Translations under genes and position numbers: made by a program
Notes under the pieces: model-generated
Told to the model about the DNA's origin: nothing
The model's database searches: none
Seen by the model: only the letters and a program-made list of their open reading frames with translations
In this document: positions 1 to 64,000 of the stretch, piece after piece
Layout: the number at the start of each line of letters is the position of its first letter
Numbering within the stretch: position 1 is the first letter of the stretch
Source: Thermococcus sp. 4557
Lineage (GTDB): Archaea > Methanobacteriota_B > Thermococci > Thermococcales > Thermococcaceae
Length of the DNA stretch: 64,000 bases
Assembly (NCBI RefSeq): GCF_000221185.1
Contig: NC_015865.1
Coordinates: 1,860,001 to 1,924,000 of the forward strand
Reading direction: 5' to 3'

Positions 1-939
1 GCTTTTCCGGATGGCCTTCGCGGGAGAACCGCAGGGTGGAATCCTCTGCACGAGGCTGGCCTTCTCCAGGGCATCGACCAGCTTCATAACGGTCCCCTTG
101 GCCAGCCCGAGGGTTTTTGACAGCCTCTCGTAGCTGAAGCGCTCGCCCTTCGGGGTCGCGAGAAGGTGGAGCAGGTCGAAGGCCCGGTCGAGAGTTTCGG
201 CGTCGAACTCGTGAACCTCCCGCAGGTCGCGGTAGACAACGCGGTCGAGCATCGCCGTCAATCGTTCGTAAACCTCCCATTCTTCCATTCCGAGGGCGAG
301 CGGCATCGCGCCGGCCCTGACGTAGGTCTCGACGTCCGCCATCACGGGGGGCATCGAGATTTCTTCTCCCCTCATGATTCTCCCCATGAGTTCCGGCAGT
401 TCCCGGCCCGTTTTGAGGTGGTGGTACTCCCTAAAGGTCATGGGAAAGAGCTCCCTGTGAAGGGCCCTTCTCGCGAGATCCGGGCTTTCCCTGAGCTTTA
501 TCGCCGAAGAACCCGTTGCCATTATGAAGAACCTACGTTCGTCGTGGAGGAGCTTGATCTTCAAATCCCAATCCTTCTCGTACTGAACCTCGTCGAGGAG
601 AAGTACCGCCTTCTCGGGCCTTACCAGTCGCTTGTACGCCTCAACCACCTCCAGCAGCTCTAGGCCGAGGGCCCTCAGCCGGTCGAGGGAGAGGTAGAGA
701 ACCCCGTTGGGGCCGACCTCTTTCAGGGCTTCAAAGTACAGCTGGGCGAGCAGAGTCGTTTTTCCAACTCCCCTGATTCCGAGCAGAAGGATTGTATCGG
801 GGTTTCCACCCTTCAGGTACCTCCCAACCTTTGAGTACAGCCAGTTGTAGAGGTGTCTCTTATGGGGCTTGTTGTAGGGGGTGAGCAGGGTGGGGGTGCT
901 CGTTAGGTGCTCCACAATTAGGTCATCTGGTTGAACCAT
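1..939 (-). CDS. AAA ATPase with DUF4143-like C-terminus, truncated by window edge
   Basis: The reading frame starts at ATG 939 behind a GGTGGTG ribosome binding site and stays open to the window edge, so about 313 codons are visible and the C-terminus is missing. A Walker A motif (GIRGVGKT, about residue 61) and a Walker B-like LLLDEVQ (about residue 122) mark a P-loop ATPase. An ATGSSAIKL sensor segment and a winged-helix-like region near residues 270-300 fit the AAA_14/DUF4143 family common in archaea. Members of this family are often toxin-like or regulatory ATPases; the exact role is unknown. An inverted repeat over the promoter suggests regulated expression. Confidence 0.8.
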   Translation of the reverse strand, partial: MVQPDDLIVEHLTSTPTLLTPYNKPHKRHLYNWLYSKVGRYLKGGNPDTILLLGIRGVGKTTLLAQLYFEALKEVGPNGVLYLSLDRLRALGLELLEVVEAYKRLVRPEKAVLLLDEVQYEKDWDLKIKLLHDERRFFIMATGSSAIKLRESPDLARRALHRELFPMTFREYHHLKTGRELPELMGRIMRGEEISMPPVMADVETYVRAGAMPLALGMEEWEVYERLTAMLDRVVYRDLREVHEFDAETLDRAFDLLHLLATPKGERFSYERLSKTLGLAKGTVMKLVDALEKASLVQRIPPCGSPAKAIRKS

Positions 940-949
940 AACACCACCA

Positions 950-982
950 TTTTGGTTATTATATTGAACCAACTTATAAACG
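950..982 (-). promoter_or_regulatory. TATA promoter overlapped by inverted repeat
   Basis: Read on the minus strand, a TATA box (CGTTTATAAGTT, about 970-981) precedes the ATPase gene. An inverted repeat TTGGTT-N9-AACCAA (952-972) lies between the TATA box and the predicted start site near 951. That is a usual position for an archaeal repressor operator. The regulator is not known. Confidence 0.5.
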
Positions 983-1045
983 TTTGTTCCCACGGGTGGG
1001 CGATTATCGAGAATTCAAAAATAGAACATAGAAAGCGGAAGTTTA

Positions 1046-1873
1046 TTAGACTAGGTCCTTGAGCTTCTTGACCTTTCCGGCTTTTATCTCGATGTAACCG
1101 GCCCTCTTGAGGAAGCGGAGGACCTCCTCGACGGCCCTTGGGGAGTAGTTGATGACGAGGGTTCCCTTCTCGGTGGGTATCGAGATGGGGGAGGCCCTCA
1201 TGAACGCCTTGACCAGGTCTTCCTCAGGAACCTTCTCGTTGCCGAGGGACTTGAGTATCTCCCCCGAGAGAATCGAGCGGCCTATAAGCGCGAAGTAAAC
1301 CCTCAGAAGGTAGTCCTCGGGGAAGTAGCGCGACGCTATCTTTCCGAGGGTGTTTATCTTGGCTATGTCCAGCTCGAGTATCTCGAACTCGTACTCCATG
1401 GTGAGGTCGGTGAAGGCGAACTGCTTGGCTATCCTCTCGGCGCTCTCGGGGCTGTGAACGAGGTTGAAGGGGAACTTGAACTCGAAGCGGAGCTTCGTGA
1501 CGTCAACGCCCTCCCTCAGCTTGATGACGCCGTCGCTGTAGTCTATGGCGCCGTTCCTCGTGAGCTGGTCGAGGAGCTCAGCCACCCACGGCCCCTCCTG
1601 GAGGAGGGTCTCGAACCTCTCGCCGACCTTGATGTGCTCCAGTATGTGGTTGAGGCTCTCCTTGAACGAAACGAAGCCCTCCCTGAGGGCCTCCCTGTCG
1701 GCCCCCTCTATGACGTCTATCTGCGCGCTTATCTCCTCGAGGGTTCCCTCGAGCAGGTATCCCACGAACGCCTCGTATCCGAGTCTCTCATGAAGCTCGA
1801 ACTTGATGCCTTCCCGTCTCAGGTCTTCCAAAAACGATTTCTTTACGGATTCACTCTTCGTGACGAACCTCAT
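1046..1873 (-). CDS. Conserved hypothetical protein with C-terminal winged-helix-like region
   Basis: This is a protein of 275 residues. The start at 1873 (MRFVTKSESVKK) is chosen because GGTGAT lies just upstream; a longer reading frame would run through the divergent promoter. No catalytic motif is recognised. It is mostly helical, and the last 60 residues (RAVEEVLRFLKRAGYIEIKAG) look like a winged helix with a basic end, which could bind nucleic acid. It is divergent from the LSm gene and shares its promoter region. I do not recognise a named family. Confidence 0.7.
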   Translation of the reverse strand: MRFVTKSESVKKSFLEDLRREGIKFELHERLGYEAFVGYLLEGTLEEISAQIDVIEGADREALREGFVSFKESLNHILEHIKVGERFETLLQEGPWVAELLDQLTRNGAIDYSDGVIKLREGVDVTKLRFEFKFPFNLVHSPESAERIAKQFAFTDLTMEYEFEILELDIAKINTLGKIASRYFPEDYLLRVYFALIGRSILSGEILKSLGNEKVPEEDLVKAFMRASPISIPTEKGTLVINYSPRAVEEVLRFLKRAGYIEIKAGKVKKLKDLV

Positions 1874-1898
1874 TCTATCACCGAACCGGAAACGGTTA

Positions 1899-1913
1899 AA
1901 AGCCTTATAGGTT
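1899..1913. promoter_or_regulatory. Shared TATA region of divergent genes
   Basis: The sequence CCTTATAGG is close to palindromic and reads as a TATA box in both directions. It sits about 25-30 bases from the predicted start sites of the minus-strand gene (ATG 1873) and the plus-strand LSm gene (ATG 1936). Confidence 0.5.
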
Positions 1914-1935
1914 TTTGGTTTCTGGAGGTGAGCGC

Positions 1936-2151
1936 ATGGGCGAGAAGCAGTACCTGCTCGACAAGACCCTTGAGACATGGAAGGGGAAGAGGGTTGCCCT
2001 AGCTGTTAGCAACGAGCACTCCTTCACCGGAATCCTGGATGACTTCGATGAGGAGGTCATACTCCTGAGGGACGTGGTGGACATAGCCGGAAACAAGGCC
2101 AAGGCCCTCGTGGTGAAGATAGACGACCTCAACTGGATAATGCTCCTGTGA
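1936..2151 (+). CDS. LSm-domain small protein
   Basis: A 71-residue protein. The start is ATG 1936, seven bases after GGAGGTGA. The pattern WKGKRVALAVSNEHSFTGILDDFD followed by VVKIDDLNWIML matches the Sm1 and Sm2 strands of an Sm-like fold, with the loop residues replaced relative to canonical Sm proteins. LSm proteins form rings that bind U-rich RNA; this one is a divergent paralogue, so RNA binding is inferred only. It is nine bases upstream of mobB and probably co-transcribed. Confidence 0.75.
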   Translation: MGEKQYLLDKTLETWKGKRVALAVSNEHSFTGILDDFDEEVILLRDVVDIAGNKAKALVVKIDDLNWIMLL

Positions 2152-2160
2152 GGGATCGGA

Positions 2161-2895
2161 ATGCGGGGTATCGCCTTCGTTGGCTTCAAGAAGAGCGGGA
2201 AAACGACGACGGTTGAGGCCGTCGCGAGGGTCCTCAAGGAGAGAGGTTATCGTGTTGCCATAGCCAAGAGCATGCACGCCGACTTCGACAGGGAAGGGAG
2301 CGATACGTGGCGCTTCTCAAAGGTCGCCGATGCCGTCCTTGTCAGGGCGAACGATACAGATGCCCTCCTCTTCAACGCCAAGGACATCAACGCACTGTTC
2401 TCGATGGTTTCCGCCGACTTCCTACTGCTCGAGGGATTCAAATCGGTTCAGCACGTCCCCAAGGTGATATGCGCGAGGAACGAGGAGGACGTGAGGGAGC
2501 TCAACGACGGTCTCGCAATAGCGGTGAGCGGCGTTATAGCCTCTGCCGGCGTGGAGGAGGTTGAGGGCCTTCCTGTCATAGACTCCACCGAGGAGCCGGA
2601 GAGGCTCGCTGATTTGGTGGAGACGAGGGCATTCATGCTCCCCAACATAGACTGCGGCCTCTGCGGCTTTGAGTGCGCCGAGATGGCGAGGATGATAGTG
2701 AGGGGCGAGAAGACGACCAAGGACTGTGTGGTTCTCAGTCAGAAGCCGAAGGTGACCGTTAGAATAGACGGCCAGGTACTGCCGATGAAAGACTGGGTGC
2801 AGGAACTGGTTGAGAAGACCATCAAGGGAATGCTCTCGGCGATGAAGGGCTACCGGGAGGGGAGAAGGATAGAGATCGTGATTAGGGACGATTGA
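2161..2895 (+). CDS. mobB: MobB-like molybdopterin-guanine dinucleotide biosynthesis protein
   Basis: A 244-residue GTP-binding protein starting at ATG 2161. The N-terminus has a P-loop (GFKKSGKTTTVEAV, residues 6-19) and LLLEGFK, as in MobB. MobB assists nucleotide attachment to the pterin cofactor; in Thermococcales this cofactor usually carries tungsten. The second half has a cysteine cluster CGLCGFEC plus a later Cys (about residues 165-191), resembling an iron-sulfur site seen in archaeal MobB proteins. The moeA gene at 32270 serves the same pathway. Confidence 0.88.
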   Translation: MRGIAFVGFKKSGKTTTVEAVARVLKERGYRVAIAKSMHADFDREGSDTWRFSKVADAVLVRANDTDALLFNAKDINALFSMVSADFLLLEGFKSVQHVPKVICARNEEDVRELNDGLAIAVSGVIASAGVEEVEGLPVIDSTEEPERLADLVETRAFMLPNIDCGLCGFECAEMARMIVRGEKTTKDCVVLSQKPKVTVRIDGQVLPMKDWVQELVEKTIKGMLSAMKGYREGRRIEIVIRDD

Positions 2896-2897
2896 AA

Positions 2898-3296
2898 TCA
2901 GACGGCCTCAACCCCTACCTCCCGAATTCTGTCCCCTTCCAGCACAAAGGCCCCGTAGTTTCCCTTCTCGTCGACTATCAGCCAGACGACCGGCCAGAGC
3001 CTCATACCCTTCAAGTCCCTCCCGCTCGGCCTCGGCGGGCACTTCAGGTGGGAGTGGAAGATTCCGACAACCTCAAGGCCCCGTTCCTCGGCCCGGTCTA
3101 TGGCCTCGACCATCTCGATGGGCTCCATCTCGAAGGCGGTGGGCGAGTTCAGCCTGTTGGGGATGAAGCGGACTTCCTCGACTTCAATCCGCTCCCAGTT
3201 CCTGCGGCCGAAGAGCATGCCACATATTTCAATCCGCGAATTTTCCGCCGCTTTGATAATCCGCTTTAAATCTTCCCGGCGAATAACCATCATCAT
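2898..3296 (-). CDS. JAMM/MPN metalloprotease, desampylase-like
   Basis: A 132-residue protein with a complete JAMM zinc site: Glu in EICGMLFG (about residue 21) and HSH-x7-S-x2-D (HSHLKCPPRPSGRD, about residues 82-95). Archaeal JAMM proteins of this size remove ubiquitin-like SAMP modifiers from target proteins. The start is one of three consecutive ATGs at 3296, 3293 or 3290. There is no ribosome binding site, but a TATA box lies about 26 bases upstream, so the message is probably leaderless. Confidence 0.88.
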   Translation of the reverse strand: MMMVIRREDLKRIIKAAENSRIEICGMLFGRRNWERIEVEEVRFIPNRLNSPTAFEMEPIEMVEAIDRAEERGLEVVGIFHSHLKCPPRPSGRDLKGMRLWPVVWLIVDEKGNYGAFVLEGDRIREVGVEAV

Positions 3297-3316
3297 GTCA
3301 ATAAATTTCCCGTTAA

Positions 3317-3328
3317 CCTTATAAGTTT
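3317..3328 (-). promoter_or_regulatory. TATA box of leaderless JAMM gene
   Basis: On the minus strand AAACTTATAAGG centres near 3322, about 26 bases before the first ATG (3296). This places the transcription start at or next to the start codon. Confidence 0.55.
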
Positions 3329-3360
3329 TGGAGCGCCGAGAGGTCTTTGCCGGTGATAGG

Positions 3361-3510
3361 ATGAAATGGGCCCTTACACTCCACGGTGGGGAAAACCACG
3401 GCGAAACCATGATCCTCCACGCCGACAGCGCCGATGAAGCCAGGAGGATGGCGATAAGGGAAATGAAGCGGAAGGACGCAAGGGTCTTCGAGCTGGAGAA
3501 GATCGAGTGA
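3361..3510 (+). CDS. 49-residue microprotein A
   Basis: The start is ATG 3361 behind GGTGATAGG. The product has exactly 49 residues: two predicted strands, a helix (ADEARRMAIREMKRKDA) and a final strand (VFELEKI). It shares length and the pattern A-x-R-x-A-x-x-E-M-x4-A-R-x2-E-L-E with the microprotein at 3704, so the two are probably paralogues. No known function. A DNA-binding, antitoxin-like or modifier role is possible but not shown. Confidence 0.7.
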   Translation: MKWALTLHGGENHGETMILHADSADEARRMAIREMKRKDARVFELEKIE

Positions 3511-3703
3511 TTCTTCTTCCCCAAATTATTCTTTCCGGCACTCCCTGCGGCGGGGCGACACTTGTGGCTATCGCGACGATGATGCACGCCAATGTATATT
3601 TTGGTCCGGACTGTTATGTGCTTTGATGTCGAAATCTGTGCGACAATGTTTTTAAATCCTTCCAATTTTTCTATCACCCACAGTGATATACCGGGGTGAT
3701 GGC

Positions 3704-3853
3704 ATGCTCGTGAGAATCGTCTACTACATGAACAACACCCTCCCCAAGGAGAGGATAGTCGTCACCAACGACATGAAGAAGGCTGAAAGGATAGCGCGGG
3801 AAGAGATGGAAAAGCTTCGAGCGAGGGGCTATGAGCTCGAGTGGGTGGCCTGA
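3704..3853 (+). CDS. 49-residue microprotein B
   Basis: ATG 3704 follows GGGGTGATGGC and TGA ends at 3853, giving 49 residues. It opens with a strand (MLVRIVYYM), then a second strand (ERIVVTND), a charged helix (KKAERIAREEMEKLRARG) and a terminal strand (YELEWVA). It has the same layout and length as the gene at 3361. A T-rich TATA-like tract (TTTTTAAATCC, about 3649-3659) lies upstream, so it has its own promoter. Function unknown. Confidence 0.7.
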   Translation: MLVRIVYYMNNTLPKERIVVTNDMKKAERIAREEMEKLRARGYELEWVA

Positions 3854-3890
3854 GCTACCCCCTCCCGATATTGGGCGGACCGACCGTCTG

Positions 3891-4352
3891 CTAAAGCCCG
3901 TAGATTATCAGAATTAGCCCCATCCACGTTGCCACGAAGTACGCGGTTATCGTGGCGAAGTGGAGCGGTATGGCAACCAGGAGCATGAGTCCGCCAGTCT
4001 TCAGCATCTCCGCTCCGGTGTCGTCGGACATCCTGGAAATGGCGCGATAGAGGAAGTAGAGGCTCAGAAACTGCAGGGCCAGAAAGGCCGCATGGACCGT
4101 GTTTATCACCGCGGGGCTCGCTTCCATTGGGGTTATCCCGAGAGTTTTGCTCCATCCGGAGATTCCGAGGGTTATCTTCGCCCCGTAGAGGGGAAGTGAA
4201 GCGATGAAAACGATGAGCGACCTTTTGATGGCCTCCCCGTACTCCGGAAGCTCTCCCATGAGGAGCCAGAGGCCTACGACGGCCAGCGGATAGATGTACA
4301 TCATCAGAATCAGCGTGAGTGCGAAAAGAACCTCAAGCCTTCTAACGTTCAT
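3891..4352 (-). CDS. Four-helix membrane protein, unknown function
   Basis: A 153-residue protein with start at 4352 behind GGTGGTTCC. Hydrophobic segments near residues 8-30, 45-62, 85-105 and 120-150 indicate four membrane helices. No transport or enzyme motif is seen. It is convergent with the microprotein at 3704 and about 30 bases upstream of the CDC48 terminus region. Confidence 0.7.
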   Translation of the reverse strand: MNVRRLEVLFALTLILMMYIYPLAVVGLWLLMGELPEYGEAIKRSLIVFIASLPLYGAKITLGISGWSKTLGITPMEASPAVINTVHAAFLALQFLSLYFLYRAISRMSDDTGAEMLKTGGLMLLVAIPLHFATITAYFVATWMGLILIIYGL

Positions 4353-4427
4353 GGAACCACCGTAGAAGAGTCGGCCTCAAAAGTTAAAAGGTTGGGGCGT
4401 CAGCCCCTCCTGCGCGGACGCTGGGCA

Positions 4428-6815
4428 TCAACCGCGCGACTGCTTGAACTGCTCCTGAATCTTCCTGTAGTACTCCATGGTCTCCTCGCCCACGCTCGGG
4501 CCTATCTTCTCCATGGCCTCCTCGAAGTCCTTCATCGTTACCTTGACCCTCTGCCTTATCTCGTCGGCCTTCATGCCGGGCCTTATGATGCCATCCTGCA
4601 GTGCACGGCGCATGGCCAGCATCGCGGCCTCCCTGACCACCGCCTCGATGTCGGCTCCGGTGTAGCCTTCCGTCCTCTTCGCCAGCTCTTCGAGCCTGAC
4701 GTCCTCCGCGAGCGGCACGTTCCTGGTGTGCACCTTGAATATCTCCAGTCTGGCCTTCTCGTCGGGTGCTGGAACGAGTATGAGCCTGTCGAACCTTCCT
4801 GGCCTGAGCAGGGCGGGGTCTATGATGTCCGGCCTGTTGGTTGCCGCTATGACGACCACTCCGCTGTTCTCCTGGATTCCGTCCATCTCGGTGAGCAGCT
4901 GGTTGATGAGCCTGTCGGTTACGTGGTTCACGTCGGTTCCCCTGCGCGGGGCGATGGCGTCGATCTCGTCTATGAATATCACCGTCGGAGCCGCCTGCCT
5001 GGCCTTCCTGAATATCTCCCTGATGTTCTTCTCGCTCTCGCCCACCCACTTGCTCAGCACCTCTGGACCCTTGATGGCGATGAAGTTGGCCTCACTCTCG
5101 TTCGCTACCGCCTTTGCGAGGAGGGTCTTACCGGTTCCGGGCGGACCGTAGAGGAGTATTCCCTTCGGCGGGGTGATTCCGAGCCCCATGAAGGCCTCAG
5201 GATACTTGAGCGGCCACTCGACGGCCTCACGGAGTTCCTCCTTCACGTTCTCAAGGCCGCCTATGTCCTCCCAGTGGACGTTCGGAACCTCCAGGAGTAC
5301 CTCTCTCAGCGCTGACGGCTCGACCATCTTGAGGGCCTCGTAGAAGTCCCTTCTGGTGACCTTGAGCTCCTCGAGGACTTCCTTGGGTATGTGCTCTGCC
5401 TCGAAGTCTATCTTGCCCTCCTTGATGAGCCTCCTCAGGGCTGCCATAGCTGCCTCCCTGGCGAGGGCGGCCAAGTCGGCACCGACGAATCCGTGGGTGA
5501 CCTCGGCCAGCTCCTCCAGCAGGCCATCGATGAGCCTACCCTTAACTTCGTCGTAGAGCTTCTCGTCTATGCTTCTGAGTATCTCCGGAATCTCCTCGTC
5601 CTTCGCGTTCTTGACCTTCATCAGGGCCCTCTCGGCGCTCTCGCGGTAGGCGTCGTTCCTCTCCAGCTCCTCGAGTATCTCGATGACCCTGCCCCTCCTG
5701 AACTCGGGCTCGATGGGCATTCCCCTGGTGTGTATCTGGAGTATCTCCTTCCTGCCCTGCTTATCCGGAACACCGACCTCGAGCTCGCGGTCGAACCTTC
5801 CTGGCCTCCTGAGGGCCGGGTCTATGGCGTCTGGCCGGTTGGTGGCGGCAATAACTATGACCTTTCCGCGGCTCTTGAGACCGTCCATGAGCGTGAGCAG
5901 CTGGCTGACGACACGCTTCTCGACCTCGCCGTGAGTCTCCTCCCTCTTCGGAGCGATGGCGTCGATCTCGTCTATGAAGATTATCGCCGGCGCGTTCTCT
6001 TCAGCTTCTTTGAAGACCTCTCTAAGGCGCTCCTCGCTCTCGCCGTAGTACTTGCTCATTATCTCGGGGCCGTTGATGGCTATGAAGTGCGCGTTGGCTT
6101 CGTTGGCTACTGCCTTGGCCAGGAGGGTTTTACCGGTTCCAGGCGGACCGTAGAGCAGGACACCCTTGGGCGGCTCGATGCCGAGCTTCTCGAATATCTC
6201 CGGGTGCTTGAGCGGAAGCTCAATCATCTCCCTGACCTTCTGGATGACGTCCTTGAGGCCACCTATGTCCTCGTAGGTGACGCCGAGCGCAGCGGTCTTG
6301 CTGACCTCCTTAACGGGCTTCTCGCTGACCGTGAACTCGGTGAACTCGGTTATCTGGACTATTCCAGCCGGAGTCGTCGCGGTGACAACGAAGGTCAGCT
6401 CCTGGCCGAGGATGCCGACCTTGATGTAGTCTCCTCTAACAACGGGCCTTCCGACGAGCCTGCTGTGGAACCATTCAACGAAGTCGTGGCCGAAGCGAAT
6501 CGGCTCGGTCGGGGCCACGATGACCTTCTTTGCCTCCTTAACCTCGGCCTTTCTCACCGTAACCTCGTCACCGAGGCCGACGCCGGCGTTCTTCCTTATG
6601 GTTCCGTCCATTCTGATGATGCCCAGACCCTCGTCCTCAGGATAAGCGGGCCAGACGACGGCGGCGGTGTTCTTGGTTCCGATTATCTCGATGATGTCGC
6701 CGCTCTGAACGCCAATCTCGCGCATTGACTTGCGGTCTATTCTAACTATTCCCCTCCCAACGTCCCTCTGGTAAGCAGAGGCGACCTTGAGCTTAACTTC
6801 CCTCTTTTCGGTCAT
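4428..6815 (-). CDS. CDC48/VCP-type AAA+ ATPase (heat-shock linked copy)
   Basis: A 795-residue double AAA+ protein. The N-terminal double-psi barrel and substrate-binding domain cover about residues 1-180. D1 has Walker A GPPGTGKT (223-230) and Walker B FIDEID (280-285); D2 has Walker A at 557-564 and Walker B at 614-619, both with arginine fingers in [19 protein letters not shown]48 hexamers unfold proteins for degradation or recycling. It lies directly downstream of hsp20 on the same strand. In Pyrococcus furiosus the matching ATPase is reported as part of the Phr heat-shock regulon. A second, longer paralogue lies at 27085. Confidence 0.95.
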
Positions 6816-6894
6816 CTTTCACCACCTCCAAACTTTTCATGACCGATGATCGTGAGTTGTCTGATTTTACCCAAAACGGGAAAATTGAAAGGCC

Positions 6895-7380
6895 TTATTC
6901 TATCTTCACCTCGAAGCCCTCGCCCTCTTCCTTCCTGGGGGCCTTCTTGGGTATCTCTATCTCGAGGACGCCGTTGTTGTAGCGGGCCTTGGTCTTCTCC
7001 GGGATGACCTCCTCGGGGAGCCTGATGACCCTCCTGTAACCGCTGTAGTAGCGCTCGACCCTTATCGCGCCCTCGGTCTCAAGCTCCTTCTCGCGCTTCA
7101 CCTGGGCCTCGAGGTAGACGGTGTCCTCGGTAACGCGGAGCTTGATGTCCTCCTTCCTGACGCCGGGGAGCTCGACGGTTATGACGAACCTGTCGCCGCG
7201 GTCGAAGATGTCCACGAAGGGCTCGCGCCAGGTCTCGCCCACGAACTCGTAGCGCTCCGGTTCTCTGGCGCTCCAGAGCCTCGGTCCGCGCATGACGTCC
7301 CTGAAGATGGCGTCGATCTCCTCCTGAATCTCCCTCATCAGGTCGAAGGGGTCCCAGTAGCGGTCCCTCCTCCAGACCAT
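6895..7380 (-). CDS. hsp20: Small heat shock protein Hsp20
   Basis: A 161-residue alpha-crystallin-family chaperone. The conserved domain runs from about residue 50 to 145 (VDIFDRGDRFVITVELPGV...VRLPEEV), and LEIEIPK near the end is the IXI motif that links dimers into oligomers. The start at 7380 follows GGGGGTGAGAGC. It holds denatured proteins in a refoldable state. The promoter contains a Phr-type operator, and the downstream CDC48 gene is probably in the same transcript. Confidence 0.96.
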   Translation of the reverse strand: MVWRRDRYWDPFDLMREIQEEIDAIFRDVMRGPRLWSAREPERYEFVGETWREPFVDIFDRGDRFVITVELPGVRKEDIKLRVTEDTVYLEAQVKREKELETEGAIRVERYYSGYRRVIRLPEEVIPEKTKARYNNGVLEIEIPKKAPRKEEGEGFEVKIE

Positions 7381-7398
7381 GCTCTCACCCCCTCAACC

Positions 7399-7424
7399 TT
7401 TTGGTTACCAGTAGTAACTAAAAG
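7399..7424 (-). promoter_or_regulatory. Phr-type heat-shock operator
   Basis: Read on the minus strand the site contains TTTA, then TGGTAA eight bases later, then AAAA. These are the three elements published for the Pyrococcus heat-shock regulator Phr. TGGTAA lies about 25 bases from the TATA box, over the predicted transcription start, so bound Phr would block RNA polymerase. The phr gene is not in this window. Confidence 0.75.
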
Positions 7425-7428
7425 CTCA

Positions 7429-7442
7429 AGGTTTATAAAGTT
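7429..7442 (-). promoter_or_regulatory. hsp20 TATA box
   Basis: CTTTATAAACC on the minus strand, about 25 bases before the TGGTAA element that covers the predicted start site. Confidence 0.7.
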
Positions 7443-7491
7443 TTTCGTCTTTTAATGTGCATCGGTGACTAAAATCGGAGAATGGGAAAGA

Positions 7492-7776
7492 TCAAAGGTT
7501 GCTCAGCATGCGGACAAGCGGGTAGTACACATCATCAAAGCTCTCGTTTCCCCGGAGGGGGTACACGAACGTCACTTCCTTTCCTTCAATCCTGATCTCC
7601 ACTTCCCTGGACTCGTTCACCAAGACCAGCTCCGTAACCTCGAGCATATCGCTGACTATCTGACCCCTCCCGAGAAGAGAACCCCTGCTGATGCCTTTAT
7701 TCAATATATCCTCAAGCCTGGGCCTTAACCCGGTAATCCACTTTGGGCGAAATCTTCGTCTGGTTACAGCCTCCAC
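7492..7776 (-). CDS. Hypothetical protein, 94 residues
   Basis: It uses a GTG start at 7776 that is well placed behind GGGGGTGAATCC. The N-terminus is basic (EAVTRRRFRPKWITGLRPRLEDIL) and the rest predicts helix and strand. No family recognised. It is preceded by a 250-base leader/intergenic region able to form hairpins. Confidence 0.6.
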   Translation of the reverse strand: MEAVTRRRFRPKWITGLRPRLEDILNKGISRGSLLGRGQIVSDMLEVTELVLVNESREVEIRIEGKEVTFVYPLRGNESFDDVYYPLVRMLSNL

Positions 7777-8032
7777 GGATTCACCCCCTAAGAGTAAATG
7801 AGAGAAGAAGGAAAGAGGCGCTTGGCTACCACCTCTTTTGGCTTATTGGCACGACCGACCTATTTCAGGGCGGACTCGGGGCACTGCCGCGTGCTGCTAT
7901 CACCCACTCACCGTGGGTTTCATTAAAACCCTACGACTTTGAAAAATATTAGCTTTTCGGCCGTCTTTTTGAAAGATTCGTCTGTTTATGTACATTTCAA
8001 TGGAAAAGTTTGAGTTTTTGCCCTCGTCGGAA
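7777..8032. other. Intergenic region with hairpins and no clear gene
   Basis: About 256 bases between two minus-strand genes. On the minus strand a stem ACCCAC/GTGGGT (about 7896-7912) and a GCAC/GTGC stem are followed by about 80 bases before the GTG of the 94-residue gene. It may be a structured 5' leader. I see no coding region I would defend. Confidence 0.3.
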
Positions 8033-8911
8033 TCAGGTTTTTGTCATCATGCCCACCGGCTCCAGGGTGGAATTCTGAGACACGGGCCGGGCATCGTAGC
8101 CGAGTCCCCGGAGGATCCTTGCGAACTCCTCGGCGAAGCCGTAAACCGTGAAAACCATCTCTGGGTTTACCCTCTCCACGATCCTCATCAGCTCCCAGAA
8201 GTCGGCGTGGTTGCTGAGTTTGAGGGTTCCAAAACCGGAAACCGTAAGCTCCCAGGGGGAGAGGGAGTTCTCAACCCTGGGCGAGCGGTAGGAACGCAGG
8301 ACGACCTCGCCATCGGCCGAGATGTTGCCGAAGGAGAGGCCGAACTTCGAATAAACGCGCGCCACCTTGACCATCTCCCTCGATGCTTTGACGGTGTAGC
8401 CGTGAAGATCGAGTATCTTCATGACCTCCTGGGCTTTCCCCATCTGGTTGACGTAGAGAACCGGTCTCTTGCCCCTCTCAAGGGCTTCCTCGACGAAGGC
8501 GATCAGCTTCTTCTCGGCCTCCCTCGGTGTGGGAAACGTGAAGTGCGGAACGCCGAAGGTGGCCTCGATGACCAGGAAGTCCGCCCTCGGGAAGCGGCTC
8601 TTCTCGGCTGTTCTGAGCTTGAACCACTTGGTGTCGCCGGTGTAGAACAGAGTCCCGTTTTCGAGCCACAGCTTTATCCCGGCCGAGCCGAGCATGTGTC
8701 CGGCTGGATAGAGCTTCGCCTTGAAATCGCCGAGGTAGAAGGTCTTTCCGAACTCGATTTCCCTGTAGAAGCCGCCCTTTCGGAGGTGGCTGAGGAACTT
8801 GGTCGCCCTGGTGGAGTAGATAACCTCGCCGCTCACAAAGTGGTCGGTGTGGGCGTGGCTCTGGAATGCAAAGCGGGCCGAGCTGTCGAGGCCGACTTTT
8901 CCTATTATCAT
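8033..8911 (-). CDS. MBL-fold metallo-hydrolase, RNA exonuclease-like
   Basis: A 292-residue metallo-beta-lactamase-fold protein. QSHAHTDHF (about residue 18) is the HxHxDH zinc motif, followed by PAGHMLGS, FYTGDTKW and SNHADF, in the order seen in mRNA 3'-end processing/exonuclease relatives. The beta-CASP part appears short. ATG 8911 is chosen because the zinc motif then falls at the usual distance; the frame extends upstream to 9043, but that stretch overlaps a possible divergent microprotein. Confidence 0.85.
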   Translation of the reverse strand: MIIGKVGLDSSARFAFQSHAHTDHFVSGEVIYSTRATKFLSHLRKGGFYREIEFGKTFYLGDFKAKLYPAGHMLGSAGIKLWLENGTLFYTGDTKWFKLRTAEKSRFPRADFLVIEATFGVPHFTFPTPREAEKKLIAFVEEALERGKRPVLYVNQMGKAQEVMKILDLHGYTVKASREMVKVARVYSKFGLSFGNISADGEVVLRSYRSPRVENSLSPWELTVSGFGTLKLSNHADFWELMRIVERVNPEMVFTVYGFAEEFARILRGLGYDARPVSQNSTLEPVGMMTKT

Positions 8912-8974
8912 TATTTGAACATAAGCCCCCGAAACCCTTTTTAGCTTCGTTTCGATATCCCTCTTGGTATTCAG

Positions 8975-9064
8975 ATGCCTATTTACATTCTCAAGAGTGA
9001 GAAGCCCACCAAGTTCTTCGGCAGGATGAACGTTGTGTATCATCTCAACCGAAGGTTCTCATAA
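8975..9064 (+). CDS. Possible 29-residue basic microprotein
   Basis: ATG 8975 opens a 29-residue frame ending at TAA 9064, rich in Lys, Arg and aromatic residues (contains KPTKFFGRMNVVYHLNRR). A weak TATA-like TTTTTAG lies about 30 bases upstream, compatible with a near-leaderless message. No ribosome binding site is visible. It lies opposite an N-terminal extension of the MBL gene, and only one of the two is likely to be translated. Confidence 0.3.
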   Translation: MPIYILKSEKPTKFFGRMNVVYHLNRRFS

Positions 9065-9129
9065 GCCGCGACTTCCCCGAGTGATGGATAATTTATCCGA
9101 TGTCAAACACAACCTTTAGTTATGTAAAA

Positions 9130-9141
9130 GCTTTTTATAGA
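9130..9141 (+). promoter_or_regulatory. TATA box of methylmalonyl-CoA mutase gene
   Basis: GCTTTTTATAGACC precedes the predicted start site by about 25 bases; the leader before ATG 9172 would be about 10 bases and contains AGGTGG. Confidence 0.6.
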
Positions 9142-9171
9142 CCGGCGCCCAAATAGGGGCAGGTGGTAGGC

Positions 9172-10860
9172 ATGACTTTCGATAAGGAGAAGCTCGCGAA
9201 GATTAGGGAGGAGGAAAAGCGCTGGGACGAAACGACCGTTAAAAAGTTCATCGAGAAGAGGCCCGAGAGAAAGGAGAAGTTCATGACCGACGACGGTTTT
9301 GAAATAAAGCGCACATACACCCCCGCCGACCTCGGCGAGGAATGGGACTACCTCGAGAAGCTCGGCTTCCCGGGCGAGTACCCGTTCACCCGCGGTGTCT
9401 ATGCGACCATGTACCGCGGCAGGTTCTGGACGATGAGGCAGTACGCCGGTTTCGGAACCGCTGAGGAGAGCAACAGGCGCTACAAGTACCTCCTCGAGCA
9501 GGGGCAGACCGGCCTGAGCGTCGCCTTCGACCTGCCGACCCAGATAGGCTACGACTCCGACCACCCGATGAGCGAGGGCGAGGTCGGAAAGGTCGGTGTC
9601 GCAATCGACTCCCTCTGGGACATGCGCGTCCTCTTCGACGGAATCCCGCTCGACAAGGTCTCAACCTCGATGACCATCAACTCGACGGCGGCTAACCTCC
9701 TCGCCATGTACATCCTCGTTGCCGAGGAGCAGGGCGTTGCCCAGAACCAGCTCCGCGGAACGGTCCAGAACGACATTCTGAAGGAGTACATAGCCAGGGG
9801 AACCTACATCTTCCCGCCGCAGCCGAGCATGAGGCTGACCACTGACATCATCATGTACTGCGCCGAGAACGTCCCCAAGTGGAACCCGATTTCGATAAGC
9901 GGCTACCACATCCGCGAGGCCGGTGCCAACGCCGTCCAGGAGGTTGCGTTCACTTTGGCGGACGGTATCGAGTACGTTAAGGCCGTCATAGACAGGGGCA
10001 TGGACGTTGACAAGTTCGCCGGAAGGCTGAGCTTCTTCTTCAACGCCCACAACAACTTCCTCGAGGAGATTGCGAAATTTAGAGCAGCGAGGAGGCTCTG
10101 GGCCTACATAATGAAGGAGTGGTTCAACGCCAAGAACCCGCGCTCAATGCTCCTGCGCTTCCACACCCAGACGGCCGGTTCAACGCTCACCGCCCAGCAG
10201 CCGGAGAACAACATAGTCCGCGTTGCGATTCAGGCCCTCGCGGCGGTCCTCGGTGGGACCCAGAGCCTGCACACCAACTCCTACGATGAGGCCCTCTCCC
10301 TCCCGACCGAGAAGAGCGTCAGGATAGCCCTCAGGACCCAGCAGATAATCGCCTACGAGAGCGGCGTCGTTGACACGATAGACCCGCTTGGAGGCAGCTA
10401 CTACATCGAGTGGCTCACCGACCACATCTACGAAGAGGCCCTCAAGTACATCGAGAAGATTCAGAAGATGGGCGGCATGATGAGGGCCATCGAGAGGGGC
10501 TACATCCAGAAGGAGATAGCGGAGAGCGCCTACAAGTACCAGAGGGAAGTTGAGGAGAAGAAGCGCATCATCGTCGGCGTCAACGAGTTCATCGTCGACG
10601 AGCCGCTCGACGTCGAGATACTCAAGGTCGACCCGAGCATCAGGGAGAAGCAGATCGAGAGGCTCAAGAAGCTCCGCTCCGAGAGGGAGGGCAAGAAGGT
10701 CGAGGAGGCCCTCGATAAGCTCAGGAATGCGGCAGAAACCGAGGACGAGAACCTCATGCCCTACATCATCGAGGCCCACCGCCATCTGGCCACCCTCGGA
10801 GAGGTCACCGACGTCCTCCGCGAGGTCTGGGGCGAGTACAGGGCCCCGCTGATATTCTGA
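9172..10860 (+). CDS. mcmA: Methylmalonyl-CoA mutase, catalytic (N-terminal) subunit
   Basis: A 562-residue protein with the TIM-barrel catalytic domain of methylmalonyl-CoA mutase: [60 protein letters not shown] and [15 protein letters not shown] are family signatures. It ends in YRAPLIF without a cobalamin domain; that domain is a separate gene at 49135, as in other archaea. The enzyme interconverts (R)-methylmalonyl-CoA and succinyl-CoA. ATG 9172 follows AGGTGG. The last 24 bases recur at 14976-14999. Confidence 0.96.
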
Positions 10861-10866
10861 TGCCTT

Positions 10867-10884
10867 TCCCTTTTTTTTTGTTTG
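10867..10884 (+). terminator. T-rich transcription terminator after mcmA
   Basis: A run of nine or more T residues (CCCTTTTTTTTTG) seven bases after the mcmA stop codon. T-tracts alone terminate archaeal RNA polymerase. Confidence 0.6.
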
Positions 10885-10990
10885 TGTGCAGCCGCTCTCC
10901 TTTGGGTGGCGGTAAGGGTCTTTATGGGAATGCTTTTAAGACGTTTAGATTACAGTATTAACGAACAAAACGTGATTAGGGTGTCCCTTC

Positions 10991-11923
10991 ATGGAGCTCA
11001 TCAGGACTGAAAATCTCACCAAGTTCTTCGGAAAGCGCAACATAGTGTACAACCTCGATTTAAAGGTTCCCAAGGGCGTTGTTTACGGCTTTCTCGGGCC
11101 GAACGGGGCCGGTAAAACGACCACTATCAAAATGCTCACGGGGGCGCTGAGGCCCACCTACGGCGAGATTGAGATTTTCGGTATGAACATGCCGAGGGAA
11201 AGAGTGGAGATAATGAAGAGGGTTGGCTACATGCCGGAATCGCCGATAGCCTATGAGAACATGACCATCTTTGAGTTCCTGACATATATGGGCCGCCTCT
11301 CCGGCATGAAGAAGGACGAGGCAAGGGAGAGGGCGAAGGGACTGATGGCCTACGTCGGTGTGGGGAGGATAGCGCTCAACAGGATGAAGGAGCTTTCGAG
11401 CGGGCAGAAGCAGAGGGTCATGTTCGCAATGGCTCTCATGCCGGACCCGGAACTTCTGATTCTGGATGAGCCCACGGCAAACCTCGACCCCCTCGGCAGG
11501 ATAGAGTTCATCGGCAGGATAGTGGAGCTCTCCAAGAAGGGCAAGACGATTTTCGTGAGCTCCCACATAGTCAGCGAGATAGAGAAGATGTGCAACTACG
11601 TGGGAATAATCAACCAGGGCCGGATGATAGCCCAGGGGAAGATAAGCGACCTAACGCAGATAGAGGAAAACGAGTACGATGTGGTGACCTCCGATAACGA
11701 CAGGGCGATGGAGTTTCTGCGCGAGAAGCCCTACATCCGGGAGGCGTGGGAGGAGGACAACGTCATCAGGGTCATCGTGGAGCCGAAGTTCCGCGACGAG
11801 TTCTTCCTGGCGTTCCCGAAGTACCTCAGCTCGAACGGGATAAGGCTCAAACTCTTCAAGCCCCACACGAGCCCCCTCGAAAGAATCCTCATGGAGAAGT
11901 TCAGCCTGGAGGTGGAAGGGTGA
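10991..11923 (+). CDS. ABC transporter ATP-binding protein
   Basis: A 310-residue ABC ATPase: Walker A GPNGAGKTTT (about residue 37), signature LSSGQKQR (about 137), Walker B LLILDEPTANLDP (about 156) and a switch His in SSHIVSEIE. The type, with a C-terminal extension, is that of ABC-2 exporters. The stop overlaps the GTG start of the permease, so the two are translationally coupled. Together with the surface protein downstream it forms a three-gene operon. The substrate is unknown. Confidence 0.92.
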   Translation: MELIRTENLTKFFGKRNIVYNLDLKVPKGVVYGFLGPNGAGKTTTIKMLTGALRPTYGEIEIFGMNMPRERVEIMKRVGYMPESPIAYENMTIFEFLTYMGRLSGMKKDEARERAKGLMAYVGVGRIALNRMKELSSGQKQRVMFAMALMPDPELLILDEPTANLDPLGRIEFIGRIVELSKKGKTIFVSSHIVSEIEKMCNYVGIINQGRMIAQGKISDLTQIEENEYDVVTSDNDRAMEFLREKPYIREAWEEDNVIRVIVEPKFRDEFFLAFPKYLSSNGIRLKLFKPHTSPLERILMEKFSLEVEG

Positions 11924-12708
11924 TAGGCGTCCTCTACTCAAGCGAGGTCTCGAGGATACTTAGGGCGAGGCGGTTCAAGGTCATGCTCGCTGCCATGCTC
12001 CTGCCCGTGGTGGTCTACTTCTTCACCCACGAGGAGATAACGGAGTATGGAGCAAAGGCCCTTGAGCGGTCCTTCCAGATAGTCACCTCCGAGTTCATGG
12101 TGAACTTCTGGCTCGGCGTTATCGGCCAGCTCGTGGCCATAATCCTCATGAGCGACCTCCTCGCGAGCGAGATAGACAGGGGCACCATAAGGCTTCTCCT
12201 GACGAAGCCCATACGGAAGAGCGAGATAGTCTTTGGGAAGTTTTTGGCCGGAATGACCGGCATAGCTGTCCTCTTCGGAGTCCCCTATCTCATCCTTCAG
12301 ATATACGGGGTTCTGCTCTACAAGGCGGGCCTTGAAGGCTTTAGGGCGACTTTCGATGAGGCACTCTACGCCCTCGGCGTCACGCTCCTGCTCCTCGGGG
12401 CGCTGGGTGCGCTGGCGGTGCTCCTTTCGGTGGTCGTCTCACGTCCCCTCTACGCTTCACTCTCTGCCTTCGCCCTCGTCTTCGTTGCGCAGTTCATACT
12501 GCCCCAGCTGCCGTTCTTTGACAACCCGGAGCGCTTCACTCTCAACTACCAGGTGGGGGTGCTCCTCAAGAGCCACTTCACGCTTCACGCCGGCCTCGAC
12601 GCCTACAAGGGCGAGCCCAGAATGACGGCGCTGTTCTTCATAGGGAGCATAATCGCGGCCCTGCTCCTCACGCTGCTCGGCATGTACCGCAAGGAGTACC
12701 CTGACTGA
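11920..12708 (+). CDS. ABC-2 type permease
   Basis: A 262-residue membrane protein with about six hydrophobic segments and the motif RGTIRLLLTKPIRKSEIVFGK typical of ABC-2 permeases. GTG 11920 is chosen as start because it overlaps the ATPase stop (GTGA) and follows GGAGGTGGAAG; the frame extends further upstream but only through the ATPase gene. It forms the membrane channel of the exporter. Confidence 0.9.
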   Translation: MIGVLYSSEVSRILRARRFKVMLAAMLLPVVVYFFTHEEITEYGAKALERSFQIVTSEFMVNFWLGVIGQLVAIILMSDLLASEIDRGTIRLLLTKPIRKSEIVFGKFLAGMTGIAVLFGVPYLILQIYGVLLYKAGLEGFRATFDEALYALGVTLLLLGALGALAVLLSVVVSRPLYASLSAFALVFVAQFILPQLPFFDNPERFTLNYQVGVLLKSHFTLHAGLDAYKGEPRMTALFFIGSIIAALLLTLLGMYRKEYPD

Positions 12709-12718
12709 GGTGATGGCG

Positions 12719-14857
12719 ATGAGAAAGGTGCTGATTCCTCTAATCCTCCTCATCCTTGCCGGGAACGTTCTCGCGTATCCGGTCGAGATTGGACTCGACG
12801 AGGTTCTGCTCGTTGATGATAACGTGGTCACCTTCGATCCCTCCCCCTCCGGAAGCCTGATATACCTGCGCGTTGAAGGCCCCAGCGGGTCTAACTCAAG
12901 CGTGCTCGGCTTTGGGGGGAGCCTCTTTTTTAATGGGGTTAACTACACCGTCGGGCGCTTCGACCCGACCACCCGGAAGCTTGTTCTCCACCTGAGCGGG
13001 AACTATTCGAGGCTGGAGATAGTCAAGAAAAAGGACTTCTCCGTTAATGTGGTTGAGGCCTTTGACACCTACACAAGGCTTAACCTACGGTGGGACGGCT
13101 ACTACGGCATAAACGACACGCTGAAGGTGTATTCAAATGGCCTCCTCGTGAAGGAGCTCCCCGTGAGTTTTGAACGGGGGGACGAGGTGAGCTTTAAGGT
13201 TAAAACCCCTCCTTCCGGCATTTTGGTGCTGTCCCTTGGGGGGCTGAGCAGGGACGTGGTGCTGGAGGGGACGGAGAAGCAGGTGGAGATAACCTCCCTA
13301 AAACGCGATGAGGAACTGCACGTCACGCTCCTCAACCGTGGGGATGCGGTTAACGCAACGGTCGCGCTCACGGCCGGAGGGCTCACCCTGGAGAGGAAGG
13401 AGGTTCACCTCGAGAGGGGCGAGCAAAAGGAGTTAACCTTTGAGAGGAATCCCCTCCAGGGGACGGTGGTCGTTGATTACGGTGCCGTTACCCAGGAGAG
13501 CTTCTACTTCCGGCCTCCGGATATCTCGGTCGTCTCTTACTCCCTCGACGGGGAGAGGCTGAGAATAAGGCTCAAAAACGATGGCGGCCACTTCCACGGA
13601 AAGGTCAGCGTTATGAGCAATTCCGTTGTCGTCGGCTCACCCCTCTACCTCGACCTCAGCCTCCGCGAGGGCGAGGAGAAGGAGGTGGCCTTCAACCTGA
13701 CCGAGGATGTGGATTACGCCACCGTCGTTATCTCCTCGGCCGATTTCACGACAAGCGTGCCCCTCATGCTCGAAAGGGGCCTCAGCGTGCGGTTCGTCAA
13801 CGACTACGCGAGAACGTACCTCGGCGGGTCAGCGGTTTATAACCTCGTGGTTACGGGGAACGGAAGGGTGGAGTTAGCTGTTGCCGGACTGCCGGATTCG
13901 GTTAGGTACGCTTTCTATTACGGCCAGAACGAGGTCAGGACCCTCAACGTCGAGGGGAGCGTCCAGCTGACCCTCGTCGTCTCGCTCCCGAGCTTCCCCT
14001 CGGGCTTTCGGGTGGAGGCGCCGTTGAGGTTCAACGCCACAGTAAACGGTGAGGACTATCCGCTCACGCTGGAGGTCAGCGGTGCCGGCAGGCTCCCGGT
14101 TTACGGGGACAACTGGCTCGCCAAGAGCAACTTCACGTCGGAGGTTCACCACCTCGGGCTTCCCTACCACGTGGTCTGGCGCGACGTGACGCCCCCTTAC
14201 ATCTTCGAGAACATCACCGGGGAAAAGATAGCCTTCCTCTACGGCCGCTACGTCCGCCAGGGGGAGGATTTGAAGCTCCACGTCCTCAGCCCCTACGGCG
14301 AGATACTCCACACCTCCTCTTCCCCGGAGGGGAGGTCTGACTTCGTGATCTTCAACGAGAGCGAGTTCATGCTCATGGTGGAAGGAAAGGGCTTCTTTGA
14401 CTCGGTCCTGCTCGTTGCGCGCTACATGGAGAAACCGGAGAACGTCACGCTTGAGCTGGAGAGGAAACCTTTCGGCGAGGGGCTGGAGGTTATAATAATC
14501 AACGCCACCCCCCTCCGCGGGAAGAAGCTGACAATTAAGGCCAGCGGCAAAAACCTGGAGCTAAAAGCCTACCACTTCACGCTCAACAGCGAGAGGGAGG
14601 ACTTCGACCCCCTCGGAACCGGGAAAGCTGTCTTTACTGTGAAGGGGAACAATGTCTCGGGAACCATGGCCGTCAGGAGCGACGAGGACTTCGTGGCGGT
14701 AGTCGTCAGGGGCGATGGGCGCGTTGGTCTCTCCTTTGAGGTCGGCGGAACGGGTGTAAGCGCCTCCGAAGTCACGACGCGCTGGCCCTACCTGGCCGTT
14801 CTGGGGCTGGGGCTTCTGCTCGTGCTGGCCGTCTTCCTTGAAAGGCGGCTCGGGTGA
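12719..14857 (+). CDS. Large membrane-anchored surface protein with beta-sandwich repeats
   Basis: A 712-residue protein. A signal peptide (MRKVLIPLILLILAGNVLA) and a C-terminal membrane helix (about 690-708) followed by ERRLG place the bulk outside the cell. The ectodomain is strand-rich, with repeated Ig/NEW3-like units carrying phrases such as LLNRGDAVNATVAL and LKNDGGHFHGKVSV. ATG 12719 follows GAGGTGATGGCG; GTG 12710 and ATG 12713 are alternatives. The gene follows the permease by about 10 bases. A role in binding or organising the exported substrate is inferred only. Confidence 0.8.
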   Translation: MRKVLIPLILLILAGNVLAYPVEIGLDEVLLVDDNVVTFDPSPSGSLIYLRVEGPSGSNSSVLGFGGSLFFNGVNYTVGRFDPTTRKLVLHLSGNYSRLEIVKKKDFSVNVVEAFDTYTRLNLRWDGYYGINDTLKVYSNGLLVKELPVSFERGDEVSFKVKTPPSGILVLSLGGLSRDVVLEGTEKQVEITSLKRDEELHVTLLNRGDAVNATVALTAGGLTLERKEVHLERGEQKELTFERNPLQGTVVVDYGAVTQESFYFRPPDISVVSYSLDGERLRIRLKNDGGHFHGKVSVMSNSVVVGSPLYLDLSLREGEEKEVAFNLTEDVDYATVVISSADFTTSVPLMLERGLSVRFVNDYARTYLGGSAVYNLVVTGNGRVELAVAGLPDSVRYAFYYGQNEVRTLNVEGSVQLTLVVSLPSFPSGFRVEAPLRFNATVNGEDYPLTLEVSGAGRLPVYGDNWLAKSNFTSEVHHLGLPYHVVWRDVTPPYIFENITGEKIAFLYGRYVRQGEDLKLHVLSPYGEILHTSSSPEGRSDFVIFNESEFMLMVEGKGFFDSVLLVARYMEKPENVTLELERKPFGEGLEVIIINATPLRGKKLTIKASGKNLELKAYHFTLNSEREDFDPLGTGKAVFTVKGNNVSGTMAVRSDEDFVAVVVRGDGRVGLSFEVGGTGVSASEVTTRWPYLAVLGLGLLLVLAVFLERRLG

Positions 14858-14975
14858 GTGTTTCTCATTTTTCTTTGCCTTCATCATGTTCCGCGGGCAA
14901 CCGTTGGAGCCAATCTTACAGAAAAAAGTTAGCCAGAAGGCGCCGAGGATGCTGGTGGAAATACAAGTACAGAGC

Positions 14976-14999
14976 TACAGAGCCCCTCTGATATTCTGA
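14976..14999 (+). repeat. Partial duplicate of mcmA 3' end
   Basis: Twenty-two of 24 bases match 10837-10860, and the copy still reads YRAPLIF-stop. It lies alone in the intergenic region between the surface protein and the CGP-CTERM gene. It may be the relic of a duplication, or the second flank of an insertion that placed the 4.1-kb ABC cassette behind mcmA. Confidence 0.55.
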
Positions 15000-15070
15000 C
15001 GCAGCTTATCGTTTTCTTATTCCTTTCCAAAACGTTTTTAATTCTGTGCCGTAGTTAAATTGGTGATGAC

Positions 15071-17011
15071 ATGAGAACCTCCCGCTTCCTTGTTATTCTG
15101 CTCCTCATCGGTGCCGTTCTCCCCCAGCAGGTTATTGCCGAACCTGCACCAGGATATCGGTTTCCGGCCCATCCGGTCATGATGCACCTCAGCGTCGCCA
15201 GCAACGGGGGTCTGGCCCTGATTGCAATTACCGTATCTGAGTACGGAAAACCAGTTGAGCACATGTGTCCGATAGACTCTCCAGACACTTACATTGGGTG
15301 TCGTGAGCTCTCCGGAAGGAAATATCTCCTCTTCGAAGTCGGTGACGGAGTGAAGTACGTTAACCTCACGGACTCGCTGGCGGGGTTCAACTTCACAGCC
15401 CTTTCAGCTGCTCCCGTCGGGAGGAAGTGGTTCCTTGTCGGTGCCCGCCACATTTCCCCCTGCGAGTTCGACGTCTGCACCAACGTAAGCTATACCGTCA
15501 TGGAGTACCTCCCGGAGGAGGAACGGATTGGGAGGCCCGTTCGCCTTTCTCAAATTGACTCGGACGTTCTCTTCAACCTGCCTGATGCCATGGCTGTGAG
15601 CGGAACCATCTCCAACGGCTCATTGGTCTTCTCCTTCCCCTACGCCAACGAAACTTACTCCGTTCCGGTTGAGGCCTTTGAGGAGTACCTCCACCTCCTG
15701 AATTTCAGCGACTCCAGCGGCCTGAACGCGGAGAGCCTGCTGAAGCTCTTCCGGGCGGTTCCATTCCGGGGAGGGCTTATCCTATACCTCCCAAGCTATG
15801 GAATTGAGGCATACACTCCAGAGCCATACTCCCTCAGAGAATACCTCCTCATTGGGAATAGGTCCAGCGTTTACTTCCCCTACATGTGGGTTGGACATTC
15901 CGGTTTCGTCTGTTCCCCCAATAACGCCAGCGCGACTCCATTGACAGGACGGCTTTTCCCGCCTCTGTTGTACTACCGCAACGGGAGGCTGAGCCCCCTC
16001 TTCAACCTTTCGGTTGAAGTCCCTCCCAGTGCTTTCGGCAATGCCAGCGAAACGCTCACATGCCCCAATCCGGTTCTGAAGCTTCCAAACGGAACCCTCG
16101 CCCGGGTTGGGGGAAACTCCTTCGTTCCCGAGCTGGAACTTTCCCCCGGTGAGGGCAGGGTCTACATCTCCATCGTCCGCACCGTACCCCATTACTCCCC
16201 CGAAAACTCCACCTTTGTGGACTTCTGTGTCAACCGGGAGAAAATCCTTCACGCCGAGTTTAGCGATTCCTCAGTGCAGTTTCTTAGGATGCCTTTTCCG
16301 GGGCTGTTTATGAACGTTAACGGCTCGTGGGTGTACGGGAGGCTGAGCGATAGAGGATTTAGAAACTTCTGCGTCTATTACTGGGGACCGGCTTTCAACG
16401 AAACCTTCGTCTACGACCCCGCTGGGAGGACTCTTCGCCCCATTGAAGAGAGCACTGTGGAGTACGGTTCCTCCAATGAGTTCCATGCGTGGAAGGCCAA
16501 CCAAAGCGCCGTTAGTTTCATAACGCCATCCTTCGACATCTCCAGAATCCCCCTTGAAAACCTCTCCCGGTGTGTTCCCTCTTCGAGAGCTGCATCAATG
16601 CTCCGGGGGGTTAAAGTGGGGGAGGGAATACTCTTTTATTACCCCTTCTACGTTACGGGAATCGCGCTCGAGGGGCGCGGCTGGGCAACCGTCTGGGGAG
16701 ACTACTCCTCAAACGCCCGTACCACATTCGACGGTACCTGCCTGGCATTCTACTACTCAGACGGCAGAATAACCTCCGCTCTGAAGGCTGAAACTGCCGT
16801 TGTAGCGGTGCCAGTCGGGAACTGGAGCGTTAAACTCGTCATTCCGTATATTGATACGGGCAACGCCCTCAACGTCTCCCCGGAGCCCCCTGAGGAAAAC
16901 ACGCCCGCCCAGACCCTACCGGCTGAAGAGGGTTCGGGCGTTTGCGGTCCGGCCGCGATAATCGGGTTCTCGGTAATCCCTCTCCTCCTGAGGAAAAAAC
17001 GCCGGGGATAG
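15071..17011 (+). CDS. Secreted cysteine-containing protein with CGP-CTERM anchor
   Basis: A 646-residue protein. ATG 15071 follows GGTGATGAC. A signal peptide (about residues 1-24) is followed by an ectodomain with many asparagine glycosylation sequons and spaced Cys residues (CPIDSPDTYIGC, CEFDVC). The C-terminus has a Pro/Glu/Thr spacer, then CGPAAIIGFSVIPLLL and RKKRR, which is the CGP-CTERM sorting signal of Thermococcales. The protein is therefore probably cell-surface anchored after processing at that Cys. Its function is unknown. Confidence 0.85.
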   Translation: MRTSRFLVILLLIGAVLPQQVIAEPAPGYRFPAHPVMMHLSVASNGGLALIAITVSEYGKPVEHMCPIDSPDTYIGCRELSGRKYLLFEVGDGVKYVNLTDSLAGFNFTALSAAPVGRKWFLVGARHISPCEFDVCTNVSYTVMEYLPEEERIGRPVRLSQIDSDVLFNLPDAMAVSGTISNGSLVFSFPYANETYSVPVEAFEEYLHLLNFSDSSGLNAESLLKLFRAVPFRGGLILYLPSYGIEAYTPEPYSLREYLLIGNRSSVYFPYMWVGHSGFVCSPNNASATPLTGRLFPPLLYYRNGRLSPLFNLSVEVPPSAFGNASETLTCPNPVLKLPNGTLARVGGNSFVPELELSPGEGRVYISIVRTVPHYSPENSTFVDFCVNREKILHAEFSDSSVQFLRMPFPGLFMNVNGSWVYGRLSDRGFRNFCVYYWGPAFNETFVYDPAGRTLRPIEESTVEYGSSNEFHAWKANQSAVSFITPSFDISRIPLENLSRCVPSSRAASMLRGVKVGEGILFYYPFYVTGIALEGRGWATVWGDYSSNARTTFDGTCLAFYYSDGRITSALKAETAVVAVPVGNWSVKLVIPYIDTGNALNVSPEPPEENTPAQTLPAEEGSGVCGPAAIIGFSVIPLLLRKKRRG

Positions 17012-17105
17012 CTCCGGGTGGAAAACCTTAAAACCCCACGAAAAAGCTTAAAAAAGAATACCCAAAGCATCAACAGGCATCATGATAATCCCGGGAGGTG
17101 TAGTT

Positions 17106-17261
17106 ATGGCGAGAAACAAGCCGCTTGCGAAGAAGCTCAGACTTGCCAAGGCCGCCAAGCAGAACAGGCGCATTCCGGTCTGGGTCATCGTCAAGACCAA
17201 CAGGAAGGTCATGACCCACCCGAAGAGAAGGATGTGGAGGAGAACCAAGCTCAAGGAGTGA
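17106..17261 (+). CDS. rpl39e: 50S ribosomal protein L39e
   Basis: A 51-residue, highly basic protein starting at ATG 17106 behind [28 protein letters not shown], then [13 protein letters not shown] and [12 protein letters not shown], is the complete L39e sequence, which lines the peptide exit tunnel. It is the first gene of an L39e-L31e-aIF6-LX operon with 7-27-base gaps. Confidence 0.97.
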
Positions 17262-17271
17262 GGTGATTTAG

Positions 17272-17541
17272 ATGATCAAGCCCGGAGAGGAAGTCATATT
17301 CGTCGTTCCCATCAAGAAGATAAAGAAGCGCGTTCCGCGCTGGAAGAGGGCCCCGAGGGCCGCCAAGTTCGTCCGCGAGTGGATAGCCAGGCACGCCAAG
17401 GCCGACGAGGTCGTCATCGGCACCGACGTCAACGAGAAGCTCTGGGAGCGCGGAGCGGAGAAGCCGCCCAACAAGCTCCGCGTCAAGGTCGTCGTTGAAG
17501 AGGAAGAGGGCAAGAGGATTGCCAAGGTCTCCCTTGCCTGA
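17272..17541 (+). CDS. rpl31e: 50S ribosomal protein L31e
   Basis: An 89-residue protein. [20 protein letters not shown] and [20 protein letters not shown] are typical of L31e, which sits near the exit tunnel. It lies ten bases after L39e, with GAGGTGATTTAG as ribosome binding site. Confidence 0.97.
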
Positions 17542-17568
17542 TTACTTTTAATTTAACGAGGTGACGAG

Positions 17569-18255
17569 ATGCACATAGAAAGGCTCGATTTTGAGAACTC
17601 TCCATACCTGGGCGTTTACGGCACCGCCACCGACAGGTTAGCCCTTATCAGGGAGGGCCTCGGCGAGAAGAAGCTCGAGGTTCTCAGGGAGGTTCTCAAG
17701 GTTCCGCTCATTGAAACGAGCATAATGAAGTCGCGCATAGTGGGTATATTCGCGGCCGGGAACTCCAACGCGATAGTCGTCCCCTGGTACGTCTGGGACG
17801 CCGAGCTGGAGAAGATAAACGGCCAGCTCAGAGAGCACGGGATTGACACCGAGATAGTCCCGTTCCAGAGCACCCTCACGGCCTTCGGCAACCTCATCCT
17901 TGCCAACGACAGGGCGGCACTGGTGAGTGCAAAGTTCAGCCGCGAGGAGACCAAGAGGCTCGAGGATGTACTCGGCGTCGAGGTCGAGAGGGGCATGATA
18001 GGCGACTTCCACGCCGTGGGAAGCGTTGGAGTGGTCACCAACAGGGGCGGACTCGTTCACCCCGAGGCAACCGACGAGGAGCTCGAGTGGCTCCGCGACC
18101 TGTTCAAGGTTGATATCTACGTTGGAACCGCCAACATGGGCGTTCCCTTCGTTGGTTCCTGCATGCTGGCGAACTCTCACGGTGTTGTCGTCGGGCACCT
18201 GACCACCGGACCCGAGATAGTGAAGATTGAAGAAGCCTTGGGCTTCCTTGACTGA
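17569..18255 (+). CDS. eif6: Translation initiation factor aIF6
   Basis: A 228-residue protein with the fivefold pseudo-symmetric pentein fold; repeats such as GIFAAGNSNAIVVP, LILANDRAALVS and CMLANSHGVVV recur about every 45 residues. aIF6 binds the large subunit and prevents premature subunit joining. It starts at ATG 17569 behind GAGGTGACGAG, within the ribosomal operon. Confidence 0.96.
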   Translation: MHIERLDFENSPYLGVYGTATDRLALIREGLGEKKLEVLREVLKVPLIETSIMKSRIVGIFAAGNSNAIVVPWYVWDAELEKINGQLREHGIDTEIVPFQSTLTAFGNLILANDRAALVSAKFSREETKRLEDVLGVEVERGMIGDFHAVGSVGVVTNRGGLVHPEATDEELEWLRDLFKVDIYVGTANMGVPFVGSCMLANSHGVVVGHLTTGPEIVKIEEALGFLD

Positions 18256-18272
18256 TGATGGAGGTGTGAGCT

Positions 18273-18503
18273 ATGGAGGTTAAGGTCTTCCGCGTTAAGG
18301 GCGTTTTCGAGAGGAACGGAAAGAGGGAGAGGTTCACCAGGGAATACCGCGGCCTCAAGGCCGAGGACGTCGTTGAGATACTCTACTCTGAGGTCGGCAG
18401 CAAGCACCGCGTTCCGAGGAACAAGATATGGATCGAGAGCGTCGAGGAGATAAAGCCCGAAGAGGCCGAGAACCCTATAGTCAGAAAGCTCAGCGGGCTC
18501 TGA
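18273..18503 (+). CDS. rplX: 50S ribosomal protein LX (L18Ae/L20a)
   Basis: A 76-residue protein; [20 protein letters not shown] and [22 protein letters not shown] match the archaeal LX family. It is the last gene of the operon here. In many archaea pfdA and ftsY follow LX, but here an opposite-strand gene follows. Confidence 0.95.
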
Positions 18504-18571
18504 TTTCCTTTTCTATTCTCCTTCGAACCGGATGAGGGTCTGCCCGTTGTGCATCCCAAAAAAGTGTGGAT

Positions 18572-19177
18572 TTAAATCCCTTTCTCCCTCCAGCCGAGAA
18601 CCCTCGACTGGTAGTGCCTCTTCGGGAATATCTCCAGGGGGTTGATTCCCCTCTCACGGAGCAGGTGCCTCAGCTCGACCTCGTAGTCGGCCTTCTCCAG
18701 CTCCTCGCTCTCCCTGATTTCAACGACGAAGAGCTTCTCCGTCAGCTCCCTTATCGTCTTGTAGCCGAGGCCGAGTAGTGGTCGTATGTAAGCGACGTTG
18801 AAGCGGTCCTCCAGGGAGCGGGCCTTCGGCAGGTCGAGGAAAGGAACCCTGTCGTCCCTCCTCGTTCCGTCGCTCACGCGCTCGACTTCGGGCATTGAAG
18901 CCACAGCCTCTAGGGCCCTCTCGTGAATGAACTGAATAGCGTTGTTAGGGTGGCCGTCTTTGATCGCCATGTCCGCGGCTTTCTCCAGAATCTCCCCTGG
19001 CAGATAGACGACCTGGTGCTCGAAGCCCAGCCTTTCTGCGGTCTCTTTAGCGAAGTTCCAGTTGTCGAGCAGGCCGAAGCTGACGGTTACCAGTCTCACA
19101 TCGTAGCCGAGTCTGGTTAGAATCCACGCGCTCAGGCTTGAGTCCTTTCCGCCGGAGTAGAGATGATGGACGAGCAT
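18572..19177 (-). CDS. PP-loop ATP-binding protein (adenine nucleotide alpha-hydrolase family)
   Basis: A 201-residue protein whose N-terminus HHLYSGGKDSSLSAWIL carries the SGGKDS PP-loop that binds ATP and activates a substrate by adenylation. DGTRRDDRVPF and RPLLGLGYKTIREL follow. The family includes tRNA-modifying and diphthamide ligases; this short member is not assigned to a substrate. The start at 19177 follows GGGGTGAGG; an upstream ATG at 19195 lies before that site. Confidence 0.8.
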   Translation of the reverse strand: MLVHHLYSGGKDSSLSAWILTRLGYDVRLVTVSFGLLDNWNFAKETAERLGFEHQVVYLPGEILEKAADMAIKDGHPNNAIQFIHERALEAVASMPEVERVSDGTRRDDRVPFLDLPKARSLEDRFNVAYIRPLLGLGYKTIRELTEKLFVVEIRESEELEKADYEVELRHLLRERGINPLEIFPKRHYQSRVLGWREKGI

Positions 19178-19276
19178 AGCCTCACCCCGTTTCATCGATG
19201 ATTGTTGCCAACACCTTTAAAAGGCCAACCTTTATAAGGCCTTCAGCAAACCGCGAGAGGCTTAGAGGTGAGAGAG

Positions 19277-19693
19277 ATGGAGAAACGCTTACCTGGAAAA
19301 GTGAGACGCGCCGTGCGGGCGAGATACTACGATATCCCTCCACGTGCGTGGATAGGCAAGAGAGGGCTTGATGAGGGTGTCATCGAGGAGATAAACACAC
19401 AGCTTGAGAAGGACGGCATCCTCAAGGTCGAGATAAGGAAGGGTGCCCTTATCAACACCGGACTCGACAGGCAGGCCCTGGCCAGAAAGGTCGCGGAAAT
19501 GACTGACAGCGAACTCATCGACGTGCGCGGCAAAAGGTTTATATTGTTCAAACCGAGGGAAGGTTGGGAAAAGTATTTAAGGAAGCTCCAGAGAAAGGAG
19601 CTTTCGAAGGAAAAGCGGGAGGAGAAGCCCGTTAAGAAAGTCAAGCTCGATATCGCTCAATTCAGGAGGAAATTCAAGAAGGGGAGGGATTGA
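19277..19693 (+). CDS. YhbY/CRM-domain RNA-binding protein
   Basis: A 138-residue protein. The C-terminal part of the visible fold (GVIEEINTQLEKDGILKVEIRKG...RGKRFILFKP) matches the ribosome-associated YhbY fold, which contacts rRNA. A basic N-terminus and a Lys/Glu-rich tail (about 100-138) flank it. ATG 19277 follows GAGGTGAGAG. It is three bases from the S19e gene and probably co-transcribed, so a role in ribosome assembly is likely. Confidence 0.8.
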   Translation: MEKRLPGKVRRAVRARYYDIPPRAWIGKRGLDEGVIEEINTQLEKDGILKVEIRKGALINTGLDRQALARKVAEMTDSELIDVRGKRFILFKPREGWEKYLRKLQRKELSKEKREEKPVKKVKLDIAQFRRKFKKGRD

Positions 19694-19696
19694 AGG

Positions 19697-20149
19697 ATGG
19701 CGACTGTTTACGACGTTCCCGGTGATTTGCTCGTTGAGAGGGTTGCTCAGAAGCTCAAGGAGATAGAGGCCATAAAGCCGCCCGAGTGGGCTCCGTTCGT
19801 CAAGACCGGCAGGCACAAGGAGAGGATCCCGGAGCAGGACGACTGGTGGTACTACAGGGTCGCCAGCGTCTTCAGGAAGGTCTACGTCGACGGCCCGGTC
19901 GGCATCGAGAGGCTCAGGACCTGGTACGGCGGCAGGAAGAACCGCGGCCACGCCCCGGAGCACTTCTACAAGGCCGGAGGAAGCATCATAAGGAAGGCCC
20001 TCCAGCAGCTCGAGGCCGCCGGCTTCGTCCAGAAGGTTCCGGGCGAGGGAAGGACCGTCACCCCGCAGGGACAGAGCTTCCTCGACAAGATCGCCACCGA
20101 GCTCAAGAAGGAGCTCGAGGAGCAGATCCCCGAGCTCAAGAAGTACTGA
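19697..20149 (+). CDS. rps19e: 30S ribosomal protein S19e
   Basis: A 150-residue protein; [40 protein letters not shown] and [17 protein letters not shown] are S19e signatures. It binds 16S rRNA in the head of the small subunit. The start follows GGAGGG(ATTGAAGG). Confidence 0.97.
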
Positions 20150-20509
20150 GCTCGGCCTTTTTTCAAACCTCTGTCCCCTTCTGCCGGCTTTCTATGCCAG
20201 GAAATGTTTTTTAGGGCCGCCTCGAATTTTTCTATGGGTTTCGATTAATACTCCGAACGCTATCCACCTGTGGAATCCTCATAAGACCGCTTATACATAG
20301 CCCTCATCCTCCTGGCCAGGGCAGGTCAGTTTCAGCTATCCCCAATGTTCTGACGGCTCTGAACCCTTTGGAGGCTTCAAAACGGCGGTGTGGCTCGTCG
20401 TGGCAATCCTCGGGGCGGCGGTTCTCATCCTGACCCTGGGGAGAAGATGAGACCCTGAAACGCAAAGCCTTTTAACCCCCTCCCCAATCTTAACCCGGAG
20501 GTGAGGGCC
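20150..20509 (+). other. Intergenic region with a short membrane-helix reading frame
   Basis: This 360-base gap holds no normal gene. A frame open from 20301 to TGA 20450 reads through a Gly/Ser-rich stretch into WLVVAILGAAVLILTLGRR, a membrane helix with a basic end. Its only start is GTG 20388, giving 20 residues. It may be a microprotein or the relic of a lost surface-protein C-terminus. Confidence 0.35.
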
Positions 20510-20848
20510 ATGGCTGAGGACATAGAGGAAATCAGGAAGCGCAAACTCATGGAACTCCAGAAGAAGTATCTTGAACAGCAGAAGGCCCAGGAGGAGGCTT
20601 TGAGGCAGGAGATGGAGCTTGAGGCCCAGCTCGATGCCATAATGCGGAGAATTCTTACCCCCGAGGCAAGGGAGAGACTCGGCAGGGTTAAGCTCGTCAA
20701 GCCAGAGCTTGCGAGACAGGTTGAGCTCGTTCTGGTCCAGCTCTACCAGGCGGGCCAGATAAGGGAGCCCATCGACGACGCCAAGCTCAAGAGGATTCTG
20801 GCCCAGATAGACGAGAGAACGCGCAGGGACTACACGATTAAATGGTGA
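20510..20848 (+). CDS. PDCD5-family DNA-binding protein
   Basis: A 112-residue helical protein. IEEIRKRKLMELQKKYLEQQ at the N-terminus and ILTPEARERLGRVKLVKPEL match the archaeal PDCD5/TFAR19 family, a compact triple-helix bundle with nucleic-acid affinity. ATG 20510 follows GGAGGTGAGGGCC. It is followed by a short protein in the same direction 17 bases on. Confidence 0.92.
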   Translation: MAEDIEEIRKRKLMELQKKYLEQQKAQEEALRQEMELEAQLDAIMRRILTPEARERLGRVKLVKPELARQVELVLVQLYQAGQIREPIDDAKLKRILAQIDERTRRDYTIKW

Positions 20849-20865
20849 GCCCGGAAGGTGACCCA

Positions 20866-21144
20866 ATGGACGCCAAGCAGATAGTGGACATCCTTGACGA
20901 AAAGGGAGAGGTTAGTCTGGACACCTGGAAGGCCGTCTCGGTTAAGAAGAACAAGGACGGGACGGTCGATCTTCTCTACCGCAACCTCCACGTTGGGACC
21001 GACGACGACCCCGTTTTCCTCTGGATTTACGCGAACATAGTTGAGGAGGACTGGGACGTCCGGGTTCTGGAGAGGATAACCTTCAAGCGCGAGGACCTCG
21101 CCTGGTTACTCCGCTACATAGTTAAAAAAGGCGAAGGTTTATAA
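20866..21144 (+). CDS. Conserved hypothetical protein, 92 residues
   Basis: It starts at ATG 20866 behind GGAAGGTGA. The product is acidic in the middle (VGTDDDPVFLWIYANIVEEDW) with predicted alpha/beta structure and no recognised motif. It is transcribed with the PDCD5 gene. Its end overlaps the first of two TATA-like elements before TFB. Confidence 0.65.
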   Translation: MDAKQIVDILDEKGEVSLDTWKAVSVKKNKDGTVDLLYRNLHVGTDDDPVFLWIYANIVEEDWDVRVLERITFKREDLAWLLRYIVKKGEGL

Positions 21145-21160
21145 GGGCTATATAAAATAG
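21134..21160 (+). promoter_or_regulatory. Tandem TATA elements before TFB
   Basis: AAGGTTTATAAGG (about 21134-21146) and GCTATATAAAATAG (about 21147-21160). The second lies about 28 bases before the GTG start, predicting a very short leader; the first overlaps the stop of the upstream gene. Confidence 0.5.
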
Positions 21161-21182
21161 CCGGCCGGTTGGGGGTGTTGGA

Positions 21183-22082
21183 GTGAGCAATCGTAGGGTT
21201 TGCCCGGTCTGCGGCTCGACGGAGTTCATATACGACCCGGGTAGGGGCGAGATAATCTGTAAGGTTTGCGGTTACGTTATTGAGGAAAACGTCGTTGATA
21301 CGGGGCCGGAGTGGCGCGCTTTTGACGCCAGTCAGAGGGAGAAGCGTGCCCGCGTTGGAGCCCCTGAGAGCATTCTCCTTCACGACAAGGGACTCTCAAC
21401 CGACATCGGCATCGACAGGAACCTCTCCGGACTGATGCGTGAGAAAATGTACAGGCTCAGGAAGTGGCAGAGCCGCCTCCGCGTCAGCGACGCCGCCGAG
21501 CGTAACCTCGCGTTCGCACTGAGCGAGCTGGATAGAATCGCCTCCCAGCTGAAGCTCCCGAGGCATGTCGAGGAGGAGGCCGCGAGGCTCTACCGTGAGG
21601 CCGTGAGAAAGGGGCTTATAAGGGGCCGTTCAATTGAAAGCGTAATAGCGGCGTGCGTTTACGCATCCTGCAGGCTTCTGAAGGTTCCGAGAACCCTCGA
21701 CGAGATAGCCGACATATCCCGCGTTGACAAGAAGGAGATAGGAAGGAGCTTCCGCTTCATAGCCAGGAACCTGAACCTCACCCCCAAGAAGCTCTTCGTC
21801 AAGCCAACCGACTACGTCAACAAGTTCGCAGACGAACTCGGCATGAGCGAACGTGTCAGGAGAAGGGCCATCGCGATACTGGAGGAGGCTTACGACCGCG
21901 GACTCACAAGCGGAAAGAGCCCGGCCGGCCTGGTCGCGGCCGCCCTCTACATAGCCGGCCTCTTGGAGGACGAGAAGAGAACCCAGCGCGAGGTGGCCGA
22001 GGTAGCGCGCGTCACCGAGGTCACCGTCAGGAACCGCTACAAGGAGCTCGTGGACAAGCTCAACCTGAAGATTCCGGTTTGA
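21183..22082 (+). CDS. tfb: Transcription initiation factor TFB
   Basis: A 299-residue TFIIB homologue. The N-terminal zinc ribbon (CPVCGS...CKVCG, about residues 7-28) is followed by the B-reader (EWRAFDASQREKRARVGAP) and two cyclin repeats (about 110-200 and 205-299). TFB binds the BRE next to the TATA box with TBP and recruits RNA polymerase. The GTG start is preceded by GGGGGTG. Thermococcales often have two TFB genes; only this one is present here. Confidence 0.97.
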   Translation: MSNRRVCPVCGSTEFIYDPGRGEIICKVCGYVIEENVVDTGPEWRAFDASQREKRARVGAPESILLHDKGLSTDIGIDRNLSGLMREKMYRLRKWQSRLRVSDAAERNLAFALSELDRIASQLKLPRHVEEEAARLYREAVRKGLIRGRSIESVIAACVYASCRLLKVPRTLDEIADISRVDKKEIGRSFRFIARNLNLTPKKLFVKPTDYVNKFADELGMSERVRRRAIAILEEAYDRGLTSGKSPAGLVAAALYIAGLLEDEKRTQREVAEVARVTEVTVRNRYKELVDKLNLKIPV

Positions 22083-22096
22083 GGAAAAGAAAAGGG

Positions 22097-23122
22097 TCAG
22101 CGCTTCCCGAACCAGCTTTCCAGCGTTGCCTGCTTTCCCGCTTTCACCGCTTTTTTCAGCCTCTCAAGTCCGTTCTTCACCCTCTCCTCGCTGAAGTCGT
22201 GCTCGTCGCAGAGGAACTTGAGGATTCCCTCCTCGTCCGGCTCGCGCCACTTGAGCTCGTATTCGTCGGTGACTGGGGGATTCAGGAAGAACTCCTTTAT
22301 CGCGTAGAGGTCAACCTCGCTGTCCTTGTTGTACTTCTTCAGCGGGTCTTTTGTGCGCTTGACGATGGTGAGGGCCTTTTTCGGTCCGATTCCCTTTATT
22401 CCGCCGGGGTTGTAGTCCGTGCCGACCAGTATGGCCATCTCTATGAGCTTCTCCCTGTCTATGCCGAGCTCCTTGAGAACCTCCTCCAGAACTATCAGCT
22501 CGGGCCGAACTTCAACGTAGACGTTCTTTCCGGGGAGCTTTCTCCGGCCGGTTATCGTGACGTTCCTCACCAGCCTGGGCGCGCCGAAGAGGAGCGAGTC
22601 GTAGTCCTGACTTGCGGAGGCGTAGACCTTCTTTCTGGCGGCCATGTATGCCGCCTGGGCCTCACCCTCGCTCGGCGCTTGGATCACGGGGATTCCCATC
22701 AGCTCAAGGAGCCTCTTGGCGTCGTTTATCAGCCCCTCATTAACCCTGGTTGCGCGCATTGCGTACTTCTTCGCCTCCTCAAGGTTGCCGCGCTCCAGGG
22801 CCTCGTACCACTTCTCCTTGGCCTCTTCCCTCGCCTCGCGGCGCTTCTCTATCTCCTTCTTCTTGAACTCCGGCGGCTTTCCGTCGAAAACGTACGCGGG
22901 CTTTATTCCAGCCTCCATGAGGTTGATGTTCCTGTAGAAGAGGCCGCTGAGGTGGGAGGTTATCCTCCCGCGGGAGTCCATGAGCGGCGTCCCGTCGCGC
23001 TGCCTTATGGTTGAAAGGAACTGATATATGGCATTGAACGCGTCAATTGCGACCTTTCTGCCGTAGAGGTTCTCCAGTTCTATCTCCTTCCTCGGAACGA
23101 GCTCGCCTATCTGTACTCCCAT
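22097..23122 (-). CDS. fen: Flap endonuclease 1
   Basis: A 341-residue structure-specific nuclease. The N domain ([20 protein letters not shown]) and I domain ([48 protein letters not shown]) carry the acidic metal ligands and helix-hairpin-helix. QATLESWF at the C-terminus is a PCNA-binding PIP box. It removes 5' flaps during Okazaki fragment maturation and repair. Convergent with tfb. Confidence 0.97.
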
Positions 23123-23170
23123 ACCATCACCCCTTGGAGAAAGAAAGTCATGGGGCTATTTAGGGTTTGT

Positions 23171-23659
23171 CTATACCTTTGCCTCATCCAGGGTCTTCGT
23201 CAGGTCGTCCACGTCCTTCTCCGTGATGCCCCGCTCTATGAGGAACCGGTTGTAGTTGTCTTCCCGCTGCCTCTCCCGCGTGTACACCCAGCCCATCGCG
23301 GCTATAAGGGCCGCCATGCCGAGGAGCACCTGCCAGCCGAGCTCCGTGAGGTCGAGTGTTATGAGGAGCTCTTTCACGAGCGCCAGCACGCCGATTTCCA
23401 CGACGTTCTTCATCGGGACGTGGTGGTAGATGATGTACATGACGATTATCTCGAAGATCTCAAGGAATATCAGGATGAGAACTATGCCCTGGAGGGCGTC
23501 TTCCGGAGCGAAATGGATGAGCGAGTTTACCGCGAGATCCCATATCATCCTGACGACGTAGAGCATGGTCAGGGTGCCCAGGGCTATCACAACGAAGTCG
23601 AAGAGACTGCTCAGCAGGCGGAGGGCCCTGCGTTCCACCCTGCTCCCAAAAGTTCGCAC
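23171..23659 (-). CDS. PsiE-like membrane protein
   Basis: A 162-residue protein with four hydrophobic segments (about residues 22-45, 60-80, 85-105, 125-145) and the pattern of phosphate-starvation-inducible PsiE proteins. GTG 23659 is chosen as start since AGGTGGT lies five bases upstream; an extended frame reaches 23740 without such a site. The role is not established. Confidence 0.72.
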   Translation of the reverse strand: MRTFGSRVERRALRLLSSLFDFVVIALGTLTMLYVVRMIWDLAVNSLIHFAPEDALQGIVLILIFLEIFEIIVMYIIYHHVPMKNVVEIGVLALVKELLITLDLTELGWQVLLGMAALIAAMGWVYTRERQREDNYNRFLIERGITEKDVDDLTKTLDEAKV

Positions 23660-23853
23660 GTTACCACCTGAGTTGTATATTTGGACGAGGAGTCTAATAA
23701 GTATTTCGAAGTTCTCGGGTTCTGAATCAACGGTGTCCAACCTCTGGTTCTTTAACGTCCGTCGAGTTTCCTATCGTCAAAAAGAGAGGAGAAAAGTTAT
23801 AACCGCTTTTACGGACTGGAAAATGTGACTCTCATCGGAGTGAGGTGATTGAG

Positions 23854-25248
23854 ATGGACAGAAACCTTGAGGCACTTTTCAGACCGAAGAGCATCGCCGT
23901 TATCGGCGCTTCGGAGAAGCCGGGCAAGATCGGCTACGCTGTTATGAAGAACCTCGTCGAGTACGGCTACGAGGGCAAGATATACCCGGTCAACGTTAAG
24001 GGTGTTGAGATAGAGATAAACGGGAAGAAGTTCAAGTCCTACAAGAGCATCCTCGACGTTCCGGACGAGGTTGACATGGCCGTCATAATCGTCCCGGCCA
24101 AGTTCGTCCCGCAGGTCGTTGAGGAGTGCGGCCAGAAGGGCGTCAAGGTTCTCCCGATAATCAGCTCGGGCTTCGGCGAGCTCGGCGAGGAGGGCAAGAA
24201 GGTCGAGAGGCAGATAGTCGAGACCGCCCACAAGTACGGCATGAGGATCCTCGGTCCGAACATCTTCGGTGTCGTTTACACCCCGGACAAGCTCAACGCC
24301 ACCTTCGGCCCGACCGACGTCATGCCGGGCAACCTGGCCCTCATCAGCCAGAGCGGAGCTCTTGGAATAGCCCTCATGGGCTGGACCATCCTCGAGAAGG
24401 TTGGTCTCTCGGCCGTCGTCAGCGTCGGAAACAAGAGCGACATAGACGACGCCGACCTGCTCGAGTTCTTCAAGGAGGACGACAACACCAAGGCCATCCT
24501 CATCTACATGGAGGGCGTCAAGGACGGCAGGCGCTTCATGGAGGCCGCCAGGGAGGTCAGCATGGAGAAGCCGATTATCATCATCAAGGCCGGAAGGAGC
24601 GAGCGCGGTGCCAAGGCCGCAGCTTCCCACACCGGTTCGCTCGCCGGTGCCGACAGCATCTACACCGCAGCCTTCAAGCAGAGCGGCGTTCTCCGTGCCC
24701 TCACCATCGGGGAGGCCTTCGACTGGGCCAGGACCCTGAGCAACCTTCCAGAGCCCGAGGGAGAGAACGTTGTCATCCTCACCAACGGCGGTGGAATAGG
24801 AGTTATGGCCACCGATGCCGCCGAGGAGGAGGGACTGCACCTCTACGACGACCTCGAGGAGCTCAAGGTCTTCGCCAACCACATGCCGCCCTTCGGTTCA
24901 TACAAGAACCCGGTCGACCTGACCGGTATGGCCGGCGCGGAGAGCTACGAGGGCGCGGTCAGGGACGCTCTCGCCAACCCGAACATGCACGCCGTGGCTG
25001 TGCTCTACTGCCAGACCGCAGTGCTCGACCCGCGCGACCTGGCCAAGATCGTCATCCGCGAGTACAACGAGAGCGGCAGGAAGAAGCCCCTCGTCGTTGC
25101 CATCGTCGGCGGCATAGAGGCCAAAGAAGCCATCGACATGCTCAACGAGGAGGGCATTCCGGCCTATCCGGAGCCGGAGAGGGCCATCAAGTCCCTCGCG
25201 GCCCTCTACAAGTGGAGCAACTGGAAGAAGAAGCAGAGGAAGAAGTGA
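23854..25248 (+). CDS. ADP-forming acyl-CoA synthetase, alpha subunit
   Basis: A 464-residue protein with a CoA-binding domain (SIAVIGASEKPGKIGYAV, residues 11-28) and two ligase-CoA domains. ISQSGALG and AASHTGSLAG (the latter with the phosphorylated His at about 258) are the active-site segments. In Thermococcales ACD converts acyl-CoA, ADP and phosphate to acid, CoA and ATP, conserving energy from peptide and sugar fermentation. The beta subunit (ATP-grasp) is not nearby, and several alpha paralogues exist, so the preferred acyl-CoA is unknown. ATG 23854 follows GAGGTGATT. Confidence 0.92.
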   Translation: MDRNLEALFRPKSIAVIGASEKPGKIGYAVMKNLVEYGYEGKIYPVNVKGVEIEINGKKFKSYKSILDVPDEVDMAVIIVPAKFVPQVVEECGQKGVKVLPIISSGFGELGEEGKKVERQIVETAHKYGMRILGPNIFGVVYTPDKLNATFGPTDVMPGNLALISQSGALGIALMGWTILEKVGLSAVVSVGNKSDIDDADLLEFFKEDDNTKAILIYMEGVKDGRRFMEAAREVSMEKPIIIIKAGRSERGAKAAASHTGSLAGADSIYTAAFKQSGVLRALTIGEAFDWARTLSNLPEPEGENVVILTNGGGIGVMATDAAEEEGLHLYDDLEELKVFANHMPPFGSYKNPVDLTGMAGAESYEGAVRDALANPNMHAVAVLYCQTAVLDPRDLAKIVIREYNESGRKKPLVVAIVGGIEAKEAIDMLNEEGIPAYPEPERAIKSLAALYKWSNWKKKQRKK

Positions 25249-25302
25249 GGGCATCTCTGCCCCATCCTTATTTTATGTGTTGGTCTTCGAGTTTCGCTGG
25301 GA

Positions 25303-25869
25303 TTACTCGTAGATGAGCTTTAAATCGCTGGTTGCGTTCAGCAGCTCATCGGCCAGTTCCTGCGGGATATCCCTTGGATCGCTATATTCTCCAAGCTCTT
25401 TAACTATGCGTGAGATTTCTTTGAGGGTTCCGAGGTTTTCCCTGACGGTCTCGGTTCTATCAACGTCCGCCCGGGAAAACCCACCTACGAAAAAACCTTC
25501 AATGTGATAAAAGGCCTCCCCAAGTTTGTCGTACTTGAGGTATCCTTCGGGATACTCGTAACTCAGGAACTGGAAAATCCGTCTGACGTGCCTTGCCCTC
25601 AGGTAGTATCCCCCGGCGTATTCGACTATGGTATCTTCAGAAGCATTTTCCTCAAGGAGCCCTTCAAACACCTCGCTCATGTAGCTGAGCTCGTAGATAT
25701 CCTGAGTCGCCGTCAGGTATACCCTGCTCCAGCTCTCTTCATGAACCGTCCTGAGGATTTTTAGGTCATCTTCTGTTTTGTACCATGAATAACTGGAGAT
25801 TACGGAAATGGCAACCAAGACCCCAATCATTATAGCACAAAGTTTTTTCAGAGAGATCACCCAAAACAT
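25303..25869 (-). CDS. Hypothetical protein with N-terminal membrane anchor
   Basis: A 188-residue protein with one hydrophobic segment (about residues 10-27) and a helical, acidic outer part (ETVRENLGTLKEISRIVKEL). Base composition is visibly more AT-rich than its neighbours, and no family is recognised. It stands alone between the ACD gene and the phosphoesterase, so recent acquisition or rapid change is possible. Confidence 0.62.
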   Translation of the reverse strand: MFWVISLKKLCAIMIGVLVAISVISSYSWYKTEDDLKILRTVHEESWSRVYLTATQDIYELSYMSEVFEGLLEENASEDTIVEYAGGYYLRARHVRRIFQFLSYEYPEGYLKYDKLGEAFYHIEGFFVGGFSRADVDRTETVRENLGTLKEISRIVKELGEYSDPRDIPQELADELLNATSDLKLIYE

Positions 25870-25967
25870 GATGACATCAAATATTTATTAAATTGTCGAT
25901 ATTGTGCTGTATTCCAGTCGGCCCAAGGTTTATAACAGTTTAGTCATTCATGAGTTCTGGTGGTCCC

Positions 25968-26675
25968 ATGCTCATCGCCCTCATCTCCGACATCCACTCC
26001 AATCTGGAGGCGCTGAAAGCGGTGTGGAAGGAGATAAAGGACGCAGACGCCGTTCTCTGCATGGGCGATTTGGTCGGCTACGGGGCGAGTCCGAACGAGG
26101 TCGTTGACTTCGTCCGGGAGAGGATGGAGAAGAGAACCTTCCTCTGCGTCCGCGGCAACCACGACAACGCCATCGCCTTCGGGGCGGAGTGGGGCTTCAA
26201 TCCCTACGCGCGGCAGGCGGTTCGCTGGCACCAGCGCGTTATGACCGTGGAAAACCTCGAATTTCTCAGAAGACTTCCTGTGAGACAGCTTTTCACAGAC
26301 GACAGAGGAAGGAGTTATCTGCTCATCCACGGCTCCCCGAGGGCCCCGCTGGACGAGTACCTCTTCCCATGGCTCCCGGAGGGGGAGTTCAAATCGGTTC
26401 TGAGCTACGTCAGACAGGATGACCTCCTGGTCGGCCACACCCACGTGCCGATGCTGAAGGTGCTGGGGGGCAGGAGAATCATCAACCCCGGAGGCGTCGG
26501 GCAGCCCAGGGACGGGGACTGGAGGGCGGCGTATGCGCTGATCGACACAGACGGGGAGCCGCCAGACAACGTTGAGTTCCGCAGGGTGGAGTACGACGTT
26601 CAGGAAGCGGCGAGAAAGATACTCGATGCGGACCTGCCCCGCTTCCTTGCGGAGAGGCTGTATGATGGGTATTGA
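25968..26675 (+). CDS. Metallophosphoesterase (YfcE/MJ0936-like)
   Basis: A 235-residue calcineurin-fold enzyme with all metal-binding motifs: SDIHSN, MGDLVGYGASP, VRGNHDNA, LLIHGSP and GHTHVPM. Relatives hydrolyse phosphodiesters or diadenosine polyphosphates; the substrate is not predictable here. ATG 25968 follows GGTGGTCCC. A TATA box (AAGGTTTATAAC, about 25925-25936) lies 40 bases upstream. Confidence 0.9.
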   Translation: MLIALISDIHSNLEALKAVWKEIKDADAVLCMGDLVGYGASPNEVVDFVRERMEKRTFLCVRGNHDNAIAFGAEWGFNPYARQAVRWHQRVMTVENLEFLRRLPVRQLFTDDRGRSYLLIHGSPRAPLDEYLFPWLPEGEFKSVLSYVRQDDLLVGHTHVPMLKVLGGRRIINPGGVGQPRDGDWRAAYALIDTDGEPPDNVEFRRVEYDVQEAARKILDADLPRFLAERLYDGY

Positions 26676-26686
26676 AAAGGAGGGAA

Positions 26687-27007
26687 TCACTGCCCGAGGC
26701 CGGAGGATTCCCCGGAGCCCTTCACTGAGGAAGGCGGCCTCCTGAGCTTGGATTTGACGGCGAGTTTGCTCGAGTCGATGATTATGACCTCGCCGATGCT
26801 CTTAACGGCGCTGACGGGGATGAGGAGCAGGCCCTCGTGATCCGTGACGAATTCGCTTGTGTCGAGGTCCTCATCCGGCTCGGCAACTATCACGAGAATA
26901 TCACCGGTCTCCTCGTCAAAGCTGAGGTCGTAGACCCAGCCGAGCCTTACACCGGTGTCGGTTATCAGTTCAACGTCCCTAAGCTTGGAAGCCATTATCT
27001 TGACCAT
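26687..27007 (-). CDS. PRC-barrel domain protein
   Basis: A 106-residue protein. ASKLRDVELITDTGVRLGWVYD, SFDEETGDILVIVAEPD and LLIPVSAVKSIGEVIII form a PRC barrel, a small beta fold found in RNA-processing and photosynthetic proteins. The C-terminal 25 residues are basic then Ser/Gly rich. The start at 27007 follows GGGGTGGCGAAA. It lies downstream of the second CDC48 gene in the same direction. Confidence 0.85.
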   Translation of the reverse strand: MVKIMASKLRDVELITDTGVRLGWVYDLSFDEETGDILVIVAEPDEDLDTSEFVTDHEGLLLIPVSAVKSIGEVIIIDSSKLAVKSKLRRPPSSVKGSGESSGLGQ

Positions 27008-27084
27008 TTTCGCCACCCCTCGGTTTAATCGTGTAAGCACTTGGGCACCAACGTATAAAACTTTTTCCAAAAAGAGGAGGGAAA

Positions 27085-29598
27085 TCAGAAGGTGTAGTAG
27101 TCGGGTCCCTCCGTTTTCTTTCCGCCCCTCTTCCTCCTGTTCTCGTCGAAGTTCTGATAGTACTCGACCATGTAGGGCGTTATGCTCGGGCGCACCTTCT
27201 TGAGGGCCGCCTCGAAGTCCTTCCTGGAAACCCTGAGCCTCTCAAGGAACTCCTCGCTCTCCTCCTCGACGGCCTCCACAGGCAGCTCCCTCATTATCCT
27301 GCGCATCGCCAGCAGGGCCGCTTCCCTCACGAGGGCCTCTATATCCGCACCGCTGTATCCCTCGGTCTTCTTGGCGAGCTCCTTGAGGTTGACGTCCCCT
27401 GCCAGGGGCACGCGCTTCGTGTGGACCCTGAGTATCTCAAGTCTTGCCTTTTCGTCGGGTGCCGGAACGAGTATGAGTCTGTCGAACCTTCCTGGCCTGA
27501 GCAGGGCAGGGTCGAGGATATCGGGCCTGTTCGTCGCGGCTATGACAACGACACCGCTGTTGCGCTCTATGCCGTCCATCTCGGTGAGGAGCTGGTTGAT
27601 GAGCCTGTCCGTAACGCGGTCCCCTTCCATGCCCCTAGCCGGTGCAATGGCGTCGATCTCGTCGATGAATATCACCGTTGGAGCGGCCTGCCTAGCCTTC
27701 CTGAATATCTCCCTCACGCGCTTCTCGCTCTCGCCGACCCACTTGCTGAGAACCTCAGGGCCGCGGATGCCGATGAAGTTTGCCTCGCTCTCCGTCGCCA
27801 CGGCCTTGGCCAGGAGCGTCTTACCGGTTCCGGGCGGACCGTAGAGGAGCACACCCCTCGGCGGCTCAATGCCGAGCCTCTGGAACGCCTTGGGATATTT
27901 CATCGGCCACTCGACCGCCTCTTTGAGCTCCTGCTTTACCTCCTCGAGGCCGCCTATGTCCTTCCAGCGGACGTTCGGCATCTCGATGAGCACTTCCCTG
28001 AGCGCGCTTGGGTCCACCATCTTGAGGGCCTCGTAGAAGTCTGCCTTCCTCACGCGGAGCTCCTGGAGAACCTCCGGGGGTATCTTCTCGTGCTCGGGGC
28101 TTATCTTGCCCTCGTTTATGAGCCTCCTGAGGACGACCATGGCTGCCTCTCTCGCGAGCGCGGCGAGGTCCGCACCGACGAATCCGTGCGTCTTCTCCGC
28201 GATCTTCTCGAGCATCCTGTCGATGAGCCTGGTTCTGACCTCGGGGTAAACCTCGCTCGCGCTCTTCAGAATCTCCTTCACCTCGTCGTCGCTCCTGGCT
28301 TTCTCAACGCGCTCCATCAGCTTTTTGAGAACATCCTCGTCGAAGGCTTTCTTTTTGAGGAGCTCCTTCAGGACCCTGAGGACGGTCTCCCTGTCGTAAT
28401 CCGGCTCGAGGGGCATTCCCCTCGTGTGTATCTGGAGTATCTCCTTCCTGCCCTTCTTGTCGGGAACGCCGACCTCTATCTCCCTGTCGAAGCGTCCGGG
28501 CCTTCTGAGGGCTGGATCCAGGGCATCCGGCCTGTTGGTGGCGGCGATAACTATGACCTTTCCGCGCCCCTTAAGGCCGTCCATGAGCGTGAGCAGCTGG
28601 CTGACAACGCGTTTTTCAACCTCCCCGACAACCTCCTCCCTCTTGGGGGCTATCGCGTCAATCTCATCAATGAATATGATGCTGGGGGCGTTCTCTTCGG
28701 CCTCCTTGAATATCTCCCTCAAACGCTCCTCGCTCTCGCCGTAGAACTTGCTCATGACCTCCGGGCCGTTGATGGCTATGAAGTGCGCATTGGCCTCGTT
28801 TGCCACGGCCTTGGCCAGGAGAGTCTTACCCGTTCCAGGCGGGCCGTAGAGCAGAACACCCTTCGGCGGTTCAATTCCAAGGCGCTCAAAAAGCTCCGGA
28901 TGCTTGAGCGGAAGCTCCACCATCTCGCGTATCTTTTGGATGGCGTCGCTCAGGCCGCCGATGTCCTCGTAGGTGACCTCCGGGATGGCCTCCTCGCGCA
29001 CCTCAACCGCCTGCGGGAGGACCTCAACCTCGGTGTTGTAAGTTATCTGGACGACGCCCTTGGGGTTGGTGCTGACCACCACGAACTTCAGCTCCCCGAA
29101 TCCGAGGGGCATTGTCTCGAAGAGCCCCCTGAGCAGCTCGTCGAAGGGCGAGCCGCCGTAGTAGGTCTCCCCCCTGCTGCTGGCGACCACCAGGTCACCC
29201 TTCACCACTGGCCTTCCCAGGAGGTTCTGCTTCACCATATCGCCGGGTATCTGGATGAAGACGCCCTTCTGGGCCGGGGCGAGGGTAACCTTCTTCGCCT
29301 CCTGCACCTCAGCCTTTGCCACCGTCACGTAGTCGCCTATGCTGACCCCGGCGTTCCTCCTGATGTAGCCGTCCATTCTAATGATGTCGAGTCCCCTGTC
29401 GTCCAGGTGGGGGTTGGCCACTATCGCGGCGGTTGTGCGGTCGCCTATCAGCTCCACGATGTCGCCCGGCTCCACTCCAAGCTGCTTCTGGAACTTCCTG
29501 TCGAACCGGACTATTCCCCTGCCAACATCCCTCTTCAGGGCCTCTGCAACGCGGAGCTTAATCTTCTCGTACCTCTCCTCATCCTTACCGAAGATCAT
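27085..29598 (-). CDS. CDC48/VCP-type AAA+ ATPase (second paralogue)
   Basis: An 837-residue double AAA+ ATPase. Both D1 and D2 have intact GPPGTGKT and [10 protein letters not shown] motifs and arginine-finger RPGRFDR segments. Compared with the copy at 4428 it has a longer N-domain insertion (about residues 125-155, containing [19 protein letters not shown]) and a longer basic tail ending in YYTF. The start overlaps the stop of the upstream RNase H-fold gene (ATGA), so the two are co-translated. Likely a protein-unfolding machine with a different partner set from the heat-shock copy. Confidence 0.95.
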
Positions 29599-30362
29599 CT
29601 TGACCGCCTCCTCTTCCTCTGCCTGTCTATCGCCTCATCCAGCGTTAGGTTGCCCAGCGCAACTTCGCGGGCCAGTCTGGAGGATATCGTGATGTTCCCG
29701 CTCAGCTCACGGCTCCGCCTCTTTATATCCTCTATCTCACGCTTTGTAGGCTCCTTAACGTCGAGGAGCTCGCCTATGGGAACTTCCCTCCCCTCGCGCA
29801 GGCCTATGTTTATGGCCGCCACGATGTCCTGCACCTGGGACACCTCTATGCCGCCCACTTTGGGGGTGGTCCTCGACTCGTTCACGACGATGAGGGGGTA
29901 ATCGTAGCCGAGCACGTCCGCGAGGGCCTTGAGCATGAGCACCCTCTGCCTCTTGGCGCCGTGGCCGATTTTGATTTTAGCGCCTGGATACTTATCCAGC
30001 AGGTCGAGGATTATTCCAACGTCACGCGGGCTCTTCAGGTGGTGAACCTCGAGCACACGGTTATCCGCGACGACGCTCAGTCCCGGCCTTTCCCCGGGGT
30101 CTATGGCGATGTAAATCCTCTTAAACCTCTCCCTGCCTTCGAGCTTCGCCAGGAGTTCGTCTATGAAGTTCTCGTCCCTGACAACGACCTTTACGGGGAA
30201 CCTGACCCTCCTGTAGTCCCTTTCCCCCGTCAGGACCACTTCAACGTCGAAAGGTATCTCCTCACCCACCTGGAGGCTGTGGAAGGGTATGCCGTACTCC
30301 TTCAGCACCTTGGTGGCGGTGTAGTAAACACGGGCGTCGCTCGTTACGATGGCTACTCTCAT
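29595..30362 (-). CDS. RNase H/RuvC-fold protein, function unknown
   Basis: A 255-residue protein. [16 protein letters not shown] (about residue 87) looks like the first acidic strand of a RuvC/RNase H fold, and [19 protein letters not shown] (about 175) supplies a later conserved acidic residue. The basic C-terminus ends RKRRRSR. It is translationally coupled to the second CDC48 by an ATGA overlap. A nuclease or nucleic-acid-binding role working with CDC48 is an inference. The start at 30362 (MRVAIVTSD) is preferred to GTG 30371. Confidence 0.75.
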
Positions 30363-30492
30363 GATTTCCACTTGGTCTCATCAATTAAAAACCTTTCTAA
30401 CCGGCCGAATCACAGAATTTGGCCATGAAATGCTTTAAATTGGTAGAAAAAAGTTTATAAGCCATTATCCGCAGGTAGAAACGGGGATCGGG

Positions 30493-30648
30493 ATGCAGCC
30501 TCCTAAGAAAAAGAAGAAGGTCGAGGAGTTCGAAGGGGAAGAGCTTTTCGAGGAAGATGAGGAGTGGGAGCTGGAAGAGGACGAGCTCGACGAGGACTGG
30601 GAAGAGGAGTGGGAGGAGGAAGACTGGGAAGAGGATGAGGAGTGGTGA
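30493..30648 (+). CDS. Hyperacidic Trp/Glu microprotein
   Basis: A 51-residue protein starting at ATG 30493 (upstream CGGGGATCGGG). After MQPPKKKKKVEE it is almost only Glu, Asp and Trp, with repeated EEDEEW, DEDW and EEDW units. A strong TATA box (AAAGTTTATAAGCC) precedes it by about 40 bases. The sequence suggests a flexible polyanion that could mimic nucleic acid or bind basic proteins; function is unknown. Confidence 0.75.
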   Translation: MQPPKKKKKVEEFEGEELFEEDEEWELEEDELDEDWEEEWEEEDWEEDEEW

Positions 30649-30650
30649 TT

Positions 30651-30791
30651 TTATAGCTCTTTGAGTTTCTCCATCACCTTCCCGCAGTTGGGTTTTACCG
30701 GCTCTTCCGGGTTGGCGTAAAGGCCGATTTTGATTGCCTCCTCTGCCCAAGACTGCGCCGAAGTGATGGCCTCCCCAACGGCTAAGACTTG
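30651..30791 (-). pseudogene. C-terminal fragment of a lost gene
   Basis: The minus strand holds an open stretch of about 46 codons ending at TAA 30651, reading AVGEAITSAQSWAEEAIKIG and ending KPNCGKVMEKLKEL. It has protein-like composition but no plausible start codon, and its 5' end runs into the stop of the DUF234 ATPase gene in a different frame. It is most likely the remnant of a gene cut when the ATPase arrived. Confidence 0.45.
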
Positions 30792-32146
30792 GGAGAAATA
30801 AGGTCTTTGAAGTCCTCCAAGTCCCAGAGGAGGTAGCCTTCAGCCCTCAAAGCATCTTTTCTCTCTACCTCCCTCGCAATCAACCCATGCCACTCCTCCC
30901 AGCCCCTGAGTCCCACAAAGGCTGTCTTTTTCTCCAAATTCTTCAAAACTCCCCGCGCTTCCCTCTCGCTCAGGCCTTTCCACTTGACCTCGACGAAGAG
31001 GGCTTTCTTCGTCCTATCGTTCAAAGCGACCAGATCAATCTCCTCACTCCTGTGCCACCACCTTCCAACCTTCGTGAACGTGAAGGGAAGCCTTCCCGCT
31101 TTGTTCAGCTCGATCAGGAACTGCCTCGCCACCTCTTCGAAGGCCCTCCCAACGTAGGTGTTAAAGGCATCCCAATCCATCTCGAACGTTCCAATCTCTA
31201 CCTTCCCGCGGTTGGGCTTGACAAAGCGGAACCAGAAGGTGAAGAAGTTGTCGTTCAGGTAGTAGCGGGCCTTTCTGCTCCTCTCGCTCTCCGTTACGGG
31301 CACCTCCCTTCTCACCAGGTCAAGGGAAATCAGCGTTCTCAAATATTTGGGCATGTCCTTCGGCTCTATGCCAGCGTACTGGGCAATCTCACTGACCCTG
31401 TGCCTCCCGTTGGCGAGGGCCTCCAGGATTAGGTAATAACGGTGCACCTCACCCAATTCCTCCCTCAGTATAAACTCGGGCTCCTCGTAGAGGATTGAAG
31501 TGGGCGAAAACGCTGTTTCCATGAGCCCCCTTTCGAAGTCCTCCCCTCTAAAGAGGCGGAAGTACATGGGGACTCCACCGGTTACCGAGTAGATCCTGAC
31601 CACAGTCTCCAGCGGTCTGTTCCCGAAGTATTCCGCCACGTGGAAAAAGTTCAGGGGCTTCAGCCTGAGCTGTGCGGTTCTCCTTCCGTAGAGGGGGTTG
31701 TTGTAGCCCATTAGCCCCTCCATCAGACCAACGAGGGAACCGCTGAGTATGAGGAAGAAGCGGTCGTCCAGGATTTCATCGATCACATGCTGAAAAACCG
31801 CCGGCGTGTTTTTGTCCGTGAGCAACAGATAGGAGAACTCGTCTATCACCACGACGAGCCTCCCCGGGGCCCTGAGTTTTATCAGCTCGAAGGCTTTCCT
31901 GAAATCGTCCACTTCGACCGCGGGCAGGCCGAGTTTTTCCGCGGTCTCAAGGTAGAACCTCCTCGCGTTGGTCTCCAGGCCGTCCCTGTCGGCGAGGAAG
32001 TAGATGGCCGGTTTGTCCTCGATGAACCTCTTCACGAGCTCCGTCTTCCCCACCCTCCTGCGCCCGTAGAGGATTAAGACCTCCTTCTTTCCAGAACGGT
32101 ATAGCTTGTCGAGCAGTGCCAGCTCATTTTTTCGATTCACAAACAT
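30782..32146 (-). CDS. Archaeal AAA ATPase with C-terminal DUF234 nuclease-like domain
   Basis: A 454-residue protein. MFVNRKNELALLDKLYRSG and YGRRRVGKTELV (P-loop, about residue 35) open the archaeal ATPase domain; VVIDEFSYL is Walker B; a winged helix follows (about 270-310). The last 130 residues form DUF234, with EIDLVALNDRTKKALFVEVKW resembling a PD-(D/E)xK nuclease core. This family is scattered and mobile in archaea. The start at 32146 follows TGGTGAAGATA. A gene fragment lies at its 3' end. Confidence 0.9.
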   Translation of the reverse strand: MFVNRKNELALLDKLYRSGKKEVLILYGRRRVGKTELVKRFIEDKPAIYFLADRDGLETNARRFYLETAEKLGLPAVEVDDFRKAFELIKLRAPGRLVVVIDEFSYLLLTDKNTPAVFQHVIDEILDDRFFLILSGSLVGLMEGLMGYNNPLYGRRTAQLRLKPLNFFHVAEYFGNRPLETVVRIYSVTGGVPMYFRLFRGEDFERGLMETAFSPTSILYEEPEFILREELGEVHRYYLILEALANGRHRVSEIAQYAGIEPKDMPKYLRTLISLDLVRREVPVTESERSRKARYYLNDNFFTFWFRFVKPNRGKVEIGTFEMDWDAFNTYVGRAFEEVARQFLIELNKAGRLPFTFTKVGRWWHRSEEIDLVALNDRTKKALFVEVKWKGLSEREARGVLKNLEKKTAFVGLRGWEEWHGLIAREVERKDALRAEGYLLWDLEDFKDLISPKS

Positions 32147-32269
32147 TATCTTCACCAGGATAATCTTTGGCAGGATAAAATTTAAGGGTTTCGGGGTGCT
32201 CGAAGGAGTAAACACTTCCACTTACGCAACCCATTTATAGAAAGGCGTTCTCTTTTCTCCGGTGATAGA

Positions 32270-33472
32270 ATGGCGTTCCTGAAGGTCGTCCCCCTGGAGA
32301 AAGCCCTCGAGGTCATAAACTCATTTCCCCTGAAGCCAGAAATTGAAAGCGTCCCACTGAGCGAGGCCCTCGGCAGGATTCTGGCCGAGGATGTGACATC
32401 GCCGATAAACGTCCCCCCCTTCGACCGCGCCACGGTCGACGGCTACGCAGTAAGGGCTGAAGACACATTCATGGCGAGCGAAAGCGAGCCGGTTAGACTG
32501 AGGGTCGTCGGGGAGATAAACGCCGGGGACACGCCAACTGTGGAGCTCAAGCCCGGCGAGAGCGTTTACATCTCCACGGGCGCGCCCCTGCCCGAGGGTG
32601 CCGATGCAGTGGTACAGTTCGAGGACGTGGATAGGGAAGGGGAGGAGGTCATCATCTACAAGCCGGCCTACCCGGGCCTCGGCGTCATGAAGGCCGGAGC
32701 TGACATCCCCAAGGGGAAGATCCTTCTCAAACGTGGAACCCGGCTGACCTTCAAGGACACCGCACTCCTCTCGGCCGTTGGAATCGCCGAGGTTCCAGTC
32801 TTCAGAAAGCCCAGGGTTGCCGTGATAAGCACCGGAAACGAAGTGGTTCTCCCCGGGAGGGAGCTGAGATACGGCCAGATATACGACATAAACGGCCGCG
32901 CAATAGCGGACGCAGTCAGGGAGCCCGGAGGTGAGGCCGTTTTCCTCGGCATAGCCAGGGATAACCGTGAGAGCCTCAAGGCGCTCATCGAGAAGGGAAT
33001 CGAGTGCTGCGACATGGTAATCCTCAGTGGCGGTGCGAGCGGTGGAATAAGGGACCTGACCAGCTCGATAATCGAGGAGCTCGGCGAGGTAAAGATTCAC
33101 GGCATAGCGATTCAGCCGGGTAAGCCGACGATAATCGGCCTGATCAACGGAAAGCCGGTCTTTGGCCTGCCCGGCTACCCAACCAGCTGCCTGACCAACT
33201 TCACCCTGCTCGTTGCACCGCTCCTGAGAAGGCTCCTCGGAAGGGAGAGCGAGATCAGAAAGGTCAAGAAAAAGCTCGCCCACAAGGTCTTCTCCGTGAA
33301 AGGCAGGCGTCAGTTCCTCCCGGTCAGGATAGAGGGCGAAAAAGCCCTGCCCATACTCAAGGGAAGCGGAGCGGTCACGAGCTTCGTGGATGCCGACGGC
33401 TTCATCGAGGTTCCGGAGAACGTCGAGATACTGGAGGCAGGGGAGGAGGTCGAAGTCACGTTCTTCGGCTGA
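32270..33472 (+). CDS. moeA: MoeA, molybdopterin molybdotransferase
   Basis: A 400-residue enzyme. Domain motifs: PPFDRATVDGYAVRAEDTF (residues 44-62), PLPEGADAVVQFEDV, VISTGNEVVLPG, ILSGGASGGIRD and GLPGYPTS. MoeA inserts molybdate or tungstate into the adenylated pterin. ATG 32270 follows CCGGTGATAGA. A TATA box (CCATTTATAGAA) precedes it. Thermococcales depend on tungsten enzymes such as aldehyde:ferredoxin oxidoreductases, and mobB at 2161 serves the same pathway. Confidence 0.95.
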   Translation: MAFLKVVPLEKALEVINSFPLKPEIESVPLSEALGRILAEDVTSPINVPPFDRATVDGYAVRAEDTFMASESEPVRLRVVGEINAGDTPTVELKPGESVYISTGAPLPEGADAVVQFEDVDREGEEVIIYKPAYPGLGVMKAGADIPKGKILLKRGTRLTFKDTALLSAVGIAEVPVFRKPRVAVISTGNEVVLPGRELRYGQIYDINGRAIADAVREPGGEAVFLGIARDNRESLKALIEKGIECCDMVILSGGASGGIRDLTSSIIEELGEVKIHGIAIQPGKPTIIGLINGKPVFGLPGYPTSCLTNFTLLVAPLLRRLLGRESEIRKVKKKLAHKVFSVKGRRQFLPVRIEGEKALPILKGSGAVTSFVDADGFIEVPENVEILEAGEEVEVTFFG

Positions 33473-33546
33473 CTTTGTCGTCCCTCCAAATCCCCCATCA
33501 AAACCTTTTTTAAACTCCTTCACCTTCTTTTCCCAGGTGGAAGACT

Positions 33547-34914
33547 ATGCTGGACATAAAGCTCATCCGTGAAAATCCCGATATCGTCAGGGGCGACCTC
33601 ATAAAGCGCGGGGAGATAGAGAAGCTCAAGTGGATAGACGAGATTCTGGAGCTCGATGCCAGATGGCGCGATAACCTGAAGAAAATCAACCAGCTCAGGA
33701 AGGAGCGCAACCAGCTGGCGGTTCAGATAGGTAAGCGCAAGAAGGCAGGCGAACCGATAGACGACCTCCTGGCAAGGAGCAACGAGATAGTGAAGCAGAT
33801 TGAGGAGCTCGAGAAGGAAGTCGAGGAGCTGAGGAAGAGGATAGACTACTACCTCTGGCGCCTCCCGAACATCACCCACGAGAGCGTTCCCGTCGGCAAG
33901 GACGACACCGAGAACGTCCCCATCAGGTTCTGGGGCAAGGCCAGGGTCTGGGAGGGCTTCCTCGAGAGCTTTAAGGAGCAGAGCCTCGGAAAGATGGACT
34001 ACGAGGTCCTCGACTGGAGGCCGAGGCTCCACGTGGATATGCTGGAGCTCCTGAGGGGAGCAGACCTTGAGAGGGCCGCGAAGGTCAGCGGTGCGAGGTT
34101 CTACTACCTCATGAACGAGCTGGTCATCCTCGACCTTGCTTTGCTCCGCTTCGCCCTCGACAAGCTCATCGAGAAGGGCTTCGTCCCGGTCATACCGCCC
34201 TACATGGTGCGCCGCTTTGTTGAGGAGGGCGTCACGAGCTTCGGCGACTTCGAGGACGTCATCTACAAGGTGGAGGGCGAGGACCTCTACCTCGTCCCAA
34301 CGGCCGAGCACCCGCTGGCCGGGATGCACGCCAACGAGATAATCGAGGGCAAAGACCTGCCGCTCCTCTACGCCGGCGTGAGCCCCTGCTTCCGCAAGGA
34401 GGCTGGAACCGCCGGAAAGGACACGAAGGGAATCTTCCGCGTTCATCAGTTCCACAAGGTCGAGCAGTTCGTTTACGCGAGGCCCGAGGAGAGCTGGGAG
34501 TGGCACGAGAAGCTCATAGCCAACGCGGAGGAGATATTCCGGGAGCTTGAGATTCCCTACCGCGTCGTGAACATCTGCACCGGCGATCTGGGATACGTTG
34601 CGGCGAAGAAGTACGACATCGAGGCCTGGATGGCGGGCCAGGGCAAGTTCAGGGAGGTCGTAAGCGCAAGCAACTGCACCGAGTGGCAGGCGAGAAGGCT
34701 TAACATCCGCTTCCGCGACAAGACCCACGAGAAGCCCAAGTTCGTGCACACGCTCAACTCGACGGCAATAGCGACATCAAGGGCAATCGTTGCCATCCTC
34801 GAGAACTTCCAGACAGAGGAAGGTGTGGTAAAGCTCCCGAAGGCCCTCTGGAAGTACACGGGCTTCAAGGAGATTCTGCCGGCTCACATGAAGGAGAAGT
34901 GCTGTCAGGATTGA
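33547..34914 (+). CDS. serS: Seryl-tRNA synthetase
   Basis: A 455-residue class II synthetase of the common type. An N-terminal coiled-coil arm (about 30-105: INQLRKERNQLAVQIGKRK) holds the long variable arm of tRNA-Ser. Motif 2 (SPCFRKEAGTAGKDTKGIFRVHQF) and motif 3 (NSTAIATSRAIVAILENFQ) are intact. ATG 33547 follows CCAGGTGGAAGACT; a T-rich TATA (CTTTTTTTAAACTCC) lies upstream. Confidence 0.97.
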   Translation: MLDIKLIRENPDIVRGDLIKRGEIEKLKWIDEILELDARWRDNLKKINQLRKERNQLAVQIGKRKKAGEPIDDLLARSNEIVKQIEELEKEVEELRKRIDYYLWRLPNITHESVPVGKDDTENVPIRFWGKARVWEGFLESFKEQSLGKMDYEVLDWRPRLHVDMLELLRGADLERAAKVSGARFYYLMNELVILDLALLRFALDKLIEKGFVPVIPPYMVRRFVEEGVTSFGDFEDVIYKVEGEDLYLVPTAEHPLAGMHANEIIEGKDLPLLYAGVSPCFRKEAGTAGKDTKGIFRVHQFHKVEQFVYARPEESWEWHEKLIANAEEIFRELEIPYRVVNICTGDLGYVAAKKYDIEAWMAGQGKFREVVSASNCTEWQARRLNIRFRDKTHEKPKFVHTLNSTAIATSRAIVAILENFQTEEGVVKLPKALWKYTGFKEILPAHMKEKCCQD

Positions 34915-34930
34915 TGCGTTCTTTTCTTCC

Positions 34931-35635
34931 TTATATTCCACCGCGCTCCCTCACCTTTCTCCTGACGTTCGGGTCGCGGTCGGCTATCACCTTCAGCGCT
35001 TCCTCAAAGCTCATCCAGTCGGGAACTTCCTCGTTGATGTAGATTCCTGTTCTCCCTATCGCGTCCCTCCTCGTCAGAACGTGGACGCGCTCGGTGACGA
35101 TATCGATGCTCACGCTGAGGATTCGGGCGACCTCGCTCTCCCGCCCGACGACTTCCCTCTCGATGTGCCCCCTCTCTGTGGGGACTATGAGTATCAGCTT
35201 CTTATTGACGCCGGGGACGCGCTCATTCGTTTTCACGCCCCGCAGATCAACCGCCCCGCCCCACCGGTAGAACTCAAGCTCCCTGTCCGTGGGGTCGATC
35301 AGCGGGAATGTGACCGTCGTTTCCTCGTCTATCTCAATGACGCCCTTTATGAGGTGCCACGGGGTCGCCATAACTATCTTCCTTCTGCTCACGAGCCCCT
35401 CAAGGGCGAGCTCGATGAGGTAGCTCGGCACCCGATAGGGTATGAAGATGTCTATATCGCTCTCCCGCCTGACGTCCCCCCTGGCGACGCTGCCGTAGAG
35501 CTGCGGGTCGAACTGGCTCAGGCGCTCCATTATCTTCAACGCCTTTTCCCTCTTCTCCCGGAGGTAGCGCCATCTCTTTGGGGGATATACCACTTCCCGC
35601 TCATCCCACACCCTGACGACTTTTTCCCTCGGCAT
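34931..35635 (-). CDS. Nucleotidyltransferase-domain protein
   Basis: A 234-residue protein with the Pol-beta-type motif GSVARGDVRRESDIDIFIP (about residue 48), so metal-dependent nucleotidyl transfer is likely. A further 150 residues predict a second alpha/beta domain and a helical C-terminus. No ribosome binding site is visible, but a TATA box (CCTTTAAACTT) lies about 25 bases before ATG 35635, so the message is probably leaderless. The substrate is unknown. Confidence 0.85.
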   Translation of the reverse strand: MPREKVVRVWDEREVVYPPKRWRYLREKREKALKIMERLSQFDPQLYGSVARGDVRRESDIDIFIPYRVPSYLIELALEGLVSRRKIVMATPWHLIKGVIEIDEETTVTFPLIDPTDRELEFYRWGGAVDLRGVKTNERVPGVNKKLILIVPTERGHIEREVVGRESEVARILSVSIDIVTERVHVLTRRDAIGRTGIYINEEVPDWMSFEEALKVIADRDPNVRRKVRERGGI

Positions 35636-35716
35636 CTGAGGGAGTTCGGGGGAAAGTTTAAAGGCCTACCGATAGCGTTTTATATAAACCCATCAACTTC
35701 GAGGTGGTGAAAGAAA

Positions 35717-36136
35717 ATGCCAGTGCTTGGGTTCAACATAACCAAGGTTGAAATGGAGAGGGTTTCCCTTTCCGTTCCCGGGGGCCAGATAGAGGTCAGG
35801 CTCTCGCCGAAGGTCAAGGAGATGCGCCTCGGTGAGATCAGGACCCCAACCGGCAAGCTGAACGGTATCGAGATCCTCTTTAGGTACGAGATAGATTACA
35901 ACCCCAAGATCGCAGACGGCGCGATCGAGGGCGTCATACTCTACCTCCCGCCGCAGAAGGAGAAGATAGACGAAATCCTCAACCTCTGGGAGGATGAGAA
36001 GAAGATAGACTCCATGACCTTCGCGGAGGTCGTCAACTTCATAACCAAGGAAGTCTCCCCGATGCTGATGCTCCTCGCGAAGGAGATGCGCCTGCCGTAC
36101 CACATACCCATTCCCAGGGTTGAGGTCAAGTCCTGA
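35717..36136 (+). CDS. Conserved hypothetical protein, 139 residues
   Basis: It starts at ATG 35717 behind GAGGTGGTGAAAG, with a TATA box (GTTTTATATAAACC) upstream. The N-terminal half is strand-rich (MPVLGFNITKVEMERVSLSV...IEILFRYEIDYNP) and the C-terminal part helical. No motif is recognised. Strong promoter and good ribosome binding site suggest high expression. Confidence 0.7.
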   Translation: MPVLGFNITKVEMERVSLSVPGGQIEVRLSPKVKEMRLGEIRTPTGKLNGIEILFRYEIDYNPKIADGAIEGVILYLPPQKEKIDEILNLWEDEKKIDSMTFAEVVNFITKEVSPMLMLLAKEMRLPYHIPIPRVEVKS

Positions 36137-36178
36137 CCTCTTTTTACTTCTCTGATTCCTGCCATTCTATTTCAGGAG

Positions 36179-37345
36179 TTAGCGATAGACGCCTTCGGCC
36201 GCGTGGATCTTCTCCAGGATCTCAACGAGTCCATCCCTCTTCATGGCGTTCTCTCCTATTTCCAGGGCCTTCGTGTACTTCCCTCTGCCGGTGTAGTACT
36301 CTATGTTCTCGATGTCTTCAAGCACGTCCCCGCGGCTGTTTAGCGCGGCGAACTGCTTGAGTGCGGCGAGCCTCACGCGCACCCTGAACTCCATACTGCT
36401 CTTGGCCTCGAGGGCGCTCTTGTAAGTTCCCATGGCCTCGTCGAGCTTCCCTATTCCCATGAGGGCCTCTGTCAGTTCCAGGAGCTTTTTCGTGGCCATC
36501 TCCTCGTCGCCCCTGGAGCGGTGGGCGCTTATGACCTGGTAGAGTATTCTGGCGGTGTTGAGACCGATTAGCTTGGCTCTGCTGAAGTTCCTCGCCAGCA
36601 GGTACGCGTACTGGGCCTTGACGAGGCAGGTGGTAGTGCCGTCCAGGTCGCCGTTCGAGTACGCTATCTTGCTCGCCTTCTCGAAGTTCTTGGCCGCGGT
36701 GTCCATCATCTCGATGAAGTGTATGTCGTAGCCAAACAGTGCCCGTATAAAGCCTGCGAGGCGGTAGAACGCTTCCGCCGCCCTTCTGATGTCCCCGTTT
36801 TCCAGCCTGCTTTCCGCCACCTGGCCGTAGAGGGTTATCAGGGTCTCGGCTATCCTCTTGTACGCCTCGATGTTGTCCACCAGCTTGTAGTACCGGTATG
36901 CGGATTCGTACGCCTTTATCGCCATCTCTATATCGTCGTTATCCTGATAGGACGCTCCAAGGTCCTCGTAGATTCCCGCGAACTCCTCGGCGTACTTCGT
37001 CAGGCTCCTGCGGTCGTCCAGTGTGGCGGATATCTCGAGGACACTGAAGCAGTACTCATCGAGAACATCGATGTCGACCTCTGGTCTGGATATCTCACCA
37101 TCTATAAGGTCGAGATAGAGGTATGCGCTCTTCAGAAGAGATGGCCGGGCCTTTTCAACCGACTTCGTTCTCTCCAGAAGAACGTAACCGAGGTATTTGT
37201 ACAGCCTGGCCGCGTCCTCACTCATTCCGGCCTCTTCATAGCCCTTCGCGGCCCGCAGCATGAGTTTAAGTCCCTCTTTCACATGGCCGCCGTTGATTTT
37301 TTTGATGGCGAGCTGTTCAAGGTCCTCTGGCCCTTCCAGCCCCAT
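36179..37345 (-). CDS. TPR-repeat protein
   Basis: A 388-residue all-helical protein. Repeated helix pairs such as AAKGYEEAGMSEDAARLYKYLG, AIKAYESAYRYYKLV and AAEAFYRLAGFIRAL fit tetratricopeptide repeats, which act as protein-binding scaffolds. The start at 37345 follows GGTGGGTAGC. No partner can be named. Thermococcales carry many TPR proteins. Confidence 0.82.
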   Translation of the reverse strand: MGLEGPEDLEQLAIKKINGGHVKEGLKLMLRAAKGYEEAGMSEDAARLYKYLGYVLLERTKSVEKARPSLLKSAYLYLDLIDGEISRPEVDIDVLDEYCFSVLEISATLDDRRSLTKYAEEFAGIYEDLGASYQDNDDIEMAIKAYESAYRYYKLVDNIEAYKRIAETLITLYGQVAESRLENGDIRRAAEAFYRLAGFIRALFGYDIHFIEMMDTAAKNFEKASKIAYSNGDLDGTTTCLVKAQYAYLLARNFSRAKLIGLNTARILYQVISAHRSRGDEEMATKKLLELTEALMGIGKLDEAMGTYKSALEAKSSMEFRVRVRLAALKQFAALNSRGDVLEDIENIEYYTGRGKYTKALEIGENAMKRDGLVEILEKIHAAEGVYR

Positions 37346-37429
37346 GCTACCCACCAAATTTCTCACCCCATATGATTCAAGTCCCTGACGGTTGCCTAAA
37401 TCTTGGCCATCCAGATATTTAAGCGTTGT

Positions 37430-38449
37430 CTATGCCCAGACTATTCTGTACCCCGCTGCCTTTCTCAGTCTGTTCATCACCGCGAATCCCAGTCCCCTCT
37501 CCTCGATTCCCTCCGCGATTATGACATCCACACCGCGTTTATCCAGCTCCCTGAGCGCCCTGAAGAGATTCCTTGCCACTTCCTCCTCGGTGCTTCCCAG
37601 GTGGAAGAACTCGTCCGCGTCGTACTCCTCCGTTGCCATCACCCCAACAGTGAGGCCGTCGGCGCGGTACTCGTGCACCAGCTCGGCTATCTTACGCCTC
37701 ACGTTCTCCCTCTTCCCCTCGACCACTATAACCTGGGCGTTCGGCGAGTAGTGCTTGTACTTCATCCCGGGGGAGCGGGCGACGTCCACGAGCTTGCCCC
37801 TGACCGCCGGATGTATCTCGACCTCCCCGATGACCTTCTCAATCTCCTCCAGTGGAAGGCCGCCGGGCCTCAGCAGGGTCGGCCTCTCCGAGCTGAGGTC
37901 TATCACCGTTGATTCCACCCCAATCTTAGTCTCGCCGCCGTCGATTATGCACTCTATCCTCCCGTAGAAGTCGTCTATGACGTGCTCTGCCAGGGTGGGG
38001 CTCGGCTTTCCGCTTATATTCGCTGAGGGTGCCGCCACGGGGGTGCTCGCTCTTATAAGCGCGAGCGCTATGGGGTGCGCCGGCATTCTAACGGCCACGG
38101 TGTCGAGGCCGCCGGTGGTAACGTCCGGGACGTTCTCATCCCTTGGCAGGACCATCGTCAGGGGGCCCGGCCAGAACCTCTCTGCGAGGAGCCTTGCCTC
38201 ACGGGGAACGTCCCTCGCGAGCCGCCCCAGGTCGCTGAAGTCAGCTATGTGAACGATGAGCGGGTTGTCCGCCGGCCTGCCCTTGGCCTCGAATATCCTC
38301 CTCACGGCCCGGGCGTTCAGGGCGTCCGCACCGAGGCCGTAAACGGTCTCTGTTGGAAACGCAACCAGCTTCCCATCCAGTATGAACCTTGCGGCTATCT
38401 TTATGCCCCTCTCATCCACTCCGTCTCGCATGTTGATTACTACCGTCAT
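37430..38449 (-). CDS. sua5: Threonylcarbamoyl-AMP synthase (Sua5)
   Basis: A 339-residue protein. The YrdC domain (GKLVAFPTETVYGLGADAL, KGRPADNPLIVHI, PGPLTMVLPRD, SANISGKPSPT) covers about 1-205 and the Sua5 domain about 220-339. It makes threonylcarbamoyl-AMP from Thr, bicarbonate and ATP for the t6A37 modification of ANN-decoding tRNAs. The start at 38449 follows GGGGTGAGAGC. The glycosyltransferase gene lies 35 bases upstream. Confidence 0.95.
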   Translation of the reverse strand: MTVVINMRDGVDERGIKIAARFILDGKLVAFPTETVYGLGADALNARAVRRIFEAKGRPADNPLIVHIADFSDLGRLARDVPREARLLAERFWPGPLTMVLPRDENVPDVTTGGLDTVAVRMPAHPIALALIRASTPVAAPSANISGKPSPTLAEHVIDDFYGRIECIIDGGETKIGVESTVIDLSSERPTLLRPGGLPLEEIEKVIGEVEIHPAVRGKLVDVARSPGMKYKHYSPNAQVIVVEGKRENVRRKIAELVHEYRADGLTVGVMATEEYDADEFFHLGSTEEEVARNLFRALRELDKRGVDVIIAEGIEERGLGFAVMNRLRKAAGYRIVWA

Positions 38450-38484
38450 GCTCTCACCCCTCAGCCTTCACGGAGTCGGGGCCG

Positions 38485-39531
38485 TTAAAAACGTTGCCCA
38501 ACCACCGAGGAGTACACCCCCTCGACCGCCGCCGCGACGGCCTCCCACGAGTAGAGCGCCGCGACACTCTTCGCAACGGCCCCGGCTTTCCGGTTCTTTT
38601 TCGGCGCGGTGAGAATCCTTACAGCCTCAACGAGCTCATCGAACGTTTCGAAAGTGAGTCCGTTCTTCCCAGCTCTGATCAGCTCGGGAACCGCGCTTAC
38701 GCGCCTGCCCACCGCCGGGACGCCCAGGCTGTTGGCCTCTATGACGACGAGACCAAAGCCCTCCCTCCTGGATGGCAGGACGAGGAGAACGCTCTCCGAC
38801 AGAATCTTTCCGACGTCACGCCTGTACCCAAGGAACCTCACGTTTTCTGGCGCACTCGCCTCCAGACTCCTCCTGAGCGGGCCGTCACCCGCCACAAGAA
38901 ACTCCCTCTCGGGAAACGCCCTCGCCAGCTCTATGAAAGTCTCCGGGCTTTTGTATTCGCGGAGGGCGCCGATGAACGTGATGTACCTCCTCCCGTTCCC
39001 CGGTTTCCCCGCCCCTTCGAGTTCACGCACCCCGTTGGGTATGACGCTCACCCGCCCCGCCCCGAGGGCCAGTGCCTTCCTCGCCAGCCAGTGGCTGACA
39101 GCTATCACCGCGTCCGCCTCGGCGAGGGTTTTTTTCACGTAGAACCTCCCGAGGGTCAGCTTTGCCGTGTGCTCCAGGTCGCTTCCGTGGGCCGTGACGA
39201 CGAGGGGAAGGTCGGTTTTCTCCTTCGCGAGAACGCCCGCGAAGCTGGTTGTCCCAACGAAATGAGCGTGAATCAAATCGAACCCCAGCTCCCTGTGGAG
39301 CCGGGCGATTTTCCTGGAACCCAGAAAGGCGAAGCTCGTTCCCCTCAGCCCATAAATCGGGGGGACTTTGATCTGGTGGACGAACTCCCGCTCGAACTCC
39401 CTCGGCTCAACCGGCCCGTAGGTCAGAACGTGAACCTCGTGGCGTTTTCTGAGCTCCCTCACAAGGCTATCTAGGTGGTTGGCAACGCCGCCGGAGTGCG
39501 GGGGATAGTGACCGACCATTAGAATCCTCAT
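38485..39531 (-). CDS. Glycosyltransferase family 4
   Basis: A 348-residue GT-B enzyme. The N-terminal HYPPHSGGVANHLDSLVREL and VVTAHGSDLE, and the C-terminal SRREGFGLVVIEANSLGVPA (with the conserved E-x7-E) identify GT4. Such enzymes move sugars from nucleotide sugars to lipids, glycans or proteins. Next to a cell-surface protein gene, so a role in surface glycan synthesis is plausible. No clear ribosome binding site; the 39-base gap suggests co-transcription with the gene at 39570. Confidence 0.9.
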   Translation of the reverse strand: MRILMVGHYPPHSGGVANHLDSLVRELRKRHEVHVLTYGPVEPREFEREFVHQIKVPPIYGLRGTSFAFLGSRKIARLHRELGFDLIHAHFVGTTSFAGVLAKEKTDLPLVVTAHGSDLEHTAKLTLGRFYVKKTLAEADAVIAVSHWLARKALALGAGRVSVIPNGVRELEGAGKPGNGRRYITFIGALREYKSPETFIELARAFPEREFLVAGDGPLRRSLEASAPENVRFLGYRRDVGKILSESVLLVLPSRREGFGLVVIEANSLGVPAVGRRVSAVPELIRAGKNGLTFETFDELVEAVRILTAPKKNRKAGAVAKSVAALYSWEAVAAAVEGVYSSVVGQRF

Positions 39532-39569
39532 TTTGACCGGGAAGAATGGAGGGGAGGCGTTAAAAAGAC

Positions 39570-40790
39570 TTATGGTCTGCCCCGGTCCCGTCCCCCTGGA
39601 TGGGGTAGATGGGGCACACCGCGCCTCCAGACGGTTTTTTCTGCCAGCATCTCCTTTATGCGGGGTATGAGGTCATGGATTACCTCGGAATAATCTCCCC
39701 TCTTGAGGGCATCCTCCGCCTGCTGGAGCAGGCTTTCTATCTCGTCCACATCATAGCCCTTCGCCCTGAGGACGTTTACCATGGCCTCGAGCTGTGAAAG
39801 CCTTCTCTGAAGTCTCAACTCGGCTGAACCCTGGTACACGGTTCTTATCTCCACGTACGTTCTCGCTATCACAAAATCCGCCTCTCCCCCCGCACGTACT
39901 GCCAGCAGGTACGCCCTGGAGTAGTCGCCCGCGTTGTACGCACTCCACGCCTCCTCGAGCAGGCCCCTGGCGGCTTCGAGCTTCCTTCTGGCGGCGGGTA
40001 TCTGAAGGCCGTCGAGCAGCTTCTCCGCCCGGTCCGTCTTGTTCTGAACCGCCGTGAGAACCTCGAGGGTGTCCCTTGGCCCCGGCGAGGTCGCTTTCTC
40101 CTCGGTGCCTATGTCGTTTCCGAAGCGCTCCCGGGCAAATCCCAGAACCTTTCCCCGGTTCAGGGGAAACAGGGGCTCCCCCCCATCCGACGTTGTCATG
40201 TACACGACTCCCTTTAATCCGCTGAACTTCGCCAGCGCCTCGAGGGTCTCGTTGGTTTTCCCGTCGTCCGTCAGGATGATGAGCCTTCCATGCGTCCCGG
40301 AGGGTCCGATTTTAATCGTCCTGGTGTACTCCCTCAGCGCGAGTCCGTCCCTGCCGTTGGCGATTACCACGGTCTCGATGTCCGCGAAAGCCTCGGGGAA
40401 TTCTTCACTCAGCCCCTCTATCACGGCCAGATTTGTCTCGTACCTCGTCTCCCCGTACCAGCGCTCGTAGGGGATTCCAAAGTCGTCCAGGTCGCCGGTG
40501 TAGTCCTCGGGGATTGCGACGGGTCCGCCGATTATTATCACCCTCTCCGGCTCCTCGCTGAGAATCTCCGCGCTGACCTCAGGGCTGTACGTCCCCCAGG
40601 GACTCACGATAACCCTGGCACCAAGCAGGGAGGCCACGCTGTACGCCAGCGCCTCATCGGCCTCGTTGTCCGTCACGAGGATAACGATGCCCTGATTCGC
40701 GGCGGACGCATACCCGACGCCTCCCCCCGGGATGACGGCCAGTATGAAGATGAGCCCGATGAAAATGACGGCAGGTTTTTTCAACTCCAC
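39570..40790 (-). CDS. Secreted protein with cell-wall-binding-repeat-2-like domain
   Basis: A 406-residue protein starting at GTG 40790 (upstream GGTGAGAGAAC). A signal peptide (about 1-30) is followed by a domain with VIIIGGPVAIPEDY and WYGETRYETNLAVIE, the pattern of CW_binding_2 repeats. Residues 260-390 are helical with TPR-like pairs (AYNAGDYSRAYLLAV, ALKRGDYSEVIHDLI). Probably exported and surface associated. It may be linked to the glycosyltransferase downstream. Confidence 0.8.
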   Translation of the reverse strand: MELKKPAVIFIGLIFILAVIPGGGVGYASAANQGIVILVTDNEADEALAYSVASLLGARVIVSPWGTYSPEVSAEILSEEPERVIIIGGPVAIPEDYTGDLDDFGIPYERWYGETRYETNLAVIEGLSEEFPEAFADIETVVIANGRDGLALREYTRTIKIGPSGTHGRLIILTDDGKTNETLEALAKFSGLKGVVYMTTSDGGEPLFPLNRGKVLGFARERFGNDIGTEEKATSPGPRDTLEVLTAVQNKTDRAEKLLDGLQIPAARRKLEAARGLLEEAWSAYNAGDYSRAYLLAVRAGGEADFVIARTYVEIRTVYQGSAELRLQRRLSQLEAMVNVLRAKGYDVDEIESLLQQAEDALKRGDYSEVIHDLIPRIKEMLAEKTVWRRGVPHLPHPGGRDRGRP

Positions 40791-40821
40791 GTTCTCTCAC
40801 CAGTTTACCGTTGGAAAAGGG

Positions 40822-40836
40822 CCTATTTAAGCCTTT
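40822..40836 (-). promoter_or_regulatory. TATA box of the secreted-protein gene at 39570
   Basis: GGCTTAAATAGGCC on the minus strand, about 40 bases before the GTG start at 40790. Confidence 0.5.
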
Positions 40837-40874
40837 TTCACGAAACCGTTCGGCAGCGTTAGCCCCGCTGGCAG

Positions 40875-40904
40875 GAAAAAACGTGGAGGTGCCCCATTTG
40901 GGGC
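40875..40904 (-). terminator. Hairpin plus U-tract terminator after asparagine synthetase
   Basis: On the minus strand a GCCCCA/TGGGGC hairpin (40891-40904) is followed by a run of six T residues (40876-40881), 30-55 bases after the asparagine synthetase stop. Confidence 0.5.
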
Positions 40905-40932
40905 GGGACTATTAAAGAACGTTCAGGAACGT

Positions 40933-42375
40933 TTATTCCCGTTTAAAAATCTCCCTGAAGACTTTCTCCGCGTATTCCCTCAGTCCCAGGCCCTCGCTCT
41001 TTGCGAGCTTCTCCAGGAGCTTCTGGGAACCGCTGCCGTACTGGGCCGCCTTCTTCCCCCTCATGGCGATCTCCTCGGGCAGACCCAGCTCCAGCGCCGC
41101 TTTTCTCAGAACTGCCTTCCTCACGCCCTCTGATATCTTTGCATCGAGCGGGGTGTTGATCGCCGCTGAGACGACGGACAGGCTCAGGAAGGGGAAGCGC
41201 CCCTCCACAGAGTTCAGCATGGCTATCTTGTCGTCCCTGGCGAGGTTCCTCTCACCCAGCCCCCTGAGGTCCTCCTCCATGAGCTTGGGCCTCTCCAGGT
41301 ACTTCGCGTAGCCGCCGAAGAGCTCATCTGCCCCCTGCCCGCTCAGGAGAACCTTGACGCCGTCGTCCCTCGCGAGCCGCGTGGCGAAGTACAGGGGTAT
41401 CCCGATGGCCAGGTTCATGGGGTTCGGCTCCTCTATCGCGAAGGCAACCCTTGGAACCGCCTCCCTCACATCGTCCAGGTCGAAGACGTACTCCCTGAGC
41501 TCTAGGCCGAGCTTGTCCGCGGCCCTTCTGGCCCATTCGATGTCGGGGCTTCCCTCCATCCCCGCGGTGTAGAGGACGACGTCGGAGTACTCCGAGGCGA
41601 TGAGAGCAACGAGGGAGCTGTCCAGTCCCCCGGAGAAGAGAACCCCGGTTTTCTTCCCCACTCTGTGGCGGACGGAGCAGGTCAGAGCCCTGCCGATGGC
41701 CTTAACCGCCATCTCCTGGTCGAGGGGCTTTCTTCTCAGCTCTTCCAGCCGGAGGGCTTTTCTGACTTCAACTCCATCCCTCGAAATCGTGACCAGCTCA
41801 CCGGGCCCTACAGGAATGGCTTCCTGCCCGATGGCCCACAGCACCTTTTTCTCGCTCGCGAAAAATCCCTCCGGGGAGAGGTACAGCGGCCTTACACCCA
41901 GCGGGTCGCGGAAGAGGTGAATCCTCTCGCCGTCCGAGAAGGCCACGGCGTAGTCCCCCTCCATCATCAGCATCGCCTTCCGAACCGCCCCGAAGGCGTC
42001 CAGCCCGCGGTCGAGGAAGAACTCGATGAGCCTGAGGATTACCTCGCTGTCCACGTCCGTCTCGAAGGATACCCCCTTTCCCTCCAGCCACGCCCTCAGC
42101 TCGCGGTGGTTATATATCTCGCCGTTGTGGACGAGGGCCAGCTCATTGACGAAGGGCTGGGTAAAGCCCAGGGAGCCCGTCATGGCGAGCCTGCACTGTA
42201 TGAGGCCTATCTTCCCGTCGGGTATTTCGGGAACCTTCGAGAAGTCGCTCGATTTCAGTACGCCCTCGTCCGTCCATACGCCGAAGCTGTCCTTTCCCCT
42301 GTGCTTTCCGGCGTTTATCATGACGATGAACCTGTCCCTGAGATTTGAACCGAGTCCACCCGCCACAAGGCACAT
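40933..42375 (-). CDS. asnB: Asparagine synthetase (glutamine-hydrolysing)
   Basis: A 480-residue protein. The start at 42375 places Cys at position 2, as needed for the N-terminal nucleophile glutaminase domain; GGTGGGAGAGC precedes it. Glutaminase signatures are NAGKHRGKDSFG, CRLAMTG and HNGEIYNH. The synthetase domain has PP-loop FSGGLDSSLVAL (about 252) and GQGADELFGGYAKYL. It makes Asn from Asp, Gln and ATP. The order of the second half is intact, so an amidotransferase paralogue with another substrate is less likely. Confidence 0.92.
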   Translation of the reverse strand: MCLVAGGLGSNLRDRFIVMINAGKHRGKDSFGVWTDEGVLKSSDFSKVPEIPDGKIGLIQCRLAMTGSLGFTQPFVNELALVHNGEIYNHRELRAWLEGKGVSFETDVDSEVILRLIEFFLDRGLDAFGAVRKAMLMMEGDYAVAFSDGERIHLFRDPLGVRPLYLSPEGFFASEKKVLWAIGQEAIPVGPGELVTISRDGVEVRKALRLEELRRKPLDQEMAVKAIGRALTCSVRHRVGKKTGVLFSGGLDSSLVALIASEYSDVVLYTAGMEGSPDIEWARRAADKLGLELREYVFDLDDVREAVPRVAFAIEEPNPMNLAIGIPLYFATRLARDDGVKVLLSGQGADELFGGYAKYLERPKLMEEDLRGLGERNLARDDKIAMLNSVEGRFPFLSLSVVSAAINTPLDAKISEGVRKAVLRKAALELGLPEEIAMRGKKAAQYGSGSQKLLEKLAKSEGLGLREYAEKVFREIFKRE

Positions 42376-42497
42376 GCTCTCCCACCGCTGGAAGTTGGTT
42401 GTCGTTAAGAAAAGACTTCCCGCTTTCGAGGTGGGATAGTGATAGGAAACGGCCGGAAATTCTGAACATCCGTCCAAATTTGTGCTGGATGGGTGAA

Positions 42498-43241
42498 CTA
42501 CGTCAGGTCCCCGCAGGTGCAGTAATGCTCATAGGCCAGAGTTTCGAGCTCATCGAAGCCTTCACCGGTCACCGCCGAGAGGTAGAGGACCCTCGTTGGT
42601 GGGGCGAGCTCCGGCAGGGATGAGCACATCCTGTACGCCAGGAGCCCCTGGGTGGACGGCTCGAGCTTCAGGCGGGAGGTGAGGTAATCGATGTCGTCGA
42701 GGAACCTCCGGTAGCGGTCCAGGTTCTCGACATTGTCGATCTTGCTGAGCGCTGGAACCGTGGTGGTGCCGATCCGGAGGTCTACCATCAGACTGAAGAA
42801 GCGCGCGAAGCAGAAATCCGCGGGCCTCTTCAGAATGTCGGGACTGAATAGGTAAACCGTTAGGGGGCTGGGCAGGCCCTCCATCAGTCTGACACCGAAC
42901 TCATGGAAAAGAAAGGTCTCCATCTGCCCGGGGGTGTCAATGATAACGTAGTCCCTCTCCCCCGCGAGCTTTGTTATTCCGGAAACGTACGCATCCACCT
43001 TCTGGAGAAGCCTGTCGTAGCTCTCCACTATCGCGCCGTTGGGCCCGTAGCCTTCCTCCATTATTTCCCATGCGGTAGCGTCGTCCCTCACATCGATATC
43101 GGGGCGATAGGGGAGGTCTCCAACGCCGGTATCCAGGTTAACATAGCCCACAGAATAACCGTTCTCCTCAAGGTAACGTCCGAAGGCTCCGCTAAGTGTT
43201 GTTTTTCCGCTTCCGGCTGTGCCTATGAAAGTTAGAATCAT
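42498..43241 (-). CDS. GPN-loop GTPase
   Basis: A 247-residue GTPase. Walker A GTAGSGKTTLSG (residues 7-18), the diagnostic GPN loop in GYGPNGAIV (about 65-73), IIDTPGQMETF and ALSKIDNV are present. Archaeal GPN proteins form dimers; eukaryotic relatives aid RNA polymerase II assembly. The start overlaps the MinD stop (ATGA), so the pair is translationally coupled. Confidence 0.93.
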   Translation of the reverse strand: MILTFIGTAGSGKTTLSGAFGRYLEENGYSVGYVNLDTGVGDLPYRPDIDVRDDATAWEIMEEGYGPNGAIVESYDRLLQKVDAYVSGITKLAGERDYVIIDTPGQMETFLFHEFGVRLMEGLPSPLTVYLFSPDILKRPADFCFARFFSLMVDLRIGTTTVPALSKIDNVENLDRYRRFLDDIDYLTSRLKLEPSTQGLLAYRMCSSLPELAPPTRVLYLSAVTGEGFDELETLAYEHYCTCGDLT

Positions 43242-43975
43242 CCCATCACCTTTGCCTTGAGGCCGGCTATCCTGGTTATCCTCTCCGCCAGCTCCATGAA
43301 TGCCCGGGCACCTGCAGAGTTCGGCCTGTACTCAACAACGGGAACTCCCTCAAGCGTCGCCTCCCTTACAGGTGGGTCCTCCGGGATAACCGCCAGCAGG
43401 GGGATCTCCATGACCTCCTCCGCCACGTCGGGCGGGATGTCGTTATCGCTCCTGCCGTAGCGGTTGAGCACGAAGCCCAGAACAACGAGGCCGGCTTTTT
43501 TGAGAACCATCCCCACCTTCATCGTGTCAGTGATACAGGATATCTCCGGGTTCGTTACGAGAAGAACCTCCTCCCCGCTCATCATCGCGTTCATGGCGTC
43601 CATCTGGAGCCCCGCGGGGGAGTCGATTATCACGAAGTCAAAACTTGCTTTAAGGGGTTTTATGGTTTCGGGAAGCTTCCTCGGGTCCGCCCGGATGACG
43701 TGCTCCCAGTCTATGGAGGCGGGAATAACATGGACGTTCTCGTAGGTCGTGGCGTATATGGCGTTGTTTATATCCGTCCTGCCGGAGAGGACGTCATGGA
43801 TGGTCGTGTAAGCGTCATCTATTCCCATAACCAGACTCAGGTTCGCCATGGTCAAATCCGCATCAACGGCGCAGACCTTGTATCCCATCTTGCCGAGGGC
43901 TATGGCGAGGTTCGCGGTCGTGGTGGTTTTTCCGGTGCCCCCCTTGCCGGAGGCTATCGAGATAAGCCTTCCCAT
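43238..43975 (-). CDS. minD: MinD/ParA-type ATPase
   Basis: A 245-residue deviant Walker A ATPase: SGKGGTGKTTTTANLA (residues 7-22), VDADLTMANLSLVMG and FVIIDSPAGLQMDAM. Archaeal MinD paralogues position chemotaxis arrays, archaella or other complexes. The C-terminus lacks an obvious amphipathic helix. The start at 43975 follows GGGTGGGACG. It is divergent from the PIN-ATPase gene across a symmetric repeat. Confidence 0.9.
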   Translation of the reverse strand: MGRLISIASGKGGTGKTTTTANLAIALGKMGYKVCAVDADLTMANLSLVMGIDDAYTTIHDVLSGRTDINNAIYATTYENVHVIPASIDWEHVIRADPRKLPETIKPLKASFDFVIIDSPAGLQMDAMNAMMSGEEVLLVTNPEISCITDTMKVGMVLKKAGLVVLGFVLNRYGRSDNDIPPDVAEEVMEIPLLAVIPEDPPVREATLEGVPVVEYRPNSAGARAFMELAERITRIAGLKAKVMG

Positions 43976-43996
43976 CGTCCCACCCATTCTATTTTC

Positions 43997-44022
43997 GGCT
44001 AAACCTTTATGAACCTTTAGCC
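43997..44022. promoter_or_regulatory. Inverted repeat in divergent minD / PIN-ATPase promoter
   Basis: A perfect 7-base inverted repeat GGCTAAA-N12-TTTAGCC covers the centre of the 83-base gap between two divergent starts. The spacer CCTTTATGAACC contains TATA-like bases for both directions, so a bound protein could control both genes. Confidence 0.45.
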
Positions 44023-44058
44023 GCAGAGGGCGTTGAGAGAGAAAAAGGGGTGGGAGAG

Positions 44059-45867
44059 ATGAAGGTATTCGTTGCAGATACGAGCGTTATCGTCGATGGC
44101 AGGCTCACGCAGTTCCTTTCGTCGCTTGGCGAGAAGGTCAAGGTCGTCATTCCCGAAGCCGTCGTCGCTGAGATAGAGCACCAGGCCAACGAGGGAAAGG
44201 CCATAGGCCACGTGGGTCTCGAGGAACTCAAAAAGCTCCGCGAGATGGCGGACAGCGACAGAATCCTCCTCGAGTTCTACGGCGAGAGGCCCGAGCTCTG
44301 GCAGATACGGAGGGCGAAGTCCGGCGAGATAGACAGTATGGTCCGTGAGGCCGCACAGGCCCTCGGAGCGACGCTCATCACGGGCGACAGGGTTCAGAGG
44401 GACGTGGCCATCGCCAAGGGCATAGACGTGGTCTATCTGACCGCGAAGAAGGAGGTGCGGCACCGCCTCGAGGACTTCTTCGACGAGACCACCATGAGCG
44501 TTCACCTCAAGGGCGGCATGAGGCCGTTCGCAAAGAAGGGACGGCCAGGAGAATGGAGGCTCGTGCCCGTCCGCGATGAGGTTCTGAGCGATGGGGAGCT
44601 TGAGGAGATAGCGGACGACATAGTGGAGAGGGCCAGGCGCGACCCCGAGAGCTTCATAGAGCTCGACGAGCCGGGCGCCACCGTCGTCCAGCTCCGCAAC
44701 TACAGGATAGTCATCGCCAAGCCGCCCTTTGCGGACAGGATAGAGATAACTGCAGTCAGACCCGTCAGAAAGCTGAGCATCGAGGAGTACGAGCTCAGTG
44801 AAAAGCTCCTGGAGAGGCTGGCGGACAAGGCGGAGGGCATACTCATAGCGGGAGCGCCGGGTGAGGGCAAGACGACCTTTGCCCAGGCCCTGGCGGAATG
44901 GTACGCGGGAATGGGCAAGATAGTGAAGACCATGGAAAAGCCCCGCGACCTCCAGGTGGGCGAGGAAATCACCCAGTATACTGCCCTGAACGGCAGGATG
45001 GAGCTGACCGGCGACATACTGCTCCTCGTCAGGCCGGACTACACGATATTCGACGAGATGAGGAAGACGAGCGACTTTAAGATCTACGCCGACCTCAGGC
45101 TCGCCGGCGTCGGGATGGTCGGTGTCGTCCACGCGACGAAGCCGATAGACGCGATACAGCGCTTCATAGGTAGAGTGGAGCTCGGAATGATTCCCCAGAT
45201 AGTCGATACGGTCCTCTTCATCAAGGCAGGCAGGGTCGCGAAGGTTCTCACGCTGGAGTACCTAGTCAAGGTGCCGAGCGGCATGAGGGAGGAAGACCTC
45301 GCCAGGCCCGTCATCGAGGTTCGCGACTTTGAAACCGGCGAGCTCGAGTACGAGATATACACCTACGGCGAGGAGATAAGCGTCGTCCCGGTGAAGAAGG
45401 AGGAGAAGGCCCCGGCACTAAAGCTCGCGGAGAAGAGGCTCAAGCAGGAGATAAAGAAGTTCCTGCCCGATGTCTATGCGGAGGTCGAAATAGTCAGTCC
45501 CCACAAGGCTGTGATCTACGCGGACGAGTTCGACATCCCCGCGATAATCGGGAAGAAGGGCAAGAGAATCACGGAGCTTGAGAAGAGGATAGGAATAAGC
45601 ATCGACGTCAAGAGCTTCGCCGAGCGCGAGGCGGAGAAGCCCAAGGAGAAGCTCCCCGTGGAGATCGAGGAGAAGAAGAAAACCATCGTCCTCCGCGTCT
45701 CGCCGGACTACGCGAAGAGGCCGCTCAAGTTCTACGGCGGTGAGCAGTACGTCTTCACGGCCACACCGAGCAAGAAAGGACTCGTGAAGGTCAGCAAGAG
45801 CACGCCCATAGGCAAGGAACTCAGGAGGCTCCTTGAGGCCGGGATACCCATCTGGGCGACCGCATGA
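44059..45867 (+). CDS. PIN domain - PilT/VirB11-type ATPase - KH domain fusion
   Basis: A 602-residue fusion. Residues 1-140 are a PINc nuclease domain (VADTSVIVDGRL, GEIDSMVREAAQALGATLITGDRV with acidic metal ligands). Residues 240-400 are a secretion-type ATPase (Walker A GAPGEGKTTFAQALAEWYA; IFDEMRKTSDF; GVVHATKP). Residues about 465-520 are a KH-like RNA-binding domain (IIGKKGKRITELEKRIGI). The family is widespread in archaea and its role is unknown; RNA processing or decay is plausible. ATG 44059 follows GGGTGGGAGAG. Confidence 0.92.
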   Translation: MKVFVADTSVIVDGRLTQFLSSLGEKVKVVIPEAVVAEIEHQANEGKAIGHVGLEELKKLREMADSDRILLEFYGERPELWQIRRAKSGEIDSMVREAAQALGATLITGDRVQRDVAIAKGIDVVYLTAKKEVRHRLEDFFDETTMSVHLKGGMRPFAKKGRPGEWRLVPVRDEVLSDGELEEIADDIVERARRDPESFIELDEPGATVVQLRNYRIVIAKPPFADRIEITAVRPVRKLSIEEYELSEKLLERLADKAEGILIAGAPGEGKTTFAQALAEWYAGMGKIVKTMEKPRDLQVGEEITQYTALNGRMELTGDILLLVRPDYTIFDEMRKTSDFKIYADLRLAGVGMVGVVHATKPIDAIQRFIGRVELGMIPQIVDTVLFIKAGRVAKVLTLEYLVKVPSGMREEDLARPVIEVRDFETGELEYEIYTYGEEISVVPVKKEEKAPALKLAEKRLKQEIKKFLPDVYAEVEIVSPHKAVIYADEFDIPAIIGKKGKRITELEKRIGISIDVKSFAEREAEKPKEKLPVEIEEKKKTIVLRVSPDYAKRPLKFYGGEQYVFTATPSKKGLVKVSKSTPIGKELRRLLEAGIPIWATA

Positions 45868-45913
45868 GCAAACTTTTTATAGTTTGCTCTCTTCTTTTCC
45901 ATGGTGGTAAAGA

Positions 45914-46147
45914 GTGGGGGAGAGGTACGACCCCCTTGAAACTCTCGGTGCCATTTTGAGCGCCCTCGGGCTGGCGGGTATCCTGATAACCGAGGGCCGT
46001 GCCCTGGGGTTTGGTCTCCTCGTCATCGCCTTCGGCACCGTCGTCTGGAAAATGGGGGAGATGCGGAGGGAGCTCAACGAGAAGCTTGAATCCCTGAGGG
46101 CGGAGCTGGAATCCCTAAAAGGCCGGGAGGGCCCCATCGATGGCTGA
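45914..46147 (+). CDS. Small membrane protein with coiled-coil tail (A)
   Basis: A 77-residue protein starting at GTG 45914 behind ATGGTGGT; a TATA box (AACTTTTTATAGTTTG, about 45870-45885) precedes it. Two short hydrophobic helices (LGAILSALGLAGILI; LGFGLLVIAFGTVVWKM) are followed by a coiled coil (RRELNEKLESLRAELESLKG). It overlaps the next gene, of the same architecture, by 8 bases. Function unknown. Confidence 0.75.
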   Translation: MGERYDPLETLGAILSALGLAGILITEGRALGFGLLVIAFGTVVWKMGEMRRELNEKLESLRAELESLKGREGPIDG

Positions 46148-46364
46148 TATCTCCACCCGCGGGTTTGTCATAATCGTCCTTTCAATCCTCGCACTGGTGT
46201 ATCCCATGGGATGGTTCTTCACCCTGATGGTGGTTCTGATCCTCGCCGCAGTCGGCTGGACGTTCCTGGGAATAGCGGATGAACTTGCGGGGCTGAACTC
46301 GGAGATACAGGAACTGCGGCGCGAGATAAAGGCGCTGGAGAGAAAGGTTGAGGGGATGAAGTGA
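46140..46364 (+). CDS. Small membrane protein with coiled-coil tail (B)
   Basis: A 74-residue protein. Two membrane helices (RGFVIIVLSILALVYPMGWF; FTLMVVLILAAVGWTFLGIA) lead into a coiled coil (LNSEIQELRREIKALERKVEGM). The layout matches the gene it overlaps, suggesting a hetero-oligomer formed through paired coiled coils. No family recognised. Confidence 0.75.
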   Translation: MADISTRGFVIIVLSILALVYPMGWFFTLMVVLILAAVGWTFLGIADELAGLNSEIQELRREIKALERKVEGMK

Positions 46365-46408
46365 ACCCGTCTCGCAAGATTTTTTAACCCTCTCCGGAAG
46401 GGGATACC

Positions 46409-46969
46409 ATGCTGGTTCTGGCATCTGCTTCACCGAGGCGGCGGGAGATACTCGCCAGGTTCATACGGGAGTTCGAGGTTATTCCGAGCAACGCGAGCGA
46501 GGAGTGCAGCATAGAAAACCCCGCCGAGTACGCTCTCGAACTGGCGAGGAGGAAGGCCAGGGAAGTGCACGACCGCGTGGGCGGAACCGTCATCGGCGCC
46601 GACACCGTCGTCAGCATAGACGGCCACATCCTCGGCAAACCCGGGAGCAGGGAGGAGGCCTTCGAGATGCTCCGGCTCCTCAGCGGGAGGGTTCACAGGG
46701 TCACGACGGGCTACTGCATAATCCACGAGGGTCGGGAGATTTCGGGGGTTGCCGTTACAGAGGTCAAGTTCCGCGAGCTGGACGACGACATCATCTGGGC
46801 GTACATCGACACCGGCGAGCCGATGGACAAGGCAGGGGCCTACGGCATACAGGGAAAGGCGGGCCTCTTCGTCGAGTGGATCCGCGGGGACTACTACAAC
46901 GTCGTCGGGTTCCCCATTGAGATAGTCTGGAAGCTGAGGGAGCTCGGGTTTGAGGTCCTATCACGCTGA
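46409..46969 (+). CDS. maf: Maf-like nucleoside triphosphate pyrophosphatase
   Basis: A 186-residue protein. LASASPRRREIL (residues 4-15), IGADTVVSIDGHILGKPGS and GAYGIQGKAGLFVEWIRGDY are Maf signatures. Maf enzymes hydrolyse modified or canonical NTPs to monophosphates and pyrophosphate, cleaning the nucleotide pool. The start is ATG 46409. Confidence 0.95.
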   Translation: MLVLASASPRRREILARFIREFEVIPSNASEECSIENPAEYALELARRKAREVHDRVGGTVIGADTVVSIDGHILGKPGSREEAFEMLRLLSGRVHRVTTGYCIIHEGREISGVAVTEVKFRELDDDIIWAYIDTGEPMDKAGAYGIQGKAGLFVEWIRGDYYNVVGFPIEIVWKLRELGFEVLSR

Positions 46970-47424
46970 GGTTTCGCCGTTCTAAGTTTTCTCCGCCATA
47001 ACTCCTGGAATTTCGAAAAGCCCTTTTCTTCACTCCTTGGAAGGCGATTATTTGGGGCCTGGAACTGTGCCCACATGTTACTGTTATGCCAATTCATTAT
47101 AACGAAAATTTTTCGGAGATTGAAATACCGGCGGCACGGAGGAGAGGGCATGGATATCCCCACCATAAGTGAGTCTTTTCCAGTTTATGGGGGAGTTACC
47201 GGCCTGTTTTAAATTCCGAGCCCTTTGAAGTCCGGGGAACCCTCATGCACATCTTTGTTCGCCCGAGGATCGCGGCCGTTTCATCCGCCCGATAACTTAA
47301 AGGACTCATGTAGTTGCCGGAATTGAGCGCCTGTCGCTGTTCCCCTGACGGGGACTTCCAGAAATGCTTAAATATCGGAAGTTCCTCAAAGCTTTACTGG
47401 GCAAAGTGGGGGAAACTCCCGCCT
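46970..47424 (+). promoter_or_regulatory. CRISPR leader region
   Basis: This 455-base stretch holds no convincing gene and ends at the first CRISPR repeat. A TATA box (GCTTAAATATCGG, 47366-47378) predicts transcription starting about 30 bases before the array. The 25 bases next to the first repeat form a G-run/C-run stem (GGGGGAAACTCCC). The intact repeats lie next to this end and the decayed ones at the other, so this is the leader side. Confidence 0.7.
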
Positions 47425-48328
47425 GTTGCAATAAGACTCTGGGAGAATTGAAAGTCGGGAACGCCCAAGTTTATTACGCGGCCGATTACCTGTTGCAATA
47501 AGACTCTGGGAGAATTGAAAGCGGTTGGCTCATCGGTAGAAACGGGCTCATCTATAATCGTTGCAATAAGACTCTGGGAGAATTGAAAGGAGGACGTGGA
47601 AAAAGTCGTCAGGGACTTTTTCGGGTTGCAATAAGACTCTGGGAGAATTGAAAGAGATGAAACGCCGTCTGGACATTGACGATGAAGAAAGTTGCAATAA
47701 GACTCTGGGAGAATTGAAAGCGAAAACGGGTCGGGCTCGAACTCATCAAGCTCAAAGGCGTTGCAATAAGACTCTGGGAGAATTGAAAGTTTACTAGCTC
47801 TGGTGCTATCAACGCCCAGGTGTATGTTGCAATAAGACTCTGGGAGAATTGAAAGGGAGGACGACGGAGCCCCTCATAGTCGAGGGGAAAGGAGTTGCAA
47901 TAAGACTCTGGGAGAATTGAAAGAGTAGGTCCCAGTTTTGTTAAGTAGCGGCTCAATCTCGTTGCAATAAGACTCTGGGAGAATTGAAAGTTGGCCTCGG
48001 TCGCGTTCACCTGGGTAAAGGTCGCGTTGTTGCAATAAGACTCTGGGAGAATTGAAACTGGTAGAATGTGTTAGGTCCTGGGTTGAGCGTCTAAAGGTTG
48101 CAATAAGACTCTGGGAGAATTGAAACTGGAATACTTTGTGGACAGCATTCACGCACAAGACGGTTGCAATAAGACTCTGGGAGAATTGAAAGCAGGCGCT
48201 CAGGGCCGGGGACATACGGGTCGGCCGGTTGCAACAAGACTCTCTAGGAGAATTGAAATGGTGACGATGATGGCCCTGTCCTCCCTGCTCCACTTGGGTT
48301 GCAATAAGACCCCCAGGAGAATCGAAAG
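47425..48328 (+). CRISPR. CRISPR array, 14 repeats and 13 spacers
   Basis: The repeat is 30 bases: GTTGCAATAAGACTCTGGGA followed by GAATTGAAAG. Repeats start at 47425, 47492, 47560, 47625, 47691, 47760, 47826, 47894, 47961, 48029, 48097, 48163, 48228 and 48298; spacers are 35-39 bases. The crRNA 5' tag would be ATTGAAAG, as in Pyrococcus and Thermococcus. Repeats 10 and 11 end in C instead of G. Repeats 13 and 14 are degenerate, marking the trailer end. No cas gene lies in the window, so processing must rely on cas genes elsewhere. All open frames inside the array are products of the repeat. Confidence 0.98.
48228..48328 (+). repeat. Two degenerate terminal CRISPR repeats
   Basis: Repeat 13 (48228-48259) has a T-to-C change, two inserted bases in the middle and a final T. 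Repeat 14 (48298-48328) has CCCCCA in place of TCTGG and ATCGAAAG at its end. Such decay is usual at the oldest end of an array. Confidence 0.85.
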
Positions 48329-48356
48329 ACAGGGAAACATCGAGAAGATTTGCTAC

Positions 48357-49013
48357 TCACAGGAACTCCCCGAACAGGAGGTCCTCCCTCGTCCCGCCCG
48401 CCTTCCTGAATACCCTCTCGCTCCAGGAAACGCCGCCCACCTCCCTCGGTGAGTGGGCATCGCTCGCGAAGGTGAGCTTTATCCCGCGCCTTATGCACTC
48501 CCGGATGAAGTCGATGTCCGGGACCCTGTAACGGGAGCTTATCTCAAAGGCCTTGCCCCTAGCCTCCGCCAGCTCGAGTATTTCCTCCAGCTCGTCGGCG
48601 GACGGGAAGCCGATGTAGGGGAAGCTGGCCCCGAAGTGGCCGATGATGTCAACGTTGTCGTCTTCGAGGGCGAGCTTCACCAGCTCCACGTATTCCTCCG
48701 GCCTCTCGAGCCACTGGTGGACGCTCGCTATCACGTAGTCGAGCTTCTCCGCCATGAAGTCCGGGACATCGACGCCCCTGGGGGTTATGTTGCCCTCAAT
48801 CCCGGCCAGAATCGTCAGCCCCGCGTCCTCGCCCCAGTACCTGACCTCCTTGACGTAGCGGCCGAGGGTTCCGGGTTCGAAGTAGTGGCTGTGGTCGGTT
48901 ATTCCGAGCAGCGCCAGCCCCCTCGCCTCCGCCGCGGCCACGCTGTCGGCTATCGATCCCCTGCCGTCCGAGTATGTGGTGTGGGTGTGGGCATCGTGGG
49001 GAAACCTGGGCAT
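48357..49013 (-). CDS. PHP-domain phosphoesterase
   Basis: A 218-residue protein with PHP metal-binding motifs: DAHTHTTYSDGRG (residues 7-19), TDHSHYFEPG, ASVHQWLE, GHFG and FASDAHSP. Relatives hydrolyse phosphate esters such as histidinol phosphate or nucleotides; the substrate is unknown. It ends 28 bases from the trailer of the CRISPR array and is convergent to it. No strong ribosome binding site is seen. Confidence 0.9.
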   Translation of the reverse strand: MPRFPHDAHTHTTYSDGRGSIADSVAAAEARGLALLGITDHSHYFEPGTLGRYVKEVRYWGEDAGLTILAGIEGNITPRGVDVPDFMAEKLDYVIASVHQWLERPEEYVELVKLALEDDNVDIIGHFGASFPYIGFPSADELEEILELAEARGKAFEISSRYRVPDIDFIRECIRRGIKLTFASDAHSPREVGGVSWSERVFRKAGGTREDLLFGEFL

Positions 49014-49093
49014 GCTTTATCCTCTCGCGGGGACGTTATAAAGCCTTCTGGACAAAATATCCAACGTAAAGCTTAACCTTGAGTTTTGACAAT

Positions 49094-49104
49094 CTTTAAA
49101 TACC
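49094..49104 (+). promoter_or_regulatory. TATA box of B12-binding subunit gene
   Basis: CTTTAAATACC, about 35 bases before ATG 49135. Confidence 0.5.
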
Positions 49105-49134
49105 GCGGGAAACAAAAGTGAGGCGGTGGTGAAA

Positions 49135-49566
49135 ATGGTCGAGCGCTCCAAGGTTAGGGTTCTCGTTGCGAAGCCGGGACTTGACGGTCACGACAGGGGT
49201 GCCAAGGTCGTCGCCAGGGCACTGCGCGATGCAGGTTTTGAGGTCATCTACACTGGAATCAGGCAGACCCCCGAGCAGATAGCCGAGAGCGTTGTTCAGG
49301 AGGACGTTGATGTCCTTGGAATAAGCATCCTCTCCGGCGCCCACATGGTTCTCATACCGAAGATACTCAGGCTCCTCGAAGAGCGCGGCCTGAAGATCAA
49401 CGAGGACGTTCTCGTTATAGCCGGTGGAATAATCCCGCCCGACGACGCCGAACAGCTCGAGAAGATGGGTGTGGCCAGGGTTTTTGGCCCCGGCAGCCCG
49501 ATTGAGGATATAGTCGGCTTCATAGACGAGAACGTGCCGAAGCTGAAGAAATTCAGGGAGAACTGA
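49135..49566 (+). CDS. mcmB: Methylmalonyl-CoA mutase, B12-binding subunit
   Basis: A 143-residue cobalamin-binding domain. [18 protein letters not shown] contains the DxHxxG motif whose His ligates cobalt (about residue 20); [10 protein letters not shown] and [11 protein letters not shown] complete the fold. It pairs with the catalytic subunit at 9172. ATG 49135 follows GGCGGTGGTGAAA. It starts the cluster with MeaB and the epimerase. Confidence 0.95.
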
Positions 49567-49570
49567 GCAA

Positions 49571-49580
49571 ACTTTATAAT
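49571..49580 (+). promoter_or_regulatory. TATA box before meaB
   Basis: ACTTTATAAT shortly after the B12-subunit stop codon, about 35 bases before ATG 49614; the GTPase and epimerase can thus be transcribed separately. Confidence 0.5.
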
Positions 49581-49613
49581 TTCTTACCTGGATAATTTGT
49601 CCTAGTGGTGGCG

Positions 49614-50573
49614 ATGTTAGACGGTCTCATAGAGAGGATGCTCACCGGCGACAAGCGCGCCACTGCGCGCCTCATAACCCTCGTTGAAAACGATGAGGAG
49701 AAGGCGAGGGAGATAATCTCGAAAATCTATCCCCACACGGGCAACGCCTACATCGTCGGCATCACCGGCCCGCCTGGGGCCGGAAAGTCCACCCTTCTCG
49801 ACAAGCTCATCCGCGTTGCAAGGGAGGAAGGCAAGGTCGTCGGCGTTATAGCGATAGACCCCACCTCGCCCTTCACCGGCGGCGCTCTTCTCGGGGACAG
49901 GATAAGGATGCAGAGGCATTCGACCGACCCTGGTGTCTTCATCAGGAGCATGGCGACGCGCGGCTCCCTCGGGGGCCTCGCCAAGGCCACGGCCGATGCC
50001 ATCAAGGTTCTCGACGCCTACGGCTGCGATGTGATCTTTGTGGAGACCGTCGGCGTCGGCCAGATTGAGATCGACATCGTTAAGACCGCCGACACGGTGG
50101 TTCTCGTCACGGTCCCGGGTCTGGGCGACGACATACAGGCGATAAAGGCCGGGCTCATGGAGATAGCCGACGTGTTCGTCATCAACAAGGCCGACAAGGA
50201 GGGGGCCGATGCCACCTACTTTGAACTCAGCATGATGCTCGACCTCGAGAAGGAGCGCTGGGAGAGGCGGGGCTGGCGGCCGCGGATCGTGGAGACGGTC
50301 GCGACGACCATGAGAGGAATACGCGACCTCTGGAGCGCGATCAACGAGCACAGGGAGTTTCTTGAGAGGAGCGGGGAGATAGAGCGGAAGAGGCAGTTCA
50401 GGGCCGAGGAGGAAGTCAAGACGATAGTCTCGGGCAGGATATCGAGGCTAGTGGGGGAGAAGCTCGGCGAGGAGGAGATTTCGTCTTTGATAGGGATGGT
50501 TGTGAGGCGCGAGATCGACCCGTACTCTGCCGCGGATAGGATACTCGAAAAAGCCCTGGGGGTGAAGGTATGA
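49614..50573 (+). CDS. meaB: MeaB/ArgK-type G3E GTPase
   Basis: A 319-residue GTPase. Walker [17 protein letters not shown] (about residue 55), [35 protein letters not shown] and [11 protein letters not shown] (NKxD) are G3E/MeaB signatures. MeaB loads and protects the cobalamin cofactor of methylmalonyl-CoA mutase. ATG 49614 follows GTGGTGGCG. Its stop overlaps the epimerase start (ATGA). Confidence 0.95.
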
Positions 50574-50974
50574 TAAAGAAGATAGACCACGTTGGTATAG
50601 CCGTTAAGAACCTGGATGAGGCCATCAAGGTCTGGGAGGGCCTCGGTCTCAAGGTGGAGGAGATAGAGGAGGTCCCGGACCAGAAGGTGAGGACCGCGAT
50701 AATCCACGTCGGCGAGAGCAGGATTGAGCTCCTCGAGCCGACCGCCGAGGACTCGCCCATAGCCAAGTTCATCGCCAAGCGCGGTGAGGGGATACACCAC
50801 ATAGCCCTGGGCGTTGATGACATCGAGGGACAGCTCGAGAAGCTCAAGGAAGAGGGCTACAGGCTGATCGATGAACAGCCCAGAATCGGGGCTGGAGGTG
50901 CGAAAATCGCATTTGTCCACCCCAAGGCAGTAACGGGCGTTCTGCTCGAACTTTGCGAAAGAAAGGCCGAGTAA
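50570..50974 (+). CDS. mce: Methylmalonyl-CoA epimerase
   Basis: A 134-residue vicinal-oxygen-chelate enzyme. [31 protein letters not shown] and [18 protein letters not shown] supply the metal-binding His and Glu residues. It interconverts (S)- and (R)-methylmalonyl-CoA, the step next to the mutase. Translationally coupled to meaB. Confidence 0.95.
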
Positions 50975-51107
50975 TCGGTTTTAATTTTCCATAGTTCTCA
51001 ACATTTTGTATTTTGTTTCAGTTTTATGCGGCATTTTTGGTATGTTGCTAATCTTCCAATTTTACACAGTAATGCTTATAAAGTTGAATACGAACTTGAG
51101 TTGGCGT

Positions 51108-51132
51108 GACGGGTTTAAGCAACCAACCCGTA
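51108..51132 (+). promoter_or_regulatory. Stem-loop in the leader of the DUF835 gene
   Basis: A 7-base stem ACGGGTT/AACCCGT encloses a 9-base loop. It lies after a TATA box (AATGCTTATAAAG, about 51070-51082) and before the start codon, so it would be in the mRNA leader or at the operator position. Confidence 0.4.
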
Positions 51133-51151
51133 GCAATCCGTGCGAGAAGGG

Positions 51152-51583
51152 ATGGATATGTTGCTGAGAGGTCGGCCCAGGTACCTCGGGTCGAGAGTGG
51201 TTGATTACAGACGCCTCAACGATATCATCCGGAGGAATAACCACCGCAGGAAGCTTCTCATAACCCGCAGGGCTCCCTCGGAGCTCGATAGTCCGAACAT
51301 ACACCCGATATGGGTCACAAAGGTCCCCTACCCGAACGCGGTATCCCCCTCGAGGCTCCATGCCATCGAGCAGATGGTGTGGGAGCAGCTTCAAAATGAG
51401 GATGTGGACGTCATTCTGGACGCCATCGAGTACCTCATGATTGAGAACGGGGTCGAGCCGACGCTCAGGTTCGTCAGCAAACTCAGGGACATGACCCTTC
51501 TCACGAACTCCGATTTTTACGTCACCGTCAGCGACGGCCTCGACAGCAGGGTTCTGAACATCCTCCGCAGGATAGTCGAGTGA
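51152..51583 (+). CDS. DUF835-domain protein
   Basis: A 143-residue protein. The C-terminal half (VDVILDAIEYLMIENGVEPT, LRFVSKLRDMTLLTNSDFYV) matches the DUF835 domain found in many Thermococcales signalling and membrane proteins. The N-terminal 60 residues are basic (RRLNDIIRRNNHRRKLLITRR). The start is uncertain: GTG 51140, ATG 51152 or ATG 51158; ribosome binding sites are weak. Function unknown. Confidence 0.75.
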   Translation: MDMLLRGRPRYLGSRVVDYRRLNDIIRRNNHRRKLLITRRAPSELDSPNIHPIWVTKVPYPNAVSPSRLHAIEQMVWEQLQNEDVDVILDAIEYLMIENGVEPTLRFVSKLRDMTLLTNSDFYVTVSDGLDSRVLNILRRIVE

Positions 51584-51632
51584 GCACGCAATCGGTACTC
51601 CGTGCCCGGGGGACGGGGAGTTCAAGAGGAGT

Positions 51633-51646
51633 AAAGTTATATAACC
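51633..51646 (+). promoter_or_regulatory. TATA box of smc
   Basis: AAAGTTATATAACC, about 35-45 bases before ATG 51679. Confidence 0.6.
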
Positions 51647-51678
51647 TTCTTCGCCATTCTCTCGTTTAGGTGTAGGGC

Positions 51679-54600
51679 ATGCCGTACATTGAGAAGATTG
51701 AAATGAAAGGCTTCAAATCTTACGGCAACAGGAAAGTCGTTGTTCCGCTTTCTAGAGGGTTCACAGCGATCGTCGGTGCCAACGGTTCTGGGAAGAGCAA
51801 CATCGGTGACGCCGTGCTCTTCGTCCTCGGTGGCCTGTCAGCCAAGGCGATGCGTGCCACGAGGATAAGCGACCTCATCTTCGCGGGCACCAAGACGGAA
51901 GCGCCGGCAAAGTACGCCGAGGTTGCCATGTATTTCAACAACGAGGACAGGGGGTTCCCAATCGACGAGGACGAGGTCGTCATAAAGAGGCGCGTCTATC
52001 CCGACGGCAGGAGCACCTACTGGCTCAACGGCAAGAGGAGCAGCAGAAGCGACATCCTCGACGTCCTCAGCGCGGCCATGATTTCACCCGAGGGCTACAA
52101 CCTCGTTCTGCAGGGAGACATCACCAAGTTCATTAAGATGAGCCCCACCGAGAGGAGGATGCTCATAGACGAAATTTCTGGGATAGCTGAGTACGATGCC
52201 AAGAAGGAGAAGGCCCTGAAGGAGCTGAAGCAGGCCGAGGAGAACCTGGCTCGCGTTGATCTTCTCATCCGCGAGGTCAAAACCCAGCTTGACAAGCTCG
52301 AGAAGGAGAGAAACGACGCGCTCCGCTACCTCGACCTCAAGGACCGCGTCGAGAGGGCGAAGGTCACGCTCCTCCTCGGCGAGATAAGAAAGCTCGAGTC
52401 CCTGATAGAGGAGAGCAACCTGCGCGACAAGGAGATAGAGGCGGAGATAGCCGCCATGGAGGCCCGCCTCACGGATATCGCCAGGGAGATCGTGGCAAGG
52501 GAGAAGGAGCTGAACACGATTGAAAGGGAGCTTGAGGAAAAGAGCGAGGACGGCATCCTCGAGGTAACCAGAAAGATAAGCGAGGTCAAGTCCAAGATAG
52601 AGATGGCCGGGAAGAACATCGAGCTGGCCAGGAAGGAGATCGAGGACGGCCAGCACCGCCTTGCCAAGGCGAAGGAGGAGCTCAAGAAGGTTTCAGAGGA
52701 GATAGAGAAGAGCAGAAATGCCATAAGCCGCTGGAGCAAGAGGCGCAAGAAGCTCAAGGCGGAAATAAAGGAGAAGGAAGTCATCAAGAACGAGCTGGTT
52801 GTTAAGCTGGGCGAGATAGACAGGGACTTTGCCATCGCGAAGCAGGACTTTGACCGCGTGGTCGAGGAGCTGGAGGAGGCCAAAAAGGAGCTCTACATGA
52901 AGGAGAGCGATATCAAGAAGTTCGAGGAGGAAATAGAGCGTGCAAAGGGCAGGATAGCCCAGAACAACGCAAAGAAAGTCGCGCTCAAGTCCAAGATCGG
53001 CGAGGCCAAGAGCGCCCTCGAGACCAAACGTTCGGAGCTTGGAGATGTAGAGGGCAGGATGGGCAAGGCAGAGGCGAGGCTGAAGAAGGCCGAGAAGGAG
53101 CTGGAGGAGAAGAGCAGAAAGCTCAAGAAGCTCGAGGGTGAACTCTCGAAAGCCAGGGAGGAGCTCATCAAAGCCGAGGCACAGCGCGAGGTCCGCGGGA
53201 ACCGCGCCATAGAATTCCTCAAGGCCCAGAACATTCCTGGCCTCTACGGCTCCCTCGGTGAGCTGATCACCGTTCGCGATGAGAGCTACGCCCTGGCGGT
53301 CGAGGTCGCCCTCGGTGGAAGCTACGACCACGTGGTCGTGGAGGACGACCGCGTTGCCGAGAAGGCAATAAAACTGCTCAAGGAGAAGAAGCTCGGCAGG
53401 CTGACTTTTCTCCCGCTCAACAAGATAAAGCCGCGCTCCATGAAGGGGGAGCCCGCCCTTGGGGTTCCGGCCCTGGACGTCGTCCAGTACGACCCTCGCT
53501 TCAGAAATGCGGTGGCCTATGCCCTCGGGGACACGCTGATAGTGAACGACATGGACGAGGCCAGGGCCGTCGGAATAGGGAAGGTCCGTATGGTGACCCT
53601 CGGCGGGGAACTCCTCGAGCGGAGCGGAGCGATAACCGGTGGTCACTACAGGCCCAGGGGCAAGCTCGGAGTCAACGTGGATGAGATACGGAAGCGTGTT
53701 GAGAAGCTGGAGCGCGAGAAAGAGACCCTGGAATCGGCCGTTAACGCCCTCCGGATCGAGGTTAAGGGCCTTCAGAACGAGCTCTTTGAACTCCGTATGA
53801 AGAAGAGTGAGCTGAGCAAGGATCTCCAGGTGACCCAGCGTGAGATGGAACGCCTCCTCGCGGAGGACAAGGCCCTTGAAGAGGAAATCAGGGAGAACGA
53901 GGCTCTTATAGAGACCCTGGAAAAGAAAATCCACGATACCCGGGGTGAGATGGCGAAGCTCCGCGGCAGAATTGAGAGGCTGGAGAAGAAGAGGACGAAG
54001 CTGAAGAAGGCCCTGGAGAACCCGGAGGCCAGGGAGCTGAACCAGAGGATCAGGGAGGTCGAGGCCGAGATAAGCAAGCTCCGCGAGGAGCTTGGAAAGG
54101 TCGAGAGCAAACTGGAGAGCCTCGACGTCAGGATAAACGAGGAGCTGCTCCCGAGGAGGGCGGATCTGGAGGAGGAGATAGAGGGCCTGATCAACAGGAT
54201 AAACGCTCTCAAGGCCAACATCGAGGAGAACGAGAGGGCCATAAGCGACTTTGAGGCCGAGCTGGAGGAGCTCAAGAAGGCTGAGGAGAACGTCAAGGAT
54301 GAGCTGAAGGAGCTCCGCGAGAGGCGCGAGAGGCTCAAGAACGAGATCATCGACCTCCGCGCCGAGAAGGACGAGCTGAGCTCCAAGCTCCAGGAGCTCC
54401 GCATAGAGGCCAACACGCTCAAGATAAAGCTGGCCCAGTACGAGGCAACGCTGAAGGAGAAGAGGGACGAGCTCAAGCACTACGATGCCAAGCTCATCAA
54501 GAGCATCAAAGAGGTTCCGCTGGAGCTCGACGCCCTGAGCGAGCAGATAGAGAAAATGGAGGAAGAGATACGCGCCCTCGAACCGGTCAACATGAAGGCC

Positions 54601-55245
54601 ATCGAGGACTTCGAGGTCGTTGAGAGGAGATACCTCGAGCTGAAGAGCAAGCGCGAGCAGGTCGTTGCCGAGAAGGAGAGCATAGAGGAGTTCATCGAGG
54701 AGATAGAGGGGCAGAAGAAGCAGGTCTTCCTCCAGACCCTTGGGGAAATAGCCAAGAACTTCTCAGAGCTCTTCGCCAAGCTCTCCCCGGGAGGAAGCGC
54801 CAGGCTCATCCTTGAGAACGAGGACGACCCCTTCGCAGGAGGCCTTGAGATAGAGGCCAAGCCGGCAGGAAAGGACGTTAAGCGCATAGAGGCCATGAGC
54901 GGTGGAGAGAAGGCTTTAACTGCCCTCGCCTTCGTCTTTGCCATCCAGCGCTACAAGCCGGCGCCGTTCTATCTCTTCGACGAGATCGACGCCCACCTGG
55001 ACGACGCCAACGTCAAGCGCGTTGCCGACCTCATCAAGGAGGCCTCCCAGAACAGCCAGTTCATAGTCGTTACGCTGAGGGACGTCATGATGGCCAACGC
55101 GGACAAGATAATAGGCGTCAGCATGAGAAAAGGCGTATCGCGCGTCGTTGCCCTCAGCCTCGAGAAGGCCATGAAGATACTGGAAGAGGCAAGGAAGAGG
55201 AGCGAGGCCGAGCACGCGGAGATGTTCGGCCATCTGAGCGGGTGA
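51679..55245 (+). CDS. smc: Chromosome segregation protein SMC
   Basis: An 1188-residue SMC ATPase. Walker A GANGSGKSNIGDA (about residue 33) opens the head; long coiled coils cover about 160-500 and 680-1020; the hinge lies between (NIPGLYGSLGELITVRDESY onward). The C-terminal head has signature LSPGG/MSGGEKALTALAF and Walker B YLFDEIDAHLDDAN. It compacts and organises chromosomes with the kleisin ScpA, encoded directly downstream with overlapping stop and leader. Confidence 0.98.
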   Translation: MPYIEKIEMKGFKSYGNRKVVVPLSRGFTAIVGANGSGKSNIGDAVLFVLGGLSAKAMRATRISDLIFAGTKTEAPAKYAEVAMYFNNEDRGFPIDEDEVVIKRRVYPDGRSTYWLNGKRSSRSDILDVLSAAMISPEGYNLVLQGDITKFIKMSPTERRMLIDEISGIAEYDAKKEKALKELKQAEENLARVDLLIREVKTQLDKLEKERNDALRYLDLKDRVERAKVTLLLGEIRKLESLIEESNLRDKEIEAEIAAMEARLTDIAREIVAREKELNTIERELEEKSEDGILEVTRKISEVKSKIEMAGKNIELARKEIEDGQHRLAKAKEELKKVSEEIEKSRNAISRWSKRRKKLKAEIKEKEVIKNELVVKLGEIDRDFAIAKQDFDRVVEELEEAKKELYMKESDIKKFEEEIERAKGRIAQNNAKKVALKSKIGEAKSALETKRSELGDVEGRMGKAEARLKKAEKELEEKSRKLKKLEGELSKAREELIKAEAQREVRGNRAIEFLKAQNIPGLYGSLGELITVRDESYALAVEVALGGSYDHVVVEDDRVAEKAIKLLKEKKLGRLTFLPLNKIKPRSMKGEPALGVPALDVVQYDPRFRNAVAYALGDTLIVNDMDEARAVGIGKVRMVTLGGELLERSGAITGGHYRPRGKLGVNVDEIRKRVEKLEREKETLESAVNALRIEVKGLQNELFELRMKKSELSKDLQVTQREMERLLAEDKALEEEIRENEALIETLEKKIHDTRGEMAKLRGRIERLEKKRTKLKKALENPEARELNQRIREVEAEISKLREELGKVESKLESLDVRINEELLPRRADLEEEIEGLINRINALKANIEENERAISDFEAELEELKKAEENVKDELKELRERRERLKNEIIDLRAEKDELSSKLQELRIEANTLKIKLAQYEATLKEKRDELKHYDAKLIKSIKEVPLELDALSEQIEKMEEEIRALEPVNMKAIEDFEVVERRYLELKSKREQVVAEKESIEEFIEEIEGQKKQVFLQTLGEIAKNFSELFAKLSPGGSARLILENEDDPFAGGLEIEAKPAGKDVKRIEAMSGGEKALTALAFVFAIQRYKPAPFYLFDEIDAHLDDANVKRVADLIKEASQNSQFIVVTLRDVMMANADKIIGVSMRKGVSRVVALSLEKAMKILEEARKRSEAEHAEMFGHLSG

Positions 55246-55250
55246 TAACC

Positions 55251-55910
55251 ATGGAATCGCGCCGTGAGGAGGAGATAACGCCCGTTGACATTCTCCTCCA
55301 GCTCGTCACCATGGGGAAGGTTGACCCCTGGAACATCGACATCGTCGACCTGACCGAGAAGTACATCGAAAGGCTCAGGGAGATGAAGGAGCTCGACCTC
55401 CGCGTCTCCGCCAGGGCCATCCTCGCCGCATCCATACTCGTCAGGATGAAGAGCGAGGCCCTGCTCCACGCCGACGAGGAGGAAGAGGAGGAGCACGAGG
55501 AGAAGCTCCACGTTGATGTCGAGCCGCTGGCTCCGCCCCTCCGCAGGGTGGAGCGCTACTACACCTTCGACGACCTCCTGGACGCCCTCATGGACGCCCT
55601 TGAGGAGGCGGAGAAGAGAAAGCCGCGGAAGAAAAAGAAGGTCGAGATAGAGGAGGAAGTCTTCGTCGTCGATGACTTCCGCGTTGACATCGAGAAGCAC
55701 GTTTATAGGCTCCATGAGATAGTTGTGGAGATGTACAGGGAGACCAAGGAACCCATAAACTTCTGGGACCTTGTCTTCGACCCGACGCCGAAGATAGTGG
55801 CCAGAACCTTCCTCTACCTCCTGTTCCTCTCCAATATGGGGAAGGTGGACCTCATTCAGGAGGAGCCATTTGGGGAGATATTCGTCGTGCCCGTGGAGGA
55901 GAGCGCCTAG
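55251..55910 (+). CDS. scpA: Segregation and condensation protein A
   Basis: A 219-residue kleisin. [20 protein letters not shown] and [17 protein letters not shown] form the SMC-binding N domain; an acidic/basic linker and a C-terminal winged helix ([20 protein letters not shown]) follow. ATG 55251 is chosen because GGTGAT sits just upstream, overlapping the SMC stop. It closes the SMC ring. Confidence 0.95.
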
Positions 55911-56338
55911 TCCGCGCACTCCCTCTCGCTTTTCTTCGCCGGCCGCAGGGTTATCGCAAGCAGCGGCGGGGCACTGCCTATGTAAAGGCTCCTCTTCTCC
56001 CTGTTGATGTAGAAGCAGTACTCGCCGTCCGGGACGGACTCGAGGAACTTTCTGGGGACGGTCTCTCTGGCGGTTCTGCCGTCGAGAAAGACGCACTCAT
56101 AGGCTCTGGAGATGCCCCCAACTCGCTCTTTTATTTCATCGAGCGGAAGTCTCTCGCAGTCGAGCCTGGAGCAGACCAGACTCTTTCTCCCGTCCGTGAA
56201 GATTATGATCCTCTCGTTTACGTCAATCCTCCACGAACGGTCGATGAAGGCCCACAGCTCGGAGTAGATGCGCTCGAGCTTCCTCCTCTTTGCCAGCCTC
56301 TTGACGAGTCTCTCCTTCGCGTGCCTCGTGAGGAGCAT
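55907..56338 (-). CDS. Hypothetical protein, 143 residues
   Basis: ATG 56338 ([20 protein letters not shown]) is chosen since a TATA box (AAACGATTTAAGCGG on the minus strand) lies about 25 bases upstream and no ribosome binding site exists: a leaderless message is likely. The N-terminus [10 protein letters not shown] resembles RelE/DUF4258-type small proteins, but the remaining 100 residues do not help. The 3' end overlaps scpA by four bases. Function unknown. Confidence 0.65.
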
Positions 56339-56435
56339 GGTGGCCGGTGGGGCGAACCGCTTAAATCGTTTGTGCATGCCGGTTTCAGGGGACAGGCTTT
56401 TAAGAACCTGCGCGTATCTCAATGCGGCGGTTCCA

Positions 56436-56735
56436 ATGCGCCCCCTGTGGTACGTGATTGCCTTCGTGGTCCTCTCCGCGCTGGACGCCATAACGACATG
56501 GGTGGGTGCAGACCGGGGCCTTGCCGAGGCAAATCCTCTGATCGCGGCCAGACTTTCACTCCCCGCTTTGTTCTTCGGTGGATACGCTGTTTTTACCCTC
56601 CTTGGAGTTCTGCTGCTGGTCGTGGTCTTCAGGCTCTCCCGATTTATATCCCCACTGCGCTACTTCCCGCCGATTTTCGTTCTCCTCAAGGCGCTCCCCG
56701 TCTTCAGCAACATCATACTCCTGCTGGGCACGTGA
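56436..56735 (+). CDS. DUF5658-like membrane protein
   Basis: A 99-residue protein with three hydrophobic helices (about 4-22, 40-62, 78-97). The segment [20 protein letters not shown] is typical of the small DUF5658 membrane family. A TATA-like CTTTTAAGAAC lies about 30 bases before ATG 56436, suggesting a short or absent leader. Divergent from the gene at 55907. Confidence 0.75.
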
Positions 56736-56794
56736 AGGTTGAACCGTCCCCATCTCGAGGGAAAGCTTTTATTCGCTCCCTCCAAGCTTAAACC

Positions 56795-59131
56795 ATGTAC
56801 CTTCGCCGAGACCTCATCGAGCCCCGCGTTTACCAAGAGGTAATCTACGCCCGCTGTAAAGAGACCAGCTGCCTCGTCGTTCTCCCGACGGGGCTGGGAA
56901 AGACGCTGATAGCGATGCTCATAGCCGATTACCGGCTCTCCAGGTACGGCGGCAAGGTCCTCATGCTCGCGCCAACCAAACCTCTGGCCATACAGCACGC
57001 GGAGAGCTTTAGGCGCCTCTTCAACCTCCCTCATGAAAGAATAAACGTCCTCACCGGAGAACTCTCCCCCGAAAAGCGCAGACGGGTGTGGGAGGAGAGC
57101 ACGATCATCACCGCCACCCCTCAGACCGTCGAGAACGATATCCTCACGGGCAGGATTTCGCTGGAGGACGTTTCCCTTCTGGTAATCGACGAGGCCCACA
57201 GGGCCGTTGGCGGTTACTCGTACGTTTTCATCGCCAGGGAGTACCTCAAAACCGCCAGGCACCCACTGGTTCTCGGCTTGACCGCATCCCCGGGGAGCGA
57301 CGCCGATAAGATCCGCGAGATAGTGGAAAACCTCGGCATCGAGCACGTTGAGGTGAGAACCGAGGCTTCCCCAGACGTTAAACCCTACGTCCAGAGCATC
57401 GCCTTTGAGTGGGTGAAGGTCGAGCTGCCCGAGATATACAAGGAGGTCAGAAAACTCCTCCGCGAGATGCTGAAGGAGAGTCTCAAGCCCCTCGCCCAGT
57501 TCAAGCTCGTTTCGACTTACTCCCCCGATATCTCAAAGAGGGAAGTGCTTCAGGCGGGGTCAAAGATCAACCAGGAGGTCGCGAGGGGCAACTATGAGAT
57601 CGGCCGCCTCAGACTCCACCAGGCCAAGGCCGTCAAGCTCCAGCATGCGATCGAGCTCCTCGAGACCCAGGGGTTAACGGCCCTGCGCACCTACCTCAAG
57701 AAGCTCCGGGAGGATAAGCGGGCGAAGTCGAGCAAGCAGCTCATGGAAGACCCGCGCATGAGAAAGGTGGTTTACCTCCTCGTTCAGGCGAAGGAGAGCG
57801 GGGTGGACCATCCGAAGATGGAGCGGCTGAAGGAGCTCGTCAAAAGGCAGCTCGAAAGAAAGCCGGACTCCAAGGTGATCGTCTTCACCAACTACCGTGA
57901 CACGGGGAGGAGAATAGTGGAGGAACTGGAGGCGATGGGCATCGCGGCCGAGAGGTTCATCGGCCAGGCTAGCAGGGGGAAGGACAAGGGCATGAGCCAG
58001 AAGAAGCAGAAGGAAGTCCTCGACCGCTTTTCCCGCGCCGAGTTCAACGTCCTCGTCGCCACAAGCGTTGGCGAGGAAGGACTGGACGTTCCGGAGGTGG
58101 ACCTGGTCGTCTTCTACGAGCCGGTGCCTTCAGCCATAAGGAGCATTCAGAGGCGCGGCAGGACCGGCAGGCACAGGCAGGGGAAGGTTGTAATTCTGAT
58201 GGCCCGGGGGACGAGGGACGAGGCCTACTACTGGAGCTCGAAGCGAAAGGAGAAGGGTATGTTCGACGCAATAAGGGCCATAGCGAGGGAGCTCGAAAGG
58301 GCCCGCCCCAGGGGGCGGTCGGAACCCGCTGAAATCGTTGAAAAAACACCGGAGCGTGCCGGGATGAGCAGGGGAAAGATAACTTCCCTTGATGCGTTTC
58401 TGAAGCCCAAGGGTGCCCCGAAAACTGAGGAGAAATCCGGGGCTTCCGAAAAGCCTCCGAAGAAAGGGGTTTTCGTAAAGAAACCGAAGACCATAGTGGT
58501 CTACGCCGACAGCCGCGAGCTGAGGAGCGGGGTGCCGAAGCACCTCCGCGAGCTTGGAGCAGATGTTGAGGTCAGGACGCTCGACGTTGCCGACTATGTG
58601 GTGAGTGAGGACGTCGGCATAGAGCGCAAGAGCGCCAACGACTTCATCCAGTCGATCATCGACGGCAGGCTCTTTGATCAGGTTGAGAGGCTCAAGAGGG
58701 CCTACGAGAAGCCGGTCATAATCATCGAGGGCGAGCTTTACGGGGTAAGGAACATCCATCCCAACGCCATCAGGGGGGCCATAGCGGCGGTGACCCTCGA
58801 CTGGGGGGTGCCCATTCTTTTCTCCTCCGGAACCGAGGAGACGGCGCAGTTCATATACCTGATGGCAAAGCGCGAGCAGGAGGAGAGAAAGAAGGAGGTC
58901 CGCCTCAGGAGCGAGAAGAAGGCCCTAACGCTGGCCGAGAGGCAGCGCCTGATAGTTGAGGGCCTGCCCAACGTCTCCGCGACCCTCGCCAAGCGCCTCC
59001 TCGCGCACTTCGGCAACGTTGAGCAGGTTTTCACTGCAACTGAGGAGGAGCTGAAGGAGGTCGAGGGAATAGGGCCTAAGAAGGCGAGGGAGATAAGGAA
59101 GGTGATAACCGCACCCTACGTGGAGGAATAG
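56795..59131 (+). CDS. hef: Hef helicase/nuclease
   Basis: A 778-residue protein joining an SF2 helicase and an XPF-type nuclease. Helicase motifs: LPTGLGKTLIAML (about residue 29), VIDEAHRAVGG (about 130), GLTASPGS, TSVGEEGLDVPEV and QRRGRTGRHRQG. The nuclease has YADSRE and ERKSANDF (about 610). Two helix-hairpin-helix motifs end the protein (LPNVSATLAKRLLAHFGNV; VEGIGPKKAREI). Hef processes stalled replication forks and is the archaeal relative of FANCM and XPF. Its 3' end overlaps the next, convergent gene by 16 bases. Confidence 0.97.
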   Translation: MYLRRDLIEPRVYQEVIYARCKETSCLVVLPTGLGKTLIAMLIADYRLSRYGGKVLMLAPTKPLAIQHAESFRRLFNLPHERINVLTGELSPEKRRRVWEESTIITATPQTVENDILTGRISLEDVSLLVIDEAHRAVGGYSYVFIAREYLKTARHPLVLGLTASPGSDADKIREIVENLGIEHVEVRTEASPDVKPYVQSIAFEWVKVELPEIYKEVRKLLREMLKESLKPLAQFKLVSTYSPDISKREVLQAGSKINQEVARGNYEIGRLRLHQAKAVKLQHAIELLETQGLTALRTYLKKLREDKRAKSSKQLMEDPRMRKVVYLLVQAKESGVDHPKMERLKELVKRQLERKPDSKVIVFTNYRDTGRRIVEELEAMGIAAERFIGQASRGKDKGMSQKKQKEVLDRFSRAEFNVLVATSVGEEGLDVPEVDLVVFYEPVPSAIRSIQRRGRTGRHRQGKVVILMARGTRDEAYYWSSKRKEKGMFDAIRAIARELERARPRGRSEPAEIVEKTPERAGMSRGKITSLDAFLKPKGAPKTEEKSGASEKPPKKGVFVKKPKTIVVYADSRELRSGVPKHLRELGADVEVRTLDVADYVVSEDVGIERKSANDFIQSIIDGRLFDQVERLKRAYEKPVIIIEGELYGVRNIHPNAIRGAIAAVTLDWGVPILFSSGTEETAQFIYLMAKREQEERKKEVRLRSEKKALTLAERQRLIVEGLPNVSATLAKRLLAHFGNVEQVFTATEEELKEVEGIGPKKAREIRKVITAPYVEE

Positions 59132-59832
59132 TCCCTCAGCAGCAGGTAGCTGTCCCCATCGATGACGACTTCTATTTGTGGTGGGTGATCAAGGGAGCCG
59201 TCGGTCTCGAAGGCCAGGACCACGTAGTTGTCCCTTTTCATGCTGGAGAACCTCACGCGGAGCACGTCTCCGGTCAGAATGTCTCCCGTTCCCCCGTAGT
59301 ACTCGAGCTTCCATTCCCCCGGCGCGGTGAGCCGGAGCTCCTCAACGCTGTTCATTCCCCCGAAGTCGTAGAGGCTCACGAAGATGACGGCCCATTTAGG
59401 GGTTATTATCCCTGCGCCATCTACCCTCTGGCTCATGTCCTGAGCCGGGCTTGCGAACTCGAAATCCGGGGGCGTTTCGTTGGAGATGGCGAATCGGCCG
59501 TAGAGGAGGTTGTCATTGGTGAAAACGTATGAAAGCCCGATGAATTCCTTTCTCCCCGGAACGTCGCGGTACATCTCCCTGAATAGCTCGAGGGGGTAGT
59601 TTGGGCTGCGCTGCTCTAGATATGCTCTCTCCGCCGCCCTGGCGGTGGCCTCCCCGCCGGTGGTGGGGCTGGCCCTCACCAGGTATCCCGTCAGGATTCC
59701 GTGATTGACTACGGGACAGGTGCGGATATCACCGGAGGTGCCGTCGTGGACGGCGAGAGCGTAGGAGAGAACCGCCCCGATCGCGATTCCCACGAAAATC
59801 CCAACCACCAGCTCTCGGGAGATTCCTTTCAT
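59116..59832 (-). CDS. Hypothetical membrane-anchored protein
   Basis: A 238-residue protein. ATG 59832 follows GGTGACTTTG. One N-terminal hydrophobic helix (ELVVGIFVGIAIGAVLSYAL) anchors a strand-rich domain ending at RDYSST. No motif recognised. Its stop lies inside the 3' end of hef on the other strand, so read-through transcripts would be antisense to each other. Confidence 0.7.
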   Translation of the reverse strand: MKGISRELVVGIFVGIAIGAVLSYALAVHDGTSGDIRTCPVVNHGILTGYLVRASPTTGGEATARAAERAYLEQRSPNYPLELFREMYRDVPGRKEFIGLSYVFTNDNLLYGRFAISNETPPDFEFASPAQDMSQRVDGAGIITPKWAVIFVSLYDFGGMNSVEELRLTAPGEWKLEYYGGTGDILTGDVLRVRFSSMKRDNYVVLAFETDGSLDHPPQIEVVIDGDSYLLLRDYSST

Positions 59833-59841
59833 CAAAGTCAC

Positions 59842-60129
59842 CGATGGATTTTACGCACTGAAGGTTTAAATATGTTTGGCCCGTGCGTTCTCTGGTTTTG
59901 GGTTCATCATCAAAAATTCGCCGAGTGTAGTTCTGACCTGACATCCCCAAAGAAGTCCAATCAACCTAAACTGTGCCACAGAGTTTGCCTCTTAGTGTTC
60001 TCGGCGTTGTTTCGAGCGGTACAACCTCCAGAAAGGCCTGGTTGGAATTCTGATGTGGAGAAATCACCAGAAATTACATTTTGGAAAAGCATCACCGACC
60101 TCAATGAAGCTTTTCGGAAGAAACGTTTC
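59842..60129. other. Intergenic region, nothing recognised
   Basis: About 290 bases between the hypothetical gene and tRNA-Leu. It is somewhat AT-richer than the neighbours and has open frames without ribosome binding sites. I see no gene. A TATA-like GGTTTAAATATG lies near 59869-59880 without a clear product. Confidence 0.3.
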
Positions 60130-60217
60130 TGGTGCGGGGGCGGGGATTTGAACCCCGGAACCCCTACGGGACGGGACCCTCAATCCCGCGCCTTTGACCA
60201 GGCTTGGCAACCCCCGC
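60130..60217 (-). tRNA. tRNA-Leu (anticodon GAG), CCA encoded
   Basis: The minus strand folds as a class II tRNA: acceptor GCGGGGG/CCCCCGC, discriminator A, a long variable arm (GTCCCGTAGGGGTTCC region), and T arm CGGGGTTCAAATCCCCG. The anticodon stem GGGA/TCCC encloses TTGAGGG, so the anticodon is GAG (Leu, CUC codons). CCA is encoded at 60130-60132. No intron is seen. A TATA box lies about 30 bases upstream. Confidence 0.95.
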
Positions 60218-60243
60218 GTCGCCAAACTATAAGGCTCGTGGAG

Positions 60244-60302
60244 CCTTTATAAATTTTTCTGTTCCCTCATGCCCGGCCGCCGACCGAAAAATTTATAAAG
60301 CC
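60244..60302. promoter_or_regulatory. Back-to-back tRNA promoters
   Basis: AAAAATTTATAAAGG on the minus strand (about 60244-60258) serves tRNA-Leu, and the near-identical AAAAATTTATAAAGCC on the plus strand (about 60287-60302) serves tRNA-Lys. The two boxes are arranged symmetrically. Confidence 0.65.
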
Positions 60303-60328
60303 ACCTCCCGTCTATGGTTTCGGGTTGA

Positions 60329-60406
60329 GGGCCGGTAGCTCAGCATGGTTAGAGCGCGGGACTCTTAATCCCGTGGTCGGGGGTTCGAATCCCCCCCGGC
60401 CCGCCA
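60329..60406 (+). tRNA. tRNA-Lys (anticodon CTT), CCA encoded
   Basis: Cloverleaf: acceptor GGGCCGG/CCGGCCC with discriminator G; D arm GCTCAGCATGGTTAGAGC; anticodon stem CGGGA/TCCCG with loop CTCTTAA, anticodon CTT; T arm GGGGGTTCGAATCCCCC. CCA is encoded at 60404-60406. The DEAD-box helicase gene starts about 70 bases downstream. Confidence 0.96.
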
Positions 60407-60477
60407 GACCGCGTTTCTTCTCGACGCGTTCCGTTTGAGAAGGGATGCGTTTGAGTAACGTATAAGGAGTTAGAAAA

Positions 60478-61737
60478 ATGAGTTTTGAAAGCTTGGGCTT
60501 ATCGGAGGCCACGTTAGTGGCCGTCAGGCAGAAGGGCTTCTCAAGTCCGACGGATATTCAGAGGGAGGTAATCCCGCGCCTTCTATCGGGCGACGTCGAT
60601 ATAATCGGCCAGTCCCAGACGGGGACGGGAAAAACAGCGGCATTTGCGCTCCCGATAATCGAGGCTATCGATCCGAAGATAAAAGCCGTTCAGGCGATAA
60701 TACTCACGCCCACGAGGGAGCTTGCCCTCCAGGTGTCGGATGAAATCAAGAGCCTCCGCGGGAGGAAGAGGGTTTACGTCTACGCGGTCTACGGCGGCCA
60801 GCCGATAGGGCCGCAGATAAGGGCCCTTGAGAGGGGAACCCACGTTGTAGTCGGAACCCCCGGCAGGGTTCTCGACCACATAAGGCGCGGGACCCTCGAC
60901 CTGAGCTCCGTGAAGTTCTTCATCCTCGATGAGGCCGACAGGATGCTCGACATGGGATTCATAGACGACATAGAGGCGATTTTCAGGGAGACGCCGAGAA
61001 AGAAGCGTGTGCTGATGTTCTCCGCCACGATGCCGCCGGAGATAAAGAGGCTCGCGAGGCGCTACATGGGTGACTACGAGGTGGTAAGCGTCAGCAGCGA
61101 CGAGCTCGTCCCCGAGATGGTGGATCAGGAGTACGTGGAAGTCGTTCCGGCGAGGAAGCTCACGATGCTCAGGAAAATACTCGACGGCACCGGGGACTTC
61201 TACGGCATAGTCTTCTGCGCCACCAAGAGGGAAACAAGGGAGCTGAGCGAGAAGCTCAGGAGGGCCGGTTACAGCGCCGAGGCACTCAACGGCGACATGA
61301 GCCAGGCCGCGCGCGAGAGAACCTTCTGGCGCTTCAAGACCAAGAGAACGAGGATTCTAGTGGCAACCGATGTCGCCGCCAGGGGCCTCGACGTGCAGGA
61401 CATAAACTACGTCGTGAACTACTCCCTGCCCATGACGGCCGAGGACTACGTCCACAGGATAGGCAGAACCGGCAGGATGGGCAAGAAAGGAAGGGCGGTG
61501 ACCTTCATAATGCCCGGCGAGTTCAGGAGGCTCCGCTACATCGCCCAGACCGCGGGCGTTGAGATACGCAAGTCCGAGCTGAGCGAGGAGATTCCGCGCG
61601 AGTACCGCGAGAGGTATGAGAGGGAGAACCGGAGGAGCTACTCCCGGAACTCAAGACGCAGTAACGGCGGAAAACGGGGAAGGAGAGACTACTCGGGAGG
61701 TTATTCAAGAACCAGCGGCTCCCGAGGGAAGTGGTGA
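60478..61737 (+). CDS. deaD: DEAD-box RNA helicase
   Basis: A 419-residue SF2 helicase. Q motif (GFSSPTDIQREVIP), motif I QTGTGKTAA (about residue 48), DEAD replaced in full by VDEAD-type ILDEADRMLDMGF, SAT in MFSATMP, and VI as HRIGRTGRMG are present. The tail (about 375-419) is rich in Ser, Arg and Gly (RRSYSRNSRRSNGGKRGRRD), as in RNA-binding RGG tails. It follows tRNA-Lys with a leader able to fold (CTTCTC/GAGAAG); the only ribosome binding site is AAGGAG. In Thermococcus such helicases are cold induced. Confidence 0.96.
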   Translation: MSFESLGLSEATLVAVRQKGFSSPTDIQREVIPRLLSGDVDIIGQSQTGTGKTAAFALPIIEAIDPKIKAVQAIILTPTRELALQVSDEIKSLRGRKRVYVYAVYGGQPIGPQIRALERGTHVVVGTPGRVLDHIRRGTLDLSSVKFFILDEADRMLDMGFIDDIEAIFRETPRKKRVLMFSATMPPEIKRLARRYMGDYEVVSVSSDELVPEMVDQEYVEVVPARKLTMLRKILDGTGDFYGIVFCATKRETRELSEKLRRAGYSAEALNGDMSQAARERTFWRFKTKRTRILVATDVAARGLDVQDINYVVNYSLPMTAEDYVHRIGRTGRMGKKGRAVTFIMPGEFRRLRYIAQTAGVEIRKSELSEEIPREYRERYERENRRSYSRNSRRSNGGKRGRRDYSGGYSRTSGSRGKW

Positions 61738-61756
61738 TTCCTTTTTCCTATTATGA

Positions 61757-61826
61757 GTGTGCCCCCGGGGAGCGAAGGGAAATCATCGCTCGCCGAGGCG
61801 CTCATCCCCCGCGGTTTCCCGGGGGC
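61757..61826 (-). ncRNA. Candidate H/ACA guide RNA
   Basis: On the minus strand a 9-base lower stem (GCCCCCGGG with CCCGGGGGC) is followed directly by ACA (61758-61760). Inside it are two 7-base single-stranded arms (AAACCGC and UUCGCUC), then a 6-base upper stem (GGGGGA/UUUCCC), then an internal loop with AUGA and GAUGA that could form a kink-turn for L7Ae. The arm-plus-stem spacing to ACA is about 14-16 bases, as archaeal H/ACA guides require. A TATA box (GGCGGGTATAAAAATA) lies upstream at 61909-61924. Read from base pairing only. Confidence 0.5.
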
Positions 61827-61833
61827 ATTTTCT

Positions 61834-61849
61834 GTTCTGCATGCAGAAC
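61834..61849. repeat. Perfect 16-base palindrome
   Basis: GTTCTGCATGCAGAAC is self-complementary over all 16 bases. It lies between the candidate ncRNA and its TATA box, in the gap between the helicase and the next gene. It could be an operator or, in RNA, a hairpin. Confidence 0.6.
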
Positions 61850-61908
61850 TTAAACTTTATCCGTGGACGTTCCGCTCGCGTTGCCTCCCGGGTTATAACT
61901 GCCAGGAC

Positions 61909-61924
61909 TATTTTTATACCCGCC
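61909..61924 (-). promoter_or_regulatory. TATA box for candidate minus-strand RNA
   Basis: GGCGGGTATAAAAATA on the minus strand. No minus-strand protein gene lies downstream before the helicase, so it may serve the candidate ncRNA at 61757-61826. Confidence 0.4.
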
Positions 61925-61989
61925 CGATAATTCCCGTTCATGAAAAGGGTTATATAGGCCTTCTTTCATAAAATAGAGCGGTGATATGC

Positions 61990-62229
61990 ATGCAAATTGT
62001 TGAACTCGACATAAAATTGCCCTACGAAGGAAGGGGAAAGATTCTGAGCCGTTTGTATGGCAAGGTTAGGGGCAGGATTCGCGACATTCACTTCTTCCCG
62101 CCCGATGCAGAGGGCATAAGCGAAATCAAGATGGAAGTGGTCGAGGACAACGCTCCAAAGCTTCTCTCCGACCTCAAAAAGATAGTCAGGAACGGAAAGA
62201 TAACGTTCAAGGTTCTCTCAGAGGTCTGA
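61990..62229 (+). CDS. Hypothetical protein, 79 residues
   Basis: ATG 61990 follows GCGGTGAT; a TATA box (GGTTATATAGG, 61948-61958) precedes it. The alternating pattern (MQIVELDIKLPYEG...DIHFFPPDAEGISEIKMEVV...KITFKVLSEV) suggests a small ferredoxin-like beta-alpha-beta fold, similar in outline to ACT domains. Function unknown. Confidence 0.65.
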   Translation: MQIVELDIKLPYEGRGKILSRLYGKVRGRIRDIHFFPPDAEGISEIKMEVVEDNAPKLLSDLKKIVRNGKITFKVLSEV

Positions 62230-62232
62230 GCC

Positions 62233-62994
62233 TCATCCCTTTATTCCCCTGTTCAGCTCCACCAGCTTTTCCCGGGCTTTCTCCAGAGAGCCGGCCTTTT
62301 CTATCGCGGTCCCCGTGACGATTATGTCAGCGCCGGCCCTCACGGCCGCCCGCGCCTGCTCCGCATTCCTTATGCCGCCGCCGACGATGAGCGGAACGTC
62401 TATGACGCGCTTCACGAGCGCTATCATCTCGGGGGGAACGGGCTGCGGCGCCCCGCTTCCTGCCTCGAGGTACACCAGGCGCATTCCGAGGTACTGGCCC
62501 GCCAGGGCGTAGGCCGCGGCGATCTTGGGCTTGTGGCGCGGGATGGGCTTGGCATCGCCGACCCAGCCGACGGTCTCCCCGGGCTCGACTATGAGGTACG
62601 CCATTGGTATCGGTTCTATGCCGTAGCGCTTGACCGTGAACGCCCCCAGGGCCTGGGAGCCGGTTATGAAGAATGGGTTGGTCGAATTGAGAAGGCTCAT
62701 GAAGAATATTGAATCTGCGTATTTGCTTATTCCTCCGTGGGAGCCGGGGAACAGTATCGTCGGCAGGCTTGAGGATTCTTTTATCGCCCGCACGACGTCA
62801 TCGAGGACGTCCCCCTCCGCCCCCGTCGAGCCGCCTATCATTATCGCGTCTACCCCTATCTCCTCGCCCATCTCGGCTATTTTGGCGGCTTCCTCGGGCG
62901 TCACGTCATCGGGATCAAGGAGAACGAAGTGAAGCTTTTCGGTCTCAATCTTCTCGTGAATGTACGTCTCGACCTTTCCGAGCTGGAGTCTCAT
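62233..62994 (-). CDS. Geranylgeranylglyceryl phosphate synthase
   Basis: A 253-residue TIM-barrel prenyltransferase. HFVLLDPDDVTPEEAAKIAE, IMIGGSTGAEG, LFPGSHGGISKYADSIFFMS, YLEAGSGAPQPVPPEM and VGGGIRNAEQARAA are GGGPS signatures. It makes the first archaeal ether bond, joining geranylgeranyl diphosphate to sn-glycerol-1-phosphate. The start overlaps the stop of the DUF123 gene (ATGA). Confidence 0.96.
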   Translation of the reverse strand: MRLQLGKVETYIHEKIETEKLHFVLLDPDDVTPEEAAKIAEMGEEIGVDAIMIGGSTGAEGDVLDDVVRAIKESSSLPTILFPGSHGGISKYADSIFFMSLLNSTNPFFITGSQALGAFTVKRYGIEPIPMAYLIVEPGETVGWVGDAKPIPRHKPKIAAAYALAGQYLGMRLVYLEAGSGAPQPVPPEMIALVKRVIDVPLIVGGGIRNAEQARAAVRAGADIIVTGTAIEKAGSLEKAREKLVELNRGIKG

Positions 62995-63434
62995 TTTCTC
63001 CCACCGAACTCTATAACTTCCTCCCTGCTTTTAACCCTTTTCCACTCCAGCCCGAGTTCGCTTAGAATGGCGGTGAGAGTCTCATCCGGTTCCCCTTCGA
63101 AGCGGTAGAGGTTGGTGCTGACCCTGACGTCCCCCGCGCCGAATCCCTCGACGGGCTCCCCGTACTTTGCCACCTCCAGCGAGAGCTTTTCCTCCAGCCG
63201 CTCCTCACTGGGAATGAGGTACGCCCTTAGGAGCTGGGCATCCTTCAGGAGGAAGTCTATATGCCAGTGGAGCCTCTTGTGCTCGCTGAAATGTCTGGCA
63301 ACGCGTTTTTCAAGGGAGTTCATCGCCGAGCCGACGTACACGTAGTGGCCCCTCCTTAGACGGAACTCCCGCCCCTTGGTTTTGATGGTTTTATCGTTCT
63401 CCAGCAGGATTACGAGGAGGTATGACCCTCTCAT
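62991..63434 (-). CDS. DUF123 GIY-YIG-like nuclease-domain protein
   Basis: A 147-residue protein. RRGHYVYVGSAMNSLEKRVARHF contains the GHYVYVGSA form of the GIY-YIG motif (about residues 29-37) and a catalytic Arg, and HWHIDFLL is typical of DUF123. The family is often fused to DNA repair enzymes. It is translationally coupled to GGGP synthase, with no obvious shared pathway. Confidence 0.88.
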   Translation of the reverse strand: MRGSYLLVILLENDKTIKTKGREFRLRRGHYVYVGSAMNSLEKRVARHFSEHKRLHWHIDFLLKDAQLLRAYLIPSEERLEEKLSLEVAKYGEPVEGFGAGDVRVSTNLYRFEGEPDETLTAILSELGLEWKRVKSREEVIEFGGRK

Positions 63435-63496
63435 GAGGGGAGGATTCTACTCAGTATTTATAAACCCCTAGCCCCAAACCGAGTCTGGTGTGAAGA

Positions 63497-63886
63497 ATGG
63501 ACGAAAAGAAAAAGAAGAAACCTGCAGACGACTTCGCCTGGCAGGAGTATGAGAGGGAGGAGTTTGAACAGACCTTCCCGGCCCTTGCGAGGGAGCTCGA
63601 GGGGAAGGGCGTTCCGATAGAGGCCTACCGCACCGACGAGGAGGAAGACTCCACAGAACGGGAGGAAATGGACTTCTCCGGCTACAATCCCACGGTTATC
63701 GATTTCCTCAGAAGATGCAGCACTGATGACGAGGCGCTTGAGATAATAAACTGGATGGAGGAGCGCGGTGAGATAACCCACGAGATGGCCAAGGAGCTCA
63801 GAATAACCCTGGTCGAGAAGGGGGTCAGGGCCTTCGGTTCCAAGAAGGAGTGGGGCTGGTACGAGAGGCACAGGAAGCGGGAGTAG
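63497..63886 (+). CDS. DUF2095-family protein
   Basis: A 129-residue protein with a Lys-rich start (MDEKKKKKPADDFAWQEYER) and the conserved FEQTFPALARELEG, GYNPTVIDFLRRCSTDDEAL and EITHEMAKELR segments of archaeal DUF2095. Mostly helical; function unknown. Confidence 0.85.
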   Translation: MDEKKKKKPADDFAWQEYEREEFEQTFPALARELEGKGVPIEAYRTDEEEDSTEREEMDFSGYNPTVIDFLRRCSTDDEALEIINWMEERGEITHEMAKELRITLVEKGVRAFGSKKEWGWYERHRKRE

Positions 63887-63942
63887 AGCCATTTCCACCC
63901 TTTGATTCCTCATTAAATTTGAAAAGAAGAGAAAAGCACAGT

Positions 63943-64000
63943 TCAGATGTTGCCTATCCTCTGAAGGACCATCCCTTCTATTCTTATGGGCTCTGTCCTC
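63943..64000 (-). CDS. C-terminal end of a minus-strand gene, cut by window edge
   Basis: From the window edge the minus strand reads RTEPIRIEGMVLQRIGNI then TGA at 63943-63945. The composition is protein-like and the gap to DUF2095 is normal for convergent genes. Too short to identify. Confidence 0.4.
   Translation of the reverse strand, partial: RTEPIRIEGMVLQRIGNI

Follow-up and report, generated by a model that had tools for sequence, protein, structure and literature searches.

The glycolytic regulon of the Thermococcales is a model for archaeal gene control. Its motif, the Thermococcales glycolytic motif (TGM, TATCAC-N5-GTGATA), is described in the available sections of two papers as bound by Tgr/TrmBL1. 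Where TGM lies downstream of the TATA box it is a repressor site, which is freed by maltooligosaccharides (PMC4158304, PMC4706686). The available part of another paper places a TGM-like site at a gene reported to be outside Tgr control (PMC12628685).

The locus compared here lies in the Thermococcus sp. 4557 genome (2,011,320 bases, 2.01 Mb), within an analysed stretch of 64,000 nucleotides (the window). It contains two short ORFs, A and B. The portions of literature retrieved for small proteins, TGM, and JAMM/CDC48 together with Thermococcus contain nothing recognisable as A or B, and the available parts of PMC4247193 and PMC5316973 give no occurrence for novel or small ORFs and TGM.

ORFs A and B and their family

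ORF A (3361-3510, + strand) and ORF B (3704-3853, + strand) each comprise 49 codons and a stop codon, are separated by 193 bases, and encode the proteins P0001 and P0002. A has a TATA-like box, TTATAA (3319-3324, +), conserved across the aligned upstream regions, and a ribosome-binding site, GGTGAT (3352-3357, +), just 5′ of its start codon. B has the TATA-like box core TTTAAA (3651-3656, +) and also a GGTGAT site (3695-3700, +) just 5′ of the start codon. The pair, its spacing, and the separate start signals, all noted in a preliminary description made from the sequence alone, are thus present as described. Codon variation in both ORFs is highest at third positions. The same description proposed comparing synonymous and nonsynonymous change, and this comparison gives purifying selection on both genes. 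The median dN/dS over unsaturated pairs is 0.15 for A (255 of 1326 pairs, from the 52 of 53 sequences with exactly 49 codons) and 0.11 for B (237 of 946 pairs, from 44 of 61 sequences, the 17 dropped having 47 or 48 codons). A and B are real protein-coding genes.

The two proteins resemble each other in sequence and predicted fold. The pattern A-x-R-x-A-x2-EM-x4-AR-x2-ELE, already recognised in the preliminary description, occupies identical positions in both, from A27 to E46 and with no gap. BLASTP of A against B gives E 4e-4 in a single comparison, and profile-profile alignment places residues 15-48 on 15-48 without gaps (probability 88%, E 3e-6). In the 94 genomes, the A profile (A1) finds 27 further places at E<=0.1, of which 21 are B loci, including all of the best 14, and the secondary matches of the B profile at E<=0.01 are six A loci. 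In 2000 column shuffles (z 5.4) and in a further 2000 confined to secondary-structure class (z 4.0), no score reaches the gapless family-versus-family score. Only register 0 scores in the register test, which took in the 49 A and 39 B sequences that are distinct and exactly 49 residues long. By these sequence measures, the resemblance exceeds chance. AlphaFold2 models built on the family alignments (mean pLDDT 93.0 and 94.5) agree with the strand-strand-helix-strand layout proposed earlier for both proteins, with strands at 2-8 and 15/16-20, a helix at 24-37/38, and a strand at 42-48. Reciprocal profile similarity in whole genomes, equal length, and equal fold characterise A and B, on sequence comparison, as ancient paralogues duplicated within the Thermococcales, and the earlier suggestion of a small family holds in this sense. 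A is probably the derived copy, because the B family is wider; the resolution of a MobB tree (44 loci) is too weak to place the origin of A.

Both frames are clearly conserved in related genomes, on which the preliminary description had made the pair depend, proposing a pattern search as the check. Of 94 Thermococcaceae genomes searched in full, 53 have A, all of them in the window's genus, and 61 have full-length B, covering four of six genera. The B count leaves out G045, whose 27-residue match (E 0.08) lies inside a long frame. The phylum-wide search with the B profile (115 genomes) adds a single partial copy in G088, and none of the nine genomes of genus g3, which we take to be Pyrococcus, is matched by this profile. 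A genome_contigs scan with B finds four loci, all Thermococcus. The IMG/VR viral contigs contain no relative of A or B by either profile. Among plasmids, B has no match, and A has a single weak and partial one (E 0.9) that is not credible.

The two genes do not always occur together. Among good genomes (at least 90% complete and at most 5% contaminated), B is found without any A in 15 from three other genera, and in 3 of 49 from the window's genus. In one of these three, G062, B lies at the end of a contig, so that A was possibly lost to assembly. A occurs without B in 9 of the 49, and A and B are far apart in two genomes. B is dispensable, since the nine genomes with A alone retain the motif regulon. 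In one of the nine, G021 (L071), the region after ORF A has kept the B promoter with its TATA box and a one-mismatch motif, and the gene is deleted after about 11 bases. In this genome a regulated microprotein gene was lost recently.

A and B match no curated family. The window proteins have nothing below E 0.02 in Pfam, NCBIfam, or PHROGs. Pfam searches of all 53 and 50 family members yield scattered weak matches in a few members each and no clear family, the best being CRM1_repeat_2 (E 7e-4, 3 of 53 members). The PDB contains no significant match for A or B by sequence or by profile; an FtsH match in this search adds up weak, partial matches that span about 20 residues and was discarded. Every Foldseek E-value against the PDB is above 0.1, and a viral structure library has no match to B at E<=0.001. 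VIA-align places T7 Gp2 bound to RNA polymerase among the best (Z 6.4 to 6.6, rmsd 1.7-2.0, 48 aligned residues; Foldseek E 0.6 or worse) and YkzG lower (Z 4.3, rmsd 2.2, 42 aligned). Dmd, PurS, L18a, and protein G match about equally well. Domains of the ribosomal L18a/LX, PurS, protein G, and RAM/NikR types are also seen in the fold comparison, with none clearly ahead of the rest. The fold tells little, and the matches to these models give no function.

The predicted glycolytic operator upstream of B

The predicted operator of B is a perfect TGM, TATCACCCACAGTGATA (3672-3688, +), a palindrome that fits TATCAC-N5-GTGATA without mismatch. It begins 21 bases after the start of TTTAAA, downstream of the TATA box, and ends 15 bases before the start codon; its position is given relative to the TATA core and the start codon. 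Among the B promoters, 44 of 61 have a motif with at most one mismatch and 56 of 61 with at most two, and five have three or more. The place of the motif is nearly constant, mostly 15-17 bases 5′ of the start codon. In the 58 of 61 promoters whose motif has no more than three mismatches, the half-sites have a mean of 1.64 bits, a value somewhat inflated by the choice of the best match, compared with 0.56 for the spacer and 0.39 for the 5′ flank. In contrast, none of the 53 A promoters has a motif with at most one mismatch, and one has a motif with two. The preliminary description, which stands as regards the family, overlooked this operator and its absence at A.

The genome of the window has 22 places with at most one mismatch to TATCAC-N5-GTGATA, against 3 for a reversed control. 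Three copies, including that of B, are perfect; the other two lie beside a 4-alpha-glucanotransferase-type protein of GH57 and beside an alpha-amylase. Among the other 21 places, 14 adjoin Pfam-confirmed sugar genes, and seven adjoin other or unidentified genes. The sugar genes comprise 4-alpha-glucanotransferase, alpha-amylases, ADP-phosphofructokinase, glucose-6-phosphate isomerase, aldolase, TIM, enolase, FBPase, an AFOR-family oxidoreductase, glucan phosphorylase, branching enzyme, and a sugar-binding protein. The seven remaining places (G000:C1:1042563-1042579, 1783986-1784002, and five others) have one-mismatch motifs beside genes that are not obviously sugar-related, such as an ABC-type ATPase, and are possibly new regulon members or chance occurrences.

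No motif with at most one mismatch occurs upstream of CDC48 (36 regions), MobB (44), Hsp20 (27), or LSm (43). Two of 43 regions upstream of JAMM have one, and these are read as the B-side motif seen from the divergent side. Between genera, two with B have a motif excess (g4, 127 against 64 in the control; g5, 68 against 23). The nine genomes of g3, a genus with no B, have none (38 places against 36). Against this, G093 of g6 has 19 motifs and no B.

The genome also encodes, next to the maltodextrin operon, a Tgr-like protein of the TrmB family, P0003, which carries a TrmB and a Regulator_TrmB domain and has orthologues in most genomes. B therefore combines a promoter motif, its location downstream of BRE/TATA, and a genome that encodes Tgr/TrmBL1. 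The operator of B is conserved, perfect in the window, and fixed in place, and a motif with at most one mismatch is absent from all 53 A promoters. These results make it very likely that B is a member of the Tgr/TrmBL1 regulon, with repression on peptides and induction by maltodextrins, and indicate that A is not. This predicted place of B in the glycolytic regulon is what the analysis adds, and a sugar-induced microprotein of the Tgr regulon is the best-supported reading of B.

Genomic neighbourhood and alternative explanations

The usual gene order is LSm, MobB, JAMM (-), A (+), B (+), sometimes a membrane protein, CDC48 (-), and Hsp20 (-). In the window, the divergent neighbour of A is a JAB/JAMM metallopeptidase-like protein (2898-3296, - strand; Prok-JAB E 4e-17), which is often, though not always, beside A or B in relatives. 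A small protein between B and CDC48 (3891-4352, -) has no Pfam match, looks membrane-bound, and occurs in part of the relatives only. Wide flanks are available for 39 of the 53 A loci; JAMM lies directly upstream in 26 of them and B directly downstream in 26, while 11 lack B and two have it elsewhere. JAMM has B itself as its divergent neighbour at 16 loci with B alone, most of them in other genera. A second JAMM version, about 52% identical, is found elsewhere in G024, G028, G020, and G072, where the window type is not seen, and so there are probably two JAMM subfamilies. At L108 (G001, genus g2), a tree of weak resolution places MobB among those of the window's genus, and JAMM is 68% identical to that of the window, hinting at a transfer of the MobB-JAMM-B block.

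A heterodimer was proposed in the preliminary description. Tandem genes on one strand, with 131-205 bases from the A stop to the B start in 26 of the 39 wide-flank loci, and proteins equal in fold and length would suit a complex that works only as a pair. Such an obligate pair is unlikely and does not agree with the distribution, because each gene often occurs without the other (A alone in 9 of 49 good genomes of the genus; B alone in 3 of 49 and in the 15 from three other genera). The differing promoters and the separated genes of two genomes also speak against it. An optional A-B dimer is kept as a rival reading. A functional tie of A and B to protein quality control, through the adjacent JAMM protease or the CDC48 ATPase, is comparably improbable. 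JAMM is the divergent neighbour in the 26 A loci and the 16 B-only loci, and CDC48 and Hsp20 are nearby in most. However, JAMM is missing from the position directly upstream at 13 of the 39 A loci. Since A and B are kept where the neighbouring JAMM is absent, the link looks positional, and a different role is suggested by the separate promoters together with the glycolytic operator of B; JAMM partnership was rejected as the main role.

The resemblance to T7 Gp2 and YkzG in VIA-align would fit an action of B on the transcription machinery, like that of T7 Gp2 or RNA polymerase epsilon, with A as a constitutive counterpart. The Foldseek values and the comparable fits of PurS, Dmd, L18a, and protein G leave this reading with a low probability. 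Far less probable is that the conserved element is a small RNA or a 5′ hairpin instead of proteins. The palindrome could form a short hairpin, and Rfam has one weak match over A (17.4 bits against a threshold of 39). An RNA element was nevertheless rejected on the coding pattern, seen in the codon positions and dN/dS, and on the absence of paired changes, which follows from a left half-site that varies while the right one is nearly invariant.

Proposed role and related systems

The preferred explanation, which taken as a whole is considered likely, is that A and B are two genes of one duplicated family, with B under Tgr and A expressed independently. Coding status, paralogy, the operator and its conservation, its genome-wide company, and the Tgr gene are its observed part. 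A single family was duplicated within the Thermococcales to give A and the more widespread B. During growth on peptides, Tgr would occupy the motif between the TATA box and the start codon of B and block transcription. Maltodextrins would release Tgr, and B would then be made alongside the enzymes of starch breakdown and glycolysis; this repression and release follow, by analogy, published work on other TGM promoters. A would have lost the sugar switch, or never had it, and would be expressed independently.

The B protein may tentatively be viewed as a small modulator that binds a partner, either an enzyme or a regulator of sugar metabolism, and A may do likewise for another partner. A more specific version, also doubtful, is that sugar-induced B binds and tunes either Tgr or a central enzyme in the archaeal switch between glycolysis and gluconeogenesis, and that A is a paralogue freed from the sugar switch, with a different partner. 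If true, this would add a post-translational layer to a regulon that is thought of as transcriptional. The conserved 49-residue B, with its near-universal operator copy, is a good candidate for an overlooked player in the regulon, and A and B represent a clean microprotein duplication in which one copy is predicted to be under the sugar switch and the other is not. Deletion and tagging are routine in Thermococcus kodakarensis, where B is readily testable.

Proteins of this size and fold, such as T7 Gp2, T4 Dmd, and RNA polymerase epsilon (YkzG), act by binding larger proteins, which favours the small-modulator reading of B. They are equal to A and B in size and order of elements, and 42-48 residues overlap in fold. 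They differ in that there is no significant sequence or Foldseek match, and middling Z-scores are common for so small a fold. SgrT and CP12 are bacterial small metabolic regulators, short proteins that are made when a carbon route is active. B is possibly similar to them in kind, a guess that concerns function alone. The closest system is the Thermococcales glycolytic regulon itself. According to the available sections of the two papers, its known members are for the most part enzymes or transporters and include some hypothetical proteins (PMC4158304, PMC4706686), whereas B has 49 residues and no known domain. B nonetheless resembles these members in having the same operator in the repressor position, alongside known regulon genes in the genome.
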